This document shows, in pieces, positions 1-28,735 of a stretch of 28,735 nt of DNA. The notes below the pieces were generated by a model. That model saw nothing but the letters and a program-made list of their open reading frames with translations, ran no database searches and was not told the origin of the DNA. Source of the stretch: a virus; the IMG/VR virus record IMGVR_UViG_3300000313_000011, positions 1 to 28,735 of that record; one strand, 5' to 3'. Position numbers and translations under genes: made by a program. The number at the start of each line of letters is the position of its first letter. Position 1 is the first letter of the stretch.

Positions 1-350
1 TACCCATGCGATTGCCCGGGCTGAATGAATACGTCAATGCATGCCGTGGGAATAAATACGAAGCAGCAAACTTCAAGCAGCAGGTTGAAAATGATTGCCT
101 TGTGTTTATCAGAGCCGCTCTAAGAGGCAGAAAGCTCAACAGTATAGGCATTATATTCAAGTGGATTGAAAAAAACCGTCAGCGTGACAAGGACAATATC
201 TGCTTTGCCAAAAAGTTTATACTGGATGCCATGCAAAAAGGGCAGGTGTTGAAAAATGACGGTTGGAGTCAAATACAGTATTTTCGGGATGAATTTTCAG
301 TCGATAAAGACAATCCAAGAGTAGAAATTTTGATTGAGGAGGTTAGTTAA
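1..350 (+). CDS. rusA: RusA-family Holliday junction resolvase, 5' end outside window
   Basis: RusA-type enzymes are small dimeric, metal-dependent endonucleases that cut Holliday junctions in phage recombination and replication. The visible protein has the family pattern: LPGLNEY near the start, then RDKDNICFAKKFILDAM with the acidic cluster (D-x-DN), then LKNDGW. The frame is open to the window edge. In this family LPGLNEY is normally preceded by a short beta strand ending in IPG or similar, so the first visible ATG at 6 is probably internal and the gene starts to the left. The C-terminus (VEILIEEV) is complete. It leads directly into the next gene, whose ribosome binding site lies in the last codons here. 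Confidence 0.85.
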   Translation, partial: PMRLPGLNEYVNACRGNKYEAANFKQQVENDCLVFIRAALRGRKLNSIGIIFKWIEKNRQRDKDNICFAKKFILDAMQKGQVLKNDGWSQIQYFRDEFSVDKDNPRVEILIEEVS

Positions 351-352
351 AT

Positions 353-703
353 ATGGGAACGACAATATCAAATCAAGAATTCGCCAAACTCCTAACAGAG
401 CAATGTAAAGGCAGTTGTCATTCATGCATGAGCGAATATTCTTGTGATAAAGATAAAACATGCGAGCAAAATGTATATGAATGGCTAGTCGGAATAGAGA
501 AAATGCAAAAAGAAAAACCGGAAATTGATATTGATGTAGTACTTTATGATGGCGATAAAAAAATAAAAATAACCGTAAAATCGAAATCAGCAAATGATTG
601 TGCCAATCTTCTTAAGGATTTTTTCGGTAATTACTTGCCGGCTTATGATATGTTTTATAACGGTGAAAACGTTCGCCAGTATAACGGACAAAATAAGCAT
701 TGA
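353..703 (+). CDS. hypothetical cysteine-containing phage protein
   Basis: A 116-residue protein that I do not recognise. The N-terminal third has five cysteines (C-x3-C-x2-C-x5-C-x5-C, around residues 18-37), which could bind a metal. The rest is a mixed alpha/beta stretch ending in a polar tail. The start is firm: GAGGAGG lies just upstream in the end of the resolvase gene and the two genes are two bases apart, so they should be cotranscribed. It is the last gene before the terminator at 838-866. Function unknown; it may belong to the cysteine-rich protein group seen elsewhere in this window. Confidence 0.7.
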   Translation: MGTTISNQEFAKLLTEQCKGSCHSCMSEYSCDKDKTCEQNVYEWLVGIEKMQKEKPEIDIDVVLYDGDKKIKITVKSKSANDCANLLKDFFGNYLPAYDMFYNGENVRQYNGQNKH

Positions 704-729
704 TATAATAGTAAAATCATGATAAAATT

Positions 730-827
730 ATGTTGTTTCAAACACAAGAAAAAATAAAAACGGAATGATTACACCGTTGCTTGAAACAATGTATCACATA
801 GAAAGCATTAAAATAAATATAAATGCT
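730..827 (+). other. structured non-coding stretch with two hairpins
   Basis: Positions 733-741 (TTGTTTCAA) are the exact reverse complement of 781-789 (TTGAAACAA), extended by two G-U pairs and one A-T pair to 730-792. Nested inside is AACGG (759-763) pairing with CCGTT (774-778). A second hairpin follows: AGCATT (804-809) with AATGCT (822-827). No convincing ORF lies here. It may be a structured 3' UTR or a small RNA ending at the terminator at 838-866. Seen in sequence; function is inferred. Confidence 0.5.
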
Positions 828-837
828 ATTTTAACTA

Positions 838-866
838 AGCCGATAATAATATCGGCTATTTTTTTT
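838..866 (+). terminator. intrinsic terminator after the resolvase operon
   Basis: An 8-bp perfect stem, AGCCGATA (838-845) with TATCGGCT (850-857), has a 4-base loop and is followed by eight T residues at 859-866. This is a standard rho-independent terminator for the rightward transcript that includes the RusA-like gene. Confidence 0.9.
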
Positions 867-877
867 GCACAAAACTA

Positions 878-906
878 TTTACATTATAACAACTAAGTAG
901 TATAAT
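878..906 (+). promoter_or_regulatory. sigma70-type promoter of the HTH-ATPase-recT operon
   Basis: TTTACA (878-883), a 17-base spacer, then a perfect TATAAT (901-906). It lies just after the terminator and 25 bases before the start of the HTH gene. A short palindrome, ACTA-AG-TAGT (892-901), sits in the spacer against the -10 box and could be a repressor half-site pair, but it is too short to be sure. Confidence 0.85.
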
Positions 907-930
907 TAAATCATTGAAAGGAGCGATACA

Positions 931-1164
931 ATGCTAAGAAATCCAAAACGAAGAAGCAAAAAGTTTGAAACAATTGCAGGGAAGGAAATTTATGATCTGC
1001 GAATGCGATTGAATCTTACTCAAAGTGAATTAGGAGAAAAACTAGGAATATCACAACAGGCGATACACAAATGTGAAAGCACCAAAAATTGGCGATTAAG
1101 CGCAAAAACAATAATCAAATTATCCAAACTGTCAGGACTACCAGCAGAAACATTTGTAAATTAA
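931..1164 (+). CDS. XRE/Cro-CI-type HTH transcriptional regulator
   Basis: A 77-residue DNA-binding protein. Residues about 19-72 form an XRE helix-turn-helix: IYDLRMRLNLTQSELGEKLG, then ISQQAIHKCES as turn and recognition helix. Only a short basic N-terminal arm (KRRSKK) is added, with no oligomerisation or cleavage domain, so it resembles Cro or a small accessory repressor more than a full CI. It has a clear AAGGAG site and is first in the operon transcribed from 878-906, so it may control its own promoter and the recombination genes downstream. Confidence 0.85.
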   Translation: MLRNPKRRSKKFETIAGKEIYDLRMRLNLTQSELGEKLGISQQAIHKCESTKNWRLSAKTIIKLSKLSGLPAETFVN

Positions 1165-1183
1165 AATTAGGAGGAATATCGGA

Positions 1184-3148
1184 ATGAAATTATTAGAACT
1201 GAAATTAAAAAACTTTAAAGGAATTAAGGAATTTAATCTTATTATCAATGGACACAATGCTAACATATTCGGGCAGAATGACGCAGGAAAGACAAGCAAT
1301 TTTGACGCTGTTACTTGGCTTTTGCATGATAAAGATAGCCATAATCAATCGGATTTTGGGATTAAAACAGTAGACCAGAACGGCAATCCTATTCACCACC
1401 TAGAACATGAGGTAGAGGGAAAGTTCTTGGTTAATGATCGCGAAATTGTTTTGCGTAAAGTTTACAAAGAAAAATGGACACGCACACGCGGTCAGGCAAC
1501 TGAAAAATTTAGCGGACATACAACGGAATATTTTATTGATGAAGTTCCATGCAAGACAAAGCGAGAATATGATACAGCGGTTTCAAAGATGATGGATGAA
1601 AAAATATTTAAGCTTTTGACAAACCCTTTGTTTTTCAATGAAAATATTGAATGGAGTGAACGAAGGGGAATAATTCTGAAAGTTTGTGGCGATATTTCAG
1701 AAGAAGAAGTAATCAATGCAAATGATTCGCTTAACGATCTAAAACTATATTTGAACGGCAGAAGCATTGCAGATTTAAAAGCGGTGGCATCTTCAAAGCA
1801 AAGCAAAATAAATGCAGAATTAAAAATGATTCCGGTACGGATCAGTGAGTTGCAGAACAATTTGCAAGAAATTAGCGTTGACGAAGTAAAGCTACAGGCA
1901 GATATTGTTGAAGGGCGCAAGCAACTTGAAGAAAAAAACAAACAAATTATGCTTGCTGAAAACGGCGGTACAGTAGCACAACTGCAAATAGAAATAAAAA
2001 TGCTTGATTCTAAAATTCAAGAATCTTTGAATGAACTTAATAAGGCAAGCAATGATGCAAAAAATGTTATTCAGAAAAAATGGTTTGCGGAAAAAGAAAA
2101 ATTAAACGATATTGGCATGAAAATAAAGCAAGCCGAATACGAAAAAATATCGATAAAAAACAAAATATCTGCAAATGAAGAAGCAGCACAAAATTTACGC
2201 GAAAAATTTGGTGAAATCAGCCGGGGAGAATTTGATGTAAAAGAACAATCCCCTAACACTTGTTCATATTGCGGACAAAAATTGCCAAAAGAATTGATTG
2301 AACATAACCGGGAAGTTTTTCAGAAAAAAGCGGATGAGTTTAACAGTAATAAGGCGCAAAGATTGGCAGAAATAAATGAAAAAGGAAAGAAGCTTGTTCT
2401 TGACACACAGGAAGGGAAAGAAAAGCTTCAGAAAATAGAAGAAGAATTAAAAATAGATAATGAATCGCGCAATACTATCATGGAAGAAATTGATTTATTG
2501 TCTAAGACAATTAAAGAAAAACAAGAAGCGATTATTACTACTTCACCTGCAATTGAGGACATAAAAAAGCAGCAGGATGATTTGAATAGCAAGATACAGA
2601 ACGATAGAGAAGCACAAGCAGAAATTATTAAAGAATTGAAAGAAGACCGCGATTCGATTCAGCTAAATGTTTCTTTGCTTGAGGAACAAATGGCAGCATT
2701 TAACCAGTCAAAAAAATCTCGTGAACGCATTGCAGAACTTGAAGAAAAACAAGAAACTATTTCGAAAGAATACGAAGAATTATCCAGTCAGATATTTTTG
2801 ACTGAAGAATTTGTAAAACGCAAGGTTGATATGCTGCAAGAAAAAATCAATAACAGATTTTCGATGGCCCGGTTTAAGATGTTTAAAGATAACATAAGCA
2901 ATGACGGCATTGCCGAATGCTGTGAAACAACCTATAGAGGCGTGCCATACAAAGATTTGAATGACGCTGCAAAGGTTAACGTAGGTCTTGATATTATCCG
3001 GTCATTGTCGGACTACTACAAATTCAAGGCACCTATTTTTATTGATCGTGCAGGAGAAGTAAGCAAACTTATCGATATGGGAGATACGCAGATTATCCGG
3101 TTAGTAGTTAGCGAAGAAGATAAGGTATTGAGAGCAGAAATAAAATAA
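1184..3148 (+). CDS. Rad50/SbcC-like AAA ATPase with zinc-hook-like coiled coil
   Basis: A 654-residue SMC/Rad50-type ATPase. The N-terminal ATP-binding half starts MKLLELKLKNFKGIKEF and has a Walker A motif, GQNDAGKT, at residues 30-37. A long charged coiled coil (about 200-580) is broken by CSYCGQKLP at about 360-368, a zinc-hook-like CxxC. The C-terminal half carries the Walker B-like strand APIFIDRAGEV near 615-625. Rad50/SbcC proteins act with a nuclease on DNA ends. No SbcD-like calcineurin nuclease is adjacent; RecT and an MBL-fold nuclease follow, so it probably works with them in phage recombination or replication. It is shorter than cellular SbcC (about 1000 residues), as usual for phage versions. 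Confidence 0.85.
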   Translation: MKLLELKLKNFKGIKEFNLIINGHNANIFGQNDAGKTSNFDAVTWLLHDKDSHNQSDFGIKTVDQNGNPIHHLEHEVEGKFLVNDREIVLRKVYKEKWTRTRGQATEKFSGHTTEYFIDEVPCKTKREYDTAVSKMMDEKIFKLLTNPLFFNENIEWSERRGIILKVCGDISEEEVINANDSLNDLKLYLNGRSIADLKAVASSKQSKINAELKMIPVRISELQNNLQEISVDEVKLQADIVEGRKQLEEKNKQIMLAENGGTVAQLQIEIKMLDSKIQESLNELNKASNDAKNVIQKKWFAEKEKLNDIGMKIKQAEYEKISIKNKISANEEAAQNLREKFGEISRGEFDVKEQSPNTCSYCGQKLPKELIEHNREVFQKKADEFNSNKAQRLAEINEKGKKLVLDTQEGKEKLQKIEEELKIDNESRNTIMEEIDLLSKTIKEKQEAIITTSPAIEDIKKQQDDLNSKIQNDREAQAEIIKELKEDRDSIQLNVSLLEEQMAAFNQSKKSRERIAELEEKQETISKEYEELSSQIFLTEEFVKRKVDMLQEKINNRFSMARFKMFKDNISNDGIAECCETTYRGVPYKDLNDAAKVNVGLDIIRSLSDYYKFKAPIFIDRAGEVSKLIDMGDTQIIRLVVSEEDKVLRAEIK

Positions 3149-3173
3149 TTTTATCCGTGGGAGGGTATAACAA

Positions 3174-4196
3174 ATGGAAAAAGATATAATAAAATCAGAG
3201 GAAAACATGAGCGAAAGATTTACAGCAGCGGTATTAAAAGAATTTAGCGGAAGTTCGGGAGATATACAAGTTACTGGATACCAACGCAATTTAGTACAAG
3301 GCTATTTTATTTCAATAGATCGTATGCTTTTGGATTTAGAAGCAGGAAGAATACGCAAAAATGCATTTAATAAAGACCACAGCTATGACAACAAGATTCC
3401 TTATACTTGGGCAAGCATAAATATGCCATCATTAGCAAGAGATGTAATGTGCTATAGCAAACTTGGTCTTGACATGCTGGCAGATAATCATTTATTTGCT
3501 ATTCCTTACAAAAACAGCAAGACAAATAAATATGATCTTGGATTTATCAAAGGCTATAACGGTATAAAAATGCTAGTTGAAAAATATGCAATGGATATTC
3601 CAAAGGCATCAACGATTGAAGTTGTATATAGCAATGATACATTTAAGCCGATGAAAAAAAGCTTTAATACACCAGTTGAAACATATCAATTTGAAGTTAC
3701 AAATCCGTTTGATCGCGGTGATATAATCGGCGGATTTGGATATCTTGAGTATGAAGATCCGGCGAAGAACAAATTATATGTTATGACAATGAAAGAAATT
3801 GAAAAAAGAAAACCGAAAAATGCTGCCGTTGAATTCTGGGGAGGAACTAAAAAAGATTATTCCAGCAAGCAAGACGTTGAAGTCGAAGGATGGAAAGATG
3901 AAATGGTTTATAAATCATTGGTTCGTCATGTGTTCGGCAGATTACCGTTAGATCCTGCAAAAATTGGCGAAGCTTATCGGATAACACAGCAGCGTGAAGC
4001 TGATTACAAAGATATGGAAGTAACAGACGAAATTGCTACACAGGCTAATAAAGATCCTATCAATGTAACACCAGACGAAAAACCTAAAGAACAGGAACTT
4101 AATCCGGCACAGCCTATTATAAAACCGCCAATAGACAATACAATTAAAGAAGAAAAAGTCGCAGAAAAAGTTTCTATTACTGGGCCAGAGTTTTAA
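3174..4196 (+). CDS. recT: RecT-family single-strand annealing recombinase
   Basis: A 340-residue protein whose core (about 25-285) matches RecT: conserved stretches include YQRNLVQGYFISIDRML, LGLDMLADNHLFAIPY, GFIKGYNGIKML and the late VYKSLVRHVFGRLPLDP. RecT binds ssDNA and anneals complementary strands after resection by a partner exonuclease. The C-terminal 60 residues are a Pro/Lys/Glu-rich disordered tail. The ATG at 3174 follows GGGAGGG; an alternative start is the internal MSER. Its stop overlaps the next start (TAATG), so the recombinase and the MBL nuclease are translationally coupled, which supports a shared pathway. Confidence 0.9.
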   Translation: MEKDIIKSEENMSERFTAAVLKEFSGSSGDIQVTGYQRNLVQGYFISIDRMLLDLEAGRIRKNAFNKDHSYDNKIPYTWASINMPSLARDVMCYSKLGLDMLADNHLFAIPYKNSKTNKYDLGFIKGYNGIKMLVEKYAMDIPKASTIEVVYSNDTFKPMKKSFNTPVETYQFEVTNPFDRGDIIGGFGYLEYEDPAKNKLYVMTMKEIEKRKPKNAAVEFWGGTKKDYSSKQDVEVEGWKDEMVYKSLVRHVFGRLPLDPAKIGEAYRITQQREADYKDMEVTDEIATQANKDPINVTPDEKPKEQELNPAQPIIKPPIDNTIKEEKVAEKVSITGPEF

Positions 4197-4906
4197 TGAT
4201 TAATATAAAGGTACTAGCTTCAAGCAGTTCGGGAAATTGTTATCATATTGATGATGGTGAAACGTCTTTGCTGCTTGAAGCCGGAATACCTATAAAAAAA
4301 ATACAGAAAGCTACAGGATATACGGTTACAAAAGTTTCCGGATGTCTTGTAACTCATGAGCATAAAGATCATTCAAAGGCGGTGAGTGATTTAATGCATA
4401 TTGGAATAAACTGTTATATGAGCAGCGGAACGGCTTCAGGTATTGAAGCAAATGGAAACAGATGCAAAATAATAAAAGCAGGAGAAATTTTTATTATAGG
4501 ATCATGGAAAATAAAAGCTTTTGATACAAAACATGATTGTGCTGAACCACTTGGATATTTTATGTTAAGCCAGAATACTGGCGAAAGATTAGTTTTTATT
4601 ACAGACACTTACTACGTTAGATATAGATTCGAAAAGATGAACTACATTATGGTTGAGTGCAATTACGCGGATGATATTATTCGAAAAAATGTTACAGATG
4701 GAATCATTGCTGACAGCATGAGAAAGCGAATACTTCGATCACATTTAAGTCTTGATAATTGCAAGGAGTTACTTAGGGCGAATGATCTAAGCAAAGTAAA
4801 GGAAATATATCTCCTACATCTTTCGGACAACAACAGTGATGAAATACGCTTTAAAAAAGAAATAGAATCGCTGACAGGAATACCAACATATATAGCAGCG
4901 AAATGA
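4196..4906 (+). CDS. metallo-beta-lactamase-fold nuclease, RecT partner
   Basis: A 236-residue protein with the MBL hydrolase signature THEHKDH (H54, H56, D58, H59). Later candidate metal ligands are FDTKHD, FITDT and SHLSLDN. The N-terminus LASSSSGNCYHID resembles the YycJ/WalJ-type exonuclease branch. In Firmicute phages an MBL-fold protein commonly sits directly after recT and is thought to supply exonuclease activity in place of RecE or lambda Exo. Here it overlaps recT by one base, which fits that role. No C-terminal CPSF-type extension is present. The nuclease role is inferred from family and position. Confidence 0.85.
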   Translation: MINIKVLASSSSGNCYHIDDGETSLLLEAGIPIKKIQKATGYTVTKVSGCLVTHEHKDHSKAVSDLMHIGINCYMSSGTASGIEANGNRCKIIKAGEIFIIGSWKIKAFDTKHDCAEPLGYFMLSQNTGERLVFITDTYYVRYRFEKMNYIMVECNYADDIIRKNVTDGIIADSMRKRILRSHLSLDNCKELLRANDLSKVKEIYLLHLSDNNSDEIRFKKEIESLTGIPTYIAAK

Positions 4907-4919
4907 AAGGACAATATAA

Positions 4920-5201
4920 ATGATTAAAGCATGTGATAAATTTATTGCTATAAACACACTGGACAAACAGCTAGATCACGTATGGCAGGAATACAATGAA
5001 ATCGAAGAAGCGTTCGGAGAATATCAAAAAAATCCATGCCGGGAAACAATGGATCATTTGCTAGAAGAATGCACAGATGCAAAAACAGCAATCCATACTT
5101 TTATGAAAATTGCCGGAGCGACAGACGAACATATAGAAAACATTGAAAACGATGTTATCGCTAAAAACCATAAAAGAAATTATTTTGGTGATCCTAAATG
5201 A
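4920..5201 (+). CDS. MazG-like all-alpha NTP pyrophosphohydrolase-type protein
   Basis: A 93-residue, all-helical protein. EEFGEY-like acidic helices, the segment LLEECTDAKTAIHTFMK and the ending VIAKNHKRNYF match small phage MazG-like proteins, in which an EExxD helix holds magnesium and a K-N-x-x-R motif closes the site. These enzymes hydrolyse NTPs or dNTPs to monophosphates, cleaning nucleotide pools or countering alarmones. The expected EExxD is EECTD here. The weakest point is its short length and unclear first acidic motif. It lies between the recombination genes and a coupled hypothetical gene. Confidence 0.6.
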   Translation: MIKACDKFIAINTLDKQLDHVWQEYNEIEEAFGEYQKNPCRETMDHLLEECTDAKTAIHTFMKIAGATDEHIENIENDVIAKNHKRNYFGDPK

Positions 5202-5590
5202 AAACGATAACAGAAGTACAGCTTTTACTTGAAAGCAATAACCCGGGTGAAGTAAGAGAAGCTTTAAAAATATGCACGGATAATATTGTTAAAATAAATG
5301 ATTTACTAAAAGAATATGCAACTGATAAATCAATGAAAAAACGCGCATATAAAACAGCATATAATAAAAAATATATTATGTTCCGGCAGCAGGGTAATAA
5401 TGATGCGCTTGCTAAAGCAATGACCGAAGTAGATAAATCTATAGAAATTCTAGCTGATGATGTTGAAGCAGCGAACATGTTATGGGATTGCGCTGACCGG
5501 GAAAGAAGTTCATGGAACTGCGTTTTTATATCAATGAGAAAATCAGCGTCAATACTAGGGGCTGAAATAAATAATAGAATATCAGGATAA
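5198..5590 (+). CDS. hypothetical helical phage protein
   Basis: A 130-residue, mostly helical, charged protein that I cannot assign to a named family. It overlaps the preceding gene by ATGA, so translation is coupled. It is the last gene of the recombination operon and ends 3 bases before the terminator at 5593-5624. A role in recombination or replication is possible from position only. Confidence 0.65.
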   Translation: MKTITEVQLLLESNNPGEVREALKICTDNIVKINDLLKEYATDKSMKKRAYKTAYNKKYIMFRQQGNNDALAKAMTEVDKSIEILADDVEAANMLWDCADRERSSWNCVFISMRKSASILGAEINNRISG

Positions 5591-5592
5591 AT

Positions 5593-5624
5593 AAAAGACC
5601 ATACTAAAAACGTATGGTCTTTTT
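5593..5624 (+). terminator. intrinsic terminator closing the recT operon
   Basis: A 12-bp perfect stem, AAAAGACCATAC (5593-5604) with GTATGGTCTTTT (5612-5623), a 7-base loop and a U-rich end. The A-rich left arm means it could work in both directions. Confidence 0.9.
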
Positions 5625-5637
5625 AATAGAAAAAGCA

Positions 5638-5666
5638 TTGCTAAAATAATTCACTTATAGTATAAT
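5638..5666 (+). promoter_or_regulatory. promoter of the second early operon
   Basis: TTGCTA (5638-5643), a 17-base spacer and a perfect TATAAT (5661-5666), immediately after the terminator and about 45 bases before the HTH gene at 5712. The -35 matches consensus at four of six bases. Confidence 0.75.
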
Positions 5667-5711
5667 AATTTATAGAAACAGAAATAATAAAAACAAAAGG
5701 GGAAATAAACA

Positions 5712-5924
5712 ATGATTAGTTTAAAAGCAGCAAGAGTAAACAGCGATATGTCGGTTAAAGAGGTGGCCGAAGATATGAACGTAGTCAGCCGAACCGTGAA
5801 TTATTGGGAATCGGGCAAGATTAAAATTCCGGTTGGCATGGCATACAAACTTTGTAGAATGTATGGACAGGATATAAATGATATCATTTGGCCAGAAATG
5901 GAAAAGAGCAATAAGACGATTTAA
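5712..5924 (+). CDS. small XRE-family HTH regulator
   Basis: A 70-residue helix-turn-helix protein. MSVKEVAEDMNVVSRTVNYWESGKIKIPVGMAYKLCRMYG has the XRE pattern, with turn and recognition helix at about 25-36. No other domain is present. AGGGG precedes the ATG. As first gene after its own promoter and terminator it may control the long early operon that follows, or act as Cro or an activator. It is distinct in sequence from the regulator at 931 and from the - strand HTH protein at 13199. Confidence 0.85.
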   Translation: MISLKAARVNSDMSVKEVAEDMNVVSRTVNYWESGKIKIPVGMAYKLCRMYGQDINDIIWPEMEKSNKTI

Positions 5925-6020
5925 ATAGCCTGTAACACAAAAACATTTAAAACACATATAAGTTATCGTAAAAACAATTTAAAACGAATGTACTGGTAAA
6001 ATTGGAAGAATTAAGCATAT

Positions 6021-6026
6021 TATAAT
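6021..6026 (+). promoter_or_regulatory. possible -10 box before the small-gene operon
   Basis: A perfect TATAAT lies 34 bases before the ATG at 6060, but no good -35 is found at 16-18 bases. It may be an activated promoter, perhaps dependent on the HTH protein just upstream, or chance in A/T-rich DNA. The rest of 5925-6059 shows nothing else. Confidence 0.35.
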
Positions 6027-6059
6027 AGTGACGGAAAGAATAAAAAAGGAGCAGATAAC

Positions 6060-6164
6060 ATGGAATTGATATTACCACTATTTTGTTTTAGCTGTATGGT
6101 ACTTGCACCGATTGCAATAATGATGGTTACTTGTGATGAAGATGATGATTATGAAAACATTTAG
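6060..6164 (+). CDS. 34-residue hydrophobic membrane peptide
   Basis: A short ORF with an excellent ribosome binding site (AAAAAGGAGC, 8 bases before ATG). The product has one hydrophobic segment, about residues 3-24 (LILPLFCFSCMVLAPIAIMM), then an acidic tail, TCDEDDDYENI. It looks like a single-pass membrane micropeptide. Function unknown. It overlaps the next gene by 14 bases. Confidence 0.5.
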   Translation: MELILPLFCFSCMVLAPIAIMMVTCDEDDDYENI

Positions 6165-6321
6165 ACTTACAGTTGGCACAGGAAAAACATTTATCGTACA
6201 AGAACAATCACTCAACGAAGCCAAGAAAAAATGGTTAGGAGAGAACCTTAATTATAGCGATGGCTCGTCACAAATTATCAATGTGGAAGAAATTGAAACA
6301 CCAAAAATAGCAAAATATTGA
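6151..6321 (+). CDS. small hypothetical protein
   Basis: A 56-residue protein beginning MKTFRLTVGTGKTFIVQEQS. The start at 6151 was chosen over in-frame ATGs at 6133 and 6136 because those give the unlikely MMKMMI leader; it lies inside the end of the membrane peptide gene, so initiation is probably coupled. The pattern (two beta strands, then SLNEAKKKW) resembles small phage proteins that adjust argument-like substrates, but I cannot name a family. Confidence 0.55.
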   Translation: MKTFRLTVGTGKTFIVQEQSLNEAKKKWLGENLNYSDGSSQIINVEEIETPKIAKY

Positions 6322-6353
6322 CCAATTTATTAAAGAAAGGCGTGAAAACAAAA

Positions 6354-6596
6354 ATGGAATGTGTGTTGCTATCAATTACAGGGTTAATTGTATTGGCTTA
6401 CAAAATAAGCAAAGACAATGACAGATACAAAGCCAACGGTGAAGATGAGCTCGAATTGTTTTTAGGAATGTTTAGCAGATTTAATATTTCAAGCGAAGAT
6501 CAAAAAACTATATTTTGTATTCTATGCAGATACGATAAATTCTATAATCAAGTTAAAAATATTGGGATTGATAAAGAAAATACTGATGATAAGTAA
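6354..6596 (+). CDS. hypothetical protein with N-terminal membrane segment
   Basis: An 80-residue protein starting MECVLLSITGLIVLAYKISK: a single hydrophobic helix (about residues 3-17), then a soluble charged domain of unknown type. The frame is open from a TTG at 6318, but the ATG at 6354 has GAAAGG upstream and gives a sensible membrane N-terminus. Function unknown. Confidence 0.55.
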   Translation: MECVLLSITGLIVLAYKISKDNDRYKANGEDELELFLGMFSRFNISSEDQKTIFCILCRYDKFYNQVKNIGIDKENTDDK

Positions 6597-6633
6597 ATTA
6601 AAACACTGAAAACGGTAAAATACTAATTAATTT

Positions 6634-6999
6634 ATGAGAGAGATGAATAAAATGAAAACAGAAATTGAAGTACAAAAAGAAAACATACAAGCTTTATTAA
6701 AACTTATTGCTGAAAATCCGGATTTGCGTATTGTTCCGATGGCTAATTATGAGATTGTTGCTGATGATAATTGCGCATACTGGATGGGAAAATGGGGCAA
6801 ATCGTCCATTGAATGGATTTATTCAAAAGAAAAACGCCTGTACATTAAAAGCATGGATGATGAAGATTTGGCACAAGAAATTATAGATGATATGCCAATT
6901 AATACCATACTAGATAAAAAAGCAGAAAAAATAGCAATGGAAAAAGTTGATGAATTGCCATGGGAAAAGGTAATTATTGTATATATTGAAACATCATAA
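6634..6999 (+). CDS. conserved-type phage hypothetical protein
   Basis: A 121-residue acidic alpha/beta protein. The pattern LLKLIAENPDLRIVPMANYEIVADDNCAYWMGKW followed by an aromatic strand (WIYSKEKRLYIKS) and a DDEDLAQEI helix resembles a widespread small protein family in Firmicute phages with no known function (from memory, unchecked). Three in-frame ATGs lie at the start (6634, 6643, 6652); 6652 (MKTEIEV) is equally plausible. Confidence 0.65.
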   Translation: MREMNKMKTEIEVQKENIQALLKLIAENPDLRIVPMANYEIVADDNCAYWMGKWGKSSIEWIYSKEKRLYIKSMDDEDLAQEIIDDMPINTILDKKAEKIAMEKVDELPWEKVIIVYIETS

Positions 7000-7011
7000 G
7001 GAAGGCTGACA

Positions 7012-7503
7012 ATGGAATCTAAGAAAGCTTGCTACTTATGTACCTATGCATTTTATGAATTAGACGAAAAACCATGTGAATCATGCACGGAATATTGTAA
7101 TTTCGATAGAAGGTACAAAAAATCTATTAAGGTAAAAGGAGATTTAGCAATGGAAAAGATTAGTGACAAAGAACTTGAAGATTTTACTTGGCTGTTTCAT
7201 AAAATTATAGAAGAAGGCGGAGTTAAAAGACCGGATATTCTTGCCAAAATTATTGAAGAACTAAAGGAACGTCGCGAAGCCGATACTGTATTAAATCAAA
7301 TGACACGAATAGTTAAGGAATGCCAAGATGATATTTATTATATTGTACTTGATAAAAAAATACCTGCGAAAGAGTTGTTAATTCATCTTGCGAATAATGA
7401 TGATATTGGCGTAAGTTTCCGTGAAGAAATAGCAGATATGATGTTAAAATTTTTCTTGAAATTTGGGAACGAAGCACTCAAGGAGGAAAATAATAGTGAT
7501 TGA
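7012..7503 (+). CDS. zinc-ribbon-like N-terminus joined to a helical domain; possible internal start
   Basis: A 163-residue ORF with two unlike parts. Residues 1-35 are a cysteine module (C-x2-C-x11-C-x2-C-x3-C-x-F) like that at 7693. The rest, from MEKISDKELEDFTWLFHKI (7150), is a charged helical domain of unknown function. A strong AAAGGAG lies 7-8 bases before the internal ATG at 7150, so that ATG can be an independent start. The gene may therefore make both a full and a short product, or be an in-frame fusion of two small genes. AAGGAAGG precedes 7012. It overlaps the next gene by 8 bases. Confidence 0.65.
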   Translation: MESKKACYLCTYAFYELDEKPCESCTEYCNFDRRYKKSIKVKGDLAMEKISDKELEDFTWLFHKIIEEGGVKRPDILAKIIEELKERREADTVLNQMTRIVKECQDDIYYIVLDKKIPAKELLIHLANNDDIGVSFREEIADMMLKFFLKFGNEALKEENNSD

Positions 7504-7693
7504 TGGTAGAGAAATAATACCAATTGAAAGCGCTGTTGTATGTACTAAAAATAATAAATTGGTTTTGCTTAGAGAATGTAAGGAATGCAATCACCACAAA
7601 GAGAATGCAACAATTCTTACTAGTGATAAGGATTTGATGGGAATTGTACGGTGTTCGTTTGTTTATGATAATGTGATTGGATATATAAAATAA
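7496..7693 (+). CDS. small hypothetical protein, GTG start
   Basis: A 65-residue protein starting at GTG 7496 (V-IDGREIIPI), chosen because AGGAGG (7481-7486) lies 9 bases before it; an upstream ATG at 7463 has no such site. It has a CKECNHHKEN motif that may bind zinc. It overlaps the previous gene by 8 bases and the next by 1 base. Function unknown. Confidence 0.6.
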   Translation: MIDGREIIPIESAVVCTKNNKLVLLRECKECNHHKENATILTSDKDLMGIVRCSFVYDNVIGYIK

Positions 7694-7833
7694 TGAAATG
7701 CGAGTGCTTATATTGCAAGCATGAAGATTCCCCGAATGAATCTCCTTGCGATGAATGCAAAGGGACTAGAACTTGCAAATTTGAGCCGATAGAAGGTGAA
7801 AACAATGATGAATCAGCCAATTATAAGATTTGA
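7693..7833 (+). CDS. 46-residue cysteine-rich protein
   Basis: A small protein with C-E-C-x2-C-x10-C-x2-C-x5-C-K-F spacing across residues 3-30, closely matching the N-terminal module of the gene at 7012. Probably a zinc-binding knuckle. Its ATG overlaps the preceding stop (TAATG), so it is coupled. Function unknown; one of several such modules in the window. Confidence 0.6.
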   Translation: MKCECLYCKHEDSPNESPCDECKGTRTCKFEPIEGENNDESANYKI

Positions 7834-7876
7834 GTTAGAAGGTATGAAATATCAAATTAGAAAGGTGATTATATAA
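7805..7876 (+). CDS. possible 23-residue peptide
   Basis: A short ORF (MMNQPIIRFELEG...) inside and after the end of the cysteine-rich gene, with GAAGGTG upstream. It ends one base before the GTG of the metallopeptidase-like gene. Its existence rests only on the ribosome binding site and tight packing. Confidence 0.25.
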   Translation: MMNQPIIRFELEGMKYQIRKVII

Positions 7877-7877
7877 A

Positions 7878-8288
7878 GTGTATCCAATATTAGAATTTGA
7901 TGATGATGATATCGCAACTGAATGTCTAAAAGAATGGCAAGATAGATTATATTTAAATGATTGGATAATATCATTTAATCCGCACGTATTGCCTGATGAT
8001 GATACGGATTATTATGGGCAAGCAGTATTAAATTATGTCAATAAAACAGCAACAATAAATATCATTAAACCTACAATGAAGTTTAAATGCAAATTAACAA
8101 AGTTCTGCGCGGAGCATTGTTTAGTACATGAATTATTGCATTTAAAATATGACATGCCGGAGGATAAAGAATTTTTAAGTTTATACTTTGAGCATGAACA
8201 ACATATGCTGCTGGAACAAATGTCGAGAAGTCTAATAATGGTAAAATATAATTTATCAAGGTCATGGTTTGACAATGTAAATATTTAA
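7878..8288 (+). CDS. HEXXH metallopeptidase-like phage protein
   Basis: A 136-residue protein with HELLH at residues 84-88, the zinc-binding signature of gluzincin-type metallopeptidases, in the helix CLVHELLHLKYDM. A second conserved helix, QHMLLEQMSRSLIMVKY (about 108-124), offers a Glu as third ligand. N-terminal LKEWQDRLYLNDWIISF forms the first part of the fold. The C-terminal domain of the protein at 23646 has the same arrangement, so the two are paralogues. Substrate unknown; peptidase activity not shown. GTG start at 7878 after GAAAGGTG. Confidence 0.75.
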   Translation: MYPILEFDDDDIATECLKEWQDRLYLNDWIISFNPHVLPDDDTDYYGQAVLNYVNKTATINIIKPTMKFKCKLTKFCAEHCLVHELLHLKYDMPEDKEFLSLYFEHEQHMLLEQMSRSLIMVKYNLSRSWFDNVNI

Positions 8289-8309
8289 TAGAACGGGAGA
8301 TAATACACA

Positions 8310-8624
8310 ATGACAACAATTGAGAAATTGCAATATATCCATGATGTTACTACTGTAGAAAATGGAATATTTGGCAAAGATAATGAATTTGAATCAGCAG
8401 TGGAAGAATCTATCAAAGCCATAGAAAATAAGGAAAAGTATGAAAAGGCATTAGAATTATGCTGTGGGTTTATAGCAGCACAAGATATTTGCCCTATTGA
8501 AGATTGTCAGGCAGGACAGCCGTTTGGAGAAAATGATGATATAGCGTGTTGCGGAGACAAATGTTCGCCCAAAAGTTTTGTGGAATATTTCAAGAAGAAA
8601 GTAGGATTGGAAGTGTCTAAATGA
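8310..8624 (+). CDS. hypothetical cysteine-containing protein
   Basis: A 104-residue protein. The N-terminal half is charged and helical; the C-terminal half has several cysteines (LCCGF, ICPIEDC, ACCGDKC) that could bind metal. I do not recognise the family. CGGGAG precedes the ATG. It overlaps the next gene by 4 bases (ATGA). Confidence 0.6.
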   Translation: MTTIEKLQYIHDVTTVENGIFGKDNEFESAVEESIKAIENKEKYEKALELCCGFIAAQDICPIEDCQAGQPFGENDDIACCGDKCSPKSFVEYFKKKVGLEVSK

Positions 8625-8806
8625 AACATTGGAATAGATTTTTAAGTATGCAAGCAGGTGTTAGACTTCATTGCTGCTATGCTTGCAAGAAAGAAACAGG
8701 AAATTGTGTTATATGTTTTACACCACGCTGTCATAAAGATATATTTATTCCGAAATTCAAAGTTAGCAAATACATCTTGAGAAGGTGGAAACATGCACGG
8801 ATTTAA
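8621..8806 (+). CDS. small basic cysteine-rich protein
   Basis: A 61-residue, strongly basic protein with C-C-x2-C-x5-C-x2-C-x5-C spacing (HCCYACKKETGNCVICFTPRC). A zinc-binding, nucleic-acid-contacting role is possible but unproven. It is joined by ATGA to the gene before and overlaps the next by 14 bases. Confidence 0.6.
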   Translation: MKHWNRFLSMQAGVRLHCCYACKKETGNCVICFTPRCHKDIFIPKFKVSKYILRRWKHARI

Positions 8807-8927
8807 TGAATATATGCACCACTGGTTTAGGATGTTTTATCGAGAACCGGAAATGTCCATGAGCGAATATGTAACGCATATACAGTCAAAGCGGAAATAT
8901 AAAAGAAAAGGGAAGAAAAGGAAATGA
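8793..8927 (+). CDS. 44-residue basic peptide
   Basis: A short ORF with GAAGGTGG 4-11 bases before the ATG. It has an aromatic/His-rich N-terminus (MHGFNEYMHHWFRMFY) and ends in a lysine/arginine run (KYKRKGKKRK). It overlaps both neighbours (ATGA with the next gene). Function unknown; the tail suggests nucleic-acid or membrane contact. Confidence 0.5.
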   Translation: MHGFNEYMHHWFRMFYREPEMSMSEYVTHIQSKRKYKRKGKKRK

Positions 8928-9061
8928 AAAGCTGGAAAGGTAATCGTAGAAAAACAGAATATAACTGGGCCTCAGCTCTAGCGCGGGAACTGATGTTACC
9001 GCCGGAGAGCAGAAATAAAAAGCGGATCGAAAAATTAAAAAGGAAGGTGAAAGGATTATGA
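8924..9061 (+). CDS. 45-residue basic peptide
   Basis: A short basic ORF (MKSWKGNRRKTEYNWASALA...) with a purine-rich GAAAAGGA site and 4-base ATGA overlaps on both sides (8924-8927 and 9058-9061). The packing supports a real gene. No family recognised. Confidence 0.5.
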   Translation: MKSWKGNRRKTEYNWASALARELMLPPESRNKKRIEKLKRKVKGL

Positions 9062-9522
9062 AAATAAACGATAATCAGCTAGAAAACATCAAAAACAGAT
9101 TTATGTTTGGATGTGAAACAACCATAGGGCCAAATTGCTGTTCGGCAGTTTATGACCTGCTGGATGAATTGCAAACGTTAAGAGCCAAGGAACCGAACGA
9201 AAACAATGTTAATTTGTCCGATCAGATGGATTTAATATCTGTAAAGTGGAAAGAAGTACAAGAAGCATACAATGATATCATAAATTGCGAAATGGGTAAA
9301 TACGTAACTATTGATGACAGCAAAGAACGAAAAGAAGAACTGACAAAAACGCTTATCGCGAAAATAAATGATATGAAAAGTGAATGCAATACGATGATTA
9401 ATATTATACTTGCATTATACAAGCCAAACGCGGATGTAAGCTCATTGGAAAACGCTCTGCTAGTTTCGTTCGAAACAATAATAATTGACCAATTATTAAA
9501 ACAAAGGATGGATAGCATATGA
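9058..9522 (+). CDS. hypothetical helical protein
   Basis: A 154-residue, predicted mostly helical protein. The N-terminal CETTIGPNCCSAVYDLLDELQTLRA segment resembles the start of many small phage proteins that count out helix pairs, but I can give no name. AAGGAAGGTGAAAGG precedes the start. It overlaps the following gene by ATGA at 9519. Function unknown. Confidence 0.65.
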   Translation: MKINDNQLENIKNRFMFGCETTIGPNCCSAVYDLLDELQTLRAKEPNENNVNLSDQMDLISVKWKEVQEAYNDIINCEMGKYVTIDDSKERKEELTKTLIAKINDMKSECNTMINIILALYKPNADVSSLENALLVSFETIIIDQLLKQRMDSI

Positions 9523-9659
9523 CAAAAGCAGAATTAAGAAAACAAATTGACGATTTAAAGCGAGCCAAAATACTGAAATTACACGATGAATATATTGTAA
9601 AAGCTAAAAAACAAAAGAAAAATATCTTAATGATAATCCGGATGTTGAAAAATGCTTAA
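9519..9659 (+). pseudogene. 5' part of a frameshifted hypothetical gene
   Basis: This 46-codon ORF starts MTKAELRKQIDDLKRAKILK and becomes low-complexity after KAKKQKKN. In the -1 frame the reading continues protein-like (YLNDNPDVEKCLTQYADC) straight into the ORF at 9677. One extra A in the A-rich tract near 9616-9630 would join them into one protein of about 165 residues. Either a one-base deletion, a sequencing error, or programmed slippage explains it. Confidence 0.6.
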
Positions 9660-9676
9660 CCCAATATGCAGATTGT

Positions 9677-10018
9677 ATGAACAAAATAAATGAATTAAAT
9701 GCATTTATTTACAACAACAAAGTTGAATTAACACAAGTATATCGCTTGGCGCGAACAGTTAATATTGACGATTTAATTTGGAACTTTTTAGAAAACCGCG
9801 GTAGCAATGATGTATATAATGAATTAGCAGGAAAATATAGACAGAAACATTCCCTTATTATTAATGAATTCTGCAAACTTGATGAGATAATTAAAGGAAT
9901 GACTCCAACGAAAGCATTTAAAGCAATGATTGATATGGGAATACCATTGGCAGAAACAAAACCTGCAAACATTGTTGCAGTAAAGCCACCGGACATTAAT
10001 AAAGATTTAATTTTATAA
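9677..10018 (+). CDS. 3' part of the frameshifted gene; hypothetical helical protein
   Basis: The ORF from the first ATG encodes 113 residues (MNKINELNAFIYNNKVELTQ...), but its frame is open upstream to about 9619 and that extension is protein-like, while the ATG at 9677 lacks a ribosome binding site. It is therefore probably the downstream part of the gene starting at 9519. It is helical with a Pro-rich end. Function unknown. Confidence 0.65.
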   Translation: MNKINELNAFIYNNKVELTQVYRLARTVNIDDLIWNFLENRGSNDVYNELAGKYRQKHSLIINEFCKLDEIIKGMTPTKAFKAMIDMGIPLAETKPANIVAVKPPDINKDLIL

Positions 10019-10036
10019 TAAAAGGAGAAGTTTCTT

Positions 10037-10339
10037 ATGAAAAAATATATTTGCACAGCAAAATGCACTGAAAAAGATAAATGTATGGCTGATTCGATGT
10101 GCACTAGAGAATGCTACGGCGGTAATAAACCAAACTGGGTAAAAGTCGCTATAAATATCGGCGATACAGTAAAAGTGAGAAACAGCAACAAAAATACCGT
10201 TTCAACCATTATTGGGTTTGGCGAAGAAACATATTTTTGCGAACCGGGAATACGCGGACAAAATATCAGTGAAATTTGTATTGAAGATATAGCGATTGTG
10301 TATGAGGAAAAATATAATGAAGATAAAGACGATGATTAA
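10037..10339 (+). CDS. hypothetical protein with N-terminal Cys cluster
   Basis: A 100-residue protein. Residues 6-26 hold five cysteines (C-x3-C-x5-C-x5-C-x3-C), followed by a beta-rich segment, INIGDTVKVRNSNKNTVSTIIGF, that looks like a small barrel (KOW- or SH3-like by eye). The end is an acidic tail. The start has a strong AAAGGAG site. It overlaps the next small ORF. Function unknown. Confidence 0.65.
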   Translation: MKKYICTAKCTEKDKCMADSMCTRECYGGNKPNWVKVAINIGDTVKVRNSNKNTVSTIIGFGEETYFCEPGIRGQNISEICIEDIAIVYEEKYNEDKDDD

Positions 10340-10430
10340 AAACCGCCAAAAGGCAGAACATAAAGCAAAACGGAAACGACGTAAGCAGGGCGATACATTG
10401 GCTAAAATTATTAGGAGGAATGACTTATAA
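10317..10430 (+). CDS. 37-residue basic peptide upstream of ssb
   Basis: A short, very basic ORF (KNRQKAEHKAKRKRRKQG) overlapping the previous gene. An in-frame second ATG at 10332 could be the true start. Its stop TAA (10428-10430) overlaps the proposed AUA start of ssb as ATAA, and the ssb ribosome binding site is inside it, so it may serve to couple translation. Confidence 0.45.
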   Translation: MKIKTMIKNRQKAEHKAKRKRRKQGDTLAKIIRRNDL

Positions 10431-10831
10431 ATAGCATAATTATTTCAGGAAGATTGGTGCGAGACGTAGAGGTGCGCTATACTCAAAGTGGTAAAGCGGT
10501 GGCGAGCTTTACACTTGCCGTAAACAAACGGTTTAAACGAGAGGGAGAACAGCAAGCTGACTTCGTTCCAGTGGTAGCGTGGGATAAGCTAGCAGAAATA
10601 TGCGGACAGTATCTTGCAAAAGGATATCAAGCAATTGTCGAAGGAAGATTGCAAATAAGATCATATGATGCTCAAGACGGAACTAAAAAATATGTGACAG
10701 AAGTTATTGCAAACAATGTTGAATTTGTTGGCAGCAAAAAAGTGGCAACGGAAGAAGAAACGCAGGCTAATAATGGATCAGCAGAAAATACTTTTGGGAA
10801 AACTGTTCCAGATGAAGATATACCTTTTTAA
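10427..10831 (+). CDS. ssb: single-stranded DNA-binding protein, probable AUA start
   Basis: An SSB with an OB fold: NSIIISGRLVRDVEVRYTQS, then AVASFTLAVNKRF, FVPVVAWDKLAEICGQYLAKG and VEGRLQIRSYDAQDG, ending in the conserved acidic tail DEDIPF that recruits partner proteins. It coats ssDNA in replication and recombination with RecT. In its frame a TGA lies at 10421-10423 and the first usual start is TTG at 10454, which would remove the first beta strand. AGGAGG (10413-10418) is 8 bases before ATA at 10427, giving I-NSIIISGRL, matching the family's usual MN-start. I therefore place the start at AUA (134 residues). Confidence 0.9.
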   Translation: MNSIIISGRLVRDVEVRYTQSGKAVASFTLAVNKRFKREGEQQADFVPVVAWDKLAEICGQYLAKGYQAIVEGRLQIRSYDAQDGTKKYVTEVIANNVEFVGSKKVATEEETQANNGSAENTFGKTVPDEDIPF

Positions 10832-10867
10832 AATTGATTGATTTAATTAGCACAATGCGGTTTAAAA

Positions 10868-10929
10868 TTGCTGACGCTATGCTAGAGCGTATTTAACGTT
10901 ACGGTACGTAAAAGTATATGCGTTAGCAA
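10868..10929 (+). other. structured element between ssb and next gene
   Basis: TTGCTGACGC (10868-10877) pairs with GCGTTAGCAA (10920-10929) over 10 bp, with one G-U pair. Inside, TTACG (10899-10903) pairs with CGTAA (10907-10911). An alternative inner pairing is ACGCT with AGCGT (10874-10878 and 10886-10890). No U-tract follows, so it is not a simple terminator. It may stabilise the ssb mRNA or attenuate transcription. Confidence 0.45.
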
Positions 10930-10963
10930 AATAATTTGATTAGAAGCAATTTAAGGAGGAATT

Positions 10964-11167
10964 ATGATGGACTATAAAAAAGTTGTTGATGATTTGATGA
11001 TTATAATTAAAAACAATGAAAATCATTTTGAAGAATTATCCAATAAAGCAATGAAACGTGGGGATATTATGTCGGTTTCGATTATGAATGCTCAATGCTC
11101 TGGATGGACTGGCGCTAGATATGCACTTGAATTATTGCTAGAAAGGGAAAATGAAGATGAAAATTAA
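10964..11167 (+). CDS. small hypothetical helical protein
   Basis: A 67-residue protein with two helices split by CSGWTGARYALELLLE, a segment seen in small phage helical proteins. AGGAGG (10954-10959) serves either ATG 10964 or 10967; the second has better spacing. It overlaps the next gene. Function unknown. Confidence 0.6.
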   Translation: MMDYKKVVDDLMIIIKNNENHFEELSNKAMKRGDIMSVSIMNAQCSGWTGARYALELLLERENEDEN

Positions 11168-11909
11168 AATTATAAAGTGCAATGATGAAACTCGCTGGTA
11201 TAAAAATTATGTTGGTGTAGTACTTACGGTTGGTGTTGAATTAGAGACTGAATATTTTATTAACCCATTAGCTAATGTTTCGGGCGGTAATATAAAAAAA
11301 TATGATGCCGTAAAAATATCATGTGAAACGTGCGATAAAATGGATTGTAAATGGTGTGGTCCGGGTCTATGCAAGTGGCAATATAAAGAAAAAAGAATAT
11401 GCTGCAATACATGTAAAAACGATCACAATGGAAATTGTAAAATTGAAATGGAAAATCTATGCGTTAAATATTCAAGATGGGAAGAAAAGGAGATTAAAAA
11501 AATGAAGAATTGTATGAAAGAAGTATGCAGCATAATAGGAATGAGCCAATGCAAAAAATATGATATTTATAATGATAGAGGTCAGTTAGATCCTGATTCA
11601 CCATATTTTTTCGATGGAACAAATATATATGATAAAAATAATGGAACAGTTCGCCCAGGAATGTTTGCAGGATTGTTTAACGGCACATATACTATTAAAC
11701 CAATTGTTGAGTTTGCAAAGCCAATATGGATTGATAGTGGTGTGTATAAATATTTCAATGATAATGGAGAAGTGGGAATAACTGAATTTGAAGGATATGC
11801 ATTTGACTATTATTGTCGAACAGCAGGTAATATGTTTGCACCAGATGAAACAGTGCCAAAACTGCAAATAGATCAAATCGTGGCAGATATGAAAGGAAAT
11901 AAAATATGA
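11157..11909 (+). CDS. cysteine-rich hypothetical protein, paralogue of the N-terminus of the 12311 gene
   Basis: A 250-residue protein. The first 90 residues (MKIKIIKCNDETRWYKNYVG... CETCDKMDCKWC) parallel the N-terminus of the protein at 12311 (MKIKIMTCDDKNVWYKDKIG... CKTCKKYGKC), which supports ATG 11157 rather than 11151 as start. Two cysteine modules follow (CETC..., CCNTCKNDHNGNCK...C..YSRW), probably zinc-binding. From about residue 115 a different domain begins (MKNCMKEVCSIIGM) with no known match. It overlaps the gene before, and its stop overlaps the next start. Confidence 0.65.
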   Translation: MKIKIIKCNDETRWYKNYVGVVLTVGVELETEYFINPLANVSGGNIKKYDAVKISCETCDKMDCKWCGPGLCKWQYKEKRICCNTCKNDHNGNCKIEMENLCVKYSRWEEKEIKKMKNCMKEVCSIIGMSQCKKYDIYNDRGQLDPDSPYFFDGTNIYDKNNGTVRPGMFAGLFNGTYTIKPIVEFAKPIWIDSGVYKYFNDNGEVGITEFEGYAFDYYCRTAGNMFAPDETVPKLQIDQIVADMKGNKI

Positions 11910-12175
11910 ATGTTCCTCCATACATGAAAAGAAAAATAATATCATGCGCAAAACATAATGCAATAGCAAAGCAGCAAGACGAAGATATAAGAGCGTTTCT
12001 TACAAAATGCAATTTAAATGGATACGGAACAGATGTATTAATTGATTGCGTTGAACTTACAAATGATCCTAAAAGCTTAATAAGATTTATTGAAAATGAT
12101 GGTGATGGTATTGCCGGAAACTGCGAAGATTATACACAAGGAGATTATAATTTGCGAGGATCATCGCATGATTAA
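11906..12175 (+). CDS. hypothetical protein
   Basis: An 89-residue protein starting MNVPPYMKRKIISCAKHN, joined by ATGA to the preceding gene. The segment KRKIISCAKHNAIAKQQDEDIRAFLTK is helical; the end is acidic and glycine-rich (NDGDGIAGNCEDY). No family recognised. Confidence 0.6.
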   Translation: MNVPPYMKRKIISCAKHNAIAKQQDEDIRAFLTKCNLNGYGTDVLIDCVELTNDPKSLIRFIENDGDGIAGNCEDYTQGDYNLRGSSHD

Positions 12176-12314
12176 GTGCTTATCGTGTAAATTCGGCATA
12201 GAAATATCTAAAGATGAACGACAAGTGCGCTGCAAAGCTAAAAGCTGGCTTGCTTCGTGGAGAAATACCAGAAAAGAAAAATGTAAACAATATAAAGAAA
12301 AGGTGATAATATGA
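12168..12314 (+). CDS. small cysteine-rich protein
   Basis: A 48-residue protein, MIKCLSCKFGIEISKDERQV then CKAKSW...WRNTRKEKCKQYKEK: a CxxC pair plus two later cysteines and a basic tail. The start at 12168 is chosen because GCGAGGA precedes it and upstream in-frame ATGs lie inside the gene before. It overlaps both neighbours, the next by ATGA. Confidence 0.55.
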   Translation: MIKCLSCKFGIEISKDERQVRCKAKSWLASWRNTRKEKCKQYKEKVII

Positions 12315-13180
12315 AAATTAAAATAATGACATGTGATGACAAAAATGTATGGTATAAAGACAAAATAGGGGAAGTTATAGAAGTAACTCAATCAACTAAT
12401 TTAGGGTGGTATGAAGCAAGAGATAAAGATAACAAACTTATAGGGTATATAGATAAATCCGAAGCTGTGGTATTATCATGTAAAACTTGTAAAAAATATG
12501 GAAAATGCAACCTAATATATAGTTGCACTGATTATAAAGAATGGGAACAAAAAGAAGATAACAAAATAATGAAAGTAAGCGATGAAATAAAAAATAAGCA
12601 GCTTGATTCGTTTTTAGATGGTAAACTATGTTTGAAGATAAAAAATTCAAAATTAATGGGTGCGGTGATGATTTGTATTGCTGCCAGAAAAATTGATGCA
12701 AAAAAATTGTATAGTTGCAACCCACCATATTTCGATGGAAAAGTTAAATTTATGACTATAAGAGATGGTAAAGCATTACCTTTCATAAAAGTAGATACTC
12801 CGATATATGACATATCACAAGATGATTTTCCTAAAGAAATTTATTTTAAGGCTGCGGAGCTTAATCAATCAATAGAAGATTCAAAAAAAGTTATTCCGCT
12901 TGATAATAGCGAACCTGTTGAAAACAAAGAAGCTGGAACATCGGCAACGGCCCAACATTATATAAAAGGACGGCTAGAACCTATCGAAGTTTTACAGCGG
13001 ATACTTACACAAGAACAATTTATCGGTTTTCTTGTGGGAAATATGATTAAATACAAACTTCGGGCCGGATTTAAAGGTGACAAAAAAGTTGATCTGAAAA
13101 AGGCAGCACAATATGAAATGTGGGTAGAACTTGCTGAACAGGGAATCACAATAGAACCGCTTAAACATATTTATAAATGA
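12311..13180 (+). CDS. three-part protein: zinc-like N-terminus, middle domain, C-terminal DUF3310
   Basis: A 289-residue protein. Residues 1-75 parallel the start of the 11157 protein and carry a cysteine module (CKTCKKYGKCNLIYSC..YKEW). The middle (about 80-205) is unassigned. Residues about 215-280 (QHYIKGRLEPIEVLQRILT, FIGFLVGNMIKYKLRAGFKG, DLKKAAQYEMW) match DUF3310, the family related to T7 gp1.7 and small SaV-like proteins, which link to nucleotide kinase activity in T7. DUF3310 is normally a stand-alone or C-terminal module, so this is a fusion. It is the last gene of the early operon, ending just before the bidirectional terminator. Confidence 0.7.
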   Translation: MKIKIMTCDDKNVWYKDKIGEVIEVTQSTNLGWYEARDKDNKLIGYIDKSEAVVLSCKTCKKYGKCNLIYSCTDYKEWEQKEDNKIMKVSDEIKNKQLDSFLDGKLCLKIKNSKLMGAVMICIAARKIDAKKLYSCNPPYFDGKVKFMTIRDGKALPFIKVDTPIYDISQDDFPKEIYFKAAELNQSIEDSKKVIPLDNSEPVENKEAGTSATAQHYIKGRLEPIEVLQRILTQEQFIGFLVGNMIKYKLRAGFKGDKKVDLKKAAQYEMWVELAEQGITIEPLKHIYK

Positions 13181-13182
13181 GC

Positions 13183-13221
13183 AAAGAAAAACGACTGGTT
13201 ATATGCCAGTCGTTTTTCTTT
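13183..13221. terminator. bidirectional terminator between + and - operons
   Basis: A 16-bp perfect stem, AAAGAAAAACGACTGG (13183-13198) with CCAGTCGTTTTTCTTT (13206-13221), and a 7-base loop. Both arms supply a T-rich end for the opposite strand, so it can end the + early operon and the - operon, whose last gene stops at 13199 inside it. Confidence 0.92.
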
Positions 13222-13375
13222 TTAATTCTTCTACTATTAATTTTTCGGCCCATGGAGTTGGATTAGATTTATTATCCGCTTCCCAGTTCTCAATGTTTCG
13301 CTTCGGTATTCCTAGAAGTTCACTCATTTCTTTTTGCGTAAGACCGGATTTTATACGTGCTTCTTTTATTGTCAT
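13199..13375 (-). CDS. small XRE-family HTH protein
   Basis: A 58-residue HTH protein: MTIKEARIKSGLTQKEMSEL, then GIPKRNIENWEADNKSNPTPW, an XRE fold with recognition helix at about 25-34, similar to small phage HTH proteins. The start at 13375 has AGGAG 8 bases upstream; the longer frame to 13468 is rejected. It is last in the - operon and its stop lies within the terminator stem. It may regulate the operon, perhaps acting at the dyad 16166-16184. Confidence 0.8.
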   Translation of the reverse strand: MTIKEARIKSGLTQKEMSELLGIPKRNIENWEADNKSNPTPWAEKLIVEELKRKTTGI

Positions 13376-13388
13376 TAAATCACTCCTA

Positions 13389-13652
13389 TTATTTTTGCCA
13401 AATTGGTTTACGCGAAACAGATGCAAATTTCCATGATTCACGAATAGATCGCGGTAAAAATCTAGCAACTTTTTGTTTTAAAACATCATTTTTAATCTTA
13501 CAATGCTCCCATACATCAACCGAAATAAGCTTTTTTCTATTTTCATCCATATACACTATCGTAAATACGCATTTGCAATCTTCGAGAATTTTATTTGCTT
13601 GAACCTCACGAAATAACTTTGATTTATTTTTTGAAAATTCATTTATTCTCAT
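13389..13652 (-). CDS. hypothetical protein
   Basis: An 87-residue basic protein starting MRINEFSKNKSKLFREVQAN, taken from 13652 because the stop of the upstream lipoprotein gene is 2 bases away and GGGGAT precedes it. The frame is open further upstream to 13706, inside the lipoprotein gene. The segment CVFTIVYMDENRKKLISVDVWEHC looks like a beta hairpin. No family recognised. Confidence 0.55.
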   Translation of the reverse strand: MRINEFSKNKSKLFREVQANKILEDCKCVFTIVYMDENRKKLISVDVWEHCKIKNDVLKQKVARFLPRSIRESWKFASVSRKPIWQK

Positions 13653-13653
13653 A

Positions 13654-14043
13654 TTATCTATCCCCGGTATGGACATAATGACTTGCAAAAATAACTTCTT
13701 CTTCAAAATATGATCCAGAAGTATAGATTAAATGCTCTTTGCTTATCTGGCGAACAAATTCACCATCATGAAATATTTGAACATTGATAGAAAACTCATG
13801 ATTTTGCATATTGGCTACAATCAAGCCGTAAGCAATATATCCGTCTTGATAATTTATAACTTTGTCCTGAAAAGCAATAACTTCGTGATTATAACTGCTG
13901 CGATAAACATTGTTTACATCAACTTCAAAGCGACACGTAGAAGATGAATCAACCCATTGGTATATAGCAGGGCCGGACGCGCTGCAAGCATTGGATAGCA
14001 AAGAAATAAATAATACGATAGATACCATCAATAACTTTTTCAT
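13654..14043 (-). CDS. probable lipoprotein
   Basis: A 129-residue protein with a signal peptide: MKKLLMV, hydrophobic IVLFISLL, then SNAC with C20 as likely lipid-modified residue (the lipobox is imperfect: S and N at -3 and -2). The rest (about 25-129) is beta-rich. It is probably anchored on the outer face of the membrane. The start at 14043 gives AAAGGA with 8-base spacing; a further ATG at 14052 overlaps that site. Phage lipoproteins in such - strand blocks often act in superinfection exclusion; that is inference here. Confidence 0.65.
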   Translation of the reverse strand: MKKLLMVSIVLFISLLSNACSASGPAIYQWVDSSSTCRFEVDVNNVYRSSYNHEVIAFQDKVINYQDGYIAYGLIVANMQNHEFSINVQIFHDGEFVRQISKEHLIYTSGSYFEEEVIFASHYVHTGDR

Positions 14044-14056
14044 TTTAATCATCCTT

Positions 14057-14275
14057 TCAATTTGTAAATATTATTTTACCGGATCTATCATAAATAATAC
14101 TATGAAGATCAGGATATTTTTTAGCGGTATCTATTGCTTCACTTAAAACATCAAAGGCTTCAATAGTCATTCTATCCTTTTCTGGTATATCTGTCATAAG
14201 AAGAAAACCTGCTGAAGCAGATGAAGAACAATTATGAAGGACATAAAAGACACCGTTTATATAGCGATTATACAT
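14057..14275 (-). CDS. small hypothetical protein
   Basis: A 72-residue protein starting MYNRYINGVFYVLHNCSSSA, with GGAG 9 bases before ATG. The remainder (ASAGFLLMTDIPEKDRMTIE, VLSEAIDTAKKYPDLHSI) is alpha/beta and soluble. No family recognised. Confidence 0.65.
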   Translation of the reverse strand: MYNRYINGVFYVLHNCSSSASAGFLLMTDIPEKDRMTIEAFDVLSEAIDTAKKYPDLHSIIYDRSGKIIFTN

Positions 14276-14285
14276 TTCAAAACTC

Positions 14286-14765
14286 CTATAGCTTTATTCC
14301 AAGCTTATATGATACAACATTAATCAATTCAAACACGAAGAAAAATACCCAGCAAAGAATCTTCATGTGTTCATCGGAAATAATGCAGCCTTCACCGGAC
14401 GGCAAATATGCTACGATCAATAAAACACCAATCAAAATAGCATTTATAATGTACCGTTTTTTACTATGCTTAATCATTTTATCAGCTCCTTGTTTTTTAT
14501 CTTCTTCCGGATCTTCGTACATAATATGCATGGTTCGCGTAAGACGTTCCGGTTCTTCCAGTCTTTTTTGTAATCTTTTAGCAAAATTAAAATCATCAAT
14601 ATTATCAAATTCGAATACGTCAACAGCACACATTACATCATGATAAAATTTACCTGATGTGTTTTTAAGCACATACGCTTTATAATTATAGTCCGGTTTA
14701 AAATAATTTTCGTCCATTCGATACCACGCGCCTGTCTCCGGATATATTGGCAAAATATATTTCAT
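14286..14765 (-). CDS. two-helix membrane protein of unknown function
   Basis: A 159-residue protein. The N-terminal 95 residues are soluble and charged (acidic segment EDPEEDKKQG), followed by two membrane segments, about 105-123 (YIINAILIGVLLIVAYLPSG) and 135-155 (ILCWVFFFVFELINVVSYKL). AAAGGAG precedes the ATG. Such proteins in prophage accessory blocks may change host envelope functions or block infection, but nothing shows that directly here. Confidence 0.65.
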   Translation of the reverse strand: MKYILPIYPETGAWYRMDENYFKPDYNYKAYVLKNTSGKFYHDVMCAVDVFEFDNIDDFNFAKRLQKRLEEPERLTRTMHIMYEDPEEDKKQGADKMIKHSKKRYIINAILIGVLLIVAYLPSGEGCIISDEHMKILCWVFFFVFELINVVSYKLGIKL

Positions 14766-14785
14766 TTTAAAACTCCTTTCTTTTT

Positions 14786-15265
14786 TTAGATTGTATTAAA
14801 ATTTGCTTGTATTGCATCGACGTTTTTACAAAGATTAAATTCAGCGTGAGAAAAACAATTAAAATAAAAAGAAGATGATTTAAAACTGCAAAGTTCAAAA
14901 ACGCAATTTTCAAAAGATGAGTTTTTTACCCATGTATCAGAAAAAGTACAATTGAAAAAATGAGTGTTTTTAGCAAAAACATTATCAAAAATACAGCCGA
15001 TAAAATCCATATTTCTTAATCTGAATTTATTGTCGGAATAATCTCCTGATACTTTTTCCTGTATCCATAATTCGTGCAATTGTTTTGAAAATCCATCTAA
15101 CGTATGACCGGAACGAAACACATTAGAATTAATTTCTTCATGCGGATCATATGAACTTGCTTCCATGTATGAAGAAAAAATTTTTGATGCTGCTAGAAAT
15201 TCTACAGTCGGTTTACCATAATTATGTTGCACTGTTCCGAAAATATCAGATCGAAAAAGTTTCAT
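14786..15265 (-). CDS. pentapeptide-repeat protein
   Basis: A 159-residue protein. From about residue 82 to 157 it has consecutive five-residue steps with a central aromatic or hydrophobic residue (FRLRNMDFIGCIFDNVFAKN, THFFNCTFSD, SSFENCVFELCSFKSSSF), the pattern of a right-handed quadrilateral beta helix of the pentapeptide-repeat family. Known members include DNA-mimic gyrase inhibitors (Qnr, MfpA) and many proteins of unknown function. The N-terminal 80 residues are different and helical. Function here unknown; it could be a cargo gene that affects host or rival phage. Confidence 0.75.
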   Translation of the reverse strand: MKLFRSDIFGTVQHNYGKPTVEFLAASKIFSSYMEASSYDPHEEINSNVFRSGHTLDGFSKQLHELWIQEKVSGDYSDNKFRLRNMDFIGCIFDNVFAKNTHFFNCTFSDTWVKNSSFENCVFELCSFKSSSFYFNCFSHAEFNLCKNVDAIQANFNTI

Positions 15266-15339
15266 TTAGAACATCTCCTTAAAATTTATTTTGGTATTCC
15301 ATACAGCCCACTAGATTAATGAGCTGTAGCAATGTCAAA

Positions 15340-15519
15340 TCACTTGTCATCAAGAACTTTAGTTATCTTGTTTCCTAATTTTTTTAAACATGGTTTGCAC
15401 ATTTCAAATTCTGTTGCTGATGTTCCAAAAGATACAATATGGTACTTTTTCAATTCTTTACCGCAACAAAAGCAGTATTCTGTATTATTTTCTGTACATG
15501 TTTTTGTTTTAACTGTCAT
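15340..15519 (-). CDS. small zinc-ribbon protein
   Basis: A 59-residue protein with CFCCGKELKKYHIV then CKPCLKKLG: two CxxC pairs about 25 residues apart, a zinc ribbon. The start at 15519 (MTVKTKTC) has AAGGAG 8 bases upstream; the longer frame to 15558 is less likely. Function unknown. Confidence 0.65.
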   Translation of the reverse strand: MTVKTKTCTENNTEYCFCCGKELKKYHIVSFGTSATEFEMCKPCLKKLGNKITKVLDDK

Positions 15520-15548
15520 TTTTAACCACTCCTTTTTATTATCTTGCG

Positions 15549-15564
15549 ACCGCATCACTGCGGT
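15549..15564. other. short hairpin between - strand genes
   Basis: ACCGC (15549-15553) and GCGGT (15560-15564) flank ATCACT, a 5-bp GC-rich hairpin in the gap between two - strand genes. No U-tract follows on either strand, so it may be an RNA processing or stability element. Confidence 0.3.
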
Positions 15565-15588
15565 TTCGTCTTAATTTTCAAAGACTCA

Positions 15589-15819
15589 TCAGGCATGATT
15601 CCATATTTTAGAAAAATTGTCATTCATGTTATTCTTAGATTGTTCTTCTTCTGCACGCTTAATTGCGAAAAACAGTTTGCTTCTCAAATCACATAGAGCA
15701 TCTTTCTTTGCACACTGAATTTTAAAAGTAGCTTTATCTTTCATTGGATCAACCATTTCATCATTTATTCTTTCCAGTCCTTCAAGTGCTAATTTCATTT
15801 CGTTTAAGTTCATTTCCAT
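15589..15819 (-). CDS. small helical hypothetical protein
   Basis: A 76-residue, charged, helical protein (MEMNLNEMKLALEGLERIND). AAAAGGAGC precedes the ATG. No family recognised. Second gene of the - operon. Confidence 0.6.
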   Translation of the reverse strand: MEMNLNEMKLALEGLERINDEMVDPMKDKATFKIQCAKKDALCDLRSKLFFAIKRAEEEQSKNNMNDNFSKIWNHA

Positions 15820-15833
15820 TTTAAACGCTCCTT

Positions 15834-16109
15834 TTATTTAATTAATTCTAGTCCTACATACCCAATCCTGTCACAACTGTGCAAGCCATTTTTATAATAA
15901 TTATAATCATCAATTGCACCGATTATTTCTGATTTGATATTTTTTATTTCTGCTTCAGCTTCAACGATTTTATAAATAACATGGTTCATTATAACTCTGC
16001 AATTGACTGGATTTTCGCTATAGATTATTCCGACTGCGCAGTCATTGATTATTTCACCGTTTTTATTTGAAAACATGATTTCTTTTTCCAATCCGTCTAA
16101 TTTTAACAT
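15834..16109 (-). CDS. hypothetical protein, first gene of the - operon
   Basis: A 91-residue alpha/beta protein, MLKLDGLEKEIMFSNKNGEI, ending in GLELIK. Closest to the - promoter at 16162-16190, with a leader of about 45 bases that can fold into GAGGT/ACCTC (16144-16148 with 16131-16135 on the - strand). GAAAGAAG precedes the ATG. No family recognised. Confidence 0.6.
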   Translation of the reverse strand: MLKLDGLEKEIMFSNKNGEIINDCAVGIIYSENPVNCRVIMNHVIYKIVEAEAEIKNIKSEIIGAIDDYNYYKNGLHSCDRIGYVGLELIK

Positions 16110-16161
16110 CTTAACCGCTTCTTTCTTTTCGAGGTATTTCCTAACCTCTTTCTATATTCTT

Positions 16162-16190
16162 AGTATATCACTATATTGGTGATAATGCAA
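16162..16190 (-). promoter_or_regulatory. promoter of the - strand operon
   Basis: On the - strand TTGCAT (16190-16185), a 17-base spacer and TATACT (16167-16162). It is about 53 bases from the first start codon. It diverges from the + promoter at 16237-16265, 47 bases away. Confidence 0.8.
16166..16184. promoter_or_regulatory. operator-like dyad over the - promoter
   Basis: TATCAC (16166-16171) and GTGATA (16179-16184) are exact reverse complements separated by 7 bases. The dyad fills the spacer of the - promoter and touches its -10 box, where a bound repressor would block RNA polymerase. The binding protein is not identified; an HTH protein of this phage (13199, 5712 or 931) or the host repressor is likely. 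Confidence 0.6.
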
Positions 16191-16236
16191 TAGTTTTTTA
16201 TAAATAGTTTAAAAAATATCAGATAAAAGCTAATAA

Positions 16237-16265
16237 TTGAGTAAAGAAGATATATTTGCTATAAT
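16237..16265 (+). promoter_or_regulatory. promoter of the packaging operon
   Basis: TTGAGT (16237-16242), a 17-base spacer and a perfect TATAAT (16260-16265), 22 bases before the first + start codon. It diverges from the - promoter. The first + gene has AAAGGAGTGATGG. Confidence 0.8.
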
Positions 16266-16286
16266 AATCAAAGGAGTGATGGACAA

Positions 16287-16508
16287 ATGAAAATAAAGAA
16301 AGTAATAAAGAAATTGCTGTGCCTACATGAATATAAAGTAGTATCAACAGAGACAAGAAGAATCAAAACAATGCCTACATATTATGTAGGAATAACGCAT
16401 ATAGAATGTATCAAGTGCGGAAAGACGCATACATGTATACAAAGGAGAGAAAACAAAAGTGAAAAGCCTGTATCCCACAATAAGGAAACTGCTGACAGCA
16501 ATAAATAG
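16287..16508 (+). CDS. small basic protein with CxxC motif
   Basis: A 73-residue basic protein. The middle (HIECIKCGKTHTC) has C-x2-C-x5-C, possibly a zinc site, with a lysine-rich N-terminus. First gene after the late promoter, with AAAGGAG before ATG. It overlaps the next ORF by 50 bases. Function unknown. Confidence 0.55.
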   Translation: MKIKKVIKKLLCLHEYKVVSTETRRIKTMPTYYVGITHIECIKCGKTHTCIQRRENKSEKPVSHNKETADSNK

Positions 16509-17007
16509 AAAAAACTATTTGATGGTAGTTAATCGCAAGATGATCTATAGCGAAAAGTTAGACCGAATGTGCACTTTAATAGAGCTGAACCAGCTCATAC
16601 AGATCGATGCATACTACAAGAAATATCCCAACAAGCAGCGAAAGATAAGCGACAATAGCAAGTACAAGACTGACAAGATTATGTCTAGCTTTAAAGAGAT
16701 TGATATCTTAAAAAAGCTAATTGAGATATGGAATACCATAAAGGATGGTGAGAATAAAAATGGAGAAGCAGCCAGGACGGAAACTTGCGAAAAAACCAAT
16801 AACGAAGCCGAAGCTAAAAAAGCCAGAAAAAATAGAGATAAAGCCGACAGTGAAGACGATACCAGCAGATCCGGTAAAAGAACCAATAGCCGAACCGCTA
16901 CTCGAAGAACCAAAAAAGCAACCGCCAAAAAGAAAGAAGAAAAGAAAAACGACAGCAAGACCACGGAAGATAAGAGAGTTGACCAAAAAGCAGCAGCAGT
17001 TTGCTGA
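16459..17007 (+). CDS. hypothetical protein upstream of TerS, overlapping it by 248 bases
   Basis: A 182-residue ORF starting at GTG 16459 (AAAGGAGA about 12 bases before). The first 100 residues (MKSLYPTIRKLLTAINRKNY... ILKKLIEIWNTIKDG) look like a real protein. The remaining 80 residues, overlapping the start of TerS in another frame, are a lysine- and threonine-rich low-complexity tail ending in a cysteine. The last part may be an incidental overprint of the TerS linker. Function unknown. Confidence 0.5.
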   Translation: MKSLYPTIRKLLTAINRKNYLMVVNRKMIYSEKLDRMCTLIELNQLIQIDAYYKKYPNKQRKISDNSKYKTDKIMSSFKEIDILKKLIEIWNTIKDGENKNGEAARTETCEKTNNEAEAKKARKNRDKADSEDDTSRSGKRTNSRTATRRTKKATAKKKEEKKNDSKTTEDKRVDQKAAAVC

Positions 17008-17419
17008 CAAATATATCCAGTTAGGGAATGCAGAGCGCGCAGCAGTGGAAGTTGGGTACAGCAAAGCATATGCGAGGTCTAGTTCGTACCTCCTCATGGA
17101 AAACAAGGGCATAGCGCGATATATAAAGGATCGGATGAAGGAATTGCAGCGTCCAGAGATAGCAAAAGAGGTTGAAGTGCTCACATATTATACTGACCTC
17201 ATGCGTGGCAAGATCAAAGATCAGTTTGACCTTGACGCGCCATTGTGCGAACGGACAAAAGGTGCTGACGCTCTGGCAAAAATCTATGGAAGCTTTTCCG
17301 ACAAATTTAAACAGAAAATTGAAGAACGCAAACTTAAAATACTGGAAGAAAAGGAAGGTATCAGCGGTGGTGACAATGAAGAAGTTGTTATCATCGATGA
17401 TATCAAAGATGATGAATAA
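16760..17419 (+). CDS. terS: terminase small subunit
   Basis: A 219-residue protein. Residues about 70-125 (RELTKKQQQFADKYIQLGNA, ERAAVEVGYSKAYARSSSYL) form the HTH DNA-binding domain of the Terminase_2 (TerS) family, which recognises the packaging site and delivers the DNA to TerL. A lysine/proline-rich linker of about 70 residues precedes it, longer than usual. The helical C-terminus with acidic tail (VVIIDDIKDDE) is typical of TerL or portal contact. The start at 16760 (GGTGAG, spacing 7) is preferred over 16745, where the site would be too close. It is followed directly by TerL. Confidence 0.85.
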   Translation: MEKQPGRKLAKKPITKPKLKKPEKIEIKPTVKTIPADPVKEPIAEPLLEEPKKQPPKRKKKRKTTARPRKIRELTKKQQQFADKYIQLGNAERAAVEVGYSKAYARSSSYLLMENKGIARYIKDRMKELQRPEIAKEVEVLTYYTDLMRGKIKDQFDLDAPLCERTKGADALAKIYGSFSDKFKQKIEERKLKILEEKEGISGGDNEEVVIIDDIKDDE

Positions 17420-17422
17420 AAT

Positions 17423-17500
17423 GTACGCACACGATGGACAAAATGCGGTTTGCTCACCGGGCCAATACCCTGTTTTGTGCGTGTACGGTGGAAAACCACC
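17423..17500 (+). other. two hairpins between terS and terL
   Basis: GTAC-GCACA (17423-17431) pairs with TGTGC-GTAC (17476-17480 and 17483-17486) around a 2-base bulge. Directly after, GGTGG (17487-17491) pairs with CCACC (17496-17500), loop AAAA. The second lies 5 bases before the AGGGGG of terL. It could adjust TerL translation or form part of a packaging (cos/pac) site; both are inference. Confidence 0.35.
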
Positions 17501-17517
17501 AAATAGGGGGCGATATT

Positions 17518-18807
17518 TTGGAAAAGAAAGAAATTAGGCTATCCGATAAAGTCCCGGTAGCATTCAGAAGGTATTGGCAAGAAGTAAGACGAAAAGATAT
17601 ATTGAGAAAATTATATAAGATTCTGAAGGGCGGTCGTGGCAGCGGTAAATCATCCGTCATATCGCTAAGCATTATCAAAAAGATGATGAAGGATAAAATA
17701 AATTCGTTGGTAGTCCGCAAGGTAGCAAATACTTTGAGTGATTCGGTCGCAGAGCAGTTACAATGGGCCATAAATGAACTTGGAGTAGCAGACAAGTGGC
17801 ATATGTCAAAGAATCCTCTAAGGTTAACATACAAACCGTGGGGCAACTACATCATATTTCGCGGTGCGGATGATCCGGGTAAAATAAAATCAATCAAATC
17901 GAGCAAATATCCAATCACTCTTTTGTGGATTGAAGAAGCTGCCGACTTCATGCTGCAAGAACAGATCACAACAATTGTTAACTCGGTTGTCCGTGCACAG
18001 CTAAATAACGAACTAAATTATGACATTATCCTTTCTTACAATCCGCCCAAACGTAAAAATTCGTGGGTGAATAAGGTATACAACGACATTGCACTGCCGG
18101 ATAACGTTTATGTTCATCATTCAACCTATTTAGACAATCCTTTTATCTCCGAAGAATTCAAGCGAGAAGCAGCAAATACAAAGCAAAAGAACAAAGCGAA
18201 ATATAGATGGGAATATGGCGGAGAAGCAATTGGAACCGGACTTGTACCATTTAATAATCTTACATTTAGGCGCATAACGAACGAAGAACTAAACGGATTT
18301 GATAATCTTTTATCCGGAATCGATTTTGGATACGGCGGTGATCCACTTGCTTATCTAGTCGGTAATTATGACGCAACACGCAAAAAACTATATATATTTG
18401 ATGAATTGTACGGTCTTAAAGTAAGCTTGTCACGAGTCGCTAAATTTGCACGTGACAGAGGATATATACAAGTAAAGCTGATTGGCGACTCGGCGAGTCC
18501 GCGTGATATTGATACTCTTGTTGATTATGGCATGTGGTGTTATGGAGCAATTAAAGGCCCAGGCAGCGTGGAGTCAGGCGAAAGATGGCTAGACGAAGAA
18601 TTAGATGAAATCATAATTGATCCAGAGTACTGTCCTAATGCTGCGAGGGAATTTGACAATATAGATTATGAATTAGATAAAAATGGAGAGCCAACCAATA
18701 GACTGAGCGGTAAAAATAATCACACGATAGATTGTACAAGATACATGCTAGATGATATTATGCGTAGATCCGGCAAGATATTCACAATGAAATCCAATAA
18801 AATTTAA
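17518..18807 (+). CDS. terL: terminase large subunit
   Basis: A 429-residue Terminase_3/PBSX-type packaging motor. Walker A GGRGSGKS at 38-45 and Walker B-like LLWIEEA near 135-141 form the ATPase. The C-terminal nuclease has IDFGYGGDPLAY (first acidic residue) and IGDSASPRDIDTL. It translocates DNA into proheads and cuts the concatemer. The start is TTG at 17518, where AGGGGG (17505-17510) has 7-base spacing; the ATG at 17434 is rejected because it lacks a site and gives an unrelated extension. Followed by the portal gene 14 bases on. Confidence 0.93.
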   Translation: MEKKEIRLSDKVPVAFRRYWQEVRRKDILRKLYKILKGGRGSGKSSVISLSIIKKMMKDKINSLVVRKVANTLSDSVAEQLQWAINELGVADKWHMSKNPLRLTYKPWGNYIIFRGADDPGKIKSIKSSKYPITLLWIEEAADFMLQEQITTIVNSVVRAQLNNELNYDIILSYNPPKRKNSWVNKVYNDIALPDNVYVHHSTYLDNPFISEEFKREAANTKQKNKAKYRWEYGGEAIGTGLVPFNNLTFRRITNEELNGFDNLLSGIDFGYGGDPLAYLVGNYDATRKKLYIFDELYGLKVSLSRVAKFARDRGYIQVKLIGDSASPRDIDTLVDYGMWCYGAIKGPGSVESGERWLDEELDEIIIDPEYCPNAAREFDNIDYELDKNGEPTNRLSGKNNHTIDCTRYMLDDIMRRSGKIFTMKSNKI

Positions 18808-18821
18808 AGGGGCGATATCCT

Positions 18822-20228
18822 GTGTTGAGAACAGAAAATTTAGATATAGACTATATACTGCTATATGATGCTTATTACGGTGTGGGCGGATTTAGGCCAA
18901 ATAGAGCCGGGAAGAATATTTACCTTGAGAAATATATAAGAGAATCAGATGAGAAATATCTAAGACGAAAGCACTTAGCATACTACATCAATTATTTTAA
19001 GCCAATCGTTAGGTCTCATGTAGATCCAATTTTTAGAAAATCTCCATCACGCAATTACTCAAATGATTTGACCGGAGAATTCTTGAAAAATGTTGATGGT
19101 GCAAAAAGTGATATGAACAAGTTTATGATCCGCGGTGCAAATATCGCACAGATATATGGTTCTGCATGGGTAGTAACAGATAATTTCCCGGAAGTGCCGA
19201 CCAAAATGTCTGATGTTGTAGCTAATCGTATATATCCTTATGTAAGTGTGTATCCTCCTAGCCGTATTAATGACTATACGGTCAATCGATTCGGAATTCT
19301 AACATCTATCACATTCAAAGAACCAGCCGAAAATGAAAATGGTGATATCCAAATAGAAGAATATAATTTAAGGAAATGGACATTGACTAGCTGGACATTG
19401 ACAGATACGAACGGTGCTGAAATTAGTCGAGGAGATCATAACCTTGAAAGATTGCCAGTCACAGTGATTTATTCGAATGAAGTTGACCGCTTGGATGTTA
19501 TCCCGGTATCAGATTATATGGACGTGGCGCGGATATCAAAAGCGATGTACAATCGTTGCTCTGAACTGGAAGAAATTCTAACCGGGCAGACGTTTAATAT
19601 TTTGACATATCCGGTATCAAGAAATCAAGAACTTGCAAAGATAAAAGAAACAATCGGCAGCGTAGAAAATGTACTTGGATTTGATGGTGAAAGCTCAAGC
19701 AGACCTGCATTCATCGCACCATCGCCAGATTCGGCAGAAATGCAGCAGAAACAGCTTGCTTGGCTTGTACAGGAAATGTATAGGATAGCGCGATTATCTC
19801 ATGTGGTGGGAACAGAGCAAAAAACAAGTGGAGTTGCAAAGGCTTTTGATTTTGAACAAACAAACTCATCTCTTTCCAGCTTTGCCAAAACGTTAGAAAG
19901 GGCCGAAGAAGATATTATATCTATATTTTGTAAATGGCAGGGAATTGAAGAAAAGGACTACTCTGTTAGCTATGGAAACGACTTTGGTATTATTGATGTT
20001 AGTGGAATGCTGGCAGATGCAACAGCAGCACTTGAAGCAAAGATAGGCAGTAAGTTTGATGTAGCCGTACGTAAATATGTAGCGAGCGCATACCTGCAAG
20101 GCAATAGTACACCAGAGGAAATTCAAGAAATTAAAGATGATATCGAAAGCGAAGCGGAAAATGATGTATACAATGAGCAGACAATGGAAACAAAAACAGG
20201 CGAACAAGTAAAGTTAACCGGGGAGTGA
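18822..20228 (+). CDS. phage portal protein
   Basis: A 468-residue protein placed directly after TerL, the normal position for the portal, the dodecameric ring through which DNA enters the head. The N-terminus (LRRKHLAYYINYFKPIVRSH, VDPIFRKSPS), the wing/stem segments and the helical C-terminus resemble SPP1-type (gp6-like) portals. The segment LPVTVIYSNEVDRLDVIPVS is typical. GTG start (18822) after AAAGGGG. The end (EIQEIKDDIESEAEND) is acidic. The assignment rests on position and general pattern. Confidence 0.8.
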   Translation: MLRTENLDIDYILLYDAYYGVGGFRPNRAGKNIYLEKYIRESDEKYLRRKHLAYYINYFKPIVRSHVDPIFRKSPSRNYSNDLTGEFLKNVDGAKSDMNKFMIRGANIAQIYGSAWVVTDNFPEVPTKMSDVVANRIYPYVSVYPPSRINDYTVNRFGILTSITFKEPAENENGDIQIEEYNLRKWTLTSWTLTDTNGAEISRGDHNLERLPVTVIYSNEVDRLDVIPVSDYMDVARISKAMYNRCSELEEILTGQTFNILTYPVSRNQELAKIKETIGSVENVLGFDGESSSRPAFIAPSPDSAEMQQKQLAWLVQEMYRIARLSHVVGTEQKTSGVAKAFDFEQTNSSLSSFAKTLERAEEDIISIFCKWQGIEEKDYSVSYGNDFGIIDVSGMLADATAALEAKIGSKFDVAVRKYVASAYLQGNSTPEEIQEIKDDIESEAENDVYNEQTMETKTGEQVKLTGE

Positions 20229-20234
20229 TAAGTT

Positions 20235-21359
20235 ATGGACACAGACAATATTTTCAACATTGACGAAATGGATTCAATCATAGCTTTATTCTTAATTTCA
20301 TATCGTAAGAGATCAGCGAAAGCAATAAAGGCGATTGAATCAAACTTAGATAAAGGAATAAATACAAAAATAGCCATTAACACTGCATTAAGTGTTAGTG
20401 GCTTTTATGCAGGAGTAAAAAAAGACATTGTAAATGCACAATACAAGCTATTTGGCAACACAGATTTACTTGTGAATGATAAATGGGCGGATGACGGCCT
20501 TACACTTATAGACCGAATCAATATTATGAATAAAAACATTGTTGAATATGCTACAAGGTCTATAGATTTTAAAAACACGGCAATAGATAAGCTCACAGAT
20601 GAGTTAAAACAAGCATTGTCTGATAAAAATATAGTAGAAACATTGCCTGACTATTTAAGCGACTTAACAACTCTGTACAAAAAAGTTGCAGCAGGAGACG
20701 AAAGCATAAAAAAAGAATATGAAAGTGCTATGAAGAAAGCACAGAAGCAAATAGACCGGATAGATGAAACACAAGAAGGATCTAGGCAGATGAAACAAGC
20801 ATACAATTCTCTGACAGGTCTAATGGATAGCTTTGATAAAACTAATCAAGCAGCATTAAAAAAAGCAACTGACGAAGCCGTTGGCGGTAGAGGGGCCTAC
20901 TATGCAAACAGAATACTTGTCACAGAATTGGCCCGGCTGAATGGTGATATGTTTTTTGATGAATACCAAAATGACGAAAACATTGCTGCTTACAAATGGT
21001 CGCTTAGTCCAGCACATCCTTTTTTTGATATATGCGATGTACATGCACATTCTGATTTATTTGGGTATGGCGATGGAATTTATCCAAAAGACAAAATGCC
21101 AGAATATCCAGCACATCCTCATTGTAGATGTATTCTTTCTGCGGTAAATGTAAAAGATTTGAATAAAAGTGGAAAGAATGCAGGTGTTTATGATCGTGAT
21201 AAGATGATTGACTTCGTCAACGGTTTAAGCGATGCAAATAAAAAGAAACTTATGGGTGAAAAAGGAATGGATGAATACGAAAAAACGCGTAATTTTGAAA
21301 AGTTTATGCGTAATTACAGCGGTTATAATAAACCAAAAACAAGGTTTGACAACGACTGA
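20235..21359 (+). CDS. MuF-type minor head (head morphogenesis) protein
   Basis: A 374-residue protein. The C-terminal region (RILVTELARLNGDMFFDEYQ, KWSLSPAHPFFDICDVHAHS, KMPEYPAHPHCRCILSAV) carries the MuF/SPP1 gp7-like signature with conserved Cys and His residues. Such proteins are minor capsid components that help the first stages of head assembly or DNA ejection. The N-terminal 220 residues are helical. Located after the portal, as expected. No scaffold or major capsid gene follows in this window. Confidence 0.85.
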   Translation: MDTDNIFNIDEMDSIIALFLISYRKRSAKAIKAIESNLDKGINTKIAINTALSVSGFYAGVKKDIVNAQYKLFGNTDLLVNDKWADDGLTLIDRINIMNKNIVEYATRSIDFKNTAIDKLTDELKQALSDKNIVETLPDYLSDLTTLYKKVAAGDESIKKEYESAMKKAQKQIDRIDETQEGSRQMKQAYNSLTGLMDSFDKTNQAALKKATDEAVGGRGAYYANRILVTELARLNGDMFFDEYQNDENIAAYKWSLSPAHPFFDICDVHAHSDLFGYGDGIYPKDKMPEYPAHPHCRCILSAVNVKDLNKSGKNAGVYDRDKMIDFVNGLSDANKKKLMGEKGMDEYEKTRNFEKFMRNYSGYNKPKTRFDND

Positions 21360-21396
21360 TATATTAAGTTTACTTATGTAGTAAAGGGGGAAGATT

Positions 21397-21609
21397 ATGT
21401 ATGACAATTCAATCAACTTAAAGGGAAAAAAGTTCGGCAAATTAAAAGTAGTTGAAAAAACAGAAAAACGGCAGCGCGGGTATGTAATTTGGAAGTGCTT
21501 ATGCGATTGTGGCAATATAACGTATGTCACATCAAACAATTTAAAGCATAACCTCACAAGATCGTGCGGATGTTTAATGAAAAAGAAAAATCGGGAGGAA
21601 AACAAATGA
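21397..21609 (+). CDS. small zinc-binding domain protein of AP2/HNH-associated type
   Basis: A 70-residue protein: LKGKKFGKLKVVEKTEKRQR, then YVIWKCLCDCGNITYV and SNNLKHNLTRSCGCLMK. The C-x-C-D-C-G and S-C-G-C-L cysteines form a zinc domain often found in front of AP2-type HNH homing endonucleases and alone in phages. No AP2 or HNH module is attached. AAAGGGGG precedes it; it overlaps the next gene by ATGA. Confidence 0.7.
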   Translation: MYDNSINLKGKKFGKLKVVEKTEKRQRGYVIWKCLCDCGNITYVTSNNLKHNLTRSCGCLMKKKNREENK

Positions 21610-21914
21610 TAATTTTAAAAATCGGGCAAATGGTACAGATCAAACGCAAGGCAAAAGTAAGAAATATGATAGTTAAAGAAAATAAAGTAATGGAAAAACA
21701 CAAAACGGCGGATGGAATAACAAGCAAACATCCGGTAATAAAAAGAGAATTTACTTTATGCGATGTTGCACCAATCAAAGATAATGATTTGCTTGTTCAA
21801 GTGGATGGATTGATTGAACGGTTTGGTAAATACGTTGTCAGATCGGTTAGAACCGGAAATAAATACGCGATCAGTCCAAAAGATGTAAATCATATATTCA
21901 AATTTCTGTATTGA
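21606..21914 (+). CDS. hypothetical protein
   Basis: A 102-residue, beta-rich, basic protein (MIILKIGQMVQIKRKAKVRN). The ATG at 21606 has GGGAGG in the prior gene and an ATGA overlap; the longer frame from 21564 is rejected. No family recognised. Confidence 0.55.
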   Translation: MIILKIGQMVQIKRKAKVRNMIVKENKVMEKHKTADGITSKHPVIKREFTLCDVAPIKDNDLLVQVDGLIERFGKYVVRSVRTGNKYAISPKDVNHIFKFLY

Positions 21915-21926
21915 TGGGGTGAATCA

Positions 21927-22400
21927 ATGAAAAAGCTATATCTGGAAATAAAAGCGGTAAAGGCTGAAGAAATGATAAGAGCGCAAGCAAATATAATGCT
22001 TAGAAGATTTGAAAACGATGATATGTTTGATGGAAATGAAGAAGGCCTTTATATAACACCGAAGTTAGGCGAGCCATATTGGCAAAATAAAGAACTTTTT
22101 GAACGACAGCACATTGAGTTTGAAGGAATAGACACATCTAAAAAAGAAATGGTCATAACGGATAAAGACGCAATGCGGATGATTGAGGGAATAGAAACAA
22201 AAATTGTTGATAGCACCATGCATATAGAATTTATTCTTGGAAATGGATATTCTGTCAGCAGAGAAACAAACGATGTTACCGAAGAAAACAAAGACAGCAA
22301 ACGGCAACAATTAATAAACGAAATGAAAAGAGACATACGTTTTTCAATGATTCTTATGTGCTGCCTAGGAATAAACGGAATGAAAATGAAAAATGAATAA
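21927..22400 (+). CDS. hypothetical phage protein
   Basis: A 157-residue protein. The N-terminus MKKLYLEIKAVKAEEM resembles the opening of the Tad2-like protein at 25884 (MKKYIGVKMIEAEPM) and many small phage proteins. The middle is beta-rich and the end has a hydrophobic segment (FSMILMCCLGINGM). GGGGTGAATC precedes the ATG. Function unknown. It overlaps the next gene by 8 bases. Confidence 0.6.
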   Translation: MKKLYLEIKAVKAEEMIRAQANIMLRRFENDDMFDGNEEGLYITPKLGEPYWQNKELFERQHIEFEGIDTSKKEMVITDKDAMRMIEGIETKIVDSTMHIEFILGNGYSVSRETNDVTEENKDSKRQQLINEMKRDIRFSMILMCCLGINGMKMKNE

Positions 22401-22575
22401 TGGAAAAGTAATAAATTTATTTGGTTATGAAGTCGTTGAGTATGTCTGGGAAACTGCCGTACGTGAGATAAGAACGAATAAATGGATAACGATATCATTA
22501 AGACCGGATGGAAGAACAATATCTGTAGAGGGCATAGATATTGAAATACATGAAAATGGCATTGAGTTTTTATAA
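22393..22575 (+). CDS. 60-residue hypothetical protein
   Basis: A beta-rich 60-residue protein (MNNGKVINLFGYEVVEYVWE, TISLRPDGRTISVEGIDIEI). It overlaps the previous gene by 8 bases, so it is probably coupled. Function unknown. Confidence 0.5.
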   Translation: MNNGKVINLFGYEVVEYVWETAVREIRTNKWITISLRPDGRTISVEGIDIEIHENGIEFL

Positions 22576-22598
22576 ATTAAAGTGGGAGATGAATTGAT

Positions 22599-23336
22599 AT
22601 GAATGATGTTATAACAATTAAAGACGTAAGGGCATATATCGATAATAGCGGAACGGCTCGATTAAGCTTAGAAGATTGTGCAAGAGGGTTAGGATTTACG
22701 ACCGTTGCCAAAAGTGGCAACGAAGTTGTCAGATGGGCGAGAGTTAGAGAATATTTGGCAGGGTTTGGATATTCAGTACCGAAGACGATGGAAACATTTT
22801 CAGCAGAAACGTTCTTTATTCCGGAGAACATTTTCTACCGTTTAGCAATGAAAGCGAATAACAAAGTAGCAGAGGAATTTCAAACTGTTGTGTGTGATGA
22901 AATACTTCCGACTATTCGTAAGACCGGATCATATACCAACAAGCCAATGACGCAAATTGAATTGATTGCAGAAACAGCAAAGGCCCTTCTTGAGCAAGAG
23001 AAAAGATTGGGCGGAGTTGAAAAGGAAGTAGACCGCATAAAGAACGATCTACCGTTATTCAATGTGGACTGTAAAGAAATTCAAAGTGTTGTAAGAAAGA
23101 CCGGAATAAATTGTCTTGGTGGAATTGACTCGGCTGCATATAAAGATGCGTCTATTCGTGGGAAAGTTTATTCTGATATCCAACGACAATTGAAAAGAGA
23201 GTTTAACGTATGTACTTATGCAGCAATCAAGCATTCTCAAATAAAAATAGCTGTGAAAATTGCAAATGAATACAAACTTCCATATTCATTATCATGCGAA
23301 ATATCAATGAAAAATTATGGAAGAATCGGCCTATGA
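22599..23336 (+). CDS. antirepressor with BRO-N-like N-terminus and ORF6C C-terminus
   Basis: A 245-residue protein. The N-terminal 120 residues end FFIPENIFYRLAMKANNKVA, EEFQTVVCDEILPTIRKTGS, typical of BRO-N-like antirepressor DNA-binding domains. A coiled linker (MTQIELIAETAKALLEQEKR) leads to an ORF6C-type domain (VVRKTGINCLGG, RGKVYSDIQRQLKREFNVCT, IKIAVKIANEY). Such proteins inactivate phage repressors to start lytic growth. It sits in the late region, far from the small regulators. GGGAG precedes ATG. Confidence 0.85.
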   Translation: MNDVITIKDVRAYIDNSGTARLSLEDCARGLGFTTVAKSGNEVVRWARVREYLAGFGYSVPKTMETFSAETFFIPENIFYRLAMKANNKVAEEFQTVVCDEILPTIRKTGSYTNKPMTQIELIAETAKALLEQEKRLGGVEKEVDRIKNDLPLFNVDCKEIQSVVRKTGINCLGGIDSAAYKDASIRGKVYSDIQRQLKREFNVCTYAAIKHSQIKIAVKIANEYKLPYSLSCEISMKNYGRIGL

Positions 23337-23653
23337 TGTTTCCAAAACATAAATTACGTGACGCTTCGTTCATCAAAAAGTTTCGAAAAGAACATAAATG
23401 CTGTGAAATATGCGGTAAAGAACATTGCCTTGAAGTTGCTCATATTATAAGCAAAGGCGCAGGTGGCCCAGACATGGAGGAAAATGTGGTTATGCTTGAT
23501 GGCCCGGCAGCTTTTCAGGCTGGATGTCACGGATTAAATCACATCGGAAGTATAAGCAAGCAAAAATTATTTGAAATAGTAGCGCATCGCCTGGGAATAA
23601 CACCAGAAGAATGTGAAAAACGAGTGAGAAGAAGGATGGGGTACAATGTATAG
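23333..23653 (+). CDS. HNH-type nuclease domain protein
   Basis: A 106-residue protein with CCEICGKEHCLEVAHIISKG, then GGPDMEENVVMLDG and AGCHGLNHIGS: a CxxC pair, H-I, N and late H residues in the order of an HNH beta-beta-alpha-metal site. Start at 23333 (MMFPKHKL) is coupled by ATGA to the antirepressor stop; the frame opens at 23294. HNH proteins near terminase genes often aid packaging cleavage, but this one is 4.5 kb after TerL, so a homing or restriction role is also possible. Confidence 0.75.
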   Translation: MMFPKHKLRDASFIKKFRKEHKCCEICGKEHCLEVAHIISKGAGGPDMEENVVMLDGPAAFQAGCHGLNHIGSISKQKLFEIVAHRLGITPEECEKRVRRRMGYNV

Positions 23654-24944
23654 CAAGCAAATGCCAACTCCTGTTCCGGATAGTAGGAGAGAGAACAAGC
23701 ATTCAGATGCAGAAGTAAAAATATGGACAGCTACCGAAGAAGAAAGAATAAAATATGGAATAGGTGAGGAAAACATGAAGCTGACAGAAGAAAAAATGCA
23801 TGAATGGATAGATGGCGGAATGACTACAAAGCAAATAGCAGAAGTAGCCGATGTAACTGAAAATTATGTACGAGTTTATGCACACCAGCACAAGATGAAG
23901 CTTAACCGGACTACAGGGTATAAGGCAATACCGTCAACGGATGAAAAGATTTTTGGAAACAGTGATAAACCAGCGAAAGAAAAGCCGACAGAAAGAGGAA
24001 CTGCATCAAATGTTGCTAAAAAATGTAGCGGAAAAATTGAAGAAATGACAATAACAAATGAAAATTTCGGAACAGAAGATTTTACAGTTGACTGCGGAAT
24101 AGCTATAAACAAAAAAGATTTTGCAAAATATGGTATTCCGGAACTTCCTGAATACGGTAAAGATCCATTTGAACCAGAAAAGTTAAATGAAGAATCAAAA
24201 GACTGCAATGTTTCCAGATCCGATGAAAAAGAAACCAAACGATTGAAAAAAGCAGCCAACAAAGCATTAGGCGAATACGCTGGAACGATCGTTATAAATC
24301 AACCGGATGCGGACAAAGTAAGGCAATATACAATGACTCCATGCGAAAAATGTATTTATCATAAGAAAGAACCGATTAAATGCAGATATTGTAGAGAATT
24401 TTCTAATCTTATGACAAACAAAACGGCGCGTGAATGCGAAATAGAAGCAAATGATTTAAAAGAACAACAAGAAAAATTTCAGGTTTCAAGAAACATATCA
24501 AAATGGACACCGGAATTTACTGCTGAACCATGCATTGAATTCAAGGATCAGCATGAAGCCAATTTATATTTAAAAGAATGGCAGAAACGTTTGTTCTTGG
24601 ATGATTGGATTATAAAAGTTAAAGTTGTTAAGCCGAATGATATGCCAAAAGATGATGAATCCGGTCATATTTCGTTTGTTCACCATCTCAAAGCAGCAGT
24701 AATTGATATAGCTAAAAGCAGAGATGATAAAGATGATTTAGTTATTAAGTGTTGTCATGAGCAAACACTTGTACATGAACTATTGCATTGCAAATACAAT
24801 TTGATTGAACCATGTGAAGATAATTATAGTGGCATGTATCTTGATCTTTCACAGCACCAATTACTTGAAGAAATGGCAAAGAGCTTGATTATGGCAAAAT
24901 ACGGTGTTGGGTTTGAGTGGTTTAGAAACTTTAAGGAAGAATAA
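23646..24944 (+). CDS. multidomain protein: HTH, cysteine module and HEXXH metallopeptidase-like domain
   Basis: A 432-residue protein with clear blocks. Residues about 1-40 are a short conserved-type leader (PTPVPDSRRENKHSDAEVKI). Residues about 44-85 resemble an HTH (MKLTEEKMHEWIDGGMTTKQ, IAEVADVTENYVRVYAHQHK). A long, charged linker follows. C233, C236, C246 and C249 form a zinc module (CEKCIYHKKEPIKCRYC). The C-terminus (about 305-428) has HELLH at 377-381 and QHQLLEEMAKSLIMAKYG, matching the stand-alone protein at 7878, including LKEWQKRLFLDDWIIKV. So the same enzyme-like domain is fused to DNA- and metal-binding parts. Function unknown. It overlaps the HNH gene by 8 bases. Confidence 0.75.
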   Translation: MYSKQMPTPVPDSRRENKHSDAEVKIWTATEEERIKYGIGEENMKLTEEKMHEWIDGGMTTKQIAEVADVTENYVRVYAHQHKMKLNRTTGYKAIPSTDEKIFGNSDKPAKEKPTERGTASNVAKKCSGKIEEMTITNENFGTEDFTVDCGIAINKKDFAKYGIPELPEYGKDPFEPEKLNEESKDCNVSRSDEKETKRLKKAANKALGEYAGTIVINQPDADKVRQYTMTPCEKCIYHKKEPIKCRYCREFSNLMTNKTARECEIEANDLKEQQEKFQVSRNISKWTPEFTAEPCIEFKDQHEANLYLKEWQKRLFLDDWIIKVKVVKPNDMPKDDESGHISFVHHLKAAVIDIAKSRDDKDDLVIKCCHEQTLVHELLHCKYNLIEPCEDNYSGMYLDLSQHQLLEEMAKSLIMAKYGVGFEWFRNFKEE

Positions 24945-24958
24945 GGGAGAGATTGTTT

Positions 24959-25216
24959 ATGGAAATTAAAGATACTTTCGAAATGATGACAAGCGAATTT
25001 TATCAAGAAAGATACAAGGGTGAATATTTCGAGCTTAAAATCAGGGCGGATAAGCTTGAACAAATGCTTAAAAAATATAAAGCCGGATCGTTGCCGTTTG
25101 TTCCTTCATGCTCTTATGAAATATTGTATGAGCAGTATATATACATGCGAAACTATCAACAAATTCTTGAACTTCGCGCAAGGATTGAACATGTTGATTT
25201 GGCGGTAGAACAATGA
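24959..25216 (+). CDS. hypothetical phage protein
   Basis: An 85-residue helical protein (FEMMTSEFYQERYKGEYFEL, KLEQMLKKYKAGSLPF) of a type common in Firmicute phages: two helices split by a Pro-containing loop. AGGGAGA precedes the ATG at 24959; a TTG at 24953 is rejected. It overlaps the next gene by ATGA. Function unknown. Confidence 0.65.
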   Translation: MEIKDTFEMMTSEFYQERYKGEYFELKIRADKLEQMLKKYKAGSLPFVPSCSYEILYEQYIYMRNYQQILELRARIEHVDLAVEQ

Positions 25217-25377
25217 ATGATTTAGAAAAAGAAATGGATTTGAAAAGAGCGGTTCTAAAAACCAGATTCTCATTTTTATTGTTTGAAACAACAATGACTT
25301 TTATAAACAAATTTGCTGAAGGATTTGCGCTTTGTGCCGGGGTACTTATTGCAGCAAAAATAATTATTGGTTGGTAA
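25213..25377 (+). CDS. 54-residue membrane peptide
   Basis: A short protein with a charged N-terminus (NDLEKEMDLKRAVLKTRFS) and one likely membrane helix at about 36-53 (EGFALCAGVLIAAKIIIGW). It is coupled to the previous gene by ATGA. Function unknown. Confidence 0.5.
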   Translation: MNDLEKEMDLKRAVLKTRFSFLLFETTMTFINKFAEGFALCAGVLIAAKIIIGW

Positions 25378-25399
25378 AATATAAGGGAGCGATTATAAA

Positions 25400-25870
25400 A
25401 TGTGGATACACGTTAGCAGAGAGTATCTTGGGATTAATCCAGTGATAAAGCCTAAAATACCCGGATCTGTAACTAAAAATTTTATATGCCGATCGGAAGA
25501 AGGTGATATACCTAGAATTTGCGTTTCGACTAATATAATAAAGTGCATAAATGGAATAACAGGCAACTGTGACATTCCTATGGAATCTTTTGTAAAACAT
25601 TTTCCAACCAATCCATGCGTATATATAACTGATGAAATACCATATATTCCACCTAATTGTTCTGATTTCAGGTATAATGACGAACACTGGTTTATAACAC
25701 CAACAAAATTTTATTTTTTAGGAAGAATCGATATTTATAAATTATTAACACGTTATCAGATAGAGAAAACAGAATTTGAAACGGTTAAGTTTCCAACGAA
25801 AAAAGTGATTGTTTACAGGGAAAAGGTAAAAAGCAAATTTCTTGAATGTTTAAAAACAAAATTAAAGTAA
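25400..25870 (+). CDS. hypothetical protein
   Basis: A 156-residue protein that I do not recognise. The middle is aromatic and proline-rich (VYITDEIPYIPPNCSDFRYN), with scattered cysteines, and a basic C-terminus. GGGAGCG precedes the ATG. It could be a small enzyme-like or regulatory protein; position between hypothetical genes gives no clue. Confidence 0.55.
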   Translation: MWIHVSREYLGINPVIKPKIPGSVTKNFICRSEEGDIPRICVSTNIIKCINGITGNCDIPMESFVKHFPTNPCVYITDEIPYIPPNCSDFRYNDEHWFITPTKFYFLGRIDIYKLLTRYQIEKTEFETVKFPTKKVIVYREKVKSKFLECLKTKLK

Positions 25871-25883
25871 AAGGAGAATAAAA

Positions 25884-26339
25884 ATGAAAAAATATATTGG
25901 CGTAAAGATGATTGAAGCAGAACCTATGACAGATATTGAGGTCGAAGAAAAGAAAGGACACCCTATTTGTATCGGACGTGAAGATAAAAAAGGATATAAA
26001 GTAACTTATGAAGACGGTTACATTTCATGGTGCCCTAAAGATGTGTTTGAAAAGGCTTATAGACGCATTGACAATATGACGTTTGGCCTTGCTATCGAAG
26101 CATTAAAAAAAGGAAACGCGGTTTGCCGTAAAGGATGGAATGGAAAAAATATGTGGTTGGTTCTTGTAAAACCAAGTGATTATACTGTTGATTGCGTAAG
26201 AAGCGGAAACTGTGAAATATGTCATTGGATTGGAATGAAAACTGCTGACGATAAATTTATACCATGGCTTGCAAGTCAGGCAGATTTACTCGCGGAAGAT
26301 TGGAACATTATTGAATTTGACAGAAAAGGATTAAAATAA
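25884..26339 (+). CDS. DUF2829 / Tad2-like (anti-Thoeris) domain protein
   Basis: A 151-residue protein. Residues about 64-146 (MTFGLAIEALKKGNAVCRKG, WNGKNMWLVLVKPSDYT, WIGMKTADDKFIPWLASQAD, LLAEDWNII) match DUF2829, the family that includes Tad2, a phage protein which binds the cyclic ADP-ribose-type signal of the Thoeris system and keeps the effector inactive. The N-terminal 60 residues (MKKYIGVKMIEAEPM... YEDGYISWCPKDVFEKAYR) are a common phage extension. Activity is inferred from family only; many DUF2829 proteins are untested. AAAGGAGAA precedes the ATG. Confidence 0.8.
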   Translation: MKKYIGVKMIEAEPMTDIEVEEKKGHPICIGREDKKGYKVTYEDGYISWCPKDVFEKAYRRIDNMTFGLAIEALKKGNAVCRKGWNGKNMWLVLVKPSDYTVDCVRSGNCEICHWIGMKTADDKFIPWLASQADLLAEDWNIIEFDRKGLK

Positions 26340-26359
26340 TTGAAAGGAAGTGATATACG

Positions 26360-26413
26360 ATGACAAACGCTAAAAAATGCAGCACTGGCGGAAAAGGTGG
26401 AAAGGGTAAATAA
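26360..26413 (+). CDS. 17-residue Lys/Gly-rich peptide
   Basis: A very short ORF, MTNAKKCSTGGKGGKGK, with a clear AAAGGAAG 10 bases before its ATG. It sits between the Tad2-like gene and a small basic gene with normal spacing. The strong ribosome site and operon position support translation, though proof is lacking. Confidence 0.4.
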   Translation: MTNAKKCSTGGKGGKGK

Positions 26414-26438
26414 CTTTTGAAGAAAGGAATTTGATATC

Positions 26439-26582
26439 ATGCCATTAAAACAAGGCTATTCCAAAAAGACAGTAGCAAGTAATATCAAAAGCGAGATGAA
26501 AGCAGGAAAACCGCAAAAACAGGCAGTTGCGATTGCATTAAGCACCGCGAAGAAAGCAAAGTCCAAAGCAAAAAAGAAGTAG
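26439..26582 (+). CDS. 47-residue basic protein, DUF6496-like
   Basis: A small basic protein: [20 protein letters not shown], then [20 protein letters not shown] and a lysine tail. The pattern [13 protein letters not shown] is shared by small phage proteins annotated as DUF6496 or similar, often near packaging genes; their function is unknown. GAAAGGAA precedes the ATG. Last gene before the terminator at 26640. Confidence 0.65.
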
Positions 26583-26639
26583 ACAAACGACAATACATTT
26601 TGTATAATTGAATTGTTCATATCGAACCACCTTCTTTTG

Positions 26640-26672
26640 ATACCGCCATTTTTGCCAATGGCGGTATTTTTT
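26640..26672 (+). terminator. intrinsic terminator before the lysis cassette
   Basis: A 10-bp perfect stem, ATACCGCCAT (26640-26649) with ATGGCGGTAT (26658-26667), an 8-base loop and five T residues. It ends the accessory operon, 58 bases after its last gene. Confidence 0.92.
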
Positions 26673-26673
26673 A

Positions 26674-26702
26674 TTGCACATATAGATATAAAATGCTAAA
26701 AT
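26674..26702 (+). promoter_or_regulatory. promoter of the lysis cassette
   Basis: TTGCAC (26674-26679), a 17-base spacer and TAAAAT (26697-26702), with TG at 26694-26695 giving an extended -10. It follows the terminator by 2 bases and lies 50 bases before the holin start. Confidence 0.75.
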
Positions 26703-26751
26703 AAATCGAATGATAATACAAATAAGTGCGATAGCAAAAGGAGATGAAACG

Positions 26752-27201
26752 TTGAATGAAGTGTACGCTTTTATAAAAGATTTAATCCCTTTAAGAACGC
26801 AGATTGAATTCGGTGCTATTATATCCGCAATTGGAACTGTTTTTTGCTATGTAGTTGGGCCGTGGGATGGCGCATTGGAAGCACTTGTATTTGCAATGGC
26901 AATCGACTACATATCCGGAATAATGGCTGCATATATAAATTCAGGCAGTCAACTCAACAGTCAAAAAGGATTTAGGGGAATATGCAAAAAGATAATGATT
27001 TTGCTTTTGGTGTCATTGGCTCATTTTTTAGATCAGGCAACTGGTCAAGTCATTATTCACAGCGCAGCAATTTGGTTTTTCTTGGGAAATGAAGGTTTGA
27101 GTATTGTTGAAAATTCTGCAAAAGCAGGAATACCAATTCCAGACAAATTAAAAAATAGTTTAGAACAGCTAAACCATCAAAGAGAGGAAATGACAAAATG
27201 A
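26752..27201 (+). CDS. phage holin, Phage_holin_4/TcdE-like
   Basis: A 149-residue membrane protein. Hydrophobic helices at about 20-38 (GAIISAIGTVFCYVVGPWDG), 44-62 (ALVFAMAIDYISGIMAAYIN) and 80-105 are in the order seen in toxin-secretion/phage-lysis holins, and IDYISGIMAAY with KGFRGICKK is typical of the family. It makes pores that release the amidase. TTG start at 26752, with AAAGGAG at 8-base spacing, is preferred over ATG 26710 without a site. It overlaps the amidase gene by 4 bases. Confidence 0.88.
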   Translation: MNEVYAFIKDLIPLRTQIEFGAIISAIGTVFCYVVGPWDGALEALVFAMAIDYISGIMAAYINSGSQLNSQKGFRGICKKIMILLLVSLAHFLDQATGQVIIHSAAIWFFLGNEGLSIVENSAKAGIPIPDKLKNSLEQLNHQREEMTK

Positions 27202-27743
27202 AAGTATTTATTAATCCGGGGCATGATGTAGTTTATGATAGTGGGGCGGTTAATCCTAATAACGGAATTCGCGAATGTGATATTGCTTTAGACATTGGAC
27301 AACGCGTTAAGGGGTATCTTGAACAGGCTGGGTGCGAAGTTATGCTTGTTCAGTCTGACAGTCTCACAGGAGAACATGAAGGATTACCAAATGTATGTGG
27401 TGAAGCAAACGCTTGGCTTGCTGATATTGTTGTAAGTATTCATTGCAATGCTGCAAACACAGAAGCACGAGGAACAGAAGTTGAAGTATATCGTATTGAC
27501 GGTGGCAATGCTTGTAAGCTTGCTGATTGTATTCGGACAAACATTGTAAAAGCGTTAGGTACTATCGACCGCGGAAACAAAGAACGTAATGGTCTTGCTG
27601 TATTGCGTTGTACTGATGTTCCTGCCGTATTGGTGGAAACAGCATTTATCGATAACGATGAAGATGCAGAACTTCTTGTTAACAGGGCAGACGATTTTGC
27701 CCGGGCTATTGCGGTTGGCATTACTGATTACGAACAGGAATAA
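27198..27743 (+). CDS. N-acetylmuramoyl-L-alanine amidase (endolysin)
   Basis: A 181-residue Amidase_3 enzyme that cuts the bond between muramic acid and L-alanine in peptidoglycan. Likely zinc ligands are H9 (NPGHD), E26 (IRECDIAL) and H82 (SIHCNA); E147 (LVETAFID) is the catalytic glutamate. It is only the catalytic domain, with no cell-wall-binding repeats, so it is short for an endolysin. It is coupled to the holin by ATGA, giving a standard lysis pair. Confidence 0.93.
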   Translation: MKVFINPGHDVVYDSGAVNPNNGIRECDIALDIGQRVKGYLEQAGCEVMLVQSDSLTGEHEGLPNVCGEANAWLADIVVSIHCNAANTEARGTEVEVYRIDGGNACKLADCIRTNIVKALGTIDRGNKERNGLAVLRCTDVPAVLVETAFIDNDEDAELLVNRADDFARAIAVGITDYEQE

Positions 27744-27818
27744 TCAGCTTTATGCAATGGAATATTTCAAGCGAAAAAAGTGGAATATTTTTTGACGAAA
27801 AAGAAAGGATGAATTTAT

Positions 27819-28304
27819 ATGGGCGAACTTACTTATATATTTGTCGAAGGTGATGCGTGGTATAGCAAATTGATAAAAGAAGTTGAACACGGTCAATATA
27901 CTCACGTTGCAGGATTGATTTTAGGATCAACACTTGAAGCACAGGGGGTATGCGATGAGCAAGATCGTTATCCCGGTGTGTGGTTACATTCCCCGACAAA
28001 ATATGTCGATGGAGTAAATTGCAAATTTGTCACGGTGAAAATAAATGATATGAATGCAGCGGAAGAAAAGGCAAGAGAACTATTAGGTTGCCTATATTCT
28101 TTCCACGGATGTATTGAAACCGGAATCGAATCATTATTCAACTTACCGTTGCCATCTGATGGCGAAAAAACTGTAATGTGTTCCGAAGCATGGACGCGCA
28201 TTACGCAAGCTGGTGGACCGATCGGATTTACGCTACCAGAATTCAAAGCAGACTTTGTTGCTCCACAACGATTTTACGATTCTGTTATTGTAGGTGCAAT
28301 TTAG
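27819..28304 (+). CDS. permuted NlpC/P60-like (YiiX-type) cysteine peptidase-like protein
   Basis: A 161-residue protein. An early His in QYTHVAGLIL and a late Cys in MCSEAWTRI, in that order, fit the circularly permuted papain-like (YiiX/LRAT-type) branch of NlpC/P60, which cleaves peptide or amide bonds. GVWLHSP and a Glu in CSEA complete the pattern by eye. It may act on the cell wall with the amidase or be a virion-linked hydrolase. AAAGGATG precedes ATG. Activity not proven. Confidence 0.65.
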   Translation: MGELTYIFVEGDAWYSKLIKEVEHGQYTHVAGLILGSTLEAQGVCDEQDRYPGVWLHSPTKYVDGVNCKFVTVKINDMNAAEEKARELLGCLYSFHGCIETGIESLFNLPLPSDGEKTVMCSEAWTRITQAGGPIGFTLPEFKADFVAPQRFYDSVIVGAI

Positions 28305-28317
28305 GGAGCGTGATTAA

Positions 28318-28735
28318 ATGCAATATCTTGTACCAGTATTAAAATGTATCTTGCCCTATATATTAAAAGCGGCAGACAAATATTTGCCGGAAGTATTGGA
28401 ATGCATGATTGAAAAATTAAAAGAAAAGAAAGAGGTAATAAAAATGGGAGCATCTTTAAAGGTTATAGTAAAGACAAGTTTAGGACTAGCTTTATCAGGA
28501 GCGACAGTCAGCTACAAAATCGGAAGTTCGAGTCAGTCAGGAACAACGGCCAACGATGGATCATATAACGTCAGCGATCTTCCTGCCGAAACATACATTG
28601 TAACTGCTTCAAAAAACGGTTACACATCAGGCATCGGCCAAGTGACTATTGCAGATGGATATTCAGCAGAACTTGAAATTGTCCTAGCAGCCGAGGTTAT
28701 CACAAAAACGGTATCTGAAGCAACCGCAGCCGCAA
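28318..28735 (+). CDS. protein with carboxypeptidase-regulatory-like (Ig-like) domain, 3' end outside window
   Basis: An ORF open to the window edge (139 codons seen). The first 42 residues are a hydrophobic/charged helix (MQYLVPVLKCILPYILKAAD). From M43 (28444) the sequence MGASLKVIVKTSLGLALSGA, TTANDGSYNVSDLPAETYIV, TASKNGYTSGIG is a carboxypeptidase-regulatory-like beta sandwich, found in phage fibres and surface proteins. AAAGAGG lies before the in-frame ATG at 28444, so that may be a second start. Probably a virion surface or fibre protein. Confidence 0.6.
   Translation, partial: MQYLVPVLKCILPYILKAADKYLPEVLECMIEKLKEKKEVIKMGASLKVIVKTSLGLALSGATVSYKIGSSSQSGTTANDGSYNVSDLPAETYIVTASKNGYTSGIGQVTIADGYSAELEIVLAAEVITKTVSEATAAA

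Follow-up and report, generated by a model that had tools for sequence, protein, structure and literature searches.

The question raised by this locus is where an SSB gene starts whose reading frame offers no canonical start codon ahead of its first OB-fold strand. The window, i.e., the whole stretch of DNA that was analysed, is a 28,735-base IMG/VR virus record. It encodes SbcC-like and RecT-like proteins in a region for phage replication and recombination, terminase and portal in a head region, and no phage tRNA. Read directly from 10421, the SSB frame runs TGA, CTT, ATA (10427-10429), AAT AGC ATA ATT ATT TCA GGA AGA and TTG (10454). That is, no ATG, GTG or TTG stands between the TGA and the TTG, and AGGAGG lies 8 nt ahead of the ATA, both as stated by the original prediction, which had proposed the ATA as an AUA start. 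We find this to be the best-supported reading but an incomplete one. With a probability of roughly 0.72, the SSB starts at this AUA within a conserved module, in which an AUU, AUC or AUA codon (AUH) is overlapped by a mini-ORF that opens at an out-of-frame AUG. The respective features are collected in Table 1.

Table 1. Features around the SSB start in the window (positions of the whole stretch).
Feature	Position	Strand	Remark
Upstream small basic ORF; its TAA (10428-10430) overlaps the ATA as ATAA	10296..10430	+	sequence
Shine-Dalgarno (SD) AGGAGG	10413..10418	+	8 nt (10419-10426) before ATA 10427; 1 nt before the out-of-frame ATG 10420
Start module GGAGG-N-ATG-RCN-TAY-H-AAY, here GGAGGAATGACTTATAAAT	10414..10432	+	kept in relatives
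Out-of-frame mini-ORF ATG ACT TAT AAA TAG (M-T-Y-K-stop), overlaps the SSB start	10420..10434	+	sequence
In-frame TGA closing the SSB frame upstream	10421..10423	+	sequence
Proposed AUA initiation codon of SSB	10427..10429	+	same position as the ATG of L007 and L323
SSB coding sequence, 134 residues	10427..10831	+	PF00436, PHROG 44, C-terminal DEDIPF tip
TTG, first canonical in-frame start, rejected as SSB start	10454..10456	+	canonical codon there in 9/40 relatives

The product of the ATA-started frame has both the full OB-fold profile match and the acidic C-terminal tip (DEDIPF) of an SSB. PF00436 matches at 1e-35 over profile positions 1-104, starting at residue 1 and profile position 1; PHROG 44 (8e-54) and solved SSB structures are likewise aligned from residue 1. 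Codons 1-10 make up the first OB-fold strand. The original prediction had argued that a start at the TTG would remove this strand and had suggested an alignment of the N-terminus with phage SSBs; the Pfam and structure alignments from residue 1 agree with its argument.

It had also suggested looking for ATG at this position in relatives. A protein search in IMG/VR yielded 56 SSB loci, and in most of them the codon at the position of the ATA is indeed ATG. A near-identical leader, AGGAGGAATGACTTATH-AAY, comes with ATA in the window, with ATC in L014 and L052, and with ATT in L028 and L030. When IMG/VR was scanned for exact matches to GGAGGAATGACTTATNAAY, 19 loci came up: 17 SSB genes, the loader-like locus L076 and an unrelated gene that starts at an ordinary ATG. 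All 17 SSB genes (17/17) carry a base other than G at the third position of the start codon. With a looser pattern, the set grew to a total of 40 non-identical phage or prophage SSB genes that share the consensus GGAGG-N-AUG-RCN-UAY-H-AAY.

Within these 40 genes, the start codon is AUC in 23, AUU in 14 and AUA in one (the window), with one AUG and one ACG; its first base is A in 40/40, its second T in 39/40 and its third C (23), T (14), G (2) or A (1), followed by AAY. Upstream, GGAGG at -13 to -9 is nearly invariant, base -8 is free (A in 29/40), and AUG occupies -7 to -5 in 40/40. Base -4 is a purine (A 38, G 2), -3 is C in 40/40, -2 is free again (T 27, A 10, C 2, G 1), and -1 is U in 40/40. 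The spacing from GGAGG is 8 nt to the AUH and 1 nt to the AUG, with L149 (10 and 3 nt) as the sole exception. From codon 2 onward, variation follows a period of three in the SSB frame. Since the proteins average only about 44% identity (after thinning to 85% identity), the conservation of the upstream DNA is better explained by selection than by recent gene copying. The ATAA junction of the original prediction, i.e., the upstream TAA overlapping the ATA, exists in the window but is not kept, as the upstream stops of relatives are placed differently. The ATG at 10420-10422, which is invariant across module SSBs, was absent from that prediction.

We also scanned with patterns that leave the spacer free. 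Fixing GGAGG, a gap of 4-13 nt, ATH and the SSB N-terminus gave at least 25 SSBs without an in-frame canonical upstream start. Among the 25 matches listed, 23 carry ATGACNT and one ATGGCAT directly 5' of the ATH, while one (L230) has neither. Fixing GGAGGNATG followed by seven free bases recovered the module again, together with three canonical-start members, namely L323 (ATGACGT-ATG), L325 (ATGGAAT-TTG) and L324 (ATGAAGA-ATG). Given both free-base scans, phage SSBs of this kind that start at AUH almost always have the upstream AUG as well. Two SSBs lack the AUGRCNU spacer as well as a nearby in-frame canonical upstream start, i.e., L230 around 4187-4202 with AUC (AGGAGGAACAAAAAATCAAC) and L009 at 3001 with a possible AUA start (AAGGTAACCACCATAAATAAG).

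Searching the genome collection with the tight pattern gave 30 matches. Only two of these matches precede an SSB, in Gallibacter intestinalis (L087) and Blautia sp. An249 (L094), both with ATC; before non-SSB genes, the respective base is G and the start ordinary. We rejected the idea that the module is a trait of host lineages, given two SSB matches of the exact pattern in a collection of 85,000 species and two SSB matches in about 690 genomes (one class and one family). Short blastn queries did not reveal a cultured phage with the module, and the matches opened had ordinary ATG starts.

For the homologous start position, a pair of closely related phages is decisive. L007 and L014 are about 97% identical apart from a patch right at the SSB start (16 vs. 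19 nt), with flanks identical in 180/187 positions upstream and 335/340 downstream. Here, GGAGGA-CACC-ATG-AAC-AAA-GTA in L007 (2990-3012) corresponds to GGAGGA-ATGACTT-ATC-AAC-CGC-ATT in L014 (2950-2976). Since the ATG of L007 aligns with the ATC of L014, the AUH marks the position of the ortholog's AUG. Furthermore, L323 has the module with ATG at the AUH codon, and L325, the sister of the module member L149, has TTG there. We also placed the module on an SSB tree built from 147 sequences, which has few columns and rough support. Counting well-supported branches, at least 5 changes are required, and parsimony asks for 15, so that the module was probably gained and lost repeatedly. The route was probably the replacement of a 16-19 nt patch, to judge from the sequences of L007 and L014.

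Taken as an initiation site, AGGAGG at 8 nt would place the initiator tRNA on the AUA. We take the AUH as the start because of the SD spacing, the L007/L014 pair, L323 and L325, and because AUU and AUA starts are known from infC and from Staphylococcus aureus. In the module SSBs, no canonical in-frame start precedes the AUH, which lies at SD distance, and no alternative start codon is conserved. One observation speaks against it: in L313, which lies at the edge of a Clostridia contig, ACG takes the place of the AUH, and M-T-Y is kept. The AUH codon would hold SSB initiation low and may let it respond to IF3, initiator tRNA or growth state, as infC, pcnB and ccpN suggest. That dozens of related gut phages have the module points to a conserved throttling or timing of SSB.

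infC, the gene of IF3, has an AUU or AUA start and is autoregulated by IF3. infC of the Lachnospiraceae, to which the Blautia carrier belongs, has AUU behind GGAGG wherever the leader is readable. We observed this AUU start in L327-L349 (e.g., GGAGGTGCACAACTATTAGC); an in-frame ATG frequently follows 4 codons downstream, and gene finders may pick it instead. infC and the SSB module are alike in that an AUH stands behind a strong GGAGG at 8-9 nt with no canonical start directly upstream; infC differs in having GGAGGUG and no AUGRCNU spacer. Mimicry of the host infC leader was discarded accordingly, as AUU and GGAGG are shared and the spacer is not. The link of the SSB start to IF3, made by the original prediction, is plausible by analogy to infC and the published AUU/AUA genes; an effect of IF3 on SSB would be cross-regulation rather than autoregulation, since SSB is a phage replication protein.

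In S. aureus, AUA starts (infC, ccpN, citZ) and an AUU start (cvfC1) were verified experimentally, and three AUU/AUA sites tested by reporter reached about 10-30% of the AUG level (PMC13009471). The S. aureus and Bacillus subtilis cases ccpN (AUA), cvfC1 (AUU) and citZ (AUA), verified there by ribosome profiling and reporters, share AUU/AUA initiation in Firmicutes with the SSB module. They rely on an extended start-proximal SD (PMC13009471), whereas the module has no contiguous extended pairing, with A at -8 in 29/40 and then the AUG, and has a conserved out-of-frame AUG instead. For Escherichia coli pcnB, the AUU start limits translation; as far as it is cited in PMC13009471, this is a single chromosomal case without a module, unlike SSB.

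A simple weak AUH start does not account for the out-of-frame AUG, since it has no need for AUGRCNU. For the same reason, the AUA start alone is an incomplete interpretation: the position given by the original prediction is right and its kind probably so, while the actual find, judged from the sequences, is the module. The invariant AUG 7 nt upstream might be read as a mini-ORF of 3-5 codons (M-T-Y) that overlaps the SSB start. Such a mini-ORF could compete with initiation at the AUH, or feed the AUH by termination and re-initiation.

Variation within the mini-frame AUG-ACN-UAY falls mainly on wobble positions (n=40). In addition, the start base is associated with the wobble base of the following Asn codon, i.e., C occurs with AAT and T with AAC, such that the mini-frame stops at codon 4 or 5 in 32/40 genes; the early stop is missing in the other 8/40. 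After thinning at 85%, early stops are found in 24/32 genes compared to 20.2 expected with the start base shuffled (P 0.004), while under harder thinning (70% identity) the association only reaches a Fisher P of 0.05. The stops and the wobble variation are hints that the mini-frame is translated.

Competition by the mini-ORF or re-initiation from it onto the AUH is favoured over both a non-coding role of the spacer and a +1 frameshift. In overlapping mini-ORFs and leader peptides with re-initiation, a short AUG frame likewise ends at or across the main start; the SSB module is unlike them in that its AUG is 1 nt behind the SD and its main start is non-AUG. The stronger proposal of a new device, i.e., an M-T-Y mini-ORF 1 nt behind the SD that is coupled to SSB by non-AUG re-initiation 7 nt downstream or by a ribosome slip, is put forward tentatively, with chances below even. 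If true, initiation or termination factors would affect how much SSB the phage makes.

The alternative that survives best, although we consider it rather unlikely, is a plain weak AUH start with an AUGRCNU spacer kept for a non-coding reason, e.g., to bind a protein or antisense RNA as an operator, to pair further with 16S rRNA, or to serve as a patch of homology for swapping SSB start regions. L007 and L014 look as if a short patch had been exchanged at the SSB start, the changes on the tree (at least 5 on starred branches or 15 by parsimony) fit repeated exchange, and AUH without the spacer occurs in L230. A recombination patch alone, however, neither fixes and frees specific bases nor bars AUG at the start. 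Additional pairing of the kind found at the S. aureus AUU/AUA sites (PMC13009471) is absent, since base -8 is A in 29/40. We saw no shared RNA structure that accounts for the module, and no neighbouring gene family that could act as a regulator is present in most module loci.

We regard it as improbable that the ribosome instead initiates at AUG 10420, reads ACU and UAU, skips A 10429 and resumes at AAU in a programmed +1 frameshift (M-T-Y-N-S-I-I-I), with GGAGG as stimulator as in prfB (RF2). Such a shift would account for the bases left free in the module, i.e., the wobble positions of AUG-ACN-UAY and one additional base, and for L313 (ATG-ACC-TAC-G-AAC), which loses the AUH and keeps M-T-Y; some other SSBs also start with Y-N. 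The AUG is, however, 1 nt from GGAGG, which is too close for ordinary initiation. SSBs with a normal SD-to-AUG spacing were not found, the respective matches being ordinary M-T-Y-K/Q genes and L149 having 3 nt; nor was an in-frame M-T-Y-N SSB with a GGAGG site found in IMG/VR. Orthologs begin at the AUH position instead. A TAC variant as proof of the shift was sought as well, with none among the IMG/VR SSBs and L313, from a bacterial genome, as the single outlier.

Like prfB, the module has an SD-like element before a short frame, and the stop that often comes next is, if UAA, usually followed by C, as in prfB (PMC12421855). The shift-site codon is UAA in 14/40 genes, with C next in 12/14, while most of the remaining genes have CAA, a sense codon and the commonest one at this site. 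prfB has the slippery codon CTTT, whereas the module has UAU-H, i.e., no slippery codon, and tRNA-Tyr presumably cannot re-pair from UAU to AUH. The spacing differs too: the SD lies 3 nt before the P codon in prfB (PMC12421855), compared to 7 nt to UAU or 4 nt to ACN here. Unlike prfB, the SSB module has no in-frame relatives and its stop is not universal.

A sequencing error (real base G, i.e., ATG 10427) or a dead gene is very improbable: the window is the only AUA case and one mutation from AUG, but 37 other non-identical SSB genes carry AUC or AUU behind the same leader, and the remainder of the SSB is intact with its acidic tip. A start at TTG 10454 is the least credible option; it is the first canonical in-frame start, but it would cost nine OB-fold residues that are alignable with solved SSBs, the codon is not conserved, and no SD stands immediately ahead.

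To our knowledge, very few genes have a conserved AUU, AUC or AUA start, and most of those described are single, tightly controlled genes of hosts. Our literature search found no paper that links SSB or phages to such starts and no description of the module. Since the module is reused in dozens of divergent SSBs, and present or absent between close relatives, it would provide a clean natural test system for non-AUG start choice and also for why a phage would want a throttled SSB. Gene finders restricted to ATG, GTG and TTG would misplace or miss such SSB starts.

Outside SSB genes, the module was observed in two further contexts. In L112 (4351 on) and L123 (4674 on), GGAGGAATGACCTATTAAC precedes an ORF with a ParB_N domain, with AUU behind the module; this start may be chance because an in-frame ATG follows 5 codons in. 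On the reverse strand of L076 (5400-5418, GGAGGAATGACTTATCAAT), an IstB/DnaC-like, helicase-loader-like ORF with a cysteine-rich N-terminus and no canonical start ahead of the Cys cluster opens at an AUC behind the module.
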